Shown here piece after piece: positions 1-64,000 of a stretch of DNA of 64,000 nt (positions are counted from its first letter, which is position 1; every line of letters starts with the position of its first letter). The position numbers were made by a program, and so were the translations under genes. Where the stretch lies: the NCBI RefSeq assembly GCF_000160695.1, contig NZ_GG694010.1:121371-185370 (forward strand). Direction: 5' to 3'. Below the pieces are notes generated by a model that was not told where the DNA came from, did not search any database, and saw only the letters and a program-made list of their open reading frames with translations. Origin of the DNA: Centipeda flueggei ATCC 43531 (GTDB lineage Bacteria > Bacillota > Negativicutes > Selenomonadales > Selenomonadaceae).

Positions 1-196
1 TCTCCAGCAGCAAGGTGATGATCGGAAAGAACGCCGCCTCCGTTTTCCCCGACGCCGTTGAGGAGGTGAGGAGGACGTGCTCCTCCGACCCAAAGATCGC
101 CTCGCCTGCCGCGACCTGAACCCCGCGCAGACTGCGCCAATCCTGCCCGTAGATGTACTCACGGACACAGGGCGCATAGCGGTCAAACACGTTCAT
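1..196 (-). CDS. DEAD/DEAH-box helicase, N-terminal fragment
   Basis: Only the first 65 codons are inside the window; the gene runs off the left edge. The ATG overlaps the stop of the upstream ATPase gene (ATGA), so the two are translationally coupled. Reading the complement gives a Q-motif-like stretch (WRSLRGVQ, residues 21-28) followed by a Walker A loop of the form TSSTASGKTEAAFFP (residues 45-59), which is typical of superfamily II helicases, including the large helicases that accompany BrxD-type ATPases. The role is probably DNA or RNA translocation together with the two upstream proteins. The C-terminal helicase lobe and any accessory domains cannot be seen, so the exact subfamily is open. 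Confidence 0.8.
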   Translation of the reverse strand, partial: MNVFDRYAPCVREYIYGQDWRSLRGVQVAAGEAIFGSEEHVLLTSSTASGKTEAAFFPIITLLLE

Positions 197-1518
197 AGAT
201 CAAACTCCGCAAACTGCGCACTGACCTCCGCCCCCTCCACCGCATTGGCGGCATAGGAAAAGTTCTCCGACAGGAGCAAATCTGCCATCTTGAGCGTCGG
301 TGTCTGATAGATGATATCCAGTGCCTGAATGAAGTCACGAATCACCTCACGCGGCGTAATGTGGTCATCTGCGCCGATGCGCCCGAACTCGATGCGGATG
401 AAATCCGCCAGATCCTCCTGCGTGACGGTCGTCTCGTATCCGTACAGCTCCGCATGGATGCCTGACAGCTTTTCCACCAGCACCAGCATCTCCTCATGTG
501 TCAGGGGCGACAGCTTGATAACGGGCGAGAGCAGATCGCGGTGCTCGCCTGCAAAGCGCCCCTCGGCAAGGCGCGAGCGCAGCGCCTCATAGCTGTATAC
601 GCCGCGGCGCGTATCCTCCATGCAGGCAGGCGTGCCGCAGAGAACCATCCCGAGATACTTGGCGCGCCCCTGCATGGCATCGTTGTACATCGTGAGGATC
701 TTCTCATAGTTATACTGGCGCGTAATCGCATGGGGAATCTTGTAGATATTGACCAGCTCATCGATAAAGATGAGCATCCCCGCGTAGCCTGCCTGCCGCA
801 GAAATGCGGCGAACAGCTTCAGATACTCATACCAGTCATCATCTGTGATGATGATATTCACGCCGAGCGCATGCCGTGCCTCCGTCTTGGTCGTATACTC
901 CCCGCGAAACCATCGCGCTACCTGTGCACGCAGTGCCTCGTCACCGTCGCGGTAAGCATGATAGTAGAGCGTCAGAAGACGCGTAAAATCAAAGCCGTGG
1001 ACAAGATCATTCAGACCGTAAATCATCGCAGCGATGCGCCGCTCCACCACCGCTGAGAAGTCCGCACGGTCCGGCGGCGTTTCCTCCGCCGTCTCCTGCT
1101 GGATTCGGCTGATCCAGCGGTCGAGGATGAGGGTGAGCGCGCCTCCCTCGGGCGTCGTCTTGGTCGCCATATTGCGGATCAGCTCACGATAGGTTGCGAG
1201 CCCCTGCCCACGCGTCCCCTGAAGCCGGCGCTCCGGAGAGAGATCTGCATCCACCACGACGAAATTCTTCGCCATCACATAGCTGCGCAGGGTCTGAAGG
1301 AGGAAACTCTTGCCACTCCCATAGCGCCCCATAATAAAGCGAAAGGATGCACCGCCCTCCGCAATCATATCCACATCCGACAGGAGCGCCTCGATCTCAC
1401 GCCGACGCCCCACCGTGATATAGGGAAGCCCGACACGCGGCACAACGCCCCCCTTGAGCGCATTGATGAGTGTCTGCGCGATGCGGCGCGGAACCTTCCG
1501 CTGTTCATTCGATGCCAT
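193..1518 (-). CDS. BrxD/DUF2791-like P-loop ATPase of accessory cassette
   Basis: A 441-residue P-loop ATPase. Walker A is GRYGSGKS at residues 64-71 and the Walker B strand with catalytic acid is LIFIDE at about 249-254. The fold pattern (basic N-terminus, early Walker A, long helical insertion, late Walker B followed by a polar sensor region) matches my knowledge of the DUF2791/BREX ATP-binding family (BrxD-like). The chosen start is the ATG preceded by GGGAGG at 7-nt spacing; the open frame extends further upstream but that part overlaps the preceding gene. It overlaps the TerB-domain gene by 14 nt and the helicase gene by 4 nt, so the three form one transcription unit. Function as part of a nucleic-acid-targeting defence or stress module is inference; no PglX, PglZ or BrxL is visible. 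Confidence 0.8.
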   Translation of the reverse strand: MASNEQRKVPRRIAQTLINALKGGVVPRVGLPYITVGRRREIEALLSDVDMIAEGGASFRFIMGRYGSGKSFLLQTLRSYVMAKNFVVVDADLSPERRLQGTRGQGLATYRELIRNMATKTTPEGGALTLILDRWISRIQQETAEETPPDRADFSAVVERRIAAMIYGLNDLVHGFDFTRLLTLYYHAYRDGDEALRAQVARWFRGEYTTKTEARHALGVNIIITDDDWYEYLKLFAAFLRQAGYAGMLIFIDELVNIYKIPHAITRQYNYEKILTMYNDAMQGRAKYLGMVLCGTPACMEDTRRGVYSYEALRSRLAEGRFAGEHRDLLSPVIKLSPLTHEEMLVLVEKLSGIHAELYGYETTVTQEDLADFIRIEFGRIGADDHITPREVIRDFIQALDIIYQTPTLKMADLLLSENFSYAANAVEGAEVSAQFAEFDL

Positions 1519-3049
1519 GACTGTACCTCCCTTCCAATTCATCACGATAATCCTCCACAACGGCAGGCGGCTCGCCCTCAATCACCGTATCGGAAAAATC
1601 CTCATACAGCTTCTCGTTGATGCTGTCCACGAGCACGGAGAGGATCTGTCCCTCCGCGCGCACCCAATCAAGATTCCCATCGGTCAGGAGCGCACAGAGG
1701 AGACGCTTCTCCGCCTGTGTCAGGCCATGATCGGCGGACGACGAGGACGGTGTATCCTGCTGCTGCGGATTCGTATATGGCGCTGCCGCTGCATTCTGCG
1801 CTGCAGGGGGTTGCAGAGAATGCTCCTGCATAGGAGGTGATATGTTCTCCCCTGCGACGGGGAGCAATTCATCATTCTCATCCACAATCAGGCGCTCCTC
1901 GGTGACAGCAGCATCGGCGCGGATGCGGTCAAGCTGACTAAAATCCAAATGAACGCGGCGTGCCTCGATCTCCCGCTGTGCCGCGAAAAATTCTGCTGTC
2001 TCCTCACGGATGATCTTCCACTGCCATTTTAGGAGCTGCGGCAGCCGAATCTCCGTGAGCTCATAGTGCTCGCGCAGCTGCGTATCCACCCCGCGCAGGA
2101 GCCCACCGATACGCTGCGCCGCACCATCCGTACGCTCATAAGAATGCAGCTGCCATGCGCCGCCTGCGCACTCATACTGCCGCAGAGGATGCACGGCATA
2201 GATGCGGTCCTCCTCCGCGCGCGGCGGATGAAATACGGCCGACGCAAAGAGATCCACCGACCTCGTACAGGAACGTGCGATACAGTCCGAGAAAAAATCG
2301 CAGATGCGGTGTTTTTCATAGTATTCTTTGACACGTGCAAGGACGCGGAGGACAATGGCATCCGCTTCCGCTGTATGTGTGCGATAGAGTTTGGAGCGCT
2401 CCAAACGATACGAGGAAAGCGTACACACTGCCGCCATGATCTCCTCTGCCGTATGCTCCTCTTGATGCAGCATCACATAGACAGCATCATCCTGTCTGCG
2501 CTCCTGCACCGCCCCATCATGCTCCTCCAACAGCGCAGGGCTGAGCCCATAGTAGATGATGAGCGCACGCTCCCAATCCTTGAGGCAGCGCAGAATCTGC
2601 GGATCCAGAGCACCATAGGCGTGACCGAAGGTATGCAGGCGCTCATAAGCGTCCATCGGTGATGTACAGCCAACGAGTGCCAGGAGCTCATAGGCGTAGA
2701 GCGATGCGTAGGACATTCCCCGCCGCTCTACCTCCCCGCGCCGTACCTTCGTCCGCCAAGCAAAATACCCGCGCAGTTCGGGATCGGTGAGCGAATCATA
2801 TGTCGGGAAATACTGATTGACAGTCCCCCGATAGTCATAGTCGTCCTCGTAGTTCGCCATGAGACGCGCCTGCTTGAGGAAAAGCTCGGAACGGGACTGC
2901 CAGAAGTTCGTCGAGGTTTTGACAAGAGAGCGCATGGCACGGAGCAGCTTCGGTGTTTTCTCCGCCGGCGGCTGCGGCGGGATCTTCTCATCGCCATAGA
3001 GATGCCGCCCCGTACGCCTGCTGTCTGCAAGCCTCCACTCCCATGACAC
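1505..3049 (-). CDS. TerB-N / TerB-C domain protein
   Basis: A protein of about 514 residues. Around residues 78-105 it carries the YFPTYDSLTDPEL..YFAWR..VRRG pattern typical of the TerB-N domain. The last roughly 150 residues, including NEKLYEDFSDT and a VVEDYRDEL segment near the end, resemble TerB-C. The two halves are separated by a Gln/Ala/Ser-rich linker at about 400-440. The start is taken as GTG at 3049, because AGGAGG lies 7 nt upstream; an ATG 18 nt earlier has no such site. These domains were described in tellurite-resistance-related stress or phage-response systems, often encoded next to helicases and ATPases, as here. It is the first gene of the cassette, and a weak promoter-like pair (TCGATT, 17 nt, TAAAAT) precedes it. 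The biochemical role is unknown. Confidence 0.75.
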   Translation of the reverse strand: MSWEWRLADSRRTGRHLYGDEKIPPQPPAEKTPKLLRAMRSLVKTSTNFWQSRSELFLKQARLMANYEDDYDYRGTVNQYFPTYDSLTDPELRGYFAWRTKVRRGEVERRGMSYASLYAYELLALVGCTSPMDAYERLHTFGHAYGALDPQILRCLKDWERALIIYYGLSPALLEEHDGAVQERRQDDAVYVMLHQEEHTAEEIMAAVCTLSSYRLERSKLYRTHTAEADAIVLRVLARVKEYYEKHRICDFFSDCIARSCTRSVDLFASAVFHPPRAEEDRIYAVHPLRQYECAGGAWQLHSYERTDGAAQRIGGLLRGVDTQLREHYELTEIRLPQLLKWQWKIIREETAEFFAAQREIEARRVHLDFSQLDRIRADAAVTEERLIVDENDELLPVAGENISPPMQEHSLQPPAAQNAAAAPYTNPQQQDTPSSSSADHGLTQAEKRLLCALLTDGNLDWVRAEGQILSVLVDSINEKLYEDFSDTVIEGEPPAVVEDYRDELEGRYSHGIE

Positions 3050-3113
3050 CTTGCTCCCTCCTCTCATTCATTCGTTCGGTGCTGTCCTTTTATTTTACTA
3101 CGAAACGAACAGG

Positions 3114-3147
3114 AATCGATGGTCATACCGAATTTATCAGTGATCTC
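3114..3147. repeat. Degenerate end of MITE-like repeat
   Basis: This 34-bp stretch matches 25 of 34 positions of the right end of the MITE-like element at 12794-12947. It contains the identical core GAATTTATCAGTG followed by a variant of the TTCCCTAA end. It lies between the transaldolase terminator and the promoter region of the TerB cassette. No matching left end is recognisable, so it is probably a relic. Confidence 0.4.
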
Positions 3148-3154
3148 TTAAAAA

Positions 3155-3192
3155 CACTCCCTTGAATATCTGTCAAAGTATTCGAGAGAGTG
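3155..3192 (-). terminator. Terminator after transaldolase gene
   Basis: A 14-bp stem with two G-U pairs (CACTCTCTCGAATA against TATTCAAGGGAGTG on the minus strand), a 10-nt loop and a following TTTTT run. It lies 24 nt after the transaldolase stop. Confidence 0.75.
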
Positions 3193-3215
3193 CTTGGAAT
3201 CAAGACATATGCTCT

Positions 3216-3893
3216 TTACAGCTCCGCGAGGGTCTTTCCCCCATATAGCCCCGCCCAATCGTCGGAGAATGCCTGCACCGCATCTGCAACGACCTGCTTG
3301 GCAAAGATGCCGCGCAGCACGTCAGGAGCCACGGTGACGGAATGTGCGCCTGCGAGAATCGCACGGTCGATCTGGGCGGGCTGCTTGAAACTCGCTGCTA
3401 AAATCTCTGTCTCATAGCCGTAATGTGCAATAATGCCGGCGATATTCCCGATCACGGACGCCGCATCGACGCCAAGCGCCTCCATGCGGTTATAGTACGG
3501 AGCGATGCAGTCCGCGCCTGCCTCCAGTGCCATAAACGCCTGGTCCATCCCGTAGACGGCCGTCGCCGTCACGTTCGCCCCCTGACGGCGGAGCGCTTTG
3601 ATGACCTTGACGCCTTCAAAATCAACGGGAACCTTAATGAATACCTTCTCATCGACATGATGAAATACCGCCTCTGCATCGCGCATCATCCCGTCATAGT
3701 CCGTCGCCGTCACTTGGATATGCAGGGGGCGGAGCTTGCCGATGATGGAGCGAATCTCACGCATGTGGGCAAAGAACGGGACACTCCCCTCCTTCTTGAC
3801 GATACTCGGGTTGCTGGTCACACCGGCGATCGGCAGATATTCCGAAAGCGCACGAATCTCATCGAGATTTGCCGAATCAATCAGATACTTCAT
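3216..3893 (-). CDS. Transaldolase / fructose-6-phosphate aldolase-like
   Basis: A 225-residue class I aldolase of the short transaldolase (MipB/TalC/FSA) family. The N-terminus MKYLIDSANLDEIR, the substrate-loop motif GVTSNPS (residues 24-30) and the Schiff-base lysine K87 in FIKVPV are all present, and the length is normal for the family. It would transfer dihydroxyacetone units in the non-oxidative pentose phosphate pathway in the cytoplasm. The family also includes fructose-6-phosphate aldolases, which cannot be separated by eye. The start is the ATG with AGGGAG about 10 nt upstream; the frame stays open 9 codons further without support. It stands alone between two terminators. Confidence 0.88.
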   Translation of the reverse strand: MKYLIDSANLDEIRALSEYLPIAGVTSNPSIVKKEGSVPFFAHMREIRSIIGKLRPLHIQVTATDYDGMMRDAEAVFHHVDEKVFIKVPVDFEGVKVIKALRRQGANVTATAVYGMDQAFMALEAGADCIAPYYNRMEALGVDAASVIGNIAGIIAHYGYETEILAASFKQPAQIDRAILAGAHSVTVAPDVLRGIFAKQVVADAVQAFSDDWAGLYGGKTLAEL

Positions 3894-3921
3894 GGTATAG
3901 GATCTCCCTTCACATGGCAAA

Positions 3922-3946
3922 GCCCACCGACTTCACAGCGGTGGGC
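3922..3946 (-). terminator. Terminator after trpA
   Basis: An 8-bp perfect GC-rich stem (GCCCACCG / CGGTGGGC) with a 9-nt loop and a short T run on the minus strand, 13 nt after the trpA stop. It closes the trpCBA unit. Confidence 0.65.
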
Positions 3947-3958
3947 AATATTGTTCCC

Positions 3959-4744
3959 TTAAGCATCGAGTGCCTTGCGCATCGCAGCAATCAGCCGGAT
4001 GCCGCCGTCGATATCACCGTCGAGAATGTGCTTGACGACCGCACTGCCGACGATCACACCGTCTGCCTGCTTTGCGGCGCGTGCGGCAGCCTCGGGCGTA
4101 CCGATGCCGAAGCCGATGGCAAGAGGGATATCCGTATAGCGGCGTGCGGCAGAGCAGACCTTCCCGATGATGCTGTAGTCGATCTCCTTGACGCCTGTGA
4201 CACCATAGTTCGAGACGCAGTAGACGAAGCCCGCTGCATGACGGCACGTCTCCGCCATGCGCTCTTCCGTCGTTCCCGGCGTGATGAACTCCGTCAGGGT
4301 AAAGTCATGCGCACCGCAGATGCGGCGCATTTCCTCTGACTCTTCGTGCGGGACATCGGGCAGGATCACGCCGTCCATCCCCGCTGCCTTGAAGTCCGTG
4401 ACAAAGCGCTCAAACCCATAGTGGTTCACCATGTTGATGTAGCCCATGCCGACGATGGGGATCTCGGAGTGTCTGCGGATCTCCTTGACGATCTCAAGCG
4501 CCTTCTTCATCGTCATGCCGTTCTTCAGTGCTGCGACGCTTGCCGCCTGAATCACGGGACCGTCCGCCATGGGATCGGAGAACGGCAGTCCGAGCTCGAT
4601 GAGGTCGGCGCCCGCCTCCTCGGCACGGCGCACGATGTCCACGGTTGCCTCCGCACTCGGGCAGCCCGCCGTCACGTAGATGTAAAGCCCTGTCCGTCCG
4701 TCGGCGCGGAGCTTTGCGAGTTTGTTATTCATCCGCTTGCTCAT
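3959..4744 (-). CDS. trpA: Tryptophan synthase alpha subunit
   Basis: A 261-residue TIM-barrel subunit that cleaves indole-3-glycerol phosphate to indole and glyceraldehyde-3-phosphate, passing indole to TrpB. The catalytic acids are visible as E50 in [11 protein letters not shown] and D61 in MADGP. The phosphate-binding segments ([27 protein letters not shown]) are intact. The start ATG overlaps the trpB stop as ATGA, so expression is coupled. Length and motifs are those of a normal functional TrpA. Confidence 0.97.
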
Positions 4745-5928
4745 GCGATGTCCTCCCCCAGCTCCTTTGCCACCATCTGCACGTCCTTGTCGCCGCGTCC
4801 CGAGAGACAGACAACAACGCGCTCGCCCGCCTTGGTCTTGGGCATCAGCGTCTCCAGATACGCCAGCGCATGCGAGCTCTCGAGCGCGGGAATGATCCCC
4901 TCGATGCGCGAGAGACGCTGGAATGCGTCGAGTGCCTCTCTGTCCGTCACAGAGACATAGGTGACGATGCCCTTGTCCTTAAAGTAGGAATGCTCCGGAC
5001 CAACGCCGGGGTAGTCAAGCCCTGCCGAGATGCTGTACGCCTCAATGACCTGCCCGTCCTCATTCTGCAGGAGGTTGCTGTACGCTCCGTGCAGGATGCC
5101 CGGCGTACCGCCGCCGCTGAGCGTCTTGGCATTGTCGCCGTCCGCATCGCTGCGCCCACCCCCCTCGACGCAGAACTTCTTCACGTCGGCATCATTGCGA
5201 AAATCATAGATCGTACCGATGGCGTTGCTCCCGCCGCCGATGCAGGCGACGAGATAGTCGGGTTTCGCGTGGAATTTCTCCTCTGCCTGTGTGCGAATCT
5301 CCTCACCGATGACCTTCTGGAAGTCGCGCACCATCATCGGATAGGGATGAGGCCCGACAGCGGAGCCAATGACGTAGTAAGTATCCGTGATGTTTGTTGC
5401 CCAGTAGCGGATCGCCTCGCTCGTTGCATCCTTCAGCGTTCCCGTGCCGCTCGATACGGGGACAACCGTCGCGCCGAGCAGACGCATACGGAACACGTTG
5501 AGCTTCTGCCGCTCCACGTCAAGCGCACCCATGAAGATGCGGCATTCCATTCCAAAGAGTGCCGCTACCGTCGCCGTCGCCACACCGTGCTGCCCCGCGC
5601 CCGTCTCTGCGATAATGCGCTTCTTGCCCATGCGGTGTGCAAGAAGTGCCTGTCCGAGCGCATTATTGATCTTATGCGCCCCCGTATGGAGAAGATCCTC
5701 GCGCTTGAGATAGATGTCCGCCTTGCCGTAGTGCTTCGTCAGCCGCTCGGCAAAATAAAGATTCGTCGGACGCCCTGCATACTCCTTGAGGTAGCTGCGG
5801 TACTCCGCCTGAAACGCCGCATCGTCACGGTATTTCAGATATGCCTCTTCCAGCTCATTCAGTGCCGGCATCACAATCTCGGGCACATACTGCCCGCCAT
5901 AGTCGCCGAATCGTCCCTTCTTGCTCAT
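4741..5928 (-). CDS. trpB: Tryptophan synthase beta subunit
   Basis: A 395-residue PLP enzyme that condenses indole with serine to give tryptophan. The PLP lysine is K86 in HTGAHKINN and the cofactor phosphate loop GGGSNAIG is present. Length fits the standard TrpB1 class, which pairs with TrpA. It follows trpC by 3 nt and overlaps trpA by 4 nt, in the order trpC-trpB-trpA. Confidence 0.97.
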
Positions 5929-5931
5929 ATA

Positions 5932-6717
5932 TTATTGCTCCTTCGTCTCAACATCAACCAGTTCTCTTGCAAACGCCCCGACATCCGCCGCACGCACCAA
6001 TCCCTCTCCGACCAGCACGCCTTTGCACCCTGCCGCACGAACGCGTTCCGCATCCGCACGGGCAAAGATGCCGCTCTCGCTGATGAGCGTACGATTCTTG
6101 TCTGCGTAGGGCAGGAGGGCGAGCGTCGTCTCCACGCTCGTCTCAAAGGTCACGAGATTGCGGTTGTTGATGCCGATGAATTCTGCCGGCGTTTCCTGTG
6201 CAGTTTCCAAATCACGGCGGTCGTGCACCTCTACAAGAGCGTCCATCCCAAGACTCCACGTCAGGTAAAGCAGCTGCTTCAGCTGCTCCGGCGTGAGGAT
6301 GCGCACAATCAGCAGAACGGCATCCGCGCCCAACGCACGCGCCTCGTAGACCTGATAGGGATCGATGATAAAATCCTTGCGCAGGAGAGGTGTATCCACA
6401 CGTGCACGTACGGCGGAAAAATCCGCGTTGCTGCCGAGAAAATGCGGATCGGTATGCACGGAGAGCACGGCTGCGCCTGCCGCCGTATAGATATCGGCGA
6501 GCTCCGTGACCGTGTGCGCCGTTGTCAGCCGTCCCTTGGCGGGCGACTGCAGCTTGCACTCAGCGATCAGCCCCCACCCATGCCATCGGAAGTGCTCCGC
6601 CATACGGAACGTCCCACAGGACAGGTCCCGTTTCAGTACATCGAGCGGCACGGCCTCCTTCGCCGCCGCGACAATGCCGCGCTTCTTCGCCACGATTTCA
6701 GCAAGTATATCGCGCAT
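5932..6717 (-). CDS. trpC: Indole-3-glycerol-phosphate synthase
   Basis: A 261-residue TIM barrel that closes the ring of carboxyphenylamino-deoxyribulose phosphate. The active-site strand reads IAECKLQSPAKG (usually IAE.K..SPS.G), and LLRKDFIIDPYQ and INNRNL are conserved. The ATG is preceded by AGGAGG at 6-nt spacing. It is first in trpCBA and has its own consensus-like promoter downstream of trpF. No trpE, trpG or trpD is in the window, so the early pathway genes must lie elsewhere. Confidence 0.95.
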   Translation of the reverse strand: MRDILAEIVAKKRGIVAAAKEAVPLDVLKRDLSCGTFRMAEHFRWHGWGLIAECKLQSPAKGRLTTAHTVTELADIYTAAGAAVLSVHTDPHFLGSNADFSAVRARVDTPLLRKDFIIDPYQVYEARALGADAVLLIVRILTPEQLKQLLYLTWSLGMDALVEVHDRRDLETAQETPAEFIGINNRNLVTFETSVETTLALLPYADKNRTLISESGIFARADAERVRAAGCKGVLVGEGLVRAADVGAFARELVDVETKEQ

Positions 6718-6767
6718 TGTGCACCTCCTTCAGATGATTCATTCTGCGCCTTTCGGCGTATTTGTCT

Positions 6768-6796
6768 ATCTTAGAGGAGAATGCGGCATTTGTCAA
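6768..6796 (-). promoter_or_regulatory. Promoter of trpCBA
   Basis: On the minus strand there is a perfect -35 TTGACA, a 17-nt spacer and -10 TAAGAT, about 50 nt before the trpC start. The short leader contains a compact hairpin, CGCC-GAAA-GGCG. No leader peptide with Trp codons and no attenuator are visible. Confidence 0.75.
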
Positions 6797-6850
6797 TGCG
6801 AGGACGCACACGATCACTTGTACCGTTCGTGTTCGTGCGGGACAAACGGA

Positions 6851-7462
6851 TTACCGAAGCGCACACACCGCCTCCATAAACGCTGTGATTTTCGCCTTGG
6901 ATTTCACGCCGTCCTCCTCAAGACCTCCCGATACATCAATGCCGAATGGATGAAAGGTCTCGACGGCCTCCCTGACATTCGCGGCCGTGATGCCGCCTGC
7001 GATCAGCACGGGCTTCGTAACGCGCGCAATCTCCCGTGCCGCTTCCTGCCAATGGAACGCCAGTCCCGTGCCGCCTGCTGCGCCTTTGACGTAGCTGTCA
7101 ACGAGAATGATCTCCGCAGGATAGACGTTCGCTGCCTCTGCATCGAAGTCGTCTCCATAGCGGTACGCCTTGATCACGGGGCGCTCTGCCATGCGTGCCA
7201 TCTCTGCCGTCTCGTGCCCGTGCAGCTGCACATAGTCCAGCCCAACGGCATCGGCAATCCGGTTCACCTCCGCCATCGGCGCATCGACAAAGACGCCGAC
7301 CTTCTTCACGCGCTGCATCTCCCGCGCAATCTCATGTGCCGTCTCCGGCGCAGCATAACGCCGACTGCCCTGCGCGAAGATGAACCCGATGTAGTCCGCC
7401 CCCGCCGCCTCTGCCGCACGTGCCGCTGCCAAGGTCTGCATGCCGCACATCTTCACCCGCAT
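6851..7462 (-). CDS. trpF: Phosphoribosylanthranilate isomerase
   Basis: A 203-residue TIM barrel that isomerises phosphoribosylanthranilate in tryptophan synthesis. The catalytic cysteine is C6 in VKMCGM and the general-acid aspartate is in LVDSYVKGAAGGTG. The C-terminal FGIDVSGGLEEDGVKS phosphate-binding motif is typical. It lies upstream of trpC but is separated by 133 nt that contain a strong promoter, so the unit is split. The glyS terminator lies directly before it, so trpF transcription may rely on read-through or a promoter I cannot see. Confidence 0.95.
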   Translation of the reverse strand: MRVKMCGMQTLAAARAAEAAGADYIGFIFAQGSRRYAAPETAHEIAREMQRVKKVGVFVDAPMAEVNRIADAVGLDYVQLHGHETAEMARMAERPVIKAYRYGDDFDAEAANVYPAEIILVDSYVKGAAGGTGLAFHWQEAAREIARVTKPVLIAGGITAANVREAVETFHPFGIDVSGGLEEDGVKSKAKITAFMEAVCALR

Positions 7463-7484
7463 ACCATCATCCTCTCATAAAAAA

Positions 7485-7522
7485 GCTGCTGCACAAAGAT
7501 GAAAAGGCCTTTGCGCAGCAGC
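7485..7522 (-). terminator. Terminator after glyS
   Basis: A 14-bp stem (GCTGCTGCGCAAAG pairing with CTTTGTGCAGCAGC, one G-U pair) followed on the minus strand by TTTTTT, just after the glyS stop. Confidence 0.88.
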
Positions 7523-7530
7523 GTAATTTG

Positions 7531-9579
7531 TCAGTTCAGCACGATCTTGCTGTAGTCTGCCGTCTCCAGCAGATAGTCGTCGATCATCTTTAAGAGCGAC
7601 AGACGATTTTCCTTGATGCGCACATCCTTGTCCATCACCATGACCGCATCGAAAAATGCGTTGATCGCCTTGCCAAGGGCTCGTTCTGCCGGAAGCGTAT
7701 CCTCGCCCTCTGCCCGCGCAGCCGCAGCAGTCTGATAGGCGGAGAGCAGCGCGCCCTCCTCCTCTGCCTGGAACAGTGCAGGATCCACTGCGCCGCCCGT
7801 CACGCCGCGGGCGATGTTCCCCACGCGGACAAAGGACTGCACAAGCGCGTCCGCACCATCTGATGCAAGCAGGCGCTCCACATAGGCGGCGCGCACGGGG
7901 ACATCCGCGACGAAGTCCACATCCTCCAGCACTGCCTCCTGCACATCGTAGCGCACACCGCGCTCTGTGAGCACATTCTTCAAGCGCAGACGGATAAAAT
8001 CTGCAACATAGACCTGCATTTTCTGACACAGAGACACATCAAGATCATAGAGATCGCACGCCTCGTCCACAAGATCGGAGAGGAGCATCGTGCTCTTCTG
8101 CTCGATCAGCATGAGGACGAGACCGAGTGCCTGGCGGCGCAGGGCAAAGGGATCCTGCGACCCCGTCGGAATCCTGCCTTGGCTGAACGTCCCGACGATG
8201 TTGTCGACCTTGTCCGCTGCGCTGAGGGCAAAACCGAGCGGTGTCTGCGGCAGCTCATCTCCCGCGAAGCGCGGCATATACTGCTCGTCGATGGCGCGTG
8301 CAACGGCAGGATCCTCACCGTCGAGCATAGCATACTCACGTCCCATGATGCCCTGCAGCTCCGTGAACTCCGTCACCATGCCCGTCACGAGATCGGCTTT
8401 CGAGAGTTTGGCGGCACGCTGTGCACCAGCGAGGACGGCATCGGCCGCATCCCCCTCCGCCATCTCCTCAACAATCGCCGTCGTGAGTGCCATGAGGCGC
8501 TCTGTTTTTTCGTACATCGAGCCGAGCCCCTGCTGGAATACGACCGTTTTCAGCTTTTCGCGGTGCTCAGCGAGGGACTTCCTGCGATCCTCATCAAAGA
8601 AGAACTGCGCATCGGCAAGACGCGCACGCAGGACGCGCTCGTTGCCGTGTGCCACGATATCGAGATGCTCCTTGCCGCCGTTGCGCACGGTGATAAAGAC
8701 GGGCAGGAGGCTTCCGTCCGCCGCCTTGACCGGGAAGTAGCGCTGATGGTCGCGCATCGGCGTAATCACAGCCTCGGCGGGAAGCGCCAGATACTTTTCC
8801 TCGAACGAGCCGCTGAGTGCGGTCGGATACTCCACGAGATAAAGCACCTCTTCGAGGAGGTCGGGCGTGATCTCCGCCGTACCGCCGCAGGCCTTTGCCG
8901 TCTCTGCGATCTGCTCACAGATCATGGCGCGCCGCCGCTCGGGATCGACGATGATATACGCCTTCTCGCACGCCGCCTCGTAGTCCGCCGCCGACGTGAT
9001 CACAAAGTCCGCAGGGGCGAGCGTCCGATGCCCGCGCGAGTGATTCCCGCTCGTCACCCCGGCAAGGGCAAAGGGCACGATCTCCGTCCCGTAGAGTGCC
9101 ACGAACCAGCGAATCGGGCGGATGAAGCGGAAGTCCAGATCGCCCCACCGCATACTGTTCGGCAGGGGAATCGCACGCACAAGGTCAGGCAGGAGCGAGG
9201 TCAGAAGCTCGGCCGTCGCTGCACCGCTCTCATGCACGGAGGCATAGACATAGCCGTCCCGCTGAATCAGAGCAGACGGATCGACGCCCTGTCCGCGCGC
9301 AAACCCCGCGCCCGCCTTCGTCGGATTTCCGTCCGAATCAAAGGCAATGGCGACGGATGGACCGCGCGTCTCCGTATTGACATCTTCCTGCCGCTCCGCA
9401 AGCCCTGTCACAATGAGGGCGGCACGGCGCGGTGTACCGAGCGTGCGTACCTTCTCGCAGGAAAGGCGGTGCTCCTTCAGCATCGTCTCCGCCAGCTGCG
9501 CCAAATCCTCCAGGAGGTGCGGCATTACGTGCGCCGGAATCTCCTCCGTCCCGATCTCGAGAAGCAGATCTCTCTTCAT
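7531..9579 (-). CDS. glyS: Glycyl-tRNA synthetase beta subunit
   Basis: A 682-residue beta chain of the bacterial alpha2-beta2 glycyl-tRNA synthetase, with the hallmark N-terminus [16 protein letters not shown] and the C-terminal anticodon-binding region. The start is the ATG that overlaps the glyQ stop as ATGA; the frame is open for 55 more codons inside glyQ but that is a shadow. It is transcribed with glyQ and ends at a strong terminator. Confidence 0.97.
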
Positions 9580-10457
9580 GCCTTTCCCTCCTTCTTCAGC
9601 AACGGATACCCCAGTTCCTCCCGCTGTGCGAGATACGCCTCGGCACAGAGACGCGCGAGTTTGCGCACACGCCCGATGAATGCCGTCCGCTGGGAGACGC
9701 TGATCGCCCCGCGTGCGTCGAGCAGATTGAACGTATGCGAGCATTTCAGCACGTAGTCATGCGCCGGATGCACATAGCCTGCCTCGATGACGCGCACCGC
9801 CTCCGCCTCGTACTTGTCGAACAGATCAAAGAGCAGCTTCTCATCCGAGAGATCGAACGCATACGAGGACTGCTCAAACTCATTCTGATGGAACACATCG
9901 CCATAGGTCACATCATCCGTCCACGCGATGTCATAGACGTTCTCTACGCCCTGAATATACATGGCAAGGCGCTCAAGCCCATAGGTGATCTCCACGGAGA
10001 CGGGCTTTACATCCTGACCGCCGACCTGCTGGAAATATGTGAACTGCGTAATCTCCATCCCGTCCAGCCAGACCTCCCAGCCAAGCCCCCACGCGCCCAG
10101 CGTCGGCGACTCCCAATTGTCCTCGACAAAGCGGATGTCATGCTCCTCGGCGTGAATGCCGAGGCGGGCAAGGCTCTCAAGGTAAAGTTCCTGGATGTTG
10201 TCCGGCGACGGCTTCATAATCACCTGGAACTGATGATGCTGATAGAGACGATTCGGGTTGTCTCCATAGCGTCCGTCCGCCGGGCGGCGGGAGGGCTCCA
10301 CGTAGGCGACATTCCACGGCTCTGGCCCCAGAACGCGCAGGAACGTCCACGGGCTCATCGTCCCTGCGCCCTTTTCTACGTCATAAGGCTGGGCGAGGAT
10401 ACAGCCCTGCCCCGACCAGAACTCCTGCAGTGTGAGGATAACCTCTTGAAATTTCAT
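9576..10457 (-). CDS. glyQ: Glycyl-tRNA synthetase alpha subunit
   Basis: A 293-residue catalytic chain with class II synthetase motifs: [14 protein letters not shown] near the N-terminus, [17 protein letters not shown], and [12 protein letters not shown]. It charges tRNA-Gly with glycine together with GlyS. The RBS is GGAGGGG at 8-nt spacing. An intrinsic terminator lies immediately upstream with no clear promoter between, and I see no T-box leader, which is unusual for glyQS in Firmicutes. Confidence 0.97.
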
Positions 10458-10475
10458 GCAAACAACCCCTCCAAC

Positions 10476-10513
10476 AAAAAAACCGCGTACCTCCTATAAG
10501 AATACGCAGTTTT
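10476..10513 (-). terminator. Terminator between small membrane protein gene and glyQ
   Basis: On the minus strand AACTGCGTA pairs with TACGCGGTT (9 bp, one G-U), followed by a T7 run. It lies 17 nt after the upstream gene's stop and directly before the glyQ RBS. Confidence 0.75.
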
Positions 10514-10529
10514 GAAAAAATAGCAAGAC

Positions 10530-10808
10530 CTATTTAAAACTGTTCCGCAAACCTTTTAAAATACCTGACTGACCCGCATTGATATCCTTATTCCATTTGC
10601 CGTCATAGCCCTGGTCACCCGAAGGAAGCAAGGCACAGGCTATGATAAGGAGAATAAAGGCAACCACAATACCGACGATAATCTTGCGCTGATAGGAGCT
10701 GCGCATCTTACGTACACGCTGAAGGCGCTCCTCAAAAGCTTTTCGTTTACGCTCGCGCATGAGTTGAGCCGGCGTTTTTTCTTGTTGTTGATCCTTTTTC
10801 ACAGCCAT
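10530..10808 (-). CDS. Small single-pass membrane protein, unknown function
   Basis: A 92-residue protein: a charged, Lys/Arg/Gln-rich and probably helical N-terminal half (residues 1-41), one transmembrane segment IIVGIVVAFILLIIACALL at about 43-61, and a short Gly/Asn-rich tail. Positive residues before the helix predict a cytoplasmic N-terminus. The start is the ATG with GGGAAGG 8 nt upstream. It follows the exonuclease gene by 35 nt and is followed by a terminator. I do not recognise a family; topology resembles small division or stress accessory proteins, but no function is claimed. Confidence 0.75.
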   Translation of the reverse strand: MAVKKDQQQEKTPAQLMRERKRKAFEERLQRVRKMRSSYQRKIIVGIVVAFILLIIACALLPSGDQGYDGKWNKDINAGQSGILKGLRNSFK

Positions 10809-10843
10809 AATAACTACCTTCCCTTTCATTCCTTGCAAAGGGT

Positions 10844-11383
10844 TCAGTCAAATAAACTCTGCTCCTCATAGACCGGCTCACTCATCTTCCGGTAACAAAA
10901 GAGCGTTGCCAGTGTATCTGCAAGCGCACCGTGTGCTACAGTCGTTCCCCAATCGTAGCGATAGTATTCCGCACATTCTGTCAGTTTCCACCAACGATAC
11001 CCGCCGCGCCGTGCATCCGGAACTTTGCGGAATGCTGAAAACGCAAGCATCACATCATGACGATTCGCATTCGTGATACGAATCCCCGACTGAGCCAAAA
11101 GGCGAATGTCAAACTCAATGTTATAACCAACGAGAAGGGTATCCGGCGCGTTGAAGAGGCACTCCAGCTCCTCACGATGCGTGAGAATGGGATCACAGTC
11201 TGCAACCATCGCCGGCGATATGCGGTTGATCCGCTCTGCATCCGGCCATTCCGCCTTACGCACGGGAGCATACATGCTGTCCACCATTGTCTCGCCTGTA
11301 CCATTCACGACAGCAAGTGTCAGCACTTCATCATCACTGCGAAAGCCAGTTGTCTCAGTGTCAAAGACCAGAATTTTTTCCAC
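10844..11383 (-). CDS. DEDDh 3'-5' exonuclease (DnaQ-like)
   Basis: A 179-residue single-domain exonuclease. The four metal ligands of the DEDDh superfamily are visible: D8 and E10 in VFDTETTG, D92 in GYNIEFDIRLL, and H151 with D156 in VAHGALADTLAT. It lacks helicase, polymerase or BRCT extensions. It could be a DnaQ/epsilon-type proofreader, an RNase T or a stand-alone repair exonuclease; the sequence alone does not decide. It starts a two-gene unit with the small membrane protein and is divergent from the flavodiiron gene. Confidence 0.85.
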   Translation of the reverse strand: MEKILVFDTETTGFRSDDEVLTLAVVNGTGETMVDSMYAPVRKAEWPDAERINRISPAMVADCDPILTHREELECLFNAPDTLLVGYNIEFDIRLLAQSGIRITNANRHDVMLAFSAFRKVPDARRGGYRWWKLTECAEYYRYDWGTTVAHGALADTLATLFCYRKMSEPVYEEQSLFD

Positions 11384-11525
11384 GTGCGAAAGTCCTTTCT
11401 TTTCTAGTCATTTCATCCTATTTATTCATGGCTTTCGTCGTATTTATTATACCGCAGGCTGAATCATCTGTCAAGAAAGTGCCTGTCACACGGGTAATAG
11501 AGCGGAAAAGCCGCATAAATTTTTG

Positions 11526-11554
11526 TTGCAAAATATTCGGAACTAGTCTAGAAT
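11526..11554 (+). promoter_or_regulatory. Promoter of the flavodiiron protein gene
   Basis: TTGCAA, a 17-nt spacer and TAGAAT (5 of 6 to consensus), 82 nt before the start codon. Confidence 0.6.
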
Positions 11555-11576
11555 AACCCTGTGAGTATAAATACTA

Positions 11577-11597
11577 TTTATAGATTTATTCTATAAA
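11577..11597 (+). promoter_or_regulatory. Candidate operator, 21-bp inverted repeat
   Basis: A perfect 8-bp inverted repeat, TTTATAGA and TCTATAAA, separated by 5 nt, in the leader about 22 nt after the -10 box. Its size and A+T content fit a dimeric repressor site (Fur/PerR- or Rex-like), but it does not match those consensus sequences closely. Confidence 0.45.
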
Positions 11598-11635
11598 CAA
11601 TCCAGATAAACCTATATATGAAAGGAGCGTCTTTC

Positions 11636-12796
11636 ATGAACGCCGTCAAACTTCGCGACAACATTTACTGGGTCGGTGCCATCGACTGGTCCATGCGCAG
11701 TTTCCATGGATATGATACGCAGCGTGGTTCATCATACAACGCTTACCTTATTCTTGATGATAAGGTCACGCTAATCGACACCGTCAAACAGGGCTTTGAA
11801 GATGAACTGCTCGCACGCATCTCCTCTGTCATCGACCCATCGAAAATCGACTGCATCATCTCGAACCATGTAGAGCCGGATCACTCCCACGGTGTATCTC
11901 TCATCTCGTCACTTGCACCGCATGCAAAGATTATCACGAGTGCCCCAAATGGACTGAAAGGACTGCGTGCCTACTACGGAGATCTCCCTTACGAAACCGT
12001 GAAGGCAGGCGACAGCATTTCACTCGGCAAACGTACACTGAAATTCATCCCGACGCCGATGCTTCATTGGCCGGACAGCATGGTCACCTACTGCCCGGAA
12101 GAAAAAATCCTCTTCTCGAACGATGCATTCGGTCAGCATCTGGCATCTGGAAAACGGTTTGATGACGAAAACGACATCGCTGTTGTCTGTGAGGAAGCAA
12201 AAAAATACTACGCCAACATTCTCTTTCCTTACGGGGCACAGGCAAAGGCGGCACTCAAGGCACTGCACGGGCTCGACATGGAGATGATCGCCACAGGGCA
12301 CGGCATCATCTGGCGTTCCCACATCCCTGAGATCATCGAGCGCTACAAGCAGTGGTCGAGCGGCGAAACAGAGGAGCGCGCCGTCATCGTCTTCGACAGC
12401 ATGTGGCACTCCACCGAAGCGATGGCACATACGATTGCCGAGGCGTTCATCGACAAGGGTTACTCCGTCGGCTACTACGACATCAAGAAGAACACCCATG
12501 CAGACATCATGACGGATATCCTTACGAGCCGCTATCTCGCCGTCGGTTCACCGACGCTCAACAACACGATGCTCCCGACCATCGGCGGTTTCCTCTGCTA
12601 CATGCGGGGGCTCGCACCGAAAGGACGCAAGGCATTCGCCTTCGGCTCCTATGGCTGGGGCGGGCAGAGCATCCAGCAGATCGAGGACGAGCTGAAGACG
12701 GGCGGCTGCGAGATTGCCATGGACAAGGTACGTATCCTCTACGTTCCATCCGAGGAACAGCTCAAGGCACTCCATGATCAAGTGCTCGCACTCTAG
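11636..12796 (+). CDS. fprA: Flavodiiron protein (FprA-type O2/NO reductase)
   Basis: A 386-residue protein with an N-terminal metallo-beta-lactamase-like domain and a C-terminal flavodoxin domain. Diiron ligands are visible: HVEPDH (H78, E80, D82, H83), H144 in MLHWPDS, D163 in SNDAFGQH and the histidine in ATGHGIIW. The flavodoxin domain begins at VIVFDSMWHSTEAMA. It reduces oxygen to water or NO to N2O in anaerobes, a cytoplasmic protection role. The start is the ATG with AAAGGAG 8 nt upstream, not the ATG 18 nt earlier. Its TAG stop lies inside the left end of a MITE-like element. It is one of few plus-strand genes and has its own promoter. Confidence 0.93.
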   Translation: MNAVKLRDNIYWVGAIDWSMRSFHGYDTQRGSSYNAYLILDDKVTLIDTVKQGFEDELLARISSVIDPSKIDCIISNHVEPDHSHGVSLISSLAPHAKIITSAPNGLKGLRAYYGDLPYETVKAGDSISLGKRTLKFIPTPMLHWPDSMVTYCPEEKILFSNDAFGQHLASGKRFDDENDIAVVCEEAKKYYANILFPYGAQAKAALKALHGLDMEMIATGHGIIWRSHIPEIIERYKQWSSGETEERAVIVFDSMWHSTEAMAHTIAEAFIDKGYSVGYYDIKKNTHADIMTDILTSRYLAVGSPTLNNTMLPTIGGFLCYMRGLAPKGRKAFAFGSYGWGGQSIQQIEDELKTGGCEIAMDKVRILYVPSEEQLKALHDQVLAL

Positions 12797-12947
12797 GGAA
12801 TCGCTGATAAAATAGACCCTCAGATTGACGTAGATTTTTTCGTCCGATTGAGGAGGCAAACTGGACGCATAGCCAAAGCTATGTGGAGGATCGCGGGGAA
12901 AAAAGATGTGCTAAGATGGCGGTGCTGAATTTATCAGTGCTTCCCTA
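12794..12947. mobile_element. MITE-like element, 154 bp, with TA ends
   Basis: The ends are imperfect 18-bp inverted repeats: TAGGGAATCGCTGATAAA at the left and TAGGGAAGCACTGATAAA (reverse complement) at the right, 16 of 18 identical. Both ends carry a TA dinucleotide, as expected for a TA target-site duplication of the IS630/Tc1-mariner type. It has no coding capacity and holds a small internal hairpin (CATAGC-CAAA-GCTATG, 12868-12883). It begins exactly at the stop codon of the flavodiiron gene. Degenerate relatives occur elsewhere in the window. Confidence 0.6.
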
Positions 12948-12956
12948 AGTAAATAG

Positions 12957-12995
12957 AACCCCCCGAAGGCTCACGATGGAAGCCTTCGGGGGGTT
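12957..12995. terminator. Bidirectional terminator between fprA and ahbB
   Basis: A 15-bp perfect stem with a 9-nt loop (AACCCCCCGAAGGCT / AGCCTTCGGGGGGTT) with A and T flanks, placed between convergent genes so it can stop transcription from both sides. Confidence 0.85.
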
Positions 12996-13005
12996 TCTGT
13001 CAATA

Positions 13006-13494
13006 TCACTCTTCCATAAAGTACTGCATCGACGTCTTCTTCCACTCTTTCTTGGTGTAGAGCATCACACGATCTTCGATATTCGTTGCGGCCGCGAGTT
13101 CTCCGGCGATCTTCTCACACTCTTCTCTGCTGAAGCCATGGATCATCGTGTAGACGTTATAGGGCCAATCCGCCGTACGGCTGCGGTCATAGCAGTGGGA
13201 GACGCGCTCGTGCTGCGCCATCCGCCGCGCCACCTCATCCACGCGTACGTCGGGGACATTCCAGACGCAGAGACAGTTGGACGTAAAGCCAACCTCACGG
13301 TGACGAAGAACCGCCCCCATCTTGCGAATCTTCTTTTCCGCAATCATACGCTCCACGCGCTGCAGAAACTCCTCCTCGCTGATTCCGATTTCCGCTGCGA
13401 GCGCCTTGTACGGCTCAGCAACAATCGGAAATTGGCCCTGCAGGAGACGGATGATCTTGCGGTCGAGGGCATCGACTTCGATTGCTTCGCTCAT
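13006..13494 (-). CDS. ahbB: Siroheme decarboxylase subunit B-like (Lrp/AsnC fold)
   Basis: A 162-residue Lrp/AsnC-fold protein: an N-terminal winged-helix region (LDRKIIRLLQGQFPI), then a ferredoxin-like domain with RHREVGFTSNCLCVWNVP, VSHCYDR and WPYNVYTMIHG. The histidine-rich HCYDR..WPYN pattern is that of siroheme decarboxylases (AhbA/AhbB, NirDLGH) rather than of amino-acid regulators. With AhbA it would convert siroheme to 12,18-didecarboxysiroheme in alternative heme or heme-d1 synthesis. It lies 21 nt after ahbA. A purely regulatory role is the alternative reading. Confidence 0.8.
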   Translation of the reverse strand: MSEAIEVDALDRKIIRLLQGQFPIVAEPYKALAAEIGISEEEFLQRVERMIAEKKIRKMGAVLRHREVGFTSNCLCVWNVPDVRVDEVARRMAQHERVSHCYDRSRTADWPYNVYTMIHGFSREECEKIAGELAAATNIEDRVMLYTKKEWKKTSMQYFMEE

Positions 13495-13515
13495 AGATAT
13501 GCCTTCCTTCCTGCA

Positions 13516-13974
13516 TCAGTTCAGCTTAAACTGCACGTTAATCTTATATTTCTTATTCGCTTTCAGGCTCATCAGACGCTCCACCCCGGGCAGTGCCTCG
13601 ATCTCCCTGATGATCTTCGCCTCCATCGCCTGCGACGGTGTCATCAGGGTAAACCATAGGTTATACCTGCCCTCGCGCTCGTAGTTGTGTGTCACGCCCG
13701 TATAGCGATTGATTGCCTGGGCAACGGACGGAAGCTGATTGGGCGTCACGCACAGCGCGATCAGCGTCCCCTGATAGCCAAGCCGTTCCGAGTTGAAAAA
13801 TGTCCCAATGCGCCGCAAAAAACCGTCCGCCTTCAGGGTGTCCAGCCGCTCAAGCACATGCTCCTCCGTTGTCTCCAGCATCTCGCCGAGACGCGCAAAC
13901 GGCCGTGAACACACCGGCAGGTTGCCCTGCAGGAGGTTCAGCAGCCGCTTGTCAAATTCTGTCAGTTCTGCCAT
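13516..13974 (-). CDS. ahbA: Siroheme decarboxylase subunit A-like (Lrp/AsnC fold)
   Basis: A 152-residue paralogue of the next gene: winged-helix FDKRLLNLLQGNLPVCSRPFARLGEML, then FFNSERLGYQGTLIALCV and VTHNYEREGRYNLWFTL, matching the AhbA/NirD branch. The start is the ATG with GGGAGAG 6 nt upstream; the frame extends 37 codons further without an RBS. The ahbA-ahbB pair is followed by the bidirectional terminator. No other genes of the siroheme-dependent heme pathway are close by. Confidence 0.8.
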   Translation of the reverse strand: MAELTEFDKRLLNLLQGNLPVCSRPFARLGEMLETTEEHVLERLDTLKADGFLRRIGTFFNSERLGYQGTLIALCVTPNQLPSVAQAINRYTGVTHNYEREGRYNLWFTLMTPSQAMEAKIIREIEALPGVERLMSLKANKKYKINVQFKLN

Positions 13975-14097
13975 TAAAGACTCTCCCATACACAGTGCAC
14001 CATCTTCATGCACCAGGGTCGGATCGTCTTGCTCATGGACAATCGTATCATAGGACACAGGAACAAAAAGATGAATGCGATTCACTTCTCTGTGTGC

Positions 14098-14721
14098 CTA
14101 TTCTAACAGATATTCCTTCATCACGTCAAGGAGTTCTGTGCGCCCCTCGTTTTTAGGCACGGAGTACGGCAGAATCGAAAGATCGGGGACGCCGAGTGTC
14201 CTGCGCATCAGCGACAGCTGTTTTTGCCGCGCCGTACGCCCAAGCTTATCCGCCTTCGTGGCGATAACCAGCACGGGTATATCATGCGCCACAAGCCAGT
14301 CAAACATTTTGCAGTCAGAGGTCATGGGCGCATGACGGATATCGAGCAGGAGAGCGACAAAGTGCAGATTCTCTGCATGGAGGAAGTACTCCTCAATAAA
14401 CTTTGCCCATGTATTTCGGCTCTCACGCGCCGCCTTGGCATAACCATAACCCGGCAGATCGACCAGATGCACGGGATGGCGTTCTTCACCTCCATCGATG
14501 CGCATCAGCAGCTCATAGAAGTTGATCGTCTGTGTCTTCCCCGGTTTCCCCGATACATGGGCAAGCTGGCGAATGCGTGTCAGGGAGTTGATGAGGGACG
14601 ACTTCCCGACATTGGAGCGCCCGATGAATGCAGCCGCAGGGCACTGTTCCTCGGGGTATTGATCGCGCCGTACCGCAGAGGCAAGATAGGCAGCCTTTGT
14701 AATGACAACTGGCTCGGACAT
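14098..14721 (-). CDS. engB: Ribosome-biogenesis GTPase EngB/YsxC
   Basis: A 207-residue TRAFAC-class GTPase: P-loop GRSNVGKS (residues 34-41), switch/G2 region GKTQTINFYE, G3 DLPGYG and G4 TKAD. It assists assembly of the large ribosomal subunit. It follows lon by 19 nt, an arrangement common in Firmicutes. Length is normal. Confidence 0.95.
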   Translation of the reverse strand: MSEPVVITKAAYLASAVRRDQYPEEQCPAAAFIGRSNVGKSSLINSLTRIRQLAHVSGKPGKTQTINFYELLMRIDGGEERHPVHLVDLPGYGYAKAARESRNTWAKFIEEYFLHAENLHFVALLLDIRHAPMTSDCKMFDWLVAHDIPVLVIATKADKLGRTARQKQLSLMRRTLGVPDLSILPYSVPKNEGRTELLDVMKEYLLE

Positions 14722-14740
14722 ACTGCACCTCCTGGCTTCC

Positions 14741-17059
<2,319 letters not shown>

Positions 17060-17097
17060 GGTCGTTCCTTCCGTCTATGGTCTCACTAATAAAAAAC

Positions 17098-17124
17098 AAA
17101 GGAGCACCGCAATGCAGGCTCCTT
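17098..17124 (-). terminator. Terminator after clpX
   Basis: On the minus strand AAGGAGC pairs with GCTCCTT, with an inner GC-rich extension, followed by TGTTTTTT, 15 nt after the clpX stop. Confidence 0.75.
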
Positions 17125-17138
17125 CCAAAAATATGATG

Positions 17139-18404
17139 CTAATTTGCAGCCGCCATTTTCTGTGCTCCTGTACCATCAATGGTTAAGATGGGGTCACTAT
17201 GGTTGATGATAACATCCTTTGTGACCTGACATGCTGTCACACCGTGAATTGACGGCACTTCATACATAACATTCCGCATGATGTTCTCAACGATGGAACG
17301 CAGTCCGCGCGCCCCCGTCTTATGCGTAAGTGCTTCCTTCGCGATAAGGTGCAGTGCCTCATCCTCAAAGGTGAGACGTACGCCGTCCAATTCAAGGAGC
17401 TTCTGAAACTGCTTAATAAGCGCATTCTTCGGTTCCGTCAGGATGCGGACAAGGGCATCCTCATCGAGTGAGTTCAGTGTAACAACCACAGGAAGACGTC
17501 CAATGAACTCGGGAATCAGCCCGTTTTTCATCAAATCTTCTGGAATGATTTTGCTGAGTGACGCACCAATTTTGACGCGCCTCCTTGAGCGCACCTCTGC
17601 CCCGAATCCCATCTGCTTCTTGCCAAGACGAGACTCGATGATCTCCTCAAGGCCATCAAATGATCCGCCGCAAATGAAAAGAATATTCGTCGTATCAATC
17701 TGCAGCAGTTCCTGCTGGGGATGCTTTCGCCCCCCCTGCGGCGGTACCGATGCCGTCGTCCCCTCAAGGATCTTGAGAAGCGCCTGCTGAACGCCCTCGC
17801 CGGAAACATCCCGTGTAATCGAGGGATTTTCCGATTTTCGCGCAATCTTATCGATTTCATCAATGTAGATGATACCGCGCTGTGCTTTTTCGATGTCGTA
17901 GTCTGCCGCCTGGATCAGCTTCAGCAGAATGTTCTCGACATCCTCGCCGACATAGCCTGCCTCCGTGAGAGAGGTTGCATCGGCGATGGCAAACGGCACA
18001 TTCAGGATGCGTGCCAGTGTCTGCGCCAGCAGGGTCTTGCCGCTGCCAGTGGGGCCAATCATGAGAACATTCGACTTACGCAGTTCCACGTCCTCATTTT
18101 TCCCTTGTCCTGCATGAATCCGCTTATAATGATTATAGACCGCAACCGACAATGATTTCTTTGCTTCATCCTGTCCGATCACATATTGATCGAGGATATG
18201 CCGAATCTCCTTTGGCTTCGGAATTTCTTTCAGACCGACATCAACTTCGTCGCCAAATTCCTCTGCGATGATCTCATTGCAGAGTTCAATGCACTCGTCG
18301 CATATATAGACCCCCGGCCCCGCGACAAGCTTGCGCACCTGCTCCTGTGTCTTTCCGCAAAACGAGCATTTGAGCTGTCCCTTATCATCCGCGCCAAATT
18401 TCAT
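17139..18404 (-). CDS. clpX: ATP-dependent Clp protease ATP-binding subunit ClpX
   Basis: A 421-residue AAA+ unfoldase. The N-terminal zinc-binding domain has C13, C16, C35 and C38; Walker A is GPTGSGKT, Walker [11 protein letters not shown], and the pore and IGF-loop regions are in place. It delivers substrates to ClpP, encoded 14 nt upstream. Length and motif order are standard. Confidence 0.98.
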
Positions 18405-18418
18405 CGCATGACACCCCC

Positions 18419-19030
18419 TCAGGCCTTGCTGTCAGCAGATGTATCCTTTGGTCGGAGGACAACCTCATCAATGAGGCCGTATTCTTTTGCCTCCTCCGCC
18501 GACATGAAGTTGTCGCGTTCCGTATCAATGTTGATCTTTGCAGTATCCTGCCCTGTATGACGTGCCAGGATCTCATTGCCGACTTCACGCAGACGCAGGA
18601 TCTCCTTCGCCTGGATCTGAATGTCCGTCGACTGTCCCTGTGCTCCTCCAAGCGGCTGATGGATCATAATACGGGCATGCGGGAGGGCATAGCGTTTTCC
18701 CTTTGCACCCGCCGTCAAGAGAATCGAGCCCATGCTCGCCGCCTGTCCAACACAGATCGTGGAGACATCCGGCTTGATATACTGCATGGTATCATAGATC
18801 GCCAGTCCTGCCGTGACAACACCGCCGGGGCTGTTGATGTAAAGGTGGATATCCTTATCGGGATCCTCTGACTCCAAAAAGAGCATCTGCGCAACAATGA
18901 CGTTGGCAACGCTGTCATCAATCGGACCACCAAGGAAGATGATACGCTCCTTCAGCAGGCGGGAGTATATGTCATAGGCACGCTCCCCGCGTCCGGAGTT
19001 CTCCACCACCATCGGTACATAGTAACTCAT
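18419..19030 (-). CDS. clpP: ATP-dependent Clp protease proteolytic subunit
   Basis: A 203-residue serine peptidase with the complete catalytic triad: S99 in GQAASMGS, H124 in MIHQP and D173 in TERDNFMSA. It forms the tetradecameric barrel that works with ClpX and with the ClpC encoded about 13 kb away. It lies 24 nt after tig and 14 nt before clpX, in the usual order tig-clpP-clpX. Confidence 0.98.
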
Positions 19031-19054
19031 ATGTTCCTCCCCGCAGGAGCTTTC

Positions 19055-20344
19055 TTACTCCGTGATATTGTCCACGATAAACTGCGCCGTTTTCTTGCGC
19101 AGAACCGTCGCAGCAAGATCACTGACGCGCCCCTGTTCCTTGATGATCTTCTGAACCTGCTTTGGTGTTGCGCCATAGGAAAGCGCCATGGCATAGACTT
19201 CCTGATCAAGATCCCTTCCATCGACCTTGATATCCTCTGCCTTTGCCACCTCCTCGAGCATGAGGTCAGTGCGCACATTCTTCTCTGCCGTCTCGCGGTA
19301 CTCATCACGGATGCGCGCCATATCAAGACCTGCGTACTGAAGATACTGCTCGAGGCTCATCCCCTGCTGCTCAAGGCGCATCGCCATCTCCTGAATCATC
19401 GCCGTGATGCGGTTCTCAACCATCACCGGCGGGATCTCCATCGTGCAGTTGTCCGTTGCCATGTCAATCGCCTTCGTGCGGCGCTCATTCTCCGCCCGAC
19501 GCGCCGCACTTTCCTGAAGGTTCTTGCGGATGTCCTCACGCAGCTCCGCCAGCGTATCGAACTTGCTCGCCTTCTTGGCAAACGCATCGTCCAGCTCTGG
19601 CAGTTCGCGCGACTTGATGCTGCGCACCGTGCACTTGAAGGCGGCCGCCTTGCCCTTGAGATTCTCCGCATGGTAGTCCTCGGGGAACGTGACGTTCACC
19701 TCACGCTCCTCACCGACCTTCGCGCCGATGAGCTGATCCTCAAACCCCGGGATAAAGGAACCTGAACCGATCTGGAGCGGGTAGTCTTCGCCCTTGCCGC
19801 CCTCGAACGGCACACCGTCTACAAAGCCATCGAAATCGAGCGTGATGAAGTCGTCCTTTTTGACAGCGGCATCTGCGGGGGCATCGATGAGTGTGCCCTG
19901 ATGCTGGCGCATTCCCTCAATCTGACGATCAATGTCTTCCTCAGAAACCGATGCCTCAGGCTTTTCAACCTTGAGTCCCTTATATTCGCCAAGCGTAACC
20001 TCGGGGCGCTGGGTAAACTTCGCCGTAAACACGACATTCTTGCCCTCTTCAAGCGTTACAATGTCGATCTCAGGGCGCGTCACAGGCTCCATATCCTGCT
20101 CCTTCAGTGCCTCATCAAACGCCTTCTGGGCAACAGCCTCAAATGCCTCCTGAAGGATGGCTTCCTTCCCGACAAAATTCTCGACGATCTTGCGGGGGGC
20201 CTTTCCCTTACGGAATCCCGGAATATTCACACGTCCTGCGATACGCTTGGCCGCACCGTCCGTTGCATTCTCCAGCTTTTCCTGCTCCACTTCAATCGTC
20301 AGCGTGACCTCGCGGTTCTCACCATGCTCCGCCGTAACCTTCAT
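19055..20344 (-). CDS. tig: Trigger factor (ribosome-associated chaperone, PPIase)
   Basis: A 429-residue chaperone. The N-terminal ribosome-binding signature is visible as IPGFRKGKAPRK; then comes an FKBP-type prolyl isomerase domain (FITLDFDGFVDGVPFEGG...YPLQIGSGSFIPGFEDQL) and a helical C-terminal domain. The start is the ATG in MKVTAEHG, with AGGAGG about 12 nt upstream; the 35-codon upstream extension is not supported. It is the first gene of tig-clpP-clpX. Confidence 0.96.
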   Translation of the reverse strand: MKVTAEHGENREVTLTIEVEQEKLENATDGAAKRIAGRVNIPGFRKGKAPRKIVENFVGKEAILQEAFEAVAQKAFDEALKEQDMEPVTRPEIDIVTLEEGKNVVFTAKFTQRPEVTLGEYKGLKVEKPEASVSEEDIDRQIEGMRQHQGTLIDAPADAAVKKDDFITLDFDGFVDGVPFEGGKGEDYPLQIGSGSFIPGFEDQLIGAKVGEEREVNVTFPEDYHAENLKGKAAAFKCTVRSIKSRELPELDDAFAKKASKFDTLAELREDIRKNLQESAARRAENERRTKAIDMATDNCTMEIPPVMVENRITAMIQEMAMRLEQQGMSLEQYLQYAGLDMARIRDEYRETAEKNVRTDLMLEEVAKAEDIKVDGRDLDQEVYAMALSYGATPKQVQKIIKEQGRVSDLAATVLRKKTAQFIVDNITE

Positions 20345-20439
20345 TGTATGAAACAACCTCCTGCTTTTTCCTTTGAGAGCGCGCTGCACCCTCCGATCTG
20401 CGGGCATGCAAAGAGAGCATCCTCCGCCATTGTACTTGT

Positions 20440-20468
20440 ATCCTATCACAAAACGCCAAAAATGACAA
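20440..20468 (-). promoter_or_regulatory. Promoter of tig-clpP-clpX
   Basis: TTGTCA, a 17-nt spacer and TAGGAT on the minus strand, leaving a leader of about 90 nt before tig. Confidence 0.5.
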
Positions 20469-20474
20469 GCACAG

Positions 20475-21053
20475 CTATTTCAGTAGCTCCGTCATACGCG
20501 GGAGTGGGTCGGAGAGATCCATGTGTCCTGAAAGAGTCTCTACATCTCTCCCTTCGATCCGAATACGCACCTTCGTTACCTCCGGGAAATCCGTAAGTGT
20601 ATTGACAATCGAGCCAATAAGCATCTCCTCTCCCGTCGATCCGCCATTGAAATTTGTCTGCATTTCCTTAGAGAAATCTGCCACAGCCGTGCCGTTGTTT
20701 ACCGTGACACTGCGCAGCTTTGTTTGCTTCGGGATAATATTCGTCTGCCCCTTCTCCGTCGTCCCTGTAAGCAGTGACTTCAAGGCAGCCGTATACTTAT
20801 CCTCCTTGTCGATCTTCACCGTACGGCTGACTGCAGCGAGCCCCATACCGTCATTTTTCGGGAAGTAGACACGAACCTTCATTTCCTTGGTGTCATTGAC
20901 AGGATGATTCTCTGTACTGGCAGTCTGTGCCGCCTGCGGCTCAGCGGTCGGCGGAGCAGACTTCTTCTCATCCGCACAGCCGGCAGCAAGAAGGAGAACA
21001 ATACACAAAAGCATGCCAAGCATTCGTATGATAAGTTTCGAGCACATAAACAT
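20475..21053 (-). CDS. GerMN-domain lipoprotein
   Basis: A 192-residue predicted lipoprotein: hydrophobic signal with lipobox LAAGC (Cys26), a low-complexity Pro/Ala/Thr linker, then one GerMN (Germane) domain from about residue 60 (MKVRVYFPKNDGMGLAAVSRTV ... TVNNGTAVADFSKEM). GerMN domains occur in GerM-type spore-envelope proteins and in LpqB-like lipoproteins, and are linked to peptidoglycan-associated functions. The start with GGGGAGAG 8 nt upstream is preferred to the ATG that overlaps the amidase stop. It follows the amidase gene, which suggests a shared cell-wall role. Confidence 0.83.
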   Translation of the reverse strand: MFMCSKLIIRMLGMLLCIVLLLAAGCADEKKSAPPTAEPQAAQTASTENHPVNDTKEMKVRVYFPKNDGMGLAAVSRTVKIDKEDKYTAALKSLLTGTTEKGQTNIIPKQTKLRSVTVNNGTAVADFSKEMQTNFNGGSTGEEMLIGSIVNTLTDFPEVTKVRIRIEGRDVETLSGHMDLSDPLPRMTELLK

Positions 21054-21070
21054 TTCAGATTCTCTCCCCA

Positions 21071-22147
21071 TTACTCAAAATAGCGCGCAACTGCACGAAA
21101 GAGTGCCTGTGCCAGCGTCTCCTGATAGGCAGCATCCGCCAGCAGTTTCTCCTCCTCCGGATTCGAAATGAAACCAAGCTCCACGAGGGAAGCAGGTATC
21201 GCGGAGTGCCGCAGGACATAGAACCGCGCATCCTTTACCCCGCGGTTATAGAGACCGCCGGCCGCCGCGAGTTCCTCATTCAGCAGCACAGCAAAGCGCT
21301 CATCCTCATCTGTCTTCGGATAGTAGTAGGTCTCCATCCCGTTGGCATCTGGATTGGAAAACGAATTGCAGTGCACCGAAAGGAAAAGCTCCGCCTCCTC
21401 ATGAGCCGCCCCCACATCTACGCGTGCCTGCAGCTCACGTGATGCCGAACTGCCCGCATAGGCGACATCAACATCGTCGGTTCGTGTCATAATAACGTGT
21501 GCACCAGCCTTGGTCAAAAGCTCCTTCGTACGCGCTGCAACGGCAAGTGCCACATCCTTTTCACATACGCCTGAAGGACCGATTGCCCCTGAATCACTGC
21601 CGCCATGTCCGGGATCAATGACCACCGTATGTCCCATGACCGCTCTGCTGAGCGTGTCATCGACATCCGCAAAGATGTCGATGACAAGGCGTTCCGTATT
21701 TTTGGCGCGGCCTTCCCCTGGTACGGTATACATACGATAGGCATCCGCACCGCGGAGATCATGCCCTGCATAGATTCGTAGTGCCGCACGATGATTCTCG
21801 CGCGGAATAACGACAAGCCGCTGCAGCACCGCTCCATCCAAGGCGATCTCATGCGGAAGATGCTCATCCAACGCAACGTCCTCCAGCTCGACCAGCAGCT
21901 GATGGTCCGCATGATACCGCTCCGATGGAGCGTAGTGCAGTCCCGGCTTCTTTACGGTGATTTCAATGCGCTGGGCTGCGCGTCCGTCCACCTCCACCGC
22001 ATGGCTTTCAATGCCCGTAACGCGATGTGTGCCGCCGCTTCGCGCCTCTCCCATTCCGCCGAGGAGAAACAGCAGGCAGACAAAAACCGCTGCGGCAAGC
22101 AGCGGTCGCATCCACAGATGACCCCTGTTATCGATCGTCAATGCCAA
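21071..22147 (-). CDS. N-acetylmuramoyl-L-alanine amidase (AMIN + Amidase_3)
   Basis: A 358-residue exported zinc amidase. It has an N-terminal signal (MRPLLAAAVFVCLLFLL), an AMIN-like beta domain (about 40-165) and a catalytic Amidase_3 domain from VVIDPGHGGSDSGAIG. The Zn and catalytic residues are the His of DPGHGG, the Glu of GVCEKDV, the His of LSVHCNSF and the Glu of LVELGFISNPEE. It cleaves stem peptides from peptidoglycan. The first codon is TTG at 22147 after a G-rich stretch; an ATG at 22111 with AGGGG 10 nt upstream is an equally good start. It lies 13 nt after the DUF3006 gene. Confidence 0.93.
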   Translation of the reverse strand: MALTIDNRGHLWMRPLLAAAVFVCLLFLLGGMGEARSGGTHRVTGIESHAVEVDGRAAQRIEITVKKPGLHYAPSERYHADHQLLVELEDVALDEHLPHEIALDGAVLQRLVVIPRENHRAALRIYAGHDLRGADAYRMYTVPGEGRAKNTERLVIDIFADVDDTLSRAVMGHTVVIDPGHGGSDSGAIGPSGVCEKDVALAVAARTKELLTKAGAHVIMTRTDDVDVAYAGSSASRELQARVDVGAAHEEAELFLSVHCNSFSNPDANGMETYYYPKTDEDERFAVLLNEELAAAGGLYNRGVKDARFYVLRHSAIPASLVELGFISNPEEEKLLADAAYQETLAQALFRAVARYFE

Positions 22148-22160
22148 TCTCGCCCCCCAT

Positions 22161-22361
22161 TCAGCCTTTCAGCAGCTCCAGTGCCTCATCCTCAGCGGCA
22201 TCCGTTGCCGCCGCGTCGCGCTCTATCGCCAGCTTCAGATAGTCGCCCTCTGCCGCATCATTCGGCAGGAACGCACGCGGAAAATTCACCTTGACCATGG
22301 AATCTCCGAGGAGAAGCACGGCAAGATCTCCTTCGAACCGATCCAGATACGCAGAAATCAT
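22161..22361 (-). CDS. DUF3006-type small protein
   Basis: A 66-residue protein that matches my memory of DUF3006: an SH3-like beta start AYLDRFEGDLAVLLLGD, an acidic segment, and an Ala/Asp/Glu-rich tail. DUF3006 genes are repeatedly found beside ComEC-type metallo-beta-lactamase genes, and this one overlaps such a gene by 4 nt, which supports the assignment. Function unknown. Confidence 0.75.
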   Translation of the reverse strand: MISAYLDRFEGDLAVLLLGDSMVKVNFPRAFLPNDAAEGDYLKLAIERDAAATDAAEDEALELLKG

Positions 22362-23269
22362 TGTTTCTCTCCTCTCTCCGGCGTAATATGGTAGTCCTTG
22401 CCATCGCTCGTGAGTGTAATGGTGCCATTCTCCGCCGTCACATAAATATCCAGATCCATGGCATGGTACTTTTTCATCGTTTCCTTATGCGGGTGACCAT
22501 AGTCGTTGTTCACGCCGCAGGAAATGAGTACCGCCGCAGGACGGACGGCACGCAGGAAATCTGCCGAGGAGGAGGTCTTACTGCCATGATGCCCTGCCTT
22601 GAGGACGGTGCTCTGCACCTCTCCCTGCCCGCCGGCAAGGACGTCCTGCTCCTCTTTCTTTTCTGCATCGCCCGTAAACATCATGGAGAAATCGCCAAAG
22701 ACAAGACGTCCGACGACGGACTCGTTGTTCGGATCGTGCTTATAGCCCTTGACACTGCCCTGCTGAACAAGCGATGCCGATGGAGCGAGCACCTCAAATA
22801 CCGCTCCGCCGCCGAGATCCACGCGATCCCCCGTACAGAGTCCCTTGCGTGCAATCCCCTTCGCCTTCAGTTGTTTCATATAGCCAATGTAGACGCGCGA
22901 CGTTGACGGCATCCCATTGTCATAGACCATGCCGATGGGATACGTATCGATCAGCATCTCCATCCCGCCGATGTGATCGGCATGGGGATGTGTCAGGATC
23001 ACCGCATCGATTTTTTTGACCCCGGCCTTGTCCAGTTCGGCACGAAGCTTATCCCGTTCGTCCAGATCGCCCGTGTCAATGAGGACATTCTGCGTCTCGG
23101 TCTGAATGAGGATGGCATCCCCCTGACCGACATCAAGCATCTTAACGGTAATTGAGCCCTGCTGCGCCGCTTGCTCTGCCGGGGCACCGCGAAAGGCTCC
23201 CGTACAGCCGCCAAGAAAGACGGAAGTCAAAAGAAGCAGACTCACGAAAAGTGAAAGTCGGTACCTCAT
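22358..23269 (-). CDS. ComEC/Rec2-like metallo-beta-lactamase lipoprotein
   Basis: About 303 residues: lipoprotein signal with LGGC (Cys22), then a metallo-beta-lactamase fold close to the ComEC C-terminal domain (MLDVGQGDAILIQT, LTHPHADHIGGM, FTGDAEKKEE, KAGHHGSKTSSS, ISCGVNNDYGHPH). It lacks the ComEC membrane channel, so it is a stand-alone exported hydrolase, possibly a nuclease or phosphodiesterase. The start ATG has AGGAGG 11 nt upstream; a GTG two codons earlier is closer to that site (5 nt) and possible. It is followed by DUF3006 and the amidase. Confidence 0.85.
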   Translation of the reverse strand: MRYRLSLFVSLLLLTSVFLGGCTGAFRGAPAEQAAQQGSITVKMLDVGQGDAILIQTETQNVLIDTGDLDERDKLRAELDKAGVKKIDAVILTHPHADHIGGMEMLIDTYPIGMVYDNGMPSTSRVYIGYMKQLKAKGIARKGLCTGDRVDLGGGAVFEVLAPSASLVQQGSVKGYKHDPNNESVVGRLVFGDFSMMFTGDAEKKEEQDVLAGGQGEVQSTVLKAGHHGSKTSSSADFLRAVRPAAVLISCGVNNDYGHPHKETMKKYHAMDLDIYVTAENGTITLTSDGKDYHITPERGEKQ

Positions 23270-23295
23270 ACGCACAGCTGCCTCCTTCTGACAGA

Positions 23296-24630
23296 TCACG
23301 AACGCAGCGCCAGATTGATAAGGAATGCGATTGAAACGAGATACATAATCCAACTGACCTTCTTATACTGTCCGGCAAAGAGTTTCATGATGGTATAGCT
23401 GATAAATCCGAACGCAAAGCCGTTGGCAATACTCGACGTAAGCGGCATCATGATAATTGTGAGAAACGCAGGCAGTGCATTCGTGAAGTCGGAAAAATCG
23501 ATTTTCCCGACCTCGGACATAAGCAGTGCGCCGACAAGAATGAGGGCAGGTGCTGTCGCAAACGCCGGCACCAAGCCGATCAGCGGGGTAAAGAGCAGTG
23601 CAGCAAGGAAAAGCACACCTGCCGCCACAGCCGTCAATCCCGTTCGCCCGCCGGCAGTAATTCCGGCAGCACTCTCAATGTAGGATGTGACCGTCGATGT
23701 TCCAAACACAGCAGAAACCATCGTGCCGACAGCATCCGTTGTCAGTGCCTTGTCAATATTTTCGATATGCCCATCAGGACGAATCATTTTCGCCTTTGTT
23801 GTCAGACCAATCAGTGTCCCCATATTATCGAACAACTCTACCACGGTGAACGTAAAGATGATCGAGATGAGACCGTAGTGCCATGCGCCCACCAGATCGA
23901 GCTGACCGAACGTCTCCCCCATATGGGGGAGCGAGGTGCTCACCACATCCGTAATCCCCTGCGGTGCCGGCGTCATGCCAAGTGCCATCGCAAGGAGTGT
24001 CGTTACAAAGATGCCGATAAGGATTGATCCATGGACATTACGTGCCATAAGCGCCGCCGTAAAAAGGAGTCCAAAGAGCGAAAGAAGTGTCGTCGGAGCG
24101 GTCACGTGTCCCAGAGAGACATACGTCGCGGAATTCTCCACAATCAGCCCCGTCCCCTTCAAACCGATGAAGGCAATAAAAAGTCCGATGCCGACACTAA
24201 TGGCAAGCTTCAGATCACGCGGCACCGCATTGATGATCGCCTGACGAATGCCGCCGACCGTCAGAATGAGGAAAAGAACCCCTGAAAAGAACACCGCACC
24301 CAGAGCAACGGTCCAGTGCAGTCCAAGAACACCACAGACATAATAGGCAAAGAACGCATTCAGTCCCATGCCAGGTGCAAGGGCAACAGGATAGTTGGCA
24401 AATACCCCCATTGCCAAAGAGGCGAGTGCAGCAATCCAAATGGTTGAAGCGATGGCTGCCTCTTTGGGAATTCCTGCATCTGCAAGAATATTGGGATTAA
24501 CAAACAGAATATACGCCATTGCAATGAATGTGGTCACGCCTGCGAGCAATTCCGTACGTACGGTCGACCCCTTTTCACGCACTTTGAAGAATCGTTCGAC
24601 AAAGGACGGCGGCGTTCCCTGCATCTCCAT
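23296..24630 (-). CDS. NCS2-family purine permease (AzgA/PbuG-like)
   Basis: A 444-residue integral membrane transporter with about 12-14 hydrophobic segments. AzgA-branch motifs are visible: ELLAGVTTFIAMAYILFVNP at the start, NYPVALAPGMGLNAFFAYYV, and VELFDNMGTLIGLTTKAKM. It imports adenine, guanine or hypoxanthine by proton symport; the exact purine cannot be read from sequence. The RBS is AAGGAG. Its stop is 26 nt before the next lipoprotein gene. No purine riboswitch is seen upstream; a tRNA-Ser gene precedes it. Confidence 0.9.
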   Translation of the reverse strand: MEMQGTPPSFVERFFKVREKGSTVRTELLAGVTTFIAMAYILFVNPNILADAGIPKEAAIASTIWIAALASLAMGVFANYPVALAPGMGLNAFFAYYVCGVLGLHWTVALGAVFFSGVLFLILTVGGIRQAIINAVPRDLKLAISVGIGLFIAFIGLKGTGLIVENSATYVSLGHVTAPTTLLSLFGLLFTAALMARNVHGSILIGIFVTTLLAMALGMTPAPQGITDVVSTSLPHMGETFGQLDLVGAWHYGLISIIFTFTVVELFDNMGTLIGLTTKAKMIRPDGHIENIDKALTTDAVGTMVSAVFGTSTVTSYIESAAGITAGGRTGLTAVAAGVLFLAALLFTPLIGLVPAFATAPALILVGALLMSEVGKIDFSDFTNALPAFLTIIMMPLTSSIANGFAFGFISYTIMKLFAGQYKKVSWIMYLVSIAFLINLALRS

Positions 24631-24680
24631 AAAAGCATCTCCTTAAACTAAAAAAGCCCGACGCAGGCCAGGTATAAAAA

Positions 24681-24771
24681 TGGCGGAGTGGGAGAGATTC
24701 GAACTCTCGCAGCGGTTACCCACTCTAACGATTTAGCAAACCGTCCTCTTCAGCCTCTTGAGTACCACTCC
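24681..24771 (-). tRNA. tRNA-Ser (anticodon GCU)
   Basis: A class II tRNA of 91 nt including an encoded CCA. The acceptor stem GGAGTGG pairs with CCACTCC, the discriminator is G, the anticodon loop is TTTGCTAAA (GCU, reads AGC/AGU), the long variable arm is that of a serine tRNA, and the T arm has GTTCGAATC. A consensus promoter lies upstream and a short GC stem with T6 lies downstream. Confidence 0.95.
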
Positions 24772-24805
24772 ATATTCACTTCACGCTATCACTGCGACAG
24801 ATGTT

Positions 24806-24834
24806 ATATTAACAGATGGATTCTAGCTTGTCAA
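24806..24834 (-). promoter_or_regulatory. Promoter of tRNA-Ser
   Basis: Minus-strand TTGACA, a 17-nt spacer and TAATAT, 34 nt before the mature tRNA 5' end. Confidence 0.7.
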
Positions 24835-24845
24835 GACAAAAATAA

Positions 24846-24884
24846 GGACTGCCATACGAAGTGAAGGATTCCGTACAACAGTCC
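24846..24884 (-). terminator. Terminator of the 78-residue-repeat protein gene
   Basis: A stem of about 15 bp with G-U pairs (GGACTG...GTACGGAA against TTCGTATGGCAGTCC), followed on the minus strand by TTATTTTTG. Confidence 0.7.
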
Positions 24885-24897
24885 ACCATCATCTTGC

Positions 24898-25545
24898 TCA
24901 CGCCTTGATATCAAGATTGCTTCCGACATTCTGAGGAGCACGTGGGCTGACCGCATAGGCGGCCTTGGCCTGCTCCATGCGCTGACTCGTTGCCTGCGCA
25001 CCATTCTGCTGAGCCTCACGAAGCGCACGCTGAAAGCGGCTTGTTCCGATCATCGCAGGATCCAAATTCTGCGCGGTCTGCTGTGTGGCACGTGAGGACA
25101 CTTGCTCGGCAGTCCGCACGATCGTCCGCTGTGTCTGCTGGAACTCACTGGTACCCGCCTTCGTACTCGAACCGAACTTCGAGTCGCTCATGACGGATCT
25201 GACCACATCCATCTTGGCCTGTGTTGCCTGCGCCCCCATCTGTTGTGCCGAACGGTTCGAACGCTGAAATGCACTCGTTCCGAGAGCAGCAGGATCCATA
25301 TTGCGTTCTGACTGCTGCGTTGCGCGCGAGGTGCTCTGCTCCGCCACGCGAATCACATGATCCTGTGTCTGCTGAAATTTGCTTGTCCCCGCTTTGGTGC
25401 CGGAGCCAAATTTCGAGTCGCCGGTGACCGCCTTGACCTCGTTCATCTTAGCCTGTGTCGCTTCACCGCCAATGCGGTGAATTTCACGGTTCGATTGTTG
25501 AAACAGGCTCGAACCAAAGCCTCCTCCAACGGCTGATATAGCCAT
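24898..25545 (-). CDS. Tandem-repeat protein (78-residue unit), unknown function
   Basis: A 215-residue Ser/Thr/Gln/Ala-rich protein with no signal peptide and no Cys or Trp. A 78-residue unit is repeated about 2.3 times: ATQAKM at 29 and 107, DSKFGS at 43 and 121, RATQQ at 74 and 152, DPA at 84 and 162. A shorter motif G(T/S)SxFQ recurs at residues 11, 53, 89, 131 and 167, with spacing alternating 42 and 36. The start is the ATG with GGAGGG 7 nt upstream. It has its own promoter and terminator and lies just after fliK-flgD. I do not recognise the family; a flagellum-associated or cytoplasmic filament-like protein is speculation. Confidence 0.8.
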   Translation of the reverse strand: MAISAVGGGFGSSLFQQSNREIHRIGGEATQAKMNEVKAVTGDSKFGSGTKAGTSKFQQTQDHVIRVAEQSTSRATQQSERNMDPAALGTSAFQRSNRSAQQMGAQATQAKMDVVRSVMSDSKFGSSTKAGTSEFQQTQRTIVRTAEQVSSRATQQTAQNLDPAMIGTSRFQRALREAQQNGAQATSQRMEQAKAAYAVSPRAPQNVGSNLDIKA

Positions 25546-25604
25546 TATGGATCCCTCCATTCCTTCTCTTCATCCCATATTCCCTTGGGATGTTGCGCGC
25601 CCCC

Positions 25605-25633
25605 ATTATAAGCGATGGATATTCATCATGCAA
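25605..25633 (-). promoter_or_regulatory. Promoter of the repeat-protein gene
   Basis: Minus-strand TTGCAT, a 17-nt spacer and a perfect TATAAT, about 60 nt before the start codon. The leader contains a small CATCCC/GGGATG hairpin before the RBS. Confidence 0.6.
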
Positions 25634-25691
25634 GAAGAAAAGGACAGGATGACGCCTCTACGACTCCATGCTGCCCCCTGATCATTACTTT

Positions 25692-26216
25692 TTATGCCGT
25701 AGCTGCTTTTAGCCGACCGACACGCACCACTTCGGAGATCTGCACCTTGTGCGACTGTCCATTGACATCGGCGATAATGCTCGGCGCACCGTCTGTGATG
25801 CTCACGCCGATAACTTTGCCTTCAAAGTTCTGCTTCGTTACAGCACCATCTTTGCCCTTTGTCTCTGTAATCCACTGAATTGGCTGTCCAATCATCGAAC
25901 TGAGCTGACCGATCAACACCGAAGAATCGATGTTGTCAACGATCTTGCTGACCTTCTCCAGCCCCTTGGAAACGTTCGTCATCTGCTCAAGTGCCGAGAA
26001 CTGCGCCAGCTGCGAAAGATACTCGGCGTTATCCTGCGGATTGAGGGGATCCTGGTAGCGCATCTGCGTTACAAGCAGCTGCAGGAATGCGTCCTTGCCA
26101 AGTGCACTGTTATCCTTGCTGGCAGCCTTTGCCTGATTCTGTGCCTTCTCATAGTCGGACACCTTCTGAACGACACCGCCGACATTGATCGTATTCAAAG
26201 GATTTGTACTAGCCAC
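25692..26216 (-). CDS. flgD: Flagellar hook assembly scaffold FlgD
   Basis: A 174-residue hook-capping protein. The N-terminal FlgD signature LGKDAFLQLLVTQMRYQDPLNPQDNAEYLSQLAQFSALEQM is unmistakable, and the C-terminal half is a short beta domain (GKVIGVSITDGAPSIIADVNGQ). It caps the growing hook and is exported by the flagellar type III apparatus. It follows fliK by 21 nt. No other hook genes (flgE, TIGR02530 protein) are nearby, so this pair is separated from any main flagellar operon. Confidence 0.96.
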   Translation of the reverse strand: MASTNPLNTINVGGVVQKVSDYEKAQNQAKAASKDNSALGKDAFLQLLVTQMRYQDPLNPQDNAEYLSQLAQFSALEQMTNVSKGLEKVSKIVDNIDSSVLIGQLSSMIGQPIQWITETKGKDGAVTKQNFEGKVIGVSITDGAPSIIADVNGQSHKVQISEVVRVGRLKAATA

Positions 26217-26237
26217 AATAATTCCTCCTCACCCTGC

Positions 26238-27884
26238 TCAGACGCGATAGTCTACGCCTTCCGCGGCAACATTTCCTCTGCTCTCCTGCGTCGTTGACGG
26301 CGCAGTTCCCTCAGCAGCATCCACATCGAGATAGTCATCGGCATCCCCACTCGCATAGGAATGTACCTCTCCGCGACTGCTCTGCTGCTGCCATGCTTCC
26401 TGGCCCTGCCCTTGCGGCATCTGCCCATCGGCAAGACCAGTATAAACACCGACACGATCAACCTTGATCCCCTGCGTGTTCAGTTCCTGCCGCAGCTGGA
26501 CGAGGGAATTCTCTATCACGCTGCGCACGTGGGCATTATCACTGTGGAAGGACGCCTGCACGGCACCGTCAGCACCGACGGCAACGCGCAGGGTCAGTTC
26601 ACCGAGATGCTCCGGCTTCAATCGAATGACCATCTGTGTATCCGTCATCGTACGCAGAAGGCGTGCCTGCTCCACAATCTGACGCGGGATCTCGTAATCC
26701 GTCTGTGGGCGCTGCGGAGTTTCAGGAACCGGTGGAGCCTGCACATCCTGCACAGGCTGCTGCGCAGGAGCCTGCATCGACATCACTTGCGCCGGTGTTG
26801 GCTGGACTGCCGGGGCTTCGGCTGCACGTACTGCAGTCTCAAAGGGCACACCGCCGCGCAGCGCATCGGTCTGTGCTTCACTCTGCATTGGGTGTTGTTC
26901 CTGCTGTGCATCTTCTGCCATATTTTGCTGCATGGCGTCATGACGCATCGTACGCTGGGCAAGAACATCAAGGGGGCTGACCGGCTCAGCGACGGTCTTC
27001 GTTGTCAGATTCTCCCCGACTAAATCAGCGGCACGCTTTCCCTGCCCCTGCACAAGCGTCTGCTGTGCGGCAGCCGTCATCTGTACCGCAGGAACGGCTG
27101 ACGGCTGCACGTTCTGCGTCGTCTGTTCTGATGATACGGAAGGAACAGGCTCAGACACAGATGTCATTTGATCCTGAAGCGCAGCCCGCAGCTGTGCCGG
27201 CATCGCTGCATCAAGTGCAACGAGACGCGCAAGCGCTGCAGCAGGTGCAGTCTGCACAGGGGCGGAATCTGTCGATTCCAAGGCAAGCGGTTCCCCTGAA
27301 AGCGCCAAAAGGAAATTCTTGCTTTTCTCTCCTGCCTCGGGCATCTGCTGAAGAAGATTCTGTACCGTTGTCTGCAGCTTATCATCGCTAAGCTGATCCG
27401 CCGTCAGATCGTAGCGCTTGAGAATATCCGACAATGCCGCGGGAAGTTCTTCTTCCGCGCCCGTGTGGTTCACAAGTGCCGCATTCACATCCACCTGCAG
27501 GAGTGACGCAAGTACAGCAGCCGCCGCACTTGTGTCTGCATCCTTGTCCTCTGCGGAGATTTCTTTTAAAGCATCAGTCTTCCCCTTCTCTGTGGAATCT
27601 GACGCTGCTTTCTTCACATCCTGTGCGTCCTGCGCAGACCCGTTGTTCTGCGCCGCCGCAGGCTTACCCTGCACGGCATCAGCGGAACCATTGTTGGTCT
27701 GGATCTTGGTCGCATTGGCAGTCATTCCCTTTTTCTGCAGTGCGCCCATCGTATCGCTGAACGTATTCTTCCCTGAGGCTGTCTGCGTACGGCTGGCCGC
27801 CGACACATTGCGTGCACCCTGCACACCCGTCCCGGCCGACGTTCCATCCGCGGTCGATACCGCCATAAGATTCCCGGCATTCAT
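26238..27884 (-). CDS. fliK: Flagellar hook-length control protein FliK
   Basis: A 548-residue protein with a long, low-complexity Gln/Ala/Ser/Thr-rich N-terminal region (the molecular ruler) and a C-terminal Flg_hook domain around residues 400-480 (MVIRLKPEHLGELTLRVAVG..GAVQASFHSDNAHVRSVIENSLVQLR). It measures hook length and switches export specificity. The RBS is AGAGGTGAT. A sigma-28-like promoter overlaps the end of radA just upstream. Confidence 0.93.
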   Translation of the reverse strand: MNAGNLMAVSTADGTSAGTGVQGARNVSAASRTQTASGKNTFSDTMGALQKKGMTANATKIQTNNGSADAVQGKPAAAQNNGSAQDAQDVKKAASDSTEKGKTDALKEISAEDKDADTSAAAAVLASLLQVDVNAALVNHTGAEEELPAALSDILKRYDLTADQLSDDKLQTTVQNLLQQMPEAGEKSKNFLLALSGEPLALESTDSAPVQTAPAAALARLVALDAAMPAQLRAALQDQMTSVSEPVPSVSSEQTTQNVQPSAVPAVQMTAAAQQTLVQGQGKRAADLVGENLTTKTVAEPVSPLDVLAQRTMRHDAMQQNMAEDAQQEQHPMQSEAQTDALRGGVPFETAVRAAEAPAVQPTPAQVMSMQAPAQQPVQDVQAPPVPETPQRPQTDYEIPRQIVEQARLLRTMTDTQMVIRLKPEHLGELTLRVAVGADGAVQASFHSDNAHVRSVIENSLVQLRQELNTQGIKVDRVGVYTGLADGQMPQGQGQEAWQQQSSRGEVHSYASGDADDYLDVDAAEGTAPSTTQESRGNVAAEGVDYRV

Positions 27885-27908
27885 CTACACATCACCTCTT
27901 CAATTTCT

Positions 27909-27935
27909 TTATCGAAAAGGAGACGTGAATTCTTA
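27909..27935 (-). promoter_or_regulatory. Sigma-28 (FliA/SigD)-like promoter of fliK-flgD
   Basis: Minus-strand TAAG, 15 nt, TTCGATAA. The Bacillus SigD and enteric FliA consensus is TAAA-N15-GCCGATAA; the match is 3 of 4 and 6 of 8. It overlaps the radA stop codon and ends 25 nt before fliK. Confidence 0.5.
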
Positions 27936-29306
27936 AATATTTTTTGGCATGGCGCACCTAAGGGCATCGCCAATCGTCTCTGCCCCCAGCAAATCCATTT
28001 CCGGAAACTTTCCTTTCAGCTGGCGATAGTTCTTCATTGGCAAAAGTGCCGCATGAAAGCCGAGCCGCATTGCTTCGGCAATGCGCTGCTCCGCCTGCGA
28101 GACAGCGCGCACCTCCCCCGAGAGCCCGACCTCCCCGCAGACGACCATCTGCGGGCGCGGCAGACGCCCCGCAAAACTCGATGCCATCGCAACACAAAGG
28201 GCAAGATCGGCCGCAGGCTCATCAAGACGGATACCGCCCGCGACCTTCACATAGACATCGGCAGCACCGATGGGCAGGCGTACGCGTTTCTCAAGAACGG
28301 CAAGCAGCAGCTGAATACGCTTGACATCCACAGAGTCTGCCGTACGACGCGGCGGCTGATAGGGCGTCGGTGCAACCAATGCCTGTACCTCTACGAGCAG
28401 AGGGCGGGTTCCCTCTACGGTCGGAACGATAATTGAACCGCTCTCGGGGGCACGCTCCGAGAGAAAGAGTTTCGACGCATCGGGTACATCGACCAGCCCC
28501 ACATCCCGCATCTCAAAGAGCCCCAATTCATTCGTGCTGCCGAAACGATTTTTCACGGCACGCAGCACACGATACTCAGCGTTTCGCTCCCCCTCAAAGT
28601 AGAGTACGGTATCCACGATATGTTCCAGAACCCGTGGTCCCGCCAGACTTCCTTCCTTTGTCACGTGGCCAATGACAAAAACCGCGATGCCCGCTGTCTT
28701 CGCGACACGCATCAACTCCATGGCACACTCGCGCACCTGTGAGACACTGCCTGGCGCGCTCTCAATGTCGGGACGATACATCGTCTGGATGGAATCAATG
28801 ATAATAAGTGCAGGCTTCACATGTTCCGCATGCGCGCAGATCGCATCGAGATTCGTCTCACTGACAACGAGCAGCTCATCCGCCACAGCCTGCAGACGGT
28901 CGGCACGCATTCGGATCTGACGTGCACTCTCCTCCCCTGTCACATAGAGAACACGTCGTCCTTTCCGCGCAATATCCGCCGAGGCGCGCAGGGTAAGGCT
29001 CGACTTACCGACACCAGGATCTCCCACAATGAGCACGATGGAGCCAGGGATTACACCGCCGCCAAGAACACGGTCAAGCTCGCCTGATCCGGTCGAAAAA
29101 CGCGGCAGATCCTCCGCACGGATCTCTGCGATCGGCTGCGGAGGTTCCCCTGCTGAAGCGACGCCCCGTCGTTCCTCCGCCGGGGGGACGACAACCTCCT
29201 CCGCCATCGTATTCCATGCACCACAGCTGGGACATTTGCCCATCCAGCGCGTGTTGTCGTATCCGCAGTTCTGACAGACATACATCATCTTTTTTTTCTT
29301 TGCCAT
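27933..29306 (-). CDS. radA: DNA repair protein RadA (Sms)
   Basis: A 457-residue RecA-family helicase-like protein. It has an N-terminal C4 zinc finger (YVCQNCGY...GKCPSCGAW), Walker A GDPGVGKS, the RadA-specific KNRFG motif (VKNRFGSTNELG) and a C-terminal Lon-protease-like domain. It promotes branch migration in recombination and repair. The start is the ATG of MAKKKK; the 25-codon upstream extension is unsupported. It lies in the Firmicute arrangement downstream of clpC. Confidence 0.96.
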   Translation of the reverse strand: MAKKKKMMYVCQNCGYDNTRWMGKCPSCGAWNTMAEEVVVPPAEERRGVASAGEPPQPIAEIRAEDLPRFSTGSGELDRVLGGGVIPGSIVLIVGDPGVGKSSLTLRASADIARKGRRVLYVTGEESARQIRMRADRLQAVADELLVVSETNLDAICAHAEHVKPALIIIDSIQTMYRPDIESAPGSVSQVRECAMELMRVAKTAGIAVFVIGHVTKEGSLAGPRVLEHIVDTVLYFEGERNAEYRVLRAVKNRFGSTNELGLFEMRDVGLVDVPDASKLFLSERAPESGSIIVPTVEGTRPLLVEVQALVAPTPYQPPRRTADSVDVKRIQLLLAVLEKRVRLPIGAADVYVKVAGGIRLDEPAADLALCVAMASSFAGRLPRPQMVVCGEVGLSGEVRAVSQAEQRIAEAMRLGFHAALLPMKNYRQLKGKFPEMDLLGAETIGDALRCAMPKNI

Positions 29307-29335
29307 AATCTCTCCATCAAAAGGAACACAAGAAA

Positions 29336-29375
29336 GGGCTGCTGCACGAGGTAGTCGACCTTCATGCAGCAGCCC
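29336..29375 (-). terminator. Terminator of the ctsR-clpC operon
   Basis: An 11-bp GC-rich stem (GGGCTGCTGCA / TGCAGCAGCCC) with an inner AGGT/ACCT pairing and TTTCTT after it on the minus strand. It closes the operon before radA. Confidence 0.8.
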
Positions 29376-29381
29376 CTTCAT

Positions 29382-29492
29382 TCACCGAGACAGAATCAGC
29401 CGCCGCGCAGAGCGCACAAGCCAGTACAGCGACCAGCCGAAATTAAGAAAAAAATCACCCAGTCGTCCAAGTCGTGAGTGCGGAGCAAGCAC
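29382..29492 (-). CDS. Candidate 36-residue small hydrophobic protein
   Basis: An open frame starting with GTG at 29492, with AAGGGGG 4 nt upstream, 10 nt after the clpC stop and ending 6 nt before the operon terminator. The predicted peptide is basic and amphipathic: Arg-rich N-terminus (HSRLGRLGD), an aromatic hydrophobic core (FFLNFGWSLYWLV) and an Arg-rich tail (RSARRLILSR). It would be the fifth gene of ctsR-mcsA-mcsB-clpC. A second, less convincing frame begins with the ATG overlapping the clpC stop. The call rests only on position, RBS and composition. Confidence 0.4.
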   Translation of the reverse strand: MLAPHSRLGRLGDFFLNFGWSLYWLVRSARRLILSR

Positions 29493-29502
29493 ATTGCCCC
29501 CT

Positions 29503-32004
29503 TCATGCCTCACGGCAAGGCTCCTTTTTCCCATTCTTCGCACGGCGGTTGCGTGTCTTATCCCTTTTGACGAAATTCAGTCCATCTCCGAGCTTGCGCA
29601 CAGAAATGCTGTCCCCCGACGCAAAGTCACGGGCAAGGATGTGCTCGGCAAGTGCGTCCTCAATGTTTTTCTGAATGGCTCGCCGCAGCGGACGTGCACC
29701 GAACTTGACATCTGCGCCCTTTGCAATGAGTACCCGTTTGGCCGACGGGCTGACCTCGATATTGATCTTTTGCTCGGCAAGGCGTACCTTCACATCACGG
29801 AGCAGGATATCCACGATCTTCGACAGCTCAGGCTCTCCAAGCGCATTGAATACGATCATATCGTCTACACGGTTGAGGAACTCCGGGCGGAAAATCTTCC
29901 GTACCTCTTCGAGAACACGTTTCTTCGCCTGTTCTTCATCCGCCCTCGCCTGTAGTCCGACAGCAAAACCGATGGTTCCGCGCGTCGAGCGCAGGTGATC
30001 GGCTCCTGCATTCGAGGTCATAATGATGATCGTATTGCGGAAGTCCGTGACACGTCCCTGTCCATCTGTCAGACGTCCATCCTCAAGCACCTGCAGCAGC
30101 ATGTGGAACACATCCGGATGTGCCTTCTCCACTTCGTCAAAGAGAATAATGGAAAACGGCTTGCGCCGCACAGCATCCGTGAGCTGACCGCCCTCCTCAT
30201 AGCCGACATAGCCCGGAGGCGCACCGACGAGGCGTGCCGTTGTATGCTTCTCCATATACTCAGACATATCGAAGCGGATGATTGCCTCCTCTGTCCCGAA
30301 TACCGCCTCAGCGAGGGCCCGTGCAAGCTCGGTTTTGCCAACACCGGTCGCACCAAGAAAGAGGAACGAACCAATCGGGCGGCGCGGATCCTTCACCCCG
30401 GCGCGGGCGCGGCGCACAGCACGCGCGACCGCACGTACTGCTTCATCCTGCCCGATGACACGGCGTCCAATGTGCGTCTCAAGAGCAAGAAGCCGATCTG
30501 ACTCCTTCGCCGCGATGCGCTGGACAGGAATTCCTGTCCACTGTGCCACCACATCAGCAATGTCATTCTCCGTCACACGAATCTCCGTACGTGTATCTTC
30601 GCTCCTGCGGGATGCCTCGAGTTTTGCGTGCAGCTCCTTCTCACGGTCGCGCAGTTTTGCTGCCGTCTCATAGTCCTGTCGACTGATCGCCGTATTCTTG
30701 TCCTTCACAACTCCCGCTATTTCGCGGCGCAGTCCAACCAGTTTATCCGTTCCCCCGACGCTCTTCATACGTACACGGGATGCTGCCTCATCCATCAGAT
30801 CAATCGCCTTATCCGGCAGGAAGCGATCCGTCAGATAGCGCCGGGAGAGACGCACTGCCGCCGTAACGGCACCATCCTCAATACGTGCATGGTGGAACTC
30901 CTCGTAGCGTCCGCGCAGCCCGAGAAGGATCTGCTCGGCATCCGCCTCGCCCGGCTCATCCACTGTGACAGTCTGGAAACGTCGGGCAAGCGCACCATCC
31001 TTGGCAAAATACTTCTTATACTCGCTCAGCGTTGTTGCACCGATAATCTGCATCTGTCCGCGCGCAAGGGCAGGCTTCAGGATATTCGCCGCATCGAGCG
31101 CACCTTCGGCACCGCCCGCACGGATGAGCGTATGAATTTCATCGATGAAAAGGATGATGTTCTTTGCCTTAACGACATCATCCACCACATTTTTCAAACG
31201 TTCCTCGAACTCTCCGCGGTACTTTGTCCCCGCCACAAGTGCTGTCATCGACAGCGTCACGATGCGCTTATCCTCGAGCAAGAACGGCACCTCTCCTGCA
31301 GCAATGCGGCGCGCCAGCCCTTCGGCGATGGCTGTCTTGCCAACGCCTGCCTCACCAAGCAGAAGCGGGTTGTTCTTCGTGCGCCGCGCAAGAATCTGGA
31401 TCACGCGGTCGATCTCTGCCGTGCGTCCGATCACGGGATCAAGTTCTCCGCCGCCCGCTGCCGCAGTCAGGTCGGTACCATACTTCTTCAGTGAGGCAGG
31501 CAGCCCTTTACGACTGTCCTTTCCGGTCTTGCGGCGTGCTGATCTCTCTTTCGGTGCCTCCTCCGTATCTTCCATCTGGGCACGCACATCATTCTGCAGT
31601 GCCTCGATGTCCACGTTAAGATCTTCCAGCGTCTGTATGGCTGTCCCCTCACCCTCTGCGAGCAGACTAAGCAGGATGTGCTCTGTCGTCACAAAGGAGC
31701 GTTCCTCACGCGCGGTGTCAATCGCTCCCTGCATGACACGTTGGGCGCGCCGCGTATAGTAGGGCGTCTCCTCCGGGGTCAAGACATCTTGAAAACCGTC
31801 CCCTTCCCGAATCACCTGCTCCGCACTGTCGTAGTCTACACCGCACTTATCCAATGCCTCGGCTGCAGTCGTGTCACGCATGTGCAGAATCCCAAGCAGG
31901 AGCTGACCGGTACCGATGTACCCCTTGCCGCGCCGCTGCGCAATATACTGTGAAAACTCTACGGCTTTAATCGCCGCCTGTGTGAAAAATTGACGGTAGT
32001 TCAA
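29503..32004 (-). CDS. clpC: ATP-dependent Clp protease ATP-binding subunit ClpC
   Basis: An 833-residue Hsp100 unfoldase: N-terminal double Clp-N repeat (1-150), first AAA+ with [16 protein letters not shown], a UVR/coiled middle domain near [18 protein letters not shown], and second AAA+ with [16 protein letters not shown] ClpP-binding loop is expected between the AAA+ domains' C-terminal parts. The start codon is TTG after a strong AGGAGGGG. With McsB it recognises arginine-phosphorylated proteins for ClpP. It is the fourth gene of the ctsR operon. Confidence 0.96.
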
Positions 32005-32017
32005 GCTGTTCCCCTCC

Positions 32018-33088
32018 TTACCCCTGCGTTTTATATTTATCTAAAATTGCCCGTACACGCGCTGCGCGCATGCCGGCGATCTCCCCCGCTGTATACTCTT
32101 CATTGCCCGCCATATAACGGATATAGGCATCATGTACCGCCACGGCAATCTCACCATAGCAATCCCCCGATACGCCGGTGATGATCCCTCGATCTATACC
32201 ATAACGCACACGCGAGAGCAGGTCAAGTGTTTCCTGCTCCGTCAGCGAACGTGCATAAGACAAAATTCCAAGAGCACGCCAAACACCATCCTCGACACTG
32301 TCCTTGCCGACGTAGGACAGAGCCTTGCGTGCGCGGCGTTCATGTGCGGCGATCTCCCCGACCGCCGTGCGCAGGTTTTCAATAATCTCCGCCTCGGCAT
32401 AACCGAGCGTCAGCTGGTTCGAGATTTTATAGAGATGTGCGCCCTCAGCACCGCCGTGAAGCGGCTGGACAGCAAGCCCGAGCTGGGGAAATGAGTGGAT
32501 GATGTTTTCTATATTCCGAGTGTAGACGAGCCCCGGAAGATGAACAATCACCGAGGCGCGCAATCCCGTGCCAAGATTGGTCGGCTGAGCGGTCAGATAG
32601 CCCATCCGCTCATCAAAGGCAAGATCGAGCCGCGCTTCGATGAAATCATCTGCCCGCGCCGCCGTCTGAAATGCCTGTGCAGGAGAAAGCCCCGGCGTCA
32701 TTGCCTGGATATGCAGGTGGTCATCTTCATTGACAAGGATGCCAATCCCCATATCCGCACTGATGTACGCCATGCGGTGCGGCTGGTCGGCAGTGAACTT
32801 CTCACTGATGAGCTGCTTCCCGATCAAGACCTCCCGCTGAACATCCGACAGTTCATCGATGACGATGCGCTCAAAGGTCTGTCCGAATGCCGTGCCAAGA
32901 TCCGCAAGGACATTATCCAAAATCCGTTGTATCTCTGCCAGCTGTGCATCATCAGCACGCCCCGGAAAAGGAAGCCGCACCAAATTGCGCGCAAGACGTA
33001 CGCGGCTCGACAGCACAACATCACTGTCCTGTCCGGCGGCACCAAACCACGGAAGCTGTTCCGCACGCAGGAGATCCTCAAGTGCCAT
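32018..33088 (-). CDS. mcsB: Protein arginine kinase McsB
   Basis: A 356-residue guanido-kinase-fold enzyme that phosphorylates arginines to mark proteins for ClpCP. Motifs visible: VVLSSRVRLARNL near the N-terminus, the nucleotide-site region with GIGILVNEDDHLHIQAM, and NLGTGLRASVIVHLPGL. The start ATG lies inside the end of mcsA (11-nt overlap); 142 upstream codons in the same frame are shadow. Length matches the family. Confidence 0.96.
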   Translation of the reverse strand: MALEDLLRAEQLPWFGAAGQDSDVVLSSRVRLARNLVRLPFPGRADDAQLAEIQRILDNVLADLGTAFGQTFERIVIDELSDVQREVLIGKQLISEKFTADQPHRMAYISADMGIGILVNEDDHLHIQAMTPGLSPAQAFQTAARADDFIEARLDLAFDERMGYLTAQPTNLGTGLRASVIVHLPGLVYTRNIENIIHSFPQLGLAVQPLHGGAEGAHLYKISNQLTLGYAEAEIIENLRTAVGEIAAHERRARKALSYVGKDSVEDGVWRALGILSYARSLTEQETLDLLSRVRYGIDRGIITGVSGDCYGEIAVAVHDAYIRYMAGNEEYTAGEIAGMRAARVRAILDKYKTQG

Positions 33089-33608
33089 GGCCGTTCGCCT
33101 CCATACGCTGCTCCAATGCACGAATCCGATCGCGCAGCTCTGCCGCCTTCTCGTACTCCTCATTGGCAACTGCTTCCTTGAGGCCCGTGCGCAGCTGCTC
33201 TGCCTCCCGACGCAGCATAATATCACTGCCGGAGCGTCGCGGAATCTTGCCGCGATGAATGCTCGCCCCATGAATCCTCCGCAGCAGCGGTGCAAGTTCG
33301 TGTTGGAACGTCTCATAACAGACGGAACATCCAATCTGCCCTGTCTTCGAAAGATCGGCAAAACGCATCCCACAGTTGGGACAGGTAATGCTGGGAACGT
33401 CATCCTCCTCTGTGCTCTCCTGCTGATTGCTGCCAAAGAGACCCTTGAGAAAATCCTCCGCTGAGACATTCTCCTGCTGAGCGCGAAGAATCGACGCACC
33501 ATAGCGCGCGGCACAGTTCATACAGATGTTTTTTTCGCTCCGACCACCCGGACCAATCTGCACAATGTGTACAATCGCCTCATTGCGGCCGCATTCCTCA
33601 CAAATCAT
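33078..33608 (-). CDS. mcsA: McsA, activator of McsB
   Basis: A 176-residue zinc protein with four CXXC motifs: CEEC at residue 3, CMNC near 29, CPNC near 75 and CSVC near 93. A C-terminal UVR motif follows (VANEEYEKAAELRDRIRALE). It stimulates McsB arginine kinase and modulates CtsR. It lies between ctsR and mcsB in the standard order. Confidence 0.95.
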   Translation of the reverse strand: MICEECGRNEAIVHIVQIGPGGRSEKNICMNCAARYGASILRAQQENVSAEDFLKGLFGSNQQESTEEDDVPSITCPNCGMRFADLSKTGQIGCSVCYETFQHELAPLLRRIHGASIHRGKIPRRSGSDIMLRREAEQLRTGLKEAVANEEYEKAAELRDRIRALEQRMEANGHGT

Positions 33609-33668
33609 TCGTGCGCTCCTTTTTCATCCGTCTGGACGACAGTTCCTTTATCTATATCTATCGAATAA

Positions 33669-34124
33669 CTAGGTAAATTTCTCCAGTGTCAAAAACATTG
33701 TTTTCAGCATCTGTACACGCTCTTTGGGATCAAGAGACTCTGCATGGAACAGCCCGGACACCATCTGCAGCATCAGGGCTGTCTCACGAGTCTCAATCAT
33801 GCCGTGCTGCATCAAATATCGCAGCATGGTCTGCACTGCATCACAGTCCGTATGTTCGTCGATCTTCGACATCATATCACGGTAAACAAGATCACGCAGC
33901 GGCACCTGTACGATACGGATAAAACCACCAAGCCCGCGCCGCGACTCCACCACAAAGCCCTTATCCTGCGTAAAACGCGTAGAGAGCACATAGCTGATCT
34001 GTGACGGCGCACACGAAATCTCATCAGCGATGTCCGTCCGGCGCAGCTCCACCTTTCCATCCTGACAGGCGGCGAGCTGGCGCAGAATATACGACTCGAT
34101 CATATCGGCAATGTTGCTCATCAT
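33669..34124 (-). CDS. ctsR: Transcriptional repressor CtsR
   Basis: About 151 residues: N-terminal winged helix-turn-helix (RRTDIADEISCAPSQISYVLSTRF) with the characteristic wing RGLGGFIRI, and a C-terminal domain that is the target of McsB. It represses clp genes at normal temperature. Two adjacent ATGs (34124 and 34121) follow AAGGTGG; the second has better spacing. It is the first gene of its operon and has a consensus promoter that contains a palindrome. Confidence 0.95.
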   Translation of the reverse strand: MMSNIADMIESYILRQLAACQDGKVELRRTDIADEISCAPSQISYVLSTRFTQDKGFVVESRRGLGGFIRIVQVPLRDLVYRDMMSKIDEHTDCDAVQTMLRYLMQHGMIETRETALMLQMVSGLFHAESLDPKERVQMLKTMFLTLEKFT

Positions 34125-34163
34125 ACCACCTTCTTTTGCTTACTCCTAATTGTGATCTCTACC

Positions 34164-34195
34164 ATTATATTTGACTTTTTGATTTTTGTCAAATA
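34164..34195 (-). promoter_or_regulatory. Promoter and palindromic operator of ctsR operon
   Basis: A perfect sigma-A promoter on the minus strand: TTGACA (34187-34192), 17 nt, TATAAT (34164-34169). An 8-bp perfect inverted repeat, TATTTGAC at 34168-34175 and GTCAAATA at 34188-34195, covers the spacer and both boxes. Its half-site GTCAAA is the CtsR half-site, but the arrangement is inverted rather than the usual tandem heptads, so autorepression here is inferred. Confidence 0.8.
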
Positions 34196-34366
34196 CAACT
34201 TATATCACATCATCTCCCTCTCCGCGAAAAAACTTGTTGTCATTTTTGCTCCGTCCACAAAATGTCAGAGATTCGGACAATAGTTCCGTCGGCAGATTTA
34301 TCTCCATGCACGACATGAAAGCAATGCGCCAAGCTGCAAAATATATTGGGAATGAGGAAATCGAAA

Positions 34367-34666
34367 GAACAATTTAAGGGCACAAACGGATGGTATTTCC
34401 GAAATGAACTTTCGACACGATACCCGAAACAAAAGACAGGACTCTACTTTGAGCTTGAGGTCGGTGCAGTCTGCGGGTAAGGCACAGAGGTTCACAACAG
34501 CCACGTGACCGCAGACACTGTGCTCGGGCTGCGCGGAGCAACGGATACGCTTTCCTATGACGTATTCACGGCCGCGCCCATACAAAAAACCGAGGGATTC
34601 CGTACGCCGGATGACGTATGGGTTCTCCCTCGGGATGAAGTTCTGGGAAGAGTTATCCTCCAATAG
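34367..34666 (+). pseudogene. Remnant of ShlB/FhaC/HecB-type two-partner-secretion transporter
   Basis: The plus-strand frame from 34367 translates to a stretch resembling the C-terminal barrel of TpsB transporters: KGTNGWYFRNELSTRYP, LGLRGATDTLSYDVF, and the near-diagnostic tail PIQKTEGFRTPDD. An in-frame TAA interrupts it at about 34490, no upstream part of the gene is present, and the usual final beta strand (GFSL.W.F) is missing. It is therefore a decayed fragment of an outer-membrane protein, which also indicates a diderm ancestry. Confidence 0.6.
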
Positions 34667-34873
34667 GAATTTCACACACTGACGCACTCTGCCATGCTCG
34701 CCTAAAGGCGGCTGTCAAACTCTGCTGCGGACTCGCTTCTCACTTTGAGACTCTTAACGAACACTGCCAGCCGCTCAGACTGTACAGCCTTGACAGAAAT
34801 GGCTTCGTCACCTCATCAAGCCAAGCTGCGGCAGCATCACTGAACAGGGAAGATAACAACGCCCATAGAAATC
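34667..34873. other. Non-coding remainder of decayed region
   Basis: No convincing gene, RNA or repeat was found. The region from 34196 to 34366, before the transporter fragment, is likewise without recognisable content apart from scattered short frames. Both stretches look like decayed sequence between ctsR and the flippase-like gene. Confidence 0.5.
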
Positions 34874-35854
34874 TCAGTAACGCCGTAAGAACTCACGCCC
34901 AAAAACAGTAATGGTGTAATAAAAGCCGATGAGAAACGGCAGATACTCAGCAATAAGCCGCCAACAAACTGCAACGATGCCGACCGTTCCTGCGGGGACG
35001 ACAGCGGCAAAGAGGAGGACAAAGCCGCCCTCGGCAATTCCCGATCCGCCCGGTGTCGGGCTGAAATAGAGAAGCATATTAAGGAAGATCATGCGTCCCA
35101 TGACGGTATACCAGTCCGCATCGACAACGCCGAGGCCAAGGAGCAGACATGGAACGACCGCGTAGATACACAGGAGGTTCAGCCCCGACTCGATGAATAC
35201 AATGAGCATCTGGCGCGGTGCATCAAGCAGGAGTGAGATGGCGCTCTTCGTATCGCGGTATAGGGCAAATAGCTTGCGCCGGCGGCATTCACGCAGCCGT
35301 CGGGCAAGACGTACGACGAGGTAGTCGAGATAGCCGCGCCGCGCACTGATGACAATGAGAATGATACCAAGAAATGCGGCAAGGGTTATCGCCATCAGCA
35401 CATCGTTAGAGATTCCTGGAACGATTCCTTCGTCATGGAGGAAGATCAACGGCATACAAAGGGCAAGGAAAAAGATTGACAGCAGGGTTCGCACAATGAC
35501 GAGCACCGCCGCTTTCCCTGTCGGTACGCCCGCATGACGCAGGAACATGACCTGCGCCACAGCGCCCCCTGTCGCCCCTGGGGTAAGCAAAGCGAGGAAG
35601 TAATTGCCAAAGATCACCTGCACCGCCTGATACAGTGTAATGCGCTCGTTGGAAATGCGGACAAGATGCATCAGGCGGCTGCCGTCAAAAAACATGCCAA
35701 GTGCTATAGCACAGAGGGCAAGCACGAGCGACCATGGCTGAAAACGCGTCAGATTGTGCAGAGTATTGATATCGACGGTGGTGTAAATGACGGCAGCAGA
35801 GATACCGACAACAAGAACAAAAAGGAGTAGGAAGCGCCGTATGAATTTCCCCAT
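34874..35854 (-). CDS. YbhN/UPF0104-family membrane protein (flippase-like)
   Basis: A 326-residue polytopic membrane protein with about eight hydrophobic segments, and motifs of the lysylphosphatidylglycerol-synthetase transmembrane-domain family: ALLTPGATGGAVAQVMFLRHAG, and LYFSPTPGGSGIAEGGFVLLF near the C-terminus. No aminoacyltransferase domain is present. The family includes lipid flippase domains of MprF and AglD-like proteins; substrate unknown. It follows folE2 across an 86-nt hairpin-rich gap. Confidence 0.85.
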   Translation of the reverse strand: MGKFIRRFLLLFVLVVGISAAVIYTTVDINTLHNLTRFQPWSLVLALCAIALGMFFDGSRLMHLVRISNERITLYQAVQVIFGNYFLALLTPGATGGAVAQVMFLRHAGVPTGKAAVLVIVRTLLSIFFLALCMPLIFLHDEGIVPGISNDVLMAITLAAFLGIILIVISARRGYLDYLVVRLARRLRECRRRKLFALYRDTKSAISLLLDAPRQMLIVFIESGLNLLCIYAVVPCLLLGLGVVDADWYTVMGRMIFLNMLLYFSPTPGGSGIAEGGFVLLFAAVVPAGTVGIVAVCWRLIAEYLPFLIGFYYTITVFGREFLRRY

Positions 35855-35882
35855 GGTTCGCCCCTCTCCCCCTTTCCCTGAG

Positions 35883-35940
35883 GAAGGAATCCTTGCGGAC
35901 GCACTGATAATTCAGCGTCCTTGTGTTGTCCGTGATTCCT
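35883..35940. repeat. Nested inverted repeats with similarity to MITE end
   Basis: AAGGAATC and GATTCCTT form outer arms, and GGACGC/GCGTCC form an inner hairpin whose loop region reads ACTGATAATTCA. The string GCACTGATAATTCAGC matches the right end of the element at 12794-12947 except for one missing base. It may be a repeat relic acting as a terminator between folE2 and the flippase-like gene. Confidence 0.35.
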
Positions 35941-36729
35941 TTAGTTCAAATATTCTTCATGTGCCGCAAAGGCATTGTGGCTGTGGATGGACTCCTCATT
36001 CTCACAGGCGAGAGAGAAGTACGCAAGCCCCGGCAGCTGCCGCAGAGCAAGGACTGTATCCCGCAGGATATCCTCGACAAATTTCGGATGCTCGTACGCT
36101 TCCTCTGTGACGTATTTCTCATCGGCGCGCTTCAGCAGCGGATAGATGGGCGCAGAGCCCTGCTGTTCGAGAAGCGATGCCAGATCCTCGATGTAGATAC
36201 ACGGCACGCCCTCATGGAAGCGAAGCCGCACGCGCGCCCGCGAGCGCTGATTGTGCGCCCCATAGGAGGAAATCTCCTTGCTGCACGGGCAGAGCGAGGT
36301 GAACGGCATGGACAGTCCCAGCTCAAACTCCATCGGCATGCCACGCCGCTTGCGTCCCGTAAAGGACGCATCGACATCGAGGAGAGAAGTGCGTCCACTG
36401 ACGGGCGCACTCTTTTCGAGGAAGTAGGTAAATGCGAGCCGCACCTCTGCCGCCTCGGCCTGGAGACGATCGAGTGCCTCCGTGAGCATCGCATCCATCT
36501 CCTCCTCGGCGAGAGGCTTCTCGCGCCACGGAAGCAGGATCTCAAGGAAACGACTCATATGCGTCCCCTTGAACTCCATCGGCAGGGAAACGGTGAAGGT
36601 AATCGTTGCCAGCACCTGCTGATAGCCGCCCGCCTGTTTTTTGATGAGAAAGGGAAGGCGCACGTCCTTGACCCCGACGCGCTGAATGGCGATGCCGCGC
36701 CCGTCCTCCCTGCTCTGTACGTCCTGCAT
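35941..36729 (-). CDS. folE2: GTP cyclohydrolase FolE2 (type IB)
   Basis: A 262-residue GCYH-IB enzyme that makes dihydroneopterin triphosphate from GTP, the entry step for folate and queuosine. The active-site cysteine region FTSLCPCSKEISSYGAHNQRS is intact, as is HMSRFLEILL near the N-terminus. Start overlaps the queC stop as TGATG. The neighbouring queC and the distant queD-queE in this window make supply of queuosine precursor likely. Confidence 0.94.
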   Translation of the reverse strand: MQDVQSREDGRGIAIQRVGVKDVRLPFLIKKQAGGYQQVLATITFTVSLPMEFKGTHMSRFLEILLPWREKPLAEEEMDAMLTEALDRLQAEAAEVRLAFTYFLEKSAPVSGRTSLLDVDASFTGRKRRGMPMEFELGLSMPFTSLCPCSKEISSYGAHNQRSRARVRLRFHEGVPCIYIEDLASLLEQQGSAPIYPLLKRADEKYVTEEAYEHPKFVEDILRDTVLALRQLPGLAYFSLACENEESIHSHNAFAAHEEYLN

Positions 36730-37415
36730 CAGTTCTTCCCCTCAGCATACGGGATGGGGTCATGCAGCCCTGCCTCGGCAAAGCCGCGCAGCCGCAGAAG
36801 GCAGCTGTCGCAGACACCGCATGCCACAGTGCCGCCGCGATAACAGCTCGTTGTCAGTGCGTAGGGTGCGTCGAGTTCATCCCCGCGGAGGATGATCTCA
36901 CCCTTTGAGAGATGCTGGAGCGGCGTCTCGATGACGATACGCCGTCCGTCCTCCGCAGATGCCGCCGTCGCCGCATCTGCTGCGCGCTGAAACGCCGCAA
37001 TAAATTCCGGGCGGCAGTCGGGATAGCCCGAGTAGTCCACAGAGTTCACGCCGATGTAGACGTGTGCGGCACCAACGCGCTCCGCATAGCCGAGCGCATA
37101 GCTGAGGAAGATGAGGTTGCGGGCAGGCACATATGTGACGGGAATGTCGGTCCGTTCCGCATTGCCCTGTGGGACATCAATGGCACTGTCGGTCAGCGCT
37201 GAACCGCCGATGGCGTCCATATTCGTTTCAATGATGAGATGCTCTGCCGCATGATAGTGAGCGGCAATGCTCCTCGCCGCATCCAGCTCACGACTGTGGC
37301 GCTGATGGTAGTTAAAACTGATCGGATAGAGTTCCTGCCCCGCCGCATGGGCGATCGCCATGCAGGTGCAGCTGTCAAGCCCCCCCGAGAGCAGAATGAC
37401 TGCACGTTCTCCCAT
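36729..37415 (-). CDS. queC: 7-cyano-7-deazaguanine synthase QueC
   Basis: A 228-residue ATP-dependent enzyme that converts carboxy-deazaguanine to preQ0. The N-terminal PP-loop LLSGGLDSCTCMA and the C-terminal zinc cluster (CYRGG..ACGVCDSC) are visible. The start is the ATG of MGERAVILL; 54 upstream codons are shadow. It is coupled to folE2 and lies 19 nt after rpe. Confidence 0.95.
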   Translation of the reverse strand: MGERAVILLSGGLDSCTCMAIAHAAGQELYPISFNYHQRHSRELDAARSIAAHYHAAEHLIIETNMDAIGGSALTDSAIDVPQGNAERTDIPVTYVPARNLIFLSYALGYAERVGAAHVYIGVNSVDYSGYPDCRPEFIAAFQRAADAATAASAEDGRRIVIETPLQHLSKGEIILRGDELDAPYALTTSCYRGGTVACGVCDSCLLRLRGFAEAGLHDPIPYAEGKN

Positions 37416-37434
37416 ACCGTTCTCCCCTTTTCGA

Positions 37435-38145
37435 TCAGCCGCGCAGCGACGCGATGGCAGCAGATACATCTGCCGCACCGTAGATATATGATCCGGCGAC
37501 GAGCACATTCGCTCCCGCGGAGCGCACGGACTCCGCCGTCTCCGCATTGATGCCGCCGTCGACCTCGATGTCGACATTCAGTTCATTCCCCTCAATCGTA
37601 TGGTAGAGGGCATGGATCTTCCCGAGTGTGTTCTCGATGAACTTTTGCCCGCCAAAGCCGGGGTTCACTGTCATGAGCAGCACCATGTCGACATCGTCGA
37701 TCAGCTCCTCGAGCGTGTAGATGGAGGTGCCCGGATTGAGTGCGACTCCCGCACGGCAGCCCGCCGCCTTGATCTGCTGGATGACGCGGTGCGCGTGACG
37801 CGTCGCCTCGACGTGGAAGGTGATGATGTCCGCACCCGCACGCGCAAAGCTCTCGATGTGCGTCTCGGGGTGCTCGACCATCAGATGCACGTCAAAGACC
37901 GCCTTGGACACCTTGCGCAGGCTCTCGACCACACATGCCCCCATCGTGATATTCGGCACAAACGTCCCGTCCATCACGTCAATGTGGATGTACTCTGCCC
38001 CTGCTTCCTCGACGCGGCGCACCTCTGCCCCGAGATTCGCAAAATCCGCTGAGAGGATGGACGGGGCGATAATCGTCGGTCGCTCTACGTGGATATGTTC
38101 CTCTTCCTCCATCATTTCTTCTTCATATTCATGCTCGTGTGTCAT
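37435..38145 (-). CDS. rpe: Ribulose-phosphate 3-epimerase with acidic/His-rich N-terminal extension
   Basis: A 236-residue TIM barrel that interconverts ribulose- and xylulose-5-phosphate. Core motifs are APSILSADFANLG, HIDVMDGTFVPNI, DVHLMVEHP, MTVNPGFGGQKF and DGGINAETA. The usual protein starts near the APSIL strand, but here about 22 extra residues precede it, with ten Glu and four His. The ATG that includes them has AGGAG 7 nt upstream, so the extension is probably translated. It lies between rsgA and queC. Confidence 0.95.
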   Translation of the reverse strand: MTHEHEYEEEMMEEEEHIHVERPTIIAPSILSADFANLGAEVRRVEEAGAEYIHIDVMDGTFVPNITMGACVVESLRKVSKAVFDVHLMVEHPETHIESFARAGADIITFHVEATRHAHRVIQQIKAAGCRAGVALNPGTSIYTLEELIDDVDMVLLMTVNPGFGGQKFIENTLGKIHALYHTIEGNELNVDIEVDGGINAETAESVRSAGANVLVAGSYIYGAADVSAAIASLRG

Positions 38146-38155
38146 GGGTATTCTC

Positions 38156-39022
38156 CTATCTTCTTACCGATCTGATTTCATCCAGCAACGCAATGTAAGC
38201 ATCATAGCGCGTACACGCGAGCCGTCCTTCCTCTGCCGCCGCCTTAACGGCACAGTTCGGCTCATGACTGTGGCTGCACGGCGTGAAGCGGCAGCCCGGG
38301 AAATGCAGGAACTCAGGAAAGCAGTCCGCGAGCTCGTCCGCCGCGATTCCCGTCAGCTCCTGCTGGGTAAAGCCCGGCGTATCGACGACATAGCCACCCG
38401 CAAAGGGAAGGAGTTCGGCGCGGCGCGTCGTATGCCGACCGCGTCCGATTTTCTCACTGACCGCTCCCACTGCCAGAGCGAGGGACGAATCCATTGCATT
38501 GAGCAGGGAGGATTTTCCTGCGCCCGAAGGGCCTGCAAAGACCGTGATCTCTCCTGCAAGACGCTCCTGCAACGCCGAAAGTCCCGTCCCATTCACTGCA
38601 GACACCAGCAGGACGGGATACCCTGCTGCTTCGTACGGCGTGCAGAATTCCGTCATGTTGCCGCCAGCCAGATCAATCTTATTGATGCAGAGCACGATAT
38701 GATCTATGCCGCTGTGCTCGGCAAGTACAAGAAAGCGACTGACAACGAGCGGGTGTGGATTGGGGGCGGCGGCAGCGACAGTGACGACGATCTGCGTGAG
38801 ATTTGCCACGCGCGGACGCAAAAGAAGCGATGTGCGCGGCTCTGTTCCCTCGATCACGCCCTCCGTGGAGGAGATCCTCTCCAGACGCACAATGTCACCG
38901 GGAAGCAGTGCATCACGCCCACGTGTACTCTTGCCGCGCAGCTTGCAGAGTATCTCCGCACTGTTCACGCTGACGTGGATGACGCTGTTGTAGACCTTCA
39001 GAATCCGTCCGTACTGGTGCAC
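38156..39022 (-). CDS. rsgA: Ribosome small-subunit GTPase RsgA
   Basis: A 288-residue circularly permuted GTPase: N-terminal OB fold (YGRILKVYNSVIHV), G4 NKID before G1 GPSGAGKS, G3 DTPG, and a C-terminal zinc site (CRFTPCSHSHEPNC). It acts late in 30S maturation. The start is GTG with GGGAGG 5 nt upstream; 46 further codons upstream lie in pknB. It is linked to pknB by a 10-nt gap, as in many Firmicutes. Confidence 0.95.
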   Translation of the reverse strand: MHQYGRILKVYNSVIHVSVNSAEILCKLRGKSTRGRDALLPGDIVRLERISSTEGVIEGTEPRTSLLLRPRVANLTQIVVTVAAAAPNPHPLVVSRFLVLAEHSGIDHIVLCINKIDLAGGNMTEFCTPYEAAGYPVLLVSAVNGTGLSALQERLAGEITVFAGPSGAGKSSLLNAMDSSLALAVGAVSEKIGRGRHTTRRAELLPFAGGYVVDTPGFTQQELTGIAADELADCFPEFLHFPGCRFTPCSHSHEPNCAVKAAAEEGRLACTRYDAYIALLDEIRSVRR

Positions 39023-39032
39023 AGCCGCCTCC

Positions 39033-40790
39033 CTACTCTGTCTTTTCCGTCTGGATACGGCGTCCGGCGGGGTCTTTATCCCCCTTCTTAGGTTCGCTGT
39101 TTTTCCCGCTGTTCTTCGTTTCAGTCCCCTTTCCGCTCGAAACAGTGAGCCGTACCACACTCCCTGCCTCCATCTCAGCTCCCGCCGAGGGCGACTGGCT
39201 GATAACCGTCCCTGCTGCCTGGGTACTCGTCTCTTCTGCCGTACTTCCGACCTTCAGACCGCTGCTCTCAAGCAGCGCACGGGCACGATCCAATGGTACA
39301 CCTTTTACATCAGGGACTGCGACCTTCTTGACCTTCTGCCCTTTGCTGACAGTAATATCGACCGACTGTCCTTTGCTGATGCGCGATCCGCTGCGCGGGT
39401 CCTGTGAGATGACCGTGCCACTGTCCTCGTCTGAATATGTCTCATACGCTGAGCCAAGGCGCAGCCCCATTTGCTCGAGTTTGGCGATGGCATCTGCCTT
39501 CGTCAGTCCGCGCAGATTCGGCATCTCGATCTCCTCACCGCCCTTGCTGACGTAGATGGTAACCGTACGCTCTTCCTTGACCGTCATGCCTGCCTCAGGA
39601 GTCTGCGAAACGACAATGCCGACAGGTACAGATGCATCATAGGTTTCAGCGACCGTAACACGCAGATGCTGATCCTCCAAAATCTGTCGGGCAAGTGTCA
39701 GCTGCTTTCCTGTTACATCAGGAACAGTGACCTCAACGGAACTCCAGAATTTGCCAAAGCTAAGGAAAAAACCAGTAAAGAATCCCAGAAGAAGAATGAG
39801 AACAATCCCAAACTTGAACTTCTTCTTCTGATAGAATGAACGCTCTTCCGCCTGCGGCAATTCTATCTCATTCTCCGACGCCGGGACAGCAGCATGGAGC
39901 TCCTGCGCTTCCATGGGGCTGAGAACACGTGTCGCATCCGGATCAAACCCTGGTACAGCGGTGGTATCGCTATGCATCATCTGCTCCGTATGTGCAATAT
40001 CTGCCGCGAGTGTGCTGCTGTCCGGACGCTGTGACGGGTCCTTCGCCATCATGCGTGCTACAAGAGCCTCAACGACAGGCGGAATACCCGGAACGAGGAG
40101 ACGGAGTGGCTGCGGCTCCTCTTCGAGATGCTTGCGTGCAATACTCACGGCAGTATTCCCATCAAAAGGGATGCGGCCAGAAAGCATTTCATAGAGAACA
40201 ACGCCGAGGGAGTAGACATCCGACTTCGGCGTAATGAGCGTACCGCGCGCCTGCTCGGGAGAGAAATAATGTACAGAGCCCATGATATTATCGTTGTACG
40301 TCATGGTGGACTCAGTCACCGCGCGTGCGATGCCGAAGTCTGCCACCTTGATGTTTCCGTCGGGCATGACCAGGATGTTATGCGGCTTGATGTCGCAGTG
40401 CACAAGATTATTCGCATGTGCCTGTGCCAGTGCTCCCGCGATCTGACGTGCAATGCGGAGCGCCTGAGCCACGGGCAGAGCCCCCTCCTCCTTGATGCGC
40501 TCCTTCAGCGTACGTCCCGGAACATACTCCATAACAATGTAGTGGCGTCCCTCGGCAACACCGACATCATAGACATTGACGATATTGGGGTGCGTGATGC
40601 GCGCCGCAGCCTTTGCCTCACGCTGAAACCGCCCAATGAATTCCGTGTCGTGCTCATACTGCTGATGCAAAATTTTAACAGCGACAGTGCGTTCCAAAAG
40701 CTGATCTTTCGCCCGATAGACATCCGCCATGCCGCCGCTGCCAACAAGCATTTCCAGTGCATAGCGTCCATCCAAAACACGCTCGACCAT
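39033..40790 (-). CDS. pknB: PASTA-domain Ser/Thr protein kinase PknB/PrkC
   Basis: A 585-residue transmembrane kinase: catalytic domain about 10-270 (GSGGMADVYRAKD, VAVKIL, HCDIKPHN, VADFGIA), juxtamembrane region, one transmembrane helix (IVLILLLGFFTGFFLSFG near 335), then three extracellular PASTA repeats and a Lys/Glu-rich tail. It senses cell-wall precursors and phosphorylates division proteins. The catalytic loop has Cys instead of the usual Arg before the catalytic Asp (HCD). RBS AGGAGG. The neighbours pbpA, ftsW, stp and two FHA genes form a wall-regulation cluster. Confidence 0.95.
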   Translation of the reverse strand: MVERVLDGRYALEMLVGSGGMADVYRAKDQLLERTVAVKILHQQYEHDTEFIGRFQREAKAAARITHPNIVNVYDVGVAEGRHYIVMEYVPGRTLKERIKEEGALPVAQALRIARQIAGALAQAHANNLVHCDIKPHNILVMPDGNIKVADFGIARAVTESTMTYNDNIMGSVHYFSPEQARGTLITPKSDVYSLGVVLYEMLSGRIPFDGNTAVSIARKHLEEEPQPLRLLVPGIPPVVEALVARMMAKDPSQRPDSSTLAADIAHTEQMMHSDTTAVPGFDPDATRVLSPMEAQELHAAVPASENEIELPQAEERSFYQKKKFKFGIVLILLLGFFTGFFLSFGKFWSSVEVTVPDVTGKQLTLARQILEDQHLRVTVAETYDASVPVGIVVSQTPEAGMTVKEERTVTIYVSKGGEEIEMPNLRGLTKADAIAKLEQMGLRLGSAYETYSDEDSGTVISQDPRSGSRISKGQSVDITVSKGQKVKKVAVPDVKGVPLDRARALLESSGLKVGSTAEETSTQAAGTVISQSPSAGAEMEAGSVVRLTVSSGKGTETKNSGKNSEPKKGDKDPAGRRIQTEKTE

Positions 40791-40844
40791 GTTTCTTCCT
40801 CCTATCGCCTCTGCCGTGTGCCGAGGCACTATCTCATCAGGGTG

Positions 40845-42248
40845 TCAGCCCTCAAAATACCTGCTGATAATTCGACGGGCAATCCCCGCCGCCGCTCTGC
40901 CGCCGTAGCCGCCCTCCTCCACAAGGACGGAAAGGACGATCTTGCGGCCGCCGTGCTCTGCCGTGCCGATAAACCATGCATGATCGGTTCCGGTTGCGTT
41001 CTCTGCCGTGCCGGTCTTGCCCGTCACACGCACGCCGCTGACCTCTGCCGCCGTACCTGTCCCGGAGGCAACGACTCCCTCCATATCCGCATCGATAATA
41101 GAAGCACGTTCGGCTGTCGTTGCCGTCCGCCACACCTGCGGATTTGCTGCATAGAGTGCTGCACCTCCCGTCGTCAGTACAGCATCTACGAGATATGGCT
41201 GCATGATGCGTCCCCCATTCGCGAACGCATCAGCAACGAGTGCCATCTGCAGGGGGGTGACAAGCAGCTGTCCCTGACCGAATCCGATCTGGGCAATCTC
41301 TCCGTCGCTCAGACCGTGCAGAGAAGGAACATGGGCCATCGCCATCGTAAGTTCCGCCGCTGGAAGTTCTGCCCCAATACCGAAGCGGTCAAACGCATCA
41401 CTGAGCCCCTTGTCTCCCATGCGCATGGCGAGTGTCGCAAAGGTAATATTACACGACTCACGCAGTGCATCCGCGAGACGCAGTCGGCCGTGTGCCTCAC
41501 CGTGACTCTCATGCAGGACATAGTCCTTGCCGATGGCAAGCTCTCCCGTACAGTCAAAGATCTCATCCGGCGTCGTCACACCAGTCTTCAGTGCCGCATC
41601 GGCGATCAGTGTCTTGAAGGTAGAGCCAGGCGGATATAGTCCCTGTGCGGCCCGATTTACGAGCGGGCTGTCGGCACGGGACGATAGTTCATCCCACGCA
41701 CGTTCTGTCACCGAAGGATCAAAGGATGGCGTACTCACCATGGCAAGCACTGCCCCCGTCGCCGCGTCCATTACAACGACTGCTCCCCGATGTTCGCCGA
41801 GCGCACGGTACGCCGTCTGCGACAGTTCCGCATCGACAGTAAGACGGACATCATAGCCCGTATCGGCGCGCAGAAGTGTGCGCAGTGGGCCCATCCCCGC
41901 CACATCATTCGTCACCCCGCTGAGCGCAGCGCCCTCCGTCTGCTCGATACCTGTCGCCCCATGACGGTCAGTACGGTAGCCAGTAACAGGTGCAAGCACC
42001 GTGCCATAAGGATAGGAACGATGCCCTCCGGCATCACTCTCGGCGAGGACACGTCCCTCACGATCGAGGATACGGCCGCGCTGTATATCTCCCTCCATCA
42101 GTGCGGAGCGCATATTGAGCGGATGTGCGGCAAGTTCCGGACCATCCCACACAGAAAGCTTGACGAGGTAAAGAAGTTGGATAACGATAAGAAGGAGCAG
42201 ACACGCAGCAGCGGCAGCGATATGCCGGCGCATCTTTTCATCCGTCAT
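40845..42248 (-). CDS. pbpA: Penicillin-binding protein, class B transpeptidase (PbpA-like)
   Basis: A 467-residue single-pass transpeptidase: N-terminal transmembrane helix (IAAAAACLLLLIVIQLLYL), a short non-catalytic domain, and a transpeptidase domain with SXXK in PPGSTFK, SXN in ESCNIT and KTG in VTGKTGTAEN. It cross-links peptidoglycan with its SEDS partner, encoded immediately upstream with a 4-nt overlap. The size is close to actinobacterial PbpA, smaller than typical FtsI. Confidence 0.92.
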   Translation of the reverse strand: MTDEKMRRHIAAAAACLLLLIVIQLLYLVKLSVWDGPELAAHPLNMRSALMEGDIQRGRILDREGRVLAESDAGGHRSYPYGTVLAPVTGYRTDRHGATGIEQTEGAALSGVTNDVAGMGPLRTLLRADTGYDVRLTVDAELSQTAYRALGEHRGAVVVMDAATGAVLAMVSTPSFDPSVTERAWDELSSRADSPLVNRAAQGLYPPGSTFKTLIADAALKTGVTTPDEIFDCTGELAIGKDYVLHESHGEAHGRLRLADALRESCNITFATLAMRMGDKGLSDAFDRFGIGAELPAAELTMAMAHVPSLHGLSDGEIAQIGFGQGQLLVTPLQMALVADAFANGGRIMQPYLVDAVLTTGGAALYAANPQVWRTATTAERASIIDADMEGVVASGTGTAAEVSGVRVTGKTGTAENATGTDHAWFIGTAEHGGRKIVLSVLVEEGGYGGRAAAGIARRIISRYFEG

Positions 42249-43516
42249 GGTGCCGCCTCCTTACGTGGTGCGGACAGTGCCGTCAGAATACCAAGAAAAA
42301 CAAAACTCGCCGCCATGGAGCTGCCGCCATAGCTGACAAAGGGCAGAGTGATGCCCGTCAACGGCAGAAGTTTCGTAACGCCCGCAATGATAATGAACGC
42401 CTGCAGGAGAAGCGCCGTCGCAGCACCTGCTGCAGCAAGAGCCCGCTCCACACGCAGCTGACACATAGCAATATGGACACCACGCCAAAAGATAAGTGCA
42501 TAGGCGAGGAGAACAGCAGCTGCACCAATCAGACCGAACTCCTCGGCAATCGCAGCAAAGATGAAGTCCGTGTGCACCTCCGGGATCAGTCCGGGATGCC
42601 CCTCAGCAAATCCCGTCCCCCAGACACCGCCGCTGCCGATGGCAAAGAGAGCCTGAACGATCTGATATGACATACCATTTGGGTCTGCCCACGGGTGCAT
42701 CCAGATGTCAAAGCGGACACGCACATGCCCAAAAAGCATATAACTGAGTGCTGCCGCAGCAAGAATGAACACTCCCGCAAGAAACACATAGGACTTGCGC
42801 CCTGTTCCCATATAGGTCATAACCACTGCCATGCCAAAGAAAAACAATGCCGCGCCGAGGTCATGTGCGATAACAAACATCAGCACGGAAAGTCCCCAGA
42901 GAGCAATGAGAGGCGCGATGAAACGTACGGGCGGCAGATGGAGGAATGCGACGCGCCGTGCCGGAAGTGTCAGCACGGCATGATGATCGGCAAGATAGGC
43001 AGAAAGAAAGAACACGAGAAGAATCTTGCCAAACTCCGAGGGCTGGACAGAAAAAGCGCCGAATGCCAGCCAATTCTTATTGCCGCCAATGGAGACACCA
43101 AAGAGCAGAGGAAGCAGGAGGACGATGGTGGTAGCTGCACCGAGCAAGTAAGGATAGGAAAACATCCGCGCAAGGCGATCCCACATAAGAATCACCGTCA
43201 TCCACAGGATGATTCCAATGGATGCCCAGCGCAGCTGCGCTGTGAAGAGATCTGGCTTCAGCCGTGCAATCTCCGCAAGGCCAACGGAAAGGAGTACATA
43301 AGCGAGCATCAAGGGCACACGATCCAGTCTGCGCCGTGCCGCAAGGAAAAAACTCACCGTGCCGCAAAGCAGGAGAATGCCGAGATACGGCAAATACGGC
43401 AAATCGGTCTGCCAGTCAAAGTGCCAGCCGGGCTGCCCCGCCCCGTGCTCCAGCAGAAGAATACCAAGTCCGCAGAGGAGGATACCGAGCGGAGCAAATC
43501 GCAATTTATGCATCAT
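42245..43516 (-). CDS. SEDS-family peptidoglycan polymerase (FtsW/RodA)
   Basis: A 423-residue polytopic protein with about ten transmembrane segments. SEDS motifs: SVQPSEFGKILLVFFLSAYLAD, FVIAHDLGAALFFF, and the C-terminal TGITLPFVSYGGSSM. It polymerises glycan strands from lipid II with the adjacent class B PBP. Pairing with pbpA and pknB resembles actinobacterial rodA/ftsW clusters; division and elongation roles cannot be separated from sequence alone. Confidence 0.92.
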   Translation of the reverse strand: MMHKLRFAPLGILLCGLGILLLEHGAGQPGWHFDWQTDLPYLPYLGILLLCGTVSFFLAARRRLDRVPLMLAYVLLSVGLAEIARLKPDLFTAQLRWASIGIILWMTVILMWDRLARMFSYPYLLGAATTIVLLLPLLFGVSIGGNKNWLAFGAFSVQPSEFGKILLVFFLSAYLADHHAVLTLPARRVAFLHLPPVRFIAPLIALWGLSVLMFVIAHDLGAALFFFGMAVVMTYMGTGRKSYVFLAGVFILAAAALSYMLFGHVRVRFDIWMHPWADPNGMSYQIVQALFAIGSGGVWGTGFAEGHPGLIPEVHTDFIFAAIAEEFGLIGAAAVLLAYALIFWRGVHIAMCQLRVERALAAAGAATALLLQAFIIIAGVTKLLPLTGITLPFVSYGGSSMAASFVFLGILTALSAPRKEAAP

Positions 43517-44226
43517 GACGGATCACAGGCGACGACAATCGCCGTTACGTTATCCGTTCCCCCTGCATCAAGGGCACGTTTCACCATTTGATGGGCAGCA
43601 TCGGCGGGGACACCGCCGAGCAGTGTACACAGCTCTGCATCCTCAACCATATTGGTCAGCCCATCTGTTGCGAGGAGAAAGCGATCCCCCGCCTCAACGG
43701 GAAACGAATCACCATCCACATGCAGGCGTTCCTCGATGCCGACGGCACGCAGAAGATAATTCTTGCGCGGATGATGCTGTGCTTCTGCCTCACTCAGTTC
43801 TCCTCGTGCGACAAGTTCTTCCACATAGGAGTGGTCACGCGAGATCTGGCGGAATTCTCCATCCCGCAGAAGATAGAGACGGCTGTCGCCGACGTGCGCA
43901 TAATGCGCCATCTGCGCAGCTTCATCGATATGAAGAACCGTCGCCGTCGATCCCATCCCCTCATAGGAGGAATTGCCTGCAGCGGCATCCAATACCTGCT
44001 GGTTCGCACGAAGCACTGCACTCTTGAGCGACGCCGTATCGATGGGTTCACCTGCATTCGCCATATCATGCACAGCGGCAACAACAATGCGGCTTGCCAC
44101 CTCACCTGCTGCATGTCCGCCGAGGCCATCTGCCACGACATAGACGGAATGGACGAATACGCCGCAGCTGTCCTCGTTCGACGTTCGTACACGGCCGATA
44201 TCCGACGCACTCGAAACTTCTATCAT
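43513..44226 (-). CDS. stp: PP2C-family Ser/Thr phosphatase Stp
   Basis: A 237-residue metal-dependent phosphatase: VVADGLGGHAAGE, HVGDSRLYLLRDG, LLATDGLTNMVED and GGTDNVTAIVV supply the metal-binding aspartates. It reverses PknB phosphorylation. The start is the ATG of MIEVSSASDIG with GAGAGG upstream; 29 earlier codons are shadow. It overlaps the SEDS gene by 4 nt. Confidence 0.94.
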   Translation of the reverse strand: MIEVSSASDIGRVRTSNEDSCGVFVHSVYVVADGLGGHAAGEVASRIVVAAVHDMANAGEPIDTASLKSAVLRANQQVLDAAAGNSSYEGMGSTATVLHIDEAAQMAHYAHVGDSRLYLLRDGEFRQISRDHSYVEELVARGELSEAEAQHHPRKNYLLRAVGIEERLHVDGDSFPVEAGDRFLLATDGLTNMVEDAELCTLLGGVPADAAHQMVKRALDAGGTDNVTAIVVACDPS

Positions 44227-44230
44227 GTGC

Positions 44231-44671
44231 TTACCTCTCAAACCGCAGAGACACGGCACCGATGCGCAGAACATCGCCGGGGCGCAGATACGCCCGTCCC
44301 GACAGCCGCCCATCGTTCAGGTAGGTACAGTTGCGGCTGCCAAGATCCTCTGCAATATATGAATTTTCCCGCTGATAAATCAGAACATGATGATGTGAAA
44401 CAAAGCTGTCTGAAAGGACAATATCGTTATCCGGACTGCGGCCGATCGACAGCTCATGCCCTAGGGGATATCTCTTTCCCTCTATCCCCTTGCCGGTGAG
44501 GACAAGGAGTGTCGGTGCTCCGACCGACTGCACAGGCGCACGTGGTACATGCAAATCCATGCGCAGTGAGGAAAACATGAGGTGCCCGATACGGAAGACG
44601 GAATAAGCCAGCCAAAGCAATGCACCATATTCCAATATGACGCGCAGCGCCTTAAGAAAAAGCGCCGGCAT
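44231..44671 (-). CDS. FHA-domain protein with N-terminal membrane helix
   Basis: A 146-residue protein: an N-terminal hydrophobic helix (LRVILEYGALLWLAYSVFRIG), then a C-terminal FHA domain with GRSPDNDIVL and SHHHVLIYQ and NCTYLNDG, which binds phosphothreonine. It is likely a substrate or reader of PknB, like FhaB/FipA in actinobacteria. The start is the ATG that overlaps the preceding stop as TGATG with GAGG 7 nt upstream; a second ATG 6 nt earlier is too close to that site. Confidence 0.88.
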   Translation of the reverse strand: MPALFLKALRVILEYGALLWLAYSVFRIGHLMFSSLRMDLHVPRAPVQSVGAPTLLVLTGKGIEGKRYPLGHELSIGRSPDNDIVLSDSFVSHHHVLIYQRENSYIAEDLGSRNCTYLNDGRLSGRAYLRPGDVLRIGAVSLRFER

Positions 44672-45417
44672 CAGCATACCTCATAGCGAAGCGCTGTTGT
44701 CCCGAGGCATATCTCATCCCCGTTTCTGAGGCACTGCATCTCAATCCGCCTGCCATCGACAAAGGTCCCATTGCGGCTCTCCGCATCATAGAGCATGTGC
44801 CGATGCTGCTCATAGGAAATCCATGCATGCACGCGCGAGACATTGGTGTCCGTCAGAATAAACTCATTGCGCGGCATACGTCCCATATAGATTTTGCGCT
44901 CACCAAGCAGCATGGTGATACCTTCATCTGCCCCGCTGAGAACAGTGAGCATGGCAAGCTCATGCTCCGGCGGCAGGTCGAGGCAGCGCACATCCCGCAT
45001 CGACGGACGCTCCAGCACAATGGTCTGTGCCATCGTATCATGGGAGACCGGCTCGTTCTGTTCCGGAACATGCTTCTGCTGCATCTGTGCGGTCATACGA
45101 TAGGAACCTGCACGCAGAGAAGAATCAACAACAAATGAGATGCTAAGCCGCCCTTCCATCAGAAGATCCTCTCGGATAATACAGCGCTTCAGTGCCGTGC
45201 CCAGCTCATCCGTCACACGATGAGAACAGAGGCGCTGATAGTCCTCTGTTCCAAGGGAAATGACGTAAGCATTGGCAATCGAGGCGCTTCCCTGACGCTT
45301 TGCCTCTTTCTCCAATCCCCTGATCAGTTCAACCGGCTCCAGATGACTGCTGAACTTGCGGTTGAAGAATCCCTCAATGTGATCCCCCAGAAACGATTCC
45401 ACGCGATCCATCATCAT
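44671..45417 (-). CDS. DUF3662 + FHA-domain protein (FhaA-like)
   Basis: A 248-residue protein with an N-terminal DUF3662 domain (about 1-120: VESFLGDHIEGFFNRKFSSHLEPVELIRGLEKEAKR) and a C-terminal FHA domain (IYMGRMPRNEFIL, VSRVHAWI, SRNGTFVDGRRI). The domain order is the same as actinobacterial FhaA. It probably links PknB signalling to wall synthesis. The start is the ATG with AAAGGAG 8 nt upstream. First gene of the FHA-FHA-stp-SEDS-pbpA-pknB-rsgA-rpe run. Confidence 0.9.
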   Translation of the reverse strand: MMMDRVESFLGDHIEGFFNRKFSSHLEPVELIRGLEKEAKRQGSASIANAYVISLGTEDYQRLCSHRVTDELGTALKRCIIREDLLMEGRLSISFVVDSSLRAGSYRMTAQMQQKHVPEQNEPVSHDTMAQTIVLERPSMRDVRCLDLPPEHELAMLTVLSGADEGITMLLGERKIYMGRMPRNEFILTDTNVSRVHAWISYEQHRHMLYDAESRNGTFVDGRRIEMQCLRNGDEICLGTTALRYEVC

Positions 45418-45512
45418 GCATCGCTCTCCTTTGATCGTAAAGCACAGGAAAATCCACATGCTTCATAAGAATATAAAACAACTTCTATATCATAGCATAA
45501 ATCCTGAAAAAA

Positions 45513-46553
45513 TTATAGTCCTGCGTCCATCAGCCTGCTGCGGAGCTGCCCACATGCCGCCTGAATGTCCGTCCCCATCTCACGGCGCACGGTTGCGGTG
45601 ATGTGCCGCTCCTCCAAAACACGCTGAAAGCGGCGCACGGTCCCCTTCGACGGGCGAAGAAGGTTTCGCTCGACGACAGGGTTGATGGGAATGAGATTGA
45701 CGCTTGCAAGCTGTCCGCGCAAAAGTTCCGCAAGCTGCTCTGCTTCACGTATTCCGTCGTTCACATCGCGGATGAGGATATACTCATAGGTCACGCGCCT
45801 CTTCGTCCGCGCGGCATAGGTCTGTGCCGCGCGCAGTACATCCGCCATAGGATACATGCGGTTAACGGGCATCAACGACGAGCGCAGCTCCTCTGTCGGC
45901 GCATGAAGAGAAATGGAGAGGGAGATGGGCATCCCCTCCTCCGAAAGCCGCAGAATTCCGGGAACAATCCCCGACGTCGAAAGTGTGATGCCGCGATAGC
46001 TGAGTCCGATGGTATCATCTGCATGCAAAAGGCGCAGTGCACCAATGACATTATCATAGTTTTCCAACGGTTCGCCCGAGCCCATGACGACAATCGTATC
46101 GACGTGCGCCCCCTCCTGCCGCAGGTAATCTGCCATGCCGATCACCTGCGCGGCGATCTCCCCCACGGTCAAATTACGCACAAGCCCGTGCAGTGTCGAT
46201 GCACAAAAAGCACACCCCATCCGACATCCTGCCTGCGTCGAGACGCAGACACTGTTGCCGTAGGGATGACGCATGAGCACCGTCTCTGCCGTCTGCCCAT
46301 CAGCAAATGCATAGAGGAGCTTGATCGTCGCGCCGTCCGTCGATGTAAGGCGCGCGGCAATCTGCGGCCGTTCGATGGAAAAAAGCGCCGCCAAACGAAC
46401 GCGCAGCGTCTTTGGCAGATTGTCCATAATATCAAAAGAAACCGCACCGCGCTGATACATCCATCGGATAACCTGGTCCGCGCGAAAGCGAGGGATCCCC
46501 TCTGCACGAAGGGCATCGGCAAGCTCTGTCTTCGTCCATCCAAAAATATTCAT
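45513..46553 (-). CDS. rlmN: 23S rRNA (adenine-2503-C2)/tRNA methyltransferase RlmN
   Basis: A 346-residue radical-SAM methyltransferase. The cluster motif is CRMGCAFC (CX3CX2C), GSGEPLENY and ISLHAPT follow, and the C-terminal cysteine in QAACGQLRS forms the methyl-carrying thiol pair with an earlier Cys. It methylates C2 of A2503 in 23S rRNA. It overlaps rsmB by 4 nt (ATGA). Confidence 0.96.
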   Translation of the reverse strand: MNIFGWTKTELADALRAEGIPRFRADQVIRWMYQRGAVSFDIMDNLPKTLRVRLAALFSIERPQIAARLTSTDGATIKLLYAFADGQTAETVLMRHPYGNSVCVSTQAGCRMGCAFCASTLHGLVRNLTVGEIAAQVIGMADYLRQEGAHVDTIVVMGSGEPLENYDNVIGALRLLHADDTIGLSYRGITLSTSGIVPGILRLSEEGMPISLSISLHAPTEELRSSLMPVNRMYPMADVLRAAQTYAARTKRRVTYEYILIRDVNDGIREAEQLAELLRGQLASVNLIPINPVVERNLLRPSKGTVRRFQRVLEERHITATVRREMGTDIQAACGQLRSRLMDAGL

Positions 46554-47899
46554 CGGCGTCTCATACGGGCGATAAAGAAGCCGTCCGGCCCACCCGTCTC
46601 CGGCATGATTTGTACCATGCGTTCTGCTGTTTTCTGCTCCGGCAAAAACGCCCCCGTTTCCTCAAGGACAAAGTCCTCATGCCCGCGCAAAAATGCCTCC
46701 ACCACGGCGGTATTTTCGCTGCGCTCCATCGTACAGGTACTGTAGACGAGGACGCCGCCCTGCTTCACCGTTCGCGCCGCACTCGCCAGAATCGCGAGCT
46801 GCAGCGGCGGCAGCGTCTTAACGTCCGATGGAGTTTTGCGCCAGCGAGCATCAGGTTTGCGGCGCAGGACACCGAGCCCCGAGCACGGTGCATCCACAAG
46901 AACGCGGTCGGCACACACACCATAGTGCGCACCGACCTCACGCGCATCGAGGAGCTGCGTCTCAATGATGGAGATGCCGAGCCGCTCTGCGTTGCGCATG
47001 ATACGCCGCAGTTTTTCCTCATGGATGTCAAATGCCCAAATGCGCCCGCGGTTCTCCATCCGCTGAGCGATATGGGTCGTCTTCCCCCCTGGGGCGGCAC
47101 AGGCATCGATCACCGTCATGCCGGGCTCTGCCCCAAGGACATGCGCCACAAGCATCGAGCTCTCATCCTGCACCTGCGCCAGCCCCTCGCGCAGCGGCGC
47201 GAGCGCATCGAGCGCACCGTGCGCATGCAGGAGAACGCTCTCGGGGACGCGCAGTGACGCCTCAGCGCGGACTCCTGCCGCCGTCAGCCGCTCTATAAGG
47301 GCAGTGCGGCTCGTGCGCAGTGTATTCGTCCGCAGCGTGAGCGGTGCACTCTCATTGTCGCAGCGGCACAGCGTCTCCGTACGTTCACTGCCATAGTCGC
47401 GCAGCCACCGCTCCACCATCCACACGGGATGCTGCATCCGCAGCGCAAGCGAGCGTGCATCATGCCCCTGAGGGAGCGCTGCACGCTTCGGCTCACGCAG
47501 GGCGGTACGGAGGACCCCATTGACAAAGGACGCCGCCCCCTTTCCGCCATGTTTCTTCGCCAATTCCACGGCCGTATGGCAGACGGCGGATGACGGGATT
47601 TTATCCATAAAGAAGATCTGGTAAAAGCCAAGGCGCAGAAGCTCGCGTATGGGCGGCTGCGCCTTTTTGAGATCGGCGACATAGCGGCGAATCATATAAT
47701 CGAGCGTCTCGCCCGCCTTGACCGTGCCATAGACCAGCTCTGTCAGAAAACGGCGGTCGCGCTCCGTCATCTGTGCGATGCGCAGTTCCTCTGCCAGCGC
47801 CACATTAGCATAGGCCCCCTCACTGTGAATACGCAGGAGCACCTGCATGGCCTGCTCGCGTATGCGGTCGATTTTATTCGCATCGTACGGCTTTGGCAT
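46550..47899 (-). CDS. rsmB: 16S rRNA (cytosine-967-C5)-methyltransferase RsmB
   Basis: A 449-residue protein: N-terminal NusB-like RNA-binding domain (1-140) and a C-terminal SAM methyltransferase with VIDACAAPGGKTTHIAQ, VDAPCSGLGVLRR (first catalytic Cys) and YSTCTMERSEN (second Cys). Standard length and order. Lies between the DUF116 gene and rlmN with an immediate junction on both sides. Confidence 0.96.
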   Translation of the reverse strand: MPKPYDANKIDRIREQAMQVLLRIHSEGAYANVALAEELRIAQMTERDRRFLTELVYGTVKAGETLDYMIRRYVADLKKAQPPIRELLRLGFYQIFFMDKIPSSAVCHTAVELAKKHGGKGAASFVNGVLRTALREPKRAALPQGHDARSLALRMQHPVWMVERWLRDYGSERTETLCRCDNESAPLTLRTNTLRTSRTALIERLTAAGVRAEASLRVPESVLLHAHGALDALAPLREGLAQVQDESSMLVAHVLGAEPGMTVIDACAAPGGKTTHIAQRMENRGRIWAFDIHEEKLRRIMRNAERLGISIIETQLLDAREVGAHYGVCADRVLVDAPCSGLGVLRRKPDARWRKTPSDVKTLPPLQLAILASAARTVKQGGVLVYSTCTMERSENTAVVEAFLRGHEDFVLEETGAFLPEQKTAERMVQIMPETGGPDGFFIARMRRR

Positions 47900-48730
47900 C
47901 TATACGTCCTTTTTCTTCGATTCGATGATTTCTTCCAGTTGACGGCGCACCTCCGCCATATCCACGCTCGTATTGTAGCAGGGACCGTTCGGGCGGATGT
48001 TGAGCACCCCGACGGCGGGAAGCGGAAAGACATCCTGGATGCCGCTCATCAGATCACGCTCACACGCAATCGCAAGCACAGCCTTCGGCCGCGTATTGTA
48101 GACGATCTGTCGTGCCAGTGTCCCGCCCGTCGCGACAAAGAAGTGAAAGCCCATCTCCTCTGAGAGTGCGACAAGATCGCCGATGTTGCAGCCGCCGCAG
48201 CGCTTGCAGTTGTTCGGATCGCGCGTCACCTTGTGCGGGCAGCTCGCGAGCTGCAGGCAGTGCGGTGTTACGACGAGCAGGCGCTCGGCGGGCACGCGGA
48301 TGTGCATGCGGTGAAAGAGCAGATTGCTGACCGCGATAAACGAGCCCTCCAGCCGACGGCGCTTGACGCCAAAAAGAGCGCCCAAGCGCACGGCAGCAGG
48401 AAAGAGCAGATTGATCAGCTCGTAAGTCTGCCGCTTCATCCACGGGAGGTACGGCAGTCCCGCAACGGCAAGCACCATATTGAAGATACCAAAAAAGGAC
48501 AGGAATACCGCGCCCGTCAGCAGGGCGCCGATCGCCCACGGCAGAAGCGGCTGGATGCGCTCGAGCCCCGGCACGCCAATGTACCAAATCCCAAAGAGGA
48601 GCACGGCGGCGAGCAGGGTCACGAGCAGGAGCATCCCGATAAAGAGCCGCTTCTTTGGCCGTGAGGGCAGGAGAATCGTCTTCTTCTCCCCCGCCTTGCC
48701 GCCGTTGACCGTCAATGTCTCCGTACTCAT
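47900..48730 (-). CDS. DUF116 membrane protein with cysteine cluster
   Basis: A 276-residue protein with two or three N-terminal transmembrane segments (LFIGMLLLVTLLAAVLLFGI and LLPWAIGALLTGAVFLSFFG) and a C-terminal DUF116 domain containing seven or more cysteines: HCLQLASCPHKVTRDPNNCKRCGGCNIGD and LAIACERDLMSGI. The cysteine pattern suggests a metal or Fe-S site. Genes of this family often sit between fmt and rsmB in Firmicutes, as here (overlap with fmt, direct contact with rsmB). Function unknown. Confidence 0.88.
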   Translation of the reverse strand: MSTETLTVNGGKAGEKKTILLPSRPKKRLFIGMLLLVTLLAAVLLFGIWYIGVPGLERIQPLLPWAIGALLTGAVFLSFFGIFNMVLAVAGLPYLPWMKRQTYELINLLFPAAVRLGALFGVKRRRLEGSFIAVSNLLFHRMHIRVPAERLLVVTPHCLQLASCPHKVTRDPNNCKRCGGCNIGDLVALSEEMGFHFFVATGGTLARQIVYNTRPKAVLAIACERDLMSGIQDVFPLPAVGVLNIRPNGPCYNTSVDMAEVRRQLEEIIESKKKDV

Positions 48731-49674
48731 GATGTAAAACGTGCTCCTGCGGTCAGTGCACAGCCGTTCAAAAATTCGGATGCCGCCATCATCCGTTTCC
48801 CGGGTGCCTGAATCTCCGTCACCTGCACGATCTCATCGCCTGCTGCGACGCGCAGCCCTGCCCGCCGATCTGCCGTGAGAATGGTGCCGTGCGGCGCATC
48901 TGTCCGCTCCCCTGTGAGGGACAGCATACCGATCTTATACAATGCGTCACCCAGATGTGTCTCCGCATAGGGCACAGGGTTCAGCCCGCGCACGAGGGCG
49001 TCGAGCTCCCGCGCCGTGCGTGACCAGTCGATCTGCGCCGTCTCACGCGTAATGCGCGCAGCATAGGTGCTCTCCCCCGTCTGCGGCGTACGGATAAGCG
49101 TCCCTGCCGCAAGCTGTTCCAGCGTCTCCACGAGGAGTGCCGCCCCTGTCTCCATCAGGGCATCGTGGAGGGTTCCGTACGTTGTATCCGCATGGATGGG
49201 AACCTCGCGCCGCAGGAGCATATCCCCCGTGTCGAGTCCCGCGTCCATCTGCATGGTCGTAATCCCCGTCACGGCAACACCGTCCATCACCGCGTGCTGA
49301 ATCGGTGCAGCACCGCGGTACAGCGGCAGCAGGGATGCGTGCACATTGATGCAGCCATGCACGGGGATATCCAGAATCTCCTGCGTCAGGATCTGCCCAA
49401 ATGCAGCCACCACCGCCACGTCGGGACGGAGGACGCGCAGCTCTTCGGCAAAGGCCGCATCGCGTGCGCGCGCAGGCTGAAGAACGGGAATATCATGCGC
49501 GAGTGCCCACGCCTTAACCGGAGAGGGGCTGAGTTTCTTCCCGCGCCCGCGCGGGCGATCCGGCTGCGTGACGACAGCGGCGATATCCATGAGATCGCGC
49601 CGCTCTGCCATCGCCGCAAGAATTCCCACGGAAAAATCCGGCGTCCCCATAAAGACGGTACGCATCGGCGTCAT
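48727..49674 (-). CDS. fmt: Methionyl-tRNA formyltransferase
   Basis: A 315-residue enzyme that formylates initiator Met-tRNA. The formyltransferase site CINVHASLLPLYRGAAPIQ and FMGTPDFSVGIL are conserved, and a C-terminal OB-like domain follows. The start ATG overlaps the def stop (ATGA) with GGAGG 7 nt upstream. It works in sequence with Def, encoded just upstream. Confidence 0.96.
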   Translation of the reverse strand: MTPMRTVFMGTPDFSVGILAAMAERRDLMDIAAVVTQPDRPRGRGKKLSPSPVKAWALAHDIPVLQPARARDAAFAEELRVLRPDVAVVAAFGQILTQEILDIPVHGCINVHASLLPLYRGAAPIQHAVMDGVAVTGITTMQMDAGLDTGDMLLRREVPIHADTTYGTLHDALMETGAALLVETLEQLAAGTLIRTPQTGESTYAARITRETAQIDWSRTARELDALVRGLNPVPYAETHLGDALYKIGMLSLTGERTDAPHGTILTADRRAGLRVAAGDEIVQVTEIQAPGKRMMAASEFLNGCALTAGARFTS

Positions 49675-50141
49675 TCCTCTTCCTCCTCCTTGCGCAGGCG
49701 CACGGCAATATCGATGAAGAGCCGCCCCTCAAGATGATCGCACTCATGCTGAATACAGCGCGCCAAAAGCCCCTCTGCCGTCAATGTGCGGCGACGGCTG
49801 CGGCGGTCGGTATACTCCACCGTCACGCGCTCCGCGCGCTCCACATCGCCGTAGACCTTTGGCACAGAGAGACACCCCTCCGATTCCGTCACGCTGCCCT
49901 CGCGCATGGTGATGACAGGATTGACGAGCTCCAAGAGTCCGTGCTCATCCTGCACGTCGATGACAACGATGCGCAGAGACTTCCCCACCTGCGGCGCAGC
50001 AAGGCCCACGCCGTCAGCGGCGTACATCGTTTCCGCCATATCGTCGAGCAGCTGCCGATGCCGCTTCGTGAGGCGTTCGATCGGCTCTGCCGTCTGTTTC
50101 AGGACGGGATCGCCCGCCTTCTTGATGTCAAGTATCGCCAT
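49671..50141 (-). CDS. def: Peptide deformylase
   Basis: A 156-residue type I deformylase. All three motifs are present: GVGLAAPQVG, EGCLSVP (metal Cys) and QHECDHLEG (HEXXH-type metal ligands). It removes N-formyl groups from new proteins. The start is the ATG of MAILDIKKAG with GAGGA upstream. The C-terminus ends in a run of five Glu. Confidence 0.96.
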   Translation of the reverse strand: MAILDIKKAGDPVLKQTAEPIERLTKRHRQLLDDMAETMYAADGVGLAAPQVGKSLRIVVIDVQDEHGLLELVNPVITMREGSVTESEGCLSVPKVYGDVERAERVTVEYTDRRSRRRTLTAEGLLARCIQHECDHLEGRLFIDIAVRLRKEEEEE

Positions 50142-50149
50142 AGTATTCC

Positions 50150-50977
50150 TCATGTCAGGTGCAGATGATAGATCCGCACCGCATTCTCATAAAATACCGC
50201 ATCCCAATGCTCCTCGGGAATGAGGAGCTTCGTGAATGCAACATAGTCGCCGAAGTTCGCCAGCGGCCAATCTGTGCCGAACATCAGCCGATCGTACGCG
50301 TTCAGATACGCGAGCCAGCCGCGCAGCTGCTCGATGTAGAAATGCTTCCGCGCACAGAAGCGGTCAAAATCCACAATCTTTCCCTCGAGCATCCCCGAGA
50401 GATCGGCGGTAACATTCGGGTTTTTCTCCATCACCGCAATGGAATCGATGAAATACGGCTCACCCAGATGGCACATGACGAAATTCACCTGACGGAACTT
50501 CGTCGCCGCCTCATCCATGACATTCGGATGCGCATACTTCAGCAGTGCCTTCTCCGTCGCTGTCAGTCCCGTATGTACGGCGACGGGCTTTCCATACCGT
50601 GCCGCGAGTTCGTAGACGGGGGCAAGCATATCGTCATAGAGATAGAAATAATTGTAGCCGGGATAGAGCTTGATGCCGACGCAGCGCTCACTGCGAAGAT
50701 GCTGCTCGAGTGCAGGAAGGAGCCTATCAATGCGCGCGGCACTCATCTCCGTCTGCCCGCCGTCGCCCGCGATCCCGACACAGTAGTGAAAGAGATCGGG
50801 ATAGTTCGGCGCGAGCTCCTCCACGGGGAGATTGCCCATGATAACACCGTGGACAATCCCCGCCGCACGGCAGTCGCGCCGCAGTGCCGTCTCCGTGTTC
50901 TCGTGCCCTGCCGCACGTGCGACGGTATCAAAATACTCCCCTCTGCCAAAGTGCAGATGAGCATCAATGATCTTCAT
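50150..50977 (-). CDS. Amidohydrolase-family metal-dependent hydrolase
   Basis: A 275-residue TIM-barrel hydrolase of the Amidohydro_2 type: N-terminal metal motif DAHLHFG, a probable metal ligand in VAVHTGLT, NFVMCHLGEP, and the C-terminal catalytic Asp in MFGTDWPLAN. The substrate cannot be predicted; relatives include decarboxylases and lactonases. The RBS is weak. It is 8 nt before def and borders the AT-rich island. Confidence 0.85.
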   Translation of the reverse strand: MKIIDAHLHFGRGEYFDTVARAAGHENTETALRRDCRAAGIVHGVIMGNLPVEELAPNYPDLFHYCVGIAGDGGQTEMSAARIDRLLPALEQHLRSERCVGIKLYPGYNYFYLYDDMLAPVYELAARYGKPVAVHTGLTATEKALLKYAHPNVMDEAATKFRQVNFVMCHLGEPYFIDSIAVMEKNPNVTADLSGMLEGKIVDFDRFCARKHFYIEQLRGWLAYLNAYDRLMFGTDWPLANFGDYVAFTKLLIPEEHWDAVFYENAVRIYHLHLT

Positions 50978-51185
50978 GTATATTCACTTTCTAAAAATAA
51001 CTAAGGAATCACTATCCGTTTAGTTTAACATATCCGTCAATAGTTTTTCTGTAACAAGAGAAACTTATCATGAGAAGGATATGTTTACAATGAAGTCGAA
51101 GTATCCTCTAAAGCATTTGCACCGCTTATCTACTAAATAGCTAAAATAATACTCAAGAATCCCAAACATCAAAAGGAGCACATAA

Positions 51186-51659
51186 ATGAATGATTTTGAA
51201 TTCATATCCAACATACTGAAAAACATAACTTGTTCAGAGGTTGGAAAAGGAGGGTTGACCGTTTGGATTGGTTTTGGAGATAAAATTAAAGTAAAGGGCA
51301 AAGAAAAGCATTTATACTATCTTGTCATTCAATGTGCATGGAGATTCCTGCAAAACAATAAAATCATTTTGGCTTCCGGTGATATGTATAGACGCTTCGA
51401 TGAGACAAAGCCATTTGACATAGGAAATGATGATAACAGTGTGTACGATGAAAAAGTGAACGCACTGAATATGAATTTATCTCGCGGCGTGAGGGTAACA
51501 AAGGTCAACTTTTCCGATACAGGAGATATTACTCTATTGCTCGAAAATGGCATTGTATTTCAGACATTCATTGAGGAATCTGTCAAAGATGAGTTTTGGC
51601 GCCTTATTTCCTTTAAAACAGAGAACTCCAAGCATATTGTCTTTTATGATATAGAGTAA
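51186..51659 (+). CDS. Hypothetical protein, immunity-protein-like, AT-rich
   Basis: A 157-residue soluble protein, mostly beta with an FEFISNILKNI helix at the start, central VIQCAWRFLQNNKIILASGDMY, and tail FWRLISFKTENSKHIVFYDIE. The WR...NN..I..SGD and C-terminal WR patterns resemble small accessory proteins commonly found in polymorphic-toxin immunity clusters; this is my recollection, not a search result. The RBS AAAGGAG is well placed. Codon use (ATA, AGA, AAT) differs from the host genes. No toxin gene is adjacent. Confidence 0.8.
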   Translation: MNDFEFISNILKNITCSEVGKGGLTVWIGFGDKIKVKGKEKHLYYLVIQCAWRFLQNNKIILASGDMYRRFDETKPFDIGNDDNSVYDEKVNALNMNLSRGVRVTKVNFSDTGDITLLLENGIVFQTFIEESVKDEFWRLISFKTENSKHIVFYDIE

Positions 51660-51790
51660 CTTCTCCCTGTACAAAGATACTACAAGTACTAGAAAATTTG
51701 CTCTGTGCCGATAAATCATCCACATAGACCTTGCTATGCGTCGACTCTTCGACAGGAAAAGCTGCACCAAATGATACAGGAGGAGCGTAT

Positions 51791-52354
51791 ATGTTCAAAA
51801 TAAATTATACGATAATGGATACGGAAGATGAGATAAAGACTTTTACACCATCTGATTGCTGTATCACTGGACCGTTTGAAATCGTTGTAAATGAAAAAGG
51901 ACATGGGGATTATAGCGAAGACGAGCAAATAAGAAAATGTCCCGTGTTTTTTGAGATCCTTCCATTTTGGTTTGAATACCTGACAACAATTGTGAAGGAA
52001 ATCAAAAAACACGGGTATGCTTTATTAAACGAAATCGAGTCATATAATACTTGGATCGAGTTCATCTATAAAGAAAATGATATTGAACTCAGTATAATAA
52101 GAGTTGAAAAATGGAACGAGTGTGGACTTCTTTCTTTTGAACGTATTCTTCCGCCTGAAATCGAATACGGTGAATGGAAAAAAGAGAGAATTACCTTTGA
52201 TGAATTTTCTAATGAGGTGATAAATGCTGCCGACCGTTTTTTGCGTACAATTTACTCTATAAATCCAACGCTGCGAGAAGATTATACCCTTGGGATGATA
52301 GAAAAGAATCTTATAGTGCTCAAAAAACGAAAGATGACTCTGACAAAAAAGTGA
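51791..52354 (+). CDS. Hypothetical protein, immunity-protein-like, AT-rich
   Basis: A 187-residue soluble acidic protein, Glu/Ile/Phe-rich, with motifs CPVFFEILPFWFEYLTTIV and FERILPPEIEYGEW. The start is the ATG with AGGAGG upstream rather than the ATG-less frame opening at 51731. No known domain is recognised. Composition and context (same strand as the previous gene, 131 nt after it) suggest an orphan immunity or accessory gene brought in with it. The stop codon lies within the right inverted end of the island. Confidence 0.8.
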   Translation: MFKINYTIMDTEDEIKTFTPSDCCITGPFEIVVNEKGHGDYSEDEQIRKCPVFFEILPFWFEYLTTIVKEIKKHGYALLNEIESYNTWIEFIYKENDIELSIIRVEKWNECGLLSFERILPPEIEYGEWKKERITFDEFSNEVINAADRFLRTIYSINPTLREDYTLGMIEKNLIVLKKRKMTLTKK

Positions 52355-52399
52355 TCCCTACTTGATAGGAGTATTTTTACACTCACTGCTTGTCATACA

Positions 52400-53131
52400 C
52401 TAAAGCATATCCATCATCCGATGGGTCTGCGGGATCACACGGACGTTTGCCAGCCGCCGCAGGGCAGTCTCCTGCCATTTGAGCAGCTGTTCGGACGACG
52501 GTTTCATACAGCCGCCGCAGGGGGTCACCGGCTGGAGAATCAACATCGTCTCAGGGGCGGTATCCGCCACGAGCCGAACGGCAGTATCGATTTCGCTGTC
52601 AGGACTCTCTGCCGCAACGACAATCTTGATCCAAGTATCCTTCACCTTTGCGATTTCCAAAAAACGCACGTGCGCATCCCAGACAGGATGCGCCGTCACG
52701 GAGGGCAGCTTGATGTCCATGCTGATGCCCGCCACGCAGTCAATGCACTTCTTCAGTTCTGCATAGAGGGTTCCGTTGGTCTCCAGATAAATGGGAAGAT
52801 GCACATGCGGTGCCAGTGCACGGATGAACGATGCGTGGAGGAGCGGTTCTCCCCCCGTGATGCTGAGTGCCTGATGCGGCACGCCCGCTGCTGCAAGCGC
52901 GACAAGCTCTGCCGCACGCTCCGGCGAAATAGGATTCGGATACGGCACGAGGTGATACGTCCCTGCACCTTCCTCCACGACACAGTTTGGGTGTGTGCCT
53001 GCCTTGCTGTCCGTATCGCAGTAAGTACAGTTCAGATTACACCCCTCAAGTCGCAGAAATACCTGCCGGCAGCCGACATATTTCCCCTCTCCCTGAATGG
53101 AGGAAAAAATCTCAATGATATTTTCGTTCAT
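52400..53131 (-). CDS. queE: 7-carboxy-7-deazaguanine synthase QueE
   Basis: A 243-residue radical-SAM enzyme that contracts carboxy-tetrahydropterin to carboxy-deazaguanine. N-terminal IFSSIQGEGKYVG, Fe-S motif CNLNCTYC (CX3CX2C), TGGEPLLH and YLETNGTL are visible. The ATG follows the queD stop directly (TGATATG). An earlier in-frame start five codons upstream lies inside queD and is less likely. Confidence 0.95.
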   Translation of the reverse strand: MNENIIEIFSSIQGEGKYVGCRQVFLRLEGCNLNCTYCDTDSKAGTHPNCVVEEGAGTYHLVPYPNPISPERAAELVALAAAGVPHQALSITGGEPLLHASFIRALAPHVHLPIYLETNGTLYAELKKCIDCVAGISMDIKLPSVTAHPVWDAHVRFLEIAKVKDTWIKIVVAAESPDSEIDTAVRLVADTAPETMLILQPVTPCGGCMKPSSEQLLKWQETALRRLANVRVIPQTHRMMDML

Positions 53132-53132
53132 A

Positions 53133-53513
53133 TCAGTTTCTCTCATAGGTCACGGACGATTTCGGTGATTCCCACACTGTCAGCGCTGCAAGATGTGCAG
53201 ACGATTCCATAACCTCGGTGCGCGCAGCAAGGCGCTCATAGATGATGCACGCCAGATTCTCCGCCGTTGGATTCACCTCACCGTCAAACGGCGGAAGCTC
53301 ATTGATATAACGGTGGTCAAATGCATCCAACACCGCCATCAATGCTGCTTTCGCGGTCTTGAAGTCGATCAGCATGCCGAGACCGTCGAGCTCCGTCCCG
53401 CGAAAGACTGCCTCAACGACCCAGTTGTGTCCATGCAGACGGTCACATTTCCCAGGATATCCGACAACACGGTGTGCTGCTTCAAATGCGCCCTCAACGC
53501 GCAGTGTATACAT
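53133..53513 (-). CDS. queD: 6-carboxytetrahydropterin synthase QueD
   Basis: A 126-residue PTPS-fold enzyme, second step of queuosine synthesis. The zinc histidines and catalytic cysteine are in AAHRVVGYPGKCDRLHGHNW, with GMLIDFKTAK and DHRYINEL further on. Length normal. No preQ1 riboswitch is visible upstream; a terminator for the glycosyltransferase gene occupies the gap. Confidence 0.95.
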   Translation of the reverse strand: MYTLRVEGAFEAAHRVVGYPGKCDRLHGHNWVVEAVFRGTELDGLGMLIDFKTAKAALMAVLDAFDHRYINELPPFDGEVNPTAENLACIIYERLAARTEVMESSAHLAALTVWESPKSSVTYERN

Positions 53514-53536
53514 TCTATTCTCCTTCGTTCGTCAAA

Positions 53537-53562
53537 AGGCTGCCGCACACGTGCAGCAGCCT
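53537..53562 (-). terminator. Terminator after glycosyltransferase gene
   Basis: AGGCTGCTGCAC pairs with GTGCGGCAGCCT on the minus strand (12 pairs, one G-U), followed by TTTTG, 12 nt after the stop. Confidence 0.8.
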
Positions 53563-53574
53563 CCCTCGATGCCA

Positions 53575-54849
53575 TTATTTCACATCGCTCATCACTTCAT
53601 CCATGCTCATGGCACGTGTATGCTTCGTATGGCTCCACTCATGCTCATTGCGGTGAATGAATCCAAGGAAAATGATCGGAATCCACGAGTAGATGAACAC
53701 GGGATAAAGAAGCAGATAGAACCATGCCTTCAGCTTGGCACGCACCTTGATAAGGATAATCATGGGCAGGAGATACTGCCCGATCATGATCGCTGTCATC
53801 AGCTGTGACGGCAGAAATTTATAAATGCTTGTGTAGAAGGGCGGAAACGCCAGCTGTACATAACTGATGATGATGAAGAACGTCGAGATCATAAGAAAAT
53901 GCGGCTGCAGGAGATAGATGCAGCCATCCCAGATGCGTATGTCGCGGCGTTTCCATCCCTCGCGGATCATGGTCGGAATGAAGCGATGTGCCACGTCAAA
54001 CTGCCCCTGCGCCCAACGTTTGCGCTGATTCCACGCCTGTTTGAACGTGAGCGGCTTCTCATCGTAGACAATGGCATCGTGCGCCCACGTTGTCTTAATC
54101 CCCTCGGCAAGCAGCTTCATCGTGAACTCCATGTCCTCCGTAAGACAGGTCGCACGCCAGCCGTGCCGTTTCAGCACATCCGTCGTAATGCACATGCCCG
54201 TCCCGCCGAGGCACGCCGAGAGGCCGATGTTCGTCTTCGCGAGATGTGAGATATGGTCGATGACCCAGAACGCAATCGCAAACGTCCCCGCCACCCATGT
54301 GTCGTAGGGATTCTTTGCATCCAGGTAGCCCTGAATGACCTTATCTCCTTTGAGAAGGCGATTGTTCATCTCCTTGAGGAAATTCGGATGAACGAGGTTG
54401 TCCGCATCAAAGATGGCAACTGCATCATACTGCTTGTCCATCGCAAAGAGCTGCTCAAACATCCACTCGAGCGCAAAACCTTTGCTCTTTTTCGTCGGAT
54501 GTGTGCGCGTGCAGACAATGGCCCCCTCTCTTTCTGCGATCTCGCCCGTATTGTCCGTGCAGTTGTCGGCGATGACGTAGATATCATACAGTTCCTTCGG
54601 GTAGTCGAGACGGCGCAGATTTGCGATGAGCTGGCCAATGACCGCTGCCTCATTGTGGGCGGCAACGACGACGGCAAAGGTTTTCTCCGGTGTCAGGATC
54701 TTTTTCTCTCCATGCCGCCACAGACAGCAAAAACCAATAAAGAAGAAGTACAGCGTAAAGAGCAGAAGAAGGATCTGCATCGGCACCATGACGATATCAA
54801 AGATATGCGCCGGCAGATAGGGCGAAAGTGCATGAAGGATCTCTGTCAT
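53575..54849 (-). CDS. Membrane glycosyltransferase family 2
   Basis: A 424-residue processive-type GT2. An N-terminal membrane anchor (IVMVPMQILLLLFTLYFFFIGF) precedes the catalytic domain, with FAVVVAAHNEAAVIG, IFDADNLVHPNF (DXD), LTEDMEF and QRKRWAQGQ (the QXXRW processivity motif); three or four C-terminal membrane segments follow. It resembles cellulose/chitin/hyaluronan synthase-like enzymes; the polysaccharide product is unknown. It follows pssA by 1 nt. Confidence 0.9.
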   Translation of the reverse strand: MTEILHALSPYLPAHIFDIVMVPMQILLLLFTLYFFFIGFCCLWRHGEKKILTPEKTFAVVVAAHNEAAVIGQLIANLRRLDYPKELYDIYVIADNCTDNTGEIAEREGAIVCTRTHPTKKSKGFALEWMFEQLFAMDKQYDAVAIFDADNLVHPNFLKEMNNRLLKGDKVIQGYLDAKNPYDTWVAGTFAIAFWVIDHISHLAKTNIGLSACLGGTGMCITTDVLKRHGWRATCLTEDMEFTMKLLAEGIKTTWAHDAIVYDEKPLTFKQAWNQRKRWAQGQFDVAHRFIPTMIREGWKRRDIRIWDGCIYLLQPHFLMISTFFIIISYVQLAFPPFYTSIYKFLPSQLMTAIMIGQYLLPMIILIKVRAKLKAWFYLLLYPVFIYSWIPIIFLGFIHRNEHEWSHTKHTRAMSMDEVMSDVK

Positions 54850-54850
54850 A

Positions 54851-55564
54851 TCAGCTTTCCTTTGTTCCCGCAGTCAGAGCAATCACATGATTGATGATGC
54901 CGAAGATCGCATACGCCGCAAAAACAGCTGTAAATACGGCGGGCAAAACGGCCGTCTGTCCGACGCAGAGGATGCCGGCAAACACGATGAGTGCGGCGAG
55001 CTTTGATGCAAAGTAAATCCGTTCCCCGCCGCCCTTAAAGTCCGGGTAGTGAACGTGACTGACCATCAGATAGCCCGTCACAACGACAGCGGCGGGATAA
55101 AGAAGCCCATAGTCGGCAGGGTTGATGCCGAGCGAAAGAAAGAGCCAGGCCGACATGGCGACGAGATTCCCGCCCGCAGGAATAGCAAGTCCCATAAAGT
55201 AGCCGTGCACCACATTGGCATTCACATTAAAACGTGTGAGACGCCACATCCCACAGAGAGCAAAGCAGATCGCTGCCGCTGCACCGACGAGTCCATAGGA
55301 GGAGAGCGCCAGCTTCCACGCGAGCAGCGCGGAGGCGATGCCGAACGAACCGAGATCACAGAGGGAGTCCATTTCCTTGCCGAACTCACTGGACACACCG
55401 AGTGCACGCGCCACACGTCCATCCATGCCGTCCGCAGCGAGTGCGAGCAGGATGAAGATCGCCGCCCAGTCAAGATGTCCTTCCGCCGTTGACAGGATGG
55501 AACACATACCAAAGAACAGATTCATCGCCGTACACAGATTCGGCAGAAACCGTCTGTAATTCAT
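54851..55564 (-). CDS. pssA: CDP-diacylglycerol-serine O-phosphatidyltransferase
   Basis: A 237-residue integral membrane enzyme with the CDP-alcohol phosphotransferase motif DGMDGRVARALGVSSEFGKEMDSLCD (D-G-x2-A-R-x8-G-x3-D-x3-D type). It makes phosphatidylserine for decarboxylation by Psd, encoded upstream with a 4-nt overlap. About seven membrane segments. Standard length for the Firmicute type. Confidence 0.94.
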   Translation of the reverse strand: MNYRRFLPNLCTAMNLFFGMCSILSTAEGHLDWAAIFILLALAADGMDGRVARALGVSSEFGKEMDSLCDLGSFGIASALLAWKLALSSYGLVGAAAAICFALCGMWRLTRFNVNANVVHGYFMGLAIPAGGNLVAMSAWLFLSLGINPADYGLLYPAAVVVTGYLMVSHVHYPDFKGGGERIYFASKLAALIVFAGILCVGQTAVLPAVFTAVFAAYAIFGIINHVIALTAGTKES

Positions 55565-56193
55565 ACGCCTTCAAGCCTCCCCAGGACAGTTCTGCCGCCC
55601 TGTACCTTTTCGCCCTCCTGCACGAGGATCTGCGCGCGCTCCGGCATGACGATCTCAAGGCAGGAGCCGAAACGGATCATCCCATAGATATCCCCCTGCT
55701 CCATTCGGTCGTCGAGCGTCACCCAAGAGACAATGCGCCGCGCAAGAATACCTGCAATCTGTTTCACTGTAATGCGCAGATCTCCGCGGTCGATACCAAT
55801 CAGATGGTGTTCATTTTCAAAGCCGACCTCATCCTTATAGGCAGGGCGGAATCGGCCACAGTAGTATTTCTGCAGTTTGATCTCCCCATCGATGGGGCTT
55901 CGGTTGACGTGCACATTAAAGACTGACATAAAGATGACAACCTTGTTGCACGGTTCGCCGACAAAATCATCCACACCCACGGACGAAATCTCCGTCACCG
56001 TACCATCTGCCGGGGACAGGATGTGATGTTCATCCGCAACAATCGTGCGTGCAGGACTGCGAAAAAAATAGGCGAAGTAGCACGCAAGAACGACGAACGG
56101 AAGCGCAGCATACAAATGCACAAAGGCGCCAAAAATCAACGCCAAAACGAGCGCAGCTCCGATAAACTTATAGCCTTCGCTGACAATGACCAC
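55561..56193 (-). CDS. psd: Phosphatidylserine decarboxylase (short type)
   Basis: About 210 residues, of the short Psd type. N-terminal membrane segments (FIGAALVLALIFGAFVHLYAALPFVVLACYFAYF) precede the catalytic region with SPADGTVTEI, NVHVNRSPIDGEI and the autocleavage site MIRFGSCLEI, which yields the pyruvoyl cofactor at the Ser. It produces phosphatidylethanolamine. The start is GTG at 56193, which has AGGAGG 9 nt upstream; the earlier GTG at 56220 would lie on the promoter -10 box. It is coupled to pssA. Confidence 0.93.
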   Translation of the reverse strand: MVIVSEGYKFIGAALVLALIFGAFVHLYAALPFVVLACYFAYFFRSPARTIVADEHHILSPADGTVTEISSVGVDDFVGEPCNKVVIFMSVFNVHVNRSPIDGEIKLQKYYCGRFRPAYKDEVGFENEHHLIGIDRGDLRITVKQIAGILARRIVSWVTLDDRMEQGDIYGMIRFGSCLEIVMPERAQILVQEGEKVQGGRTVLGRLEGV

Positions 56194-56220
56194 GCAGACG
56201 CGCCTCCTTTTTTCTCTCAC

Positions 56221-56249
56221 ATTATAATGGAAAGCCTATTCTTTGTCCA
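56221..56249 (-). promoter_or_regulatory. Promoter of psd-pssA-glycosyltransferase
   Basis: Minus-strand TGGACA (5 of 6), a 17-nt spacer and perfect TATAAT, 27 nt before the psd start codon. Confidence 0.8.
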
Positions 56250-56324
56250 CAGATGCAAGTCTTATTTTCAACGTACGTCTTTCCTGCTCTGCGCACAGAA
56301 AAACGTCAGTGGAACTTTCACGCT

Positions 56325-57050
56325 TTATTTGCGTGATGCGTGTACTTTCAGGACGAATTTCGGCAGCGCCAGCAACCGACCTGCACGTTTTGGCTGCATC
56401 AGTCCGCGAAAGAGCCATTCCAGTTTTGCCTTCTGCATCCAGTACGGTGCGCGCTTCATCACGCCTGCCATCACGTCGAGCGTCCCGCCGACGCCGATGG
56501 CAGCCGGGACATCGAGCGCCGCGAGATGCGCGGCGATCCACTTCTCCTGCTTCGGCACGCCGAGCGCGACGAGCAAGAGGTCGGGACGTGCCGCTCGAAT
56601 CTCCGCGATGATCGCTGCATTGTCCGCAGGGGAAAAGAATCCGTTGCGCACGCCCACGATCTCGATACCGGGATAGAGTTGTTCTGCCTTTTCCTTTGCC
56701 TTTTCCGCGACGCCGGGGGCAGCGCCGAAGAAGTAGATGCGCCGCCCCTCAGCAGGGGCACGGCGCAGGAGTTCCTGTGCAAGGTCATAGCCTGCAACAC
56801 GCTCGGGCATCGCATGTCCCAGATGGCGCGCTGCCCAGACCGTCCCTGCCCCATCCGGCACGACAAGTGCCGCTGCATTCAGAATGTCACGCAGCTCCTC
56901 ATCATGCGTCGCACGCATAATCATCTCAGCGTTCGCCGTTGCAATCATCACATTAGCCCGTACATCCATTGCCTCAGTCACATGAGCGACAGCCTCTGCC
57001 ATCGTCACTGCATCAACGTTTACACCTAGGATATTCACCTGATCTGCCAA
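56325..57050 (-). CDS. WecG/TagA/CpsF-family glycosyltransferase (GT26)
   Basis: A 241-residue enzyme that transfers an N-acetylhexosamine-type sugar to a lipid-linked acceptor. Family hallmarks are TANAEMIMRA, VVPDGAGTVWAARHLG, FFGAAPGVAEKA, LLVALGVPKQEKWI and IGVGGTLDVMAG. The start codon is TTG with AGGAGG 8 nt upstream. It stands between a terminator after aspS and the psd promoter. Product could be teichoic-acid-like or capsule-like; a diderm surface glycan is likely. Confidence 0.92.
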   Translation of the reverse strand: MADQVNILGVNVDAVTMAEAVAHVTEAMDVRANVMIATANAEMIMRATHDEELRDILNAAALVVPDGAGTVWAARHLGHAMPERVAGYDLAQELLRRAPAEGRRIYFFGAAPGVAEKAKEKAEQLYPGIEIVGVRNGFFSPADNAAIIAEIRAARPDLLLVALGVPKQEKWIAAHLAALDVPAAIGVGGTLDVMAGVMKRAPYWMQKAKLEWLFRGLMQPKRAGRLLALPKFVLKVHASRK

Positions 57051-57092
57051 GTGCAGTTCCTCCTACGTTCATCCACTGCTGTCTCGCGAAAA

Positions 57093-57117
57093 GAGAGCGC
57101 CCGCATGGGACGCCCTC
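57093..57117 (-). terminator. Terminator after aspS
   Basis: GAGGGCGTCCC pairs with GGGCGCTCTC (10 pairs, two G-U) and is followed by TTTTC on the minus strand, 22 nt after the stop. Confidence 0.7.
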
Positions 57118-57138
57118 AAAACGCTTCGCCGCAGCGGT

Positions 57139-58935
57139 TTAATCCGCCTTCTTCTTTGGCACAGCTGTGCGGATATAAAGCTCGCGCAGCTGCTTCTCAT
57201 CGACGGTCGCAGGTGCCTCGCTCATCACATCCGACGCGCTCTGCGTCTTCGGGAATGCAATCACGTCACGGATGGAACGGCGCTTTGCCATCAGCATCAC
57301 GAGACGGTCGAGACCGAAAGCAAGTCCGCCGTGCGGCGGCGTACCGTACTCGAACGCATTCATCATAAAGCCGAAGCGTGCGCGTGCCTCCTCAGGCGTG
57401 AAGCCAAGTGCCTCAAAGACCTGTTCCTGCAGATCGCTGCTGTAGATACGCAGGCTGCCGCCGCCGATCTCAACGCCGTTCAGCACCATGTCATAGGCGT
57501 TTGCCTTGACGCGGCCGGGATCGGACTTCAGGAACGGAACGTCCTCATCGCGCGGCGCGGTGAACGGATGGTGCATCGCCTTGTAGCGCTTCTCCTCCGC
57601 ACTGTACTCAAACATCGGGAAGTCCACGACCCAGAGGAAGCGAAGCGCATCGGGATCGATCAATCCGCGGCGGCGTCCCATCTCAAGACGCAGCTCGCCG
57701 AGTGCCTGTGCCACGACGAGCGGCTGGTCGGCGACGACGAGGAGCAGATCTCCCGTCTTTGCCCCGACGGCATTCTTGATCGTCTCAAAGGTTTCATCGG
57801 AGTAGAACTTCTTGAAGGGCGACTTTACGCCCTCCTCCGTGTACTGAATCCACGCCAGTCCCTTTGCGCCGTAGCCCTGCACATAGGAGACGAGGCCGTC
57901 CAGCTCACGGCGCGGGATATTCGCATAGCCCTCGACGTTGATGACCTTCACGCGGCCGCCCGCCTCCATGACAGCGTTGAACACCTTGAAGTCCGAGCCG
58001 CCGACATAGTCTGTAATGTCCTGCAGCTCCATGCCGAAGCGCAGATCGGGCTTGTCCGAGCCAAAGCGATCCATCGCCTCATCCCACGACATGCGCTGGA
58101 AGGGCGTCTCGATCTTGGCGCCGATGCTCTTTTCAAACAGCTCTTTGACCATCCCCTCCATGAGCGTGAGGATGCTGTCCTGATCCATAAAGGACATCTC
58201 GATATCGAGCTGCGTGAACTCAGGCTGACGATCGGCGCGCAGATCCTCATCGCGGAAGCAGCGCACGATCTGGAAGTACTTCTCAAAGCCCGAGACCATG
58301 AGCAGCTGCTTGAAGATCTGCGGGGACTGCGGCAGCGCATAGAACTCGCCCGGATTGAGACGGCTCGGCACGAGGAAGTCGCGTGCCCCCTCGGGCGTGC
58401 TCTTGCAGAGCATCGGCGTCTCGATCTCAAGGAACCCGCTGCGGTCAAAGAAATCGCGCATAATCTTCGTCACGCGATGACGCAGGATCATATTCGCCTG
58501 CATCTCAGGACGGCGCAGATCGAGGTAGCGATAGCGCAAACGAATCATCTCGTCCACATCGACGCCATCCTGAATATAGAACGGCGGCGTCTTTGCCTTG
58601 TTGAGAATCCGCAGCTCGCTGACGACGATCTCGATCTCCCCTGTCGCCATGTTCGGATTGACCGTCTCCGCACTGCGTGCGCGCACCGTGCCGCGCACGC
58701 AGAGAACGAACTCCGAGCGCAGCGTCTCCGCCTCGTGGAACGTCCCCTCTGCCATTGCCGCCTCATCGAAGACGATCTGCACAAATCCCGAGCGGTCACG
58801 CATATCGACAAAGATCAGCCCGCCGTGGTCACGGCGGCGCGATACCCAGCCGCACAGCGTTACTTCTTCACCCACCTGCTCCTTGCGCAGTATGCCGCAG
58901 CCATGTGTCCGTTTCATTCCCTGCATCGTTTCCAT
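57139..58935 (-). CDS. aspS: Aspartyl-tRNA synthetase
   Basis: A 598-residue class IIb synthetase: OB-fold anticodon domain (EEVTLCGWVSRRRDHGGLIFVDMRD), catalytic core with FLEIETPMLCKSTPEGARDFLVPSR and QSPQIFKQLLM, bacterial insertion domain and the C-terminal GLAFGLDRLVML motif. It is of the bacterial type, which may be non-discriminating. The ATG has GAGGTGAAGG about 6 nt upstream; two later ATGs are possible starts. It follows hisS by 1 nt, the typical hisS-aspS pair. Confidence 0.96.
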   Translation of the reverse strand: METMQGMKRTHGCGILRKEQVGEEVTLCGWVSRRRDHGGLIFVDMRDRSGFVQIVFDEAAMAEGTFHEAETLRSEFVLCVRGTVRARSAETVNPNMATGEIEIVVSELRILNKAKTPPFYIQDGVDVDEMIRLRYRYLDLRRPEMQANMILRHRVTKIMRDFFDRSGFLEIETPMLCKSTPEGARDFLVPSRLNPGEFYALPQSPQIFKQLLMVSGFEKYFQIVRCFRDEDLRADRQPEFTQLDIEMSFMDQDSILTLMEGMVKELFEKSIGAKIETPFQRMSWDEAMDRFGSDKPDLRFGMELQDITDYVGGSDFKVFNAVMEAGGRVKVINVEGYANIPRRELDGLVSYVQGYGAKGLAWIQYTEEGVKSPFKKFYSDETFETIKNAVGAKTGDLLLVVADQPLVVAQALGELRLEMGRRRGLIDPDALRFLWVVDFPMFEYSAEEKRYKAMHHPFTAPRDEDVPFLKSDPGRVKANAYDMVLNGVEIGGGSLRIYSSDLQEQVFEALGFTPEEARARFGFMMNAFEYGTPPHGGLAFGLDRLVMLMAKRRSIRDVIAFPKTQSASDVMSEAPATVDEKQLRELYIRTAVPKKKAD

Positions 58936-58936
58936 C

Positions 58937-60202
58937 TCAGACCTTCACCTCAGAAATCATCTTTTCTACCAAATCGTCAAGCGCACAGGTCTCCTGCGCA
59001 CTCTCCGCCATATCGCGCACGAGTGCCGTATGCGCTGCCAGCTCATCCTCACCGAGGATGACGGCATAGCGCGCACCGGATCGATTCGCCTGCTTCATCT
59101 GCGCCTTCATGCTGCGCCCCGCGTAGTCCATGAGGGCACGCACACCGCCGTGACGCAGCTCATGCAGCAGGGGGAATGCCGCCTTTGCCGCCGCATCACC
59201 GAGCGCGATGAGGAATACATCCGCGGCAGGCGGCTGCACCGGCAGGAGATTCTGCTGCTCCAGTGCGAGCAGGACGCGCTCCAATCCGGCCGCAAAACCG
59301 ACGGCGGGGGTGGGATTCCCTCCGAGCTCCTCGACCAGTCCGTCATAGCGTCCGCCCCCCGCCACGGCACTCTGTGCGCCGAGCGGCGGATAGGCAATCT
59401 CGAACGCCGTCCGCGTGTAGTAGTCGAGCCCCCGCACAAGGCGCGGGTCAAGCTCATAGGAAACGCCTGCCGCCGTCAAATGCTGCTGCACCTGCTCAAA
59501 ATGCTCGGTGCACGCAGGGCACAGGCAGTCTGTAATCGCGGGAGCCCCCGCCATAAACGGCTGCTCCGCATCCCGCTTGCAGTCGAGGATCCGCAGCGGG
59601 CTGCGTGTATAGCGATCCTTGCAGTCATCACAGAGCGTGGGCAGATACTCCTTAAAGTACGCCTGCAGACGCTCCCGATAGACAGGGCGGCAGGCGGGAC
59701 AGCCGACGGAGTTCAGCTTCAGCGTCAGCCCCGTCAAACCAAGTACCGTCAGAAAATCATACGCGAGGAGGATGACCTCGGCATCCAGCGCGGGGCTCTC
59801 CTCGCCGAGTGCCTCCACGCCGAACTGATGAAACTCACGCATCCGCCCTGCCTGTGGGCGGTCATAGCGAAACATCGATCCGATGTAGAAGAGCTTCTGC
59901 AGACCGCCATCCGCATAGAGTTTGTTTTGCAGATAGGCGCGTACGGCAGACGCCGTGTTCTCGGGACGCAGCGTCAGACTGCGGTCGCCGCGGTCGGAGA
60001 AGGTATACATCTCCTTGTCCACGACATCCGTACCGTCGCCGATCCCACGCTGAAAGAGCTCCGTGTGCTCGAACATCGGCGTGCGGATTTCACCGTAGCC
60101 ATAGCGGGCACAGAGATCGCGGATCACATGCTCGACATGTGTCCACGCACCGACCGCGTCAGGCAGTATATCCTTCGTGCCGCGCGGCGCATTCGTCAGC
60201 AT
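58937..60202 (-). CDS. hisS: Histidyl-tRNA synthetase
   Basis: A 421-residue class II synthetase: NAPRGTKDILPD at the N-terminus, motif 2 FYIGSMFRYDRPQAGRMREFHQFG, the histidine-specific LVRGLDYYTRTAFE, and a C-terminal anticodon domain with AGRSMKAQMKQANRSGARYAVI. The ATG overlaps the hemZ stop as TGATG. Confidence 0.97.
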   Translation of the reverse strand: MLTNAPRGTKDILPDAVGAWTHVEHVIRDLCARYGYGEIRTPMFEHTELFQRGIGDGTDVVDKEMYTFSDRGDRSLTLRPENTASAVRAYLQNKLYADGGLQKLFYIGSMFRYDRPQAGRMREFHQFGVEALGEESPALDAEVILLAYDFLTVLGLTGLTLKLNSVGCPACRPVYRERLQAYFKEYLPTLCDDCKDRYTRSPLRILDCKRDAEQPFMAGAPAITDCLCPACTEHFEQVQQHLTAAGVSYELDPRLVRGLDYYTRTAFEIAYPPLGAQSAVAGGGRYDGLVEELGGNPTPAVGFAAGLERVLLALEQQNLLPVQPPAADVFLIALGDAAAKAAFPLLHELRHGGVRALMDYAGRSMKAQMKQANRSGARYAVILGEDELAAHTALVRDMAESAQETCALDDLVEKMISEVKV

Positions 60203-61707
60203 CAGTGCTGTTCCTCCTCGTATTCCGCGCGCAGGAGCGCACGGCGCTTTTCAATATAGACGTCAATATCGCGCAGATAGGTCACAAGATCCTTTGCATG
60301 AAAAGCAGAGTGCAGGCGTCCGCTGCGCACGCCGATCACCTTTGTCGCGGCAGCGCCGCCGATGCCGATGATCGTCTGCCGCTCCTCCATGATGCGGATG
60401 TTGTAGATGCTCTCCGCACCGGGACGGGCATAGCCGACGTTCTCCAGATCGCCGCTCATATAACCCTGCCGATAGAGATAGTAGGGATGGTAGCCCGCCG
60501 CACGGACGGCAGCCGTCGCCGCCGCACTCATGCGCATCGTCTCCGCATCAGACGGCAGCGCGACATGCTCCGTCTCCATCATAAGGCGCAGCCGCGAGCC
60601 GCGCTTCAGTGCAAGTGCGTGGAGGGTGATGTCGTCCGGGCGGAGGGCTGTCACCGCCGCCATCGTCGCACGGACATCCTCTGCCGTTTCGCCCGGCAGA
60701 CCGAGGATCACGTCCATATTGATGTGCACGTCCATCGACGCACGGATGTCCTGCAACATGCGCACAATATCGGACGGCGTATGATGCCGTCCGATGCGCT
60801 CGAGCGTCCGCTCCTGCATCGACTGCGGATTGACACTGACGCGCGTCACCCGATATGCCTTCATCGCTGTGATCTTCGCCGCGCTCATGCTGTCGGGACG
60901 TCCTGCCTCCACTGTGAACTCACGGACAGAAGATCTATAGAAAGCATTATATACCATTTTGAGCATTTCGGCAAAAAAAACATCGGGCAGGCTCGTCGGC
61001 GTCCCTCCCCCGATGTAGATGCACCCGACGGTCAGCCCCAATGTGCGCACATCCTCTGCAGCAGCGGCAAGATCGCGCGCGAGCACATCCATAAATGCAC
61101 GCAGCGTATTCTCCCCCGGCAGGAGATGCGAGGGAAAGGAACAGTAGAGGCAGCGCGAGAGACAGAACGGAATGCCGACGTAGATGCCCACCGTCCGCGC
61201 GTCCTCATGCGCGAGAAACGGAAGCTGACGCACGGCAACCTCCGTCATGAGACGTGCCTTCTCCGCACTGCAGAAATAATCCTCCTGCAATCGCTGCACG
61301 GCAGCGTCGGGCGTCATGCCGCCCCGCAGCCAGCGGTGCACGATCTTCGTTGGGCGCACCCCATGCAGGATGCCCCACGGGGCAGGCGGCAGGGCAAAGC
61401 GGACACGGAAAAACTCGTAGAGATTCCGCTTGATCGTGCGGTGCACCGCTGCACGCGGCAGTTCATCCGTGCGCCCCCCAGAGGAGAACGAAAGGCACTC
61501 ACAGCGCCCATCCAGCGCATAGAGCCAGACCTCCGTCATAACAGAAGGCGGCTCACTGCCCGACGGCCGGTTCACCACCGACAGCTGGGCGTAATCCGCC
61601 TCTCCTACTGTTCCGACGATCTCCACCTTGAAGAGGTTCAGTACCTCATGCACAACCTTGACGATAACCTCGCTGGGATGATTGATGGTGAGCGATCGTA
61701 TTTTCAC
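60202..61707 (-). CDS. hemZ: HemZ-type radical-SAM coproporphyrinogen III dehydrogenase-like
   Basis: A 501-residue protein: an N-terminal region of about 150 residues specific to HemZ, then a radical-SAM core with CLSRCLYCSFPSH (CX3CX2C), YIGGGTPTSLP, EAGRPDS and LGLPGETAEDVRATM, and a C-terminal HemN-like domain. It would act in anaerobic heme synthesis or as a heme-related chaperone. The start is GTG overlapping the fur stop (GTGA), so it is coupled to fur; the frame continues upstream only within fur. Confidence 0.9.
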   Translation of the reverse strand: MKIRSLTINHPSEVIVKVVHEVLNLFKVEIVGTVGEADYAQLSVVNRPSGSEPPSVMTEVWLYALDGRCECLSFSSGGRTDELPRAAVHRTIKRNLYEFFRVRFALPPAPWGILHGVRPTKIVHRWLRGGMTPDAAVQRLQEDYFCSAEKARLMTEVAVRQLPFLAHEDARTVGIYVGIPFCLSRCLYCSFPSHLLPGENTLRAFMDVLARDLAAAAEDVRTLGLTVGCIYIGGGTPTSLPDVFFAEMLKMVYNAFYRSSVREFTVEAGRPDSMSAAKITAMKAYRVTRVSVNPQSMQERTLERIGRHHTPSDIVRMLQDIRASMDVHINMDVILGLPGETAEDVRATMAAVTALRPDDITLHALALKRGSRLRLMMETEHVALPSDAETMRMSAAATAAVRAAGYHPYYLYRQGYMSGDLENVGYARPGAESIYNIRIMEERQTIIGIGGAAATKVIGVRSGRLHSAFHAKDLVTYLRDIDVYIEKRRALLRAEYEEEQH

Positions 61708-62186
61708 GCTTTTTTCTGCTTCTCCCGGCACTTCTTGCAGATGCCGAAGAACTTCGCCTGATGATTCTCCACCAAGAAGCCCGTCTTTTCGAGAATATCC
61801 TGTTCCAGATGATCGAGCATATCCTCCTCGAACTCCGAGATCTCCTTGCACTCCGTGCAGATGAGATGATGATGGAAGTGCTGGTTCGGGTCGATCGGAT
61901 TCAGCTCGTAGGAATACGACCCCTTGTTGCGCTTGTCGAACTCCTTGCCGAACTCGATCTTCTGCAGAATGCCGAGCGAGACCAGAATCTCCAGACTGCG
62001 ATAGACCGTCGCGAGTCCGATCTCCGACTCCGTCCCGCGCAGAATGTCATAGATCTTCTCCGCGCTCAGATGCTCGCTCGGATGATCCAAAATGACCTGC
62101 AGCACAATCTGCCGCTGCGGCGTCATCTTGCGCTGTGTCGCCTGCAGACGCTTCTTCAGATCTTCCATGGTATATGTCTCTGCCAT
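61704..62186 (-). CDS. fur: Fur-family transcriptional regulator
   Basis: A 160-residue regulator: N-terminal winged helix (RKMTPQRQIVLQVILDHPSEHLSAEKIYDIL, GLATVYRSLEIL), then a dimerisation domain with HFHHHLICTECKEI and the structural zinc pair GICKKCREK (two CXXC). The HHH..C2 layout fits Fur, although PerR or Zur cannot be excluded by eye. The start is the ATG with GAGGGGG upstream. Directly followed by hemZ with a 4-nt overlap. Confidence 0.92.
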   Translation of the reverse strand: MAETYTMEDLKKRLQATQRKMTPQRQIVLQVILDHPSEHLSAEKIYDILRGTESEIGLATVYRSLEILVSLGILQKIEFGKEFDKRNKGSYSYELNPIDPNQHFHHHLICTECKEISEFEEDMLDHLEQDILEKTGFLVENHQAKFFGICKKCREKQKKA

Positions 62187-62352
62187 ATCTCTTCCCCCTC
62201 GATCCACCAAGTGGGTCACAATGTATTATCACAATCAATGAGAATAGTATATCACAGTGCGCAAGTTTTTACCATAGTTTATGAAGATAAGGTTTTATGA
62301 TAAACGTTGCAGACAAGACTATGGCCGCAGACAAGACGATGAAGATCTGCCC

Positions 62353-63795
62353 TCACTCCGCGATGTGGCGCAGCGTCTCCATGAGGAGTTTTGCCTCGGG
62401 AACGATCGTCGCGATTTCGATGCGCTCCTCGGGCGTATGGATGCCGTGTGCCGTCACGCCGACAGACACCATGTCGAGCGCAGGATTTTTCGATGCATGC
62501 CAGCTCGTCTCAAGCCCCGCATGGATGCTCTCGATCTTCATCGGTGTACCGCCGTTCTGCGCCGCATAGACCTCCGCCATGATCGTCCGCAGTTTGCTCT
62601 TGGGGTTCTCACGCCATGCAGGAGATGCCGTTCCAACAACGAGGGAAAAGCCCGTCAGTGCCGCCAGCGTCTCTGTCTCGCAGACGATCTCGTCCAGTCG
62701 CTCATTGACCGAGGAGCGCGGGAAGAACGCGACGTGCACCTCGTTCTCATCCATGCGGACAACGCCGAGGTTTGCCGAGGTCTCCACCCCGCCCGTCTGC
62801 GTATGTGTCATGACATGAACCCCCGTGCGAAGGAGGACGAGGAGGTCGATGAGGGCGCGCTGTTCCTCCTCGCCGATGACGCGCCCCGCCTCATGTGCAG
62901 GATGCAGCGTAAATTTCATCGCGGGATCGGCCTCACCATAGATGGCATGAAAGCGTTTTTCCTCCGCCGCCAGCAGACGGGCAATGCTGCGCTCATCCAT
63001 CGCCGTGCGAACGATTGCCTCTGCCGTCGGCGGAATCGCGTTGCGCGCCGTCCCGCCCGTGAGGGAAACGAGTTCCACGTCCCCCTCCTGTGCCAGCGCA
63101 TGAAGTGCCAGTGCCAGCGTGCGGATCGCATTGCCGCGCCCATCGCCGATGCGCTCGCCCGAGTGACCGCCGCGCAGCCCCTCAGCCGTAATGCGATAGG
63201 CGGGCAGATCGGATTCTTTTCGCGTCAGCGCACGCGTATAGTCGAGATTGACACTGCCCGCACTGCCGACCGTCATGATGTGATAGTCCTCCGAGTCGCA
63301 GTTGATCAGGTACTGTGCATTCTTCAGATGATCTGCCGAAAGATGCCGTGCCCCCGTCATGCCCTGTTCCTCATCCACCGTGATGATGGCGCGCAGCGGA
63401 CCATGAGCCTCCGTGCACTGCATCGCCGTCAGGATCTCCGCCACGCCGATGCCGTCGTCTCCGCCGAGACTTGTCCCATCTGCCGTGAGATACTCCGCCG
63501 TCCGCTGCATCTTGATCGGATCGGTCAGCGGGTCATAGGAAACACCCGGCTCAGCCACGCAGACCATGTCCATGTGTCCCTGCAGGATCGTGCGCGGCGC
63601 ATTCTCCTTTCCCTTCGTCGCAGGAAGCTCCGCGATAATATTGAAGTGCTCATCCTGCGTCACCGTGCAGCCAATCTCCTCAAAGTGTTTTTTCAGATAG
63701 TCACTGACCGCCTTCTCGTGCCCCGAAGGACGCGGGATATGCGTCAGTGCCTCGAACTCCGAAATGACCTTTTCCAGCAGCTTTGCATCATCCAT
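62353..63795 (-). CDS. pepD: Aminoacyl-histidine dipeptidase (PepD, M20 family)
   Basis: A 480-residue cytosolic dipeptidase of the M20C type: ILQGHMDMVC (metal His and Asp), TSLGGDDGIGVA, ITVDEEQGMTGARHL (catalytic Glu pair), LINCDSEDYH and LETSWHASKNPALDMVSVG. It hydrolyses Xaa-His and other dipeptides. RBS AGGAGG with a normal gap. It has its own extended -10 promoter and is separated from fur by 166 nt. Confidence 0.95.
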   Translation of the reverse strand: MDDAKLLEKVISEFEALTHIPRPSGHEKAVSDYLKKHFEEIGCTVTQDEHFNIIAELPATKGKENAPRTILQGHMDMVCVAEPGVSYDPLTDPIKMQRTAEYLTADGTSLGGDDGIGVAEILTAMQCTEAHGPLRAIITVDEEQGMTGARHLSADHLKNAQYLINCDSEDYHIMTVGSAGSVNLDYTRALTRKESDLPAYRITAEGLRGGHSGERIGDGRGNAIRTLALALHALAQEGDVELVSLTGGTARNAIPPTAEAIVRTAMDERSIARLLAAEEKRFHAIYGEADPAMKFTLHPAHEAGRVIGEEEQRALIDLLVLLRTGVHVMTHTQTGGVETSANLGVVRMDENEVHVAFFPRSSVNERLDEIVCETETLAALTGFSLVVGTASPAWRENPKSKLRTIMAEVYAAQNGGTPMKIESIHAGLETSWHASKNPALDMVSVGVTAHGIHTPEERIEIATIVPEAKLLMETLRHIAE

Positions 63796-63824
63796 CCTAA
63801 GTTCCTCCTATCAAATTTCTCTCT

Positions 63825-63833
63825 ATTATAACA
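63825..63833 (-). promoter_or_regulatory. Extended -10 promoter of pepD
   Basis: Minus-strand TGTTATAAT, that is TGn followed by TATAAT, 30 nt before the start codon. No good -35 is seen, as expected for an extended -10 site. Confidence 0.6.
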
Positions 63834-63850
63834 CAGAATGCAAAAAATGA

Positions 63851-63887
63851 GGTTGTTGTACGAAGCTTTCAGCTTCGTACAACAACC
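63851..63887 (-). terminator. Terminator after FMN-binding protein gene
   Basis: A perfect 17-bp stem (GGTTGTTGTACGAAGCT and its complement) with a 3-nt loop, followed by TCATTTTTT on the minus strand. Confidence 0.9.
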
Positions 63888-63908
63888 CCCATGCCATATT
63901 CTGCTCTT

Positions 63909-64000
63909 TTACTTCTTCGCCTGCTCTACTGCCTTCGTGACCGCTTCTTTGAACTGGTCATAGCTGACGGTTGCCCCTGAGACAGCATCCACCTTCGCAA
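63909..64000 (-). CDS. FMN-binding domain protein, C-terminal fragment
   Basis: Only the last 29 codons are present; the gene enters from the right edge. They read VDAVSGATVSYDQFKEAV and end in KAVEQAKK. The SGAT motif is the flavinylation site of the RnfG/NqrC/FMN-binding fold, where ApbE attaches FMN to the Thr. It would be an exported electron-transfer protein, but the missing N-terminus prevents a firmer call. Confidence 0.8.
   Translation of the reverse strand, partial: AKVDAVSGATVSYDQFKEAVTKAVEQAKK

Follow-up and report, generated by a model that had tools for sequence, protein, structure and literature searches.

We lean towards reading the 215-residue helical-repeat protein described here as a lineage-specific flagellar accessory protein of the Selenomonadaceae, one whose synthesis would be controlled by CsrA and FliW and which would be held in place by its C-terminal tail. 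The gene lies in the window, the whole 64,000-nucleotide stretch of Centipeda flueggei ATCC 43531 DNA that was analysed, in a genome close to Selenomonas felix, whose orthologue is 83% identical. Judged by its sequence, the protein is a member of a previously unnamed family built of 42-residue helical units and found in flagellated Selenomonas-type bacteria only. Three lines of evidence underlie the proposed flagellar role: the distribution of the family, a C-terminal tail shared with the putative motility protein YjfB, and an mRNA leader of the CsrA-controlled type (Table 1).

Table 1. Positions in the window of the repeat gene, its neighbours, its signals and its units
Feature	Position	Strand	Basis or remark
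fliK	26238..27884	minus	PF02120, E 2.7e-15
flgD, upstream neighbour of the repeat gene	25692..26216	minus	PF03963, E 1.2e-24
-35 element, TTGCAT	25628..25633	minus	Read in the sequence; cTTGCA in most Selenomonas orthologues
-10 element, TATAAT, 17-nt spacer to the -35 element	25605..25610	minus	TATAAT-like box at the same place family-wide
Leader hairpin 1, CAUCCCA-AGGGAAUA-UGGGAUG, GGA in loop; proposed high-affinity CsrA site	25571..25592	minus	MFE and centroid folds
Leader hairpin 2, AUGGA-GGGA-UCCAU, holds the Shine-Dalgarno sequence, GGA in loop; proposed second CsrA site	25547..25560	minus	Predicted fold
Coding sequence, 215-aa helical-repeat protein	24898..25545	minus	Stop codon included
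Unit 1, 42-residue form, residues 11-52	25390..25515	minus	Motif spacing
Unit 2, 36-residue form, residues 53-88	25282..25389	minus	Motif spacing
Unit 3, 42-residue form, residues 89-130	25156..25281	minus	Motif spacing
Unit 4, 36-residue form, residues 131-166	25048..25155	minus	Motif spacing
Last, partial unit, residues 167-198	24952..25047	minus	Motif spacing
C-terminal tail GSNLDIKA (GxxPhiDPhixA), common to YjfB	24901..24924	minus	Sequence comparison
Intrinsic terminator, 15-bp stem then UUAUUUUU (U-run)	24838..24884	minus	Folding z -3.3

The repeat gene begins 146 nt past flgD, in a fliK-flgD arrangement. An in-frame ATG upstream, at 25560, is unlikely to be the start, as the GGAGG Shine-Dalgarno sequence between the two positions serves the one at 25545. 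The preliminary description had credited the gene with its own promoter and terminator, and both are borne out: the sigma70-type promoter TTGCAT-N17-TATAAT (25633-25605) is kept in other Selenomonas orthologues, and the 15-bp stem and U-run behind the gene fold with a z of -3.3. The sole consensus promoter that a promoter scan flagged near the gene, at 24834-24806, is downstream of it and belongs to the following tRNA-Ser.

Searches of the repeat protein against Pfam, NCBIfam, PHROG and PDB sequences gave nothing significant, which agrees with the earlier statement that it has no recognisable domain; a clear resemblance to a described family, which was also sought, did not turn up. A tri-helical Pfam match (E 0.015) was weak, fell below the cut-off and was rejected. 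The protein contains no flagellar Pfam or NCBIfam domain and no recognisable axial domain of the D0/D1 kind. AlphaFold2, given two shallow alignments of 2 and 5 rows, returned one long helix per unit with a pLDDT of 39-50, and because of these values no fold can be argued for the protein. It begins with MAISAVGGG, has a pI of 10.5 and, as had been noted, lacks Cys, Trp and a signal peptide. A literature search found no experiments on the family.

GTSxFQ/GSSxFQ motifs place unit starts at residues 11, 53, 89, 131 and 167, a spacing of 42, 36, 42 and 36 that is followed by a 49-residue end consisting of the last helix and the tail. The protein had been described as copies of a 78-residue unit. 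The copies are real, as residues 11-88 and 89-166 are identical at 47 of 78 positions (60%) and 2000 protein shuffles never exceeded 18/78, and the 42/36 spacing within them stands; agreement with a third, partial copy is 12-16 of 32 residues. However, by comparison with relatives outside Selenomonas, whose consensus is GSSxFQxxNxxIxxxGxxxTxxxMxxAxSYYxVSNFGNETKxG, the underlying unit measures about 42 residues, and the 78-mer is a genus-level doublet of its 42- and 36-residue versions, the shorter being the unit minus six linker residues. Most other genera have the 42-residue form only, and unit numbers in other genera reach about six. Most Selenomonas proteins consist of 42+36+tail (136-137 aa counted from the likely start), an arrangement that is doubled in the window protein and in S. 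felix. The DNA of the two 78-residue copies is identical at 148 of 234 positions (63%), and Tandem Repeats Finder detected no repeat in the gene, so the protein repeat is old.

The suggested survey of homologues for repeat number thus gave a range from about six units down to one. The single-unit homologue, of 108 aa, is encoded on the 504-kb viral contig IMGVR_UViG_3300028886_000026 of IMG/VR (L106:4896-5222). It has no C-terminal tail, and its neighbours on the contig are small phage-like genes along with two radical-SAM genes. Annotated phages (INPHARED) and plasmids contained no copy of the repeat gene.

CsrA recognizes GGA in hairpin loops, with RUACARGGAUGU as the SELEX consensus (PMC7652899). 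In the leader of the repeat gene, a hairpin loop and the Shine-Dalgarno sequence each hold a putative CsrA site, making two or more in all, an assignment that the comparison of leaders across the family strongly supports. In the window leader, which is 53 nt long, A(N)GGA sites stand at -38, -18, -13 and -9 relative to the start codon. Within the genus, three of the seven pairs of hairpin 1 are changed on both sides, a sign of covariation, and 94% of its cells are paired, a figure that drops to at most 49% once the partners are slid; the shuffle control for this pairing was modest (27 to 125 of 500). Between genera the stems differ while the GGA is kept, as in CUCA-gGGAaag-UGAG, CCCCA-AAGGAUA-UGGGG, CGCAA-AGGA-UUGCG, UACAC-GGAAG-GUGUG, GGUCA-GGGA-UGACU and CUUUGAAA-ACGGAA-UUUCAAAG, with an open GUACAAGGAUG as an alternative.

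For the statistics we used 24 family leaders less than 70% alike, and control leaders drawn from ORF predictions. A GGA-loop hairpin is present in 19 of the 24, against 17/90 controls and 27/129 in a larger control set, and shuffled leaders gave 4.3 +/- 1.8 and never more than 9. A two-site rule modelled on PMC4066749, which asks for two or more A(N)GGA sites separated by 10-60 nt, one of them at the Shine-Dalgarno sequence, holds for 20/24 family leaders versus 19/129 controls (p 7e-11, kinship ignored) and, once the genus Selenomonas is set aside, for 15/19 (p 3e-8, kinship ignored). The window leader has the sequence marks expected of a CsrA-repressed mRNA: it follows the two-site rule, it has GGA in a hairpin loop, and its genome carries csrA and fliW, which overlap (L087:7683-8353; CsrA PF02599, E 7.7e-25). 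The leaders of yjfB, which served as a negative control, remained at background (4/20), and yjfB was rejected as a further CsrA target. A single yjfB leader, L132 of genome G028, has a textbook CsrA hairpin, GCACA-AGGA-UGUGC, unlike yjfB leaders generally. A small upstream reading frame seen in some leaders was dropped as its frame is not conserved.

As a positive control, the hag genes on contig C8 of the same genome and in genome G190 each gave a hairpin with an AUGGAU loop and GGA at the Shine-Dalgarno sequence. The plan seen in the leader of the repeat gene thus serves flagellin here as well. The genome's own two flagellin genes differ from one another: the copy on contig C6 (L084) is preceded by a sigma28-like promoter and lacks a hairpin of the CsrA type, and the C8 copy (L085) has the AUGGAU-loop hairpin in its leader. 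The likeness extends to the hag-FliW-CsrA system of Bacillus subtilis, with which the repeat gene would share a plan in which GGA occurs at least twice, both upstream and at the Shine-Dalgarno sequence, together with fliW-csrA in the same genome and a flagellin leader built alike. The repeat gene departs from hag in that it is not flagellin and has a sigma70-type promoter in place of a flagellar-sigma one, and in that its CsrA sites are predictions from sequence. A literature search found no paper on CsrA in Selenomonas.

A leader of this type would also give autoregulation to a protein that is itself part of the circuit. We considered a cytoplasmic regulator or scaffold that would act back on flagellin synthesis by binding FliW, CsrA or a chaperone through its repeats. 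Multivalent repeats in a basic protein would suit such a role, as would the presence of the single-unit homologue on a large viral contig, a regulator being worth borrowing. Yet at no locus examined does the gene lie beside fliW-csrA, the test for co-occurrence of csrA with the repeat gene was not significant (p 0.26), and the protein bears no sequence likeness to known CsrA antagonists; we consider this role unlikely.

The distribution of the family is consistent with the flagellar accessory role that we favour. A search with the unit profile was positive for 100 of 189 Selenomonadaceae genomes, 155 of which have FlgD and 167 CsrA, and for none from other families among 398 genomes of the phylum. 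Every near-complete positive genome that was checked has flagella: all 54 positives are flagellated, whereas the non-positives comprise 38 flagellated genomes and 7 without flagella (p 0.003, kinship ignored). Seven near-complete genomes with neither FlgD nor FlhA also lack the gene. Genomes G202, G159 and G153 have the repeat gene and FlhA, with FlgD seemingly missing. G190, with neither FlgD nor FlhA, was rejected as a non-flagellated carrier, for it contains a flgK-flgL-fliW-csrA-fliD-fliS-flagellin cluster. The gene is missing from about 38 near-complete genomes with flagella, among them 5 of 14 Selenomonas; it must therefore be dispensable for flagella and is in that sense an accessory. 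In the five Selenomonas without it there is a clean gap, flgD being followed by the next conserved gene, or, in one, a transposase-like ORF. In G013, a Selenomonas genome without the repeat gene, the site near flgD at which relatives carry it holds a transposase-like ORF (L159:2652-3125).

The position after fliK-flgD holds for the window locus but not as a general linkage, for the survey of homologues found flgD adjacency in the genus Selenomonas only. Elsewhere in the family the neighbourhoods are unrelated to this one and non-flagellar, save for a FliD_C-like gene (PF07195) that lies immediately downstream in one genus (L045) and convergent in another (L060, L065, L111). The FliD_C proteins have no sequence relation to the repeat protein and are neighbourhood partners only. 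They are 275-292 aa long with a C-terminal FliD domain alone (L052:653-1480, L045:6211-7089), and the protein looks like an undescribed cap-like flagellar protein. Its gene adjoins yjfB in Selenomonas, where yjfB follows it, and elsewhere it adjoins the repeat gene. The repeat gene itself lies next to hcp, for the hybrid-cluster protein or hydroxylamine reductase, in genera g16 and g17 (L041, L047, L107), and in L107 a Crp-type regulator follows hcp.

YjfB (PF14070) ends in LGxxPhiDPhixA, a tail that is also present in the window protein. Of 44 repeat-family members, 36 have a GxxPhiDPhixA end, as do 18 of 20 YjfB proteins; 592 other ORFs gave one match, itself a YjfB. In four whole Selenomonas genomes the DNA pattern of tail plus stop matches only the repeat gene and yjfB in each, and the same tail pattern occurs at two extra places where the last codon is TGG instead of a stop. 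Full homology to YjfB was rejected: in a profile comparison only the last 14 residues align, and PF14070 failed to match the window protein even with E values as high as 1 allowed. YjfB is also much shorter (about 57-62 aa against 215), begins with MDIAA or MDMSIAA and has no repeat, and its leaders differ as described above. The two families are nevertheless each restricted to flagellated Selenomonadaceae among the genomes checked, and the genes of both have been seen adjoining the FliD_C-like gene. No paper on YjfB function was found in the literature search. From the shared end we infer that the tail of the repeat protein would dock on the partner of the YjfB tail.

These features bear on a further explanation, that the protein is a general surface or cytoplasmic helical repeat protein whose flagellar neighbours are incidental and whose leader hairpins act on translation or mRNA stability without CsrA. 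The other neighbourhoods outside the genus, several of them next to hcp, and the many flagellated genomes without the gene are what such a protein would predict. It would not predict that all seven of the non-flagellated near-complete genomes checked lack the gene, that in the four genomes searched the tail is otherwise found only in YjfB, or that the leader statistics indicate CsrA-type sites specifically, with yjfB leaders devoid of them. We regard this explanation as improbable. The flagellar link survives the loss of flgD adjacency on account of the distribution, the tail shared with YjfB and the CsrA-type leader. Non-flagellar neighbourhoods outside the genus, the roughly 38 flagellated negatives and the lack of significant csrA co-occurrence all count against the accessory role.

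Hypothetically, the accessory protein would work as follows. From the CsrA literature we infer that a CsrA dimer would bridge hairpin 1 and the Shine-Dalgarno sequence and so block ribosomes. FliW, freed when flagellin leaves the cell, would relieve this block as it does for flagellin, and the repeat protein would thus be made during filament growth. Once docked through its tail on YjfB's partner, the protein could use its helical units, whose number varies between species, as a multivalent arm for a flagellar component or late export substrate.

The repeat protein itself may perhaps be exported by way of the flagellar channel. Export would make the protein a secreted or axial component, a type III export substrate in or on the hook or filament with the number of units setting length or spacing. 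In favour of this possibility, which we consider less likely than the accessory role, one can count the absence of Cys and Trp, which are rare across the family too, and of a signal peptide, helical units rich in Gln, Ala, Ser and Thr, the place beside fliK-flgD in Selenomonas, and a CsrA-type control, which flagellin, itself exported, typically has (PMC7652899). A pI of 10.5, the lack of a D0/D1-like domain or any Pfam flagellar match, the many flagellated relatives without the gene, and a tail held in common with YjfB, a protein without known export, argue the other way.

We also propose, as a speculation that is rather less probable than the accessory role itself, that the repeat protein is a second client of FliW-CsrA besides flagellin, and that, variable in length and docked through the tail that it shares with YjfB alone, it forms an undescribed flagellar module with YjfB and the FliD_C-like protein, one unit of which has passed into a very large phage. 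What is known of the FliW-CsrA switch in Gram-positive-type bacteria mostly concerns flagellin. If our reading is true, an unrelated second target across a family would mean that this switch coordinates more than the filament protein. The shared tail gives the uncharacterised motility protein YjfB a testable partner, and the genes described here offer a testable set for mouth, gut and rumen bacteria in which little genetics is available.
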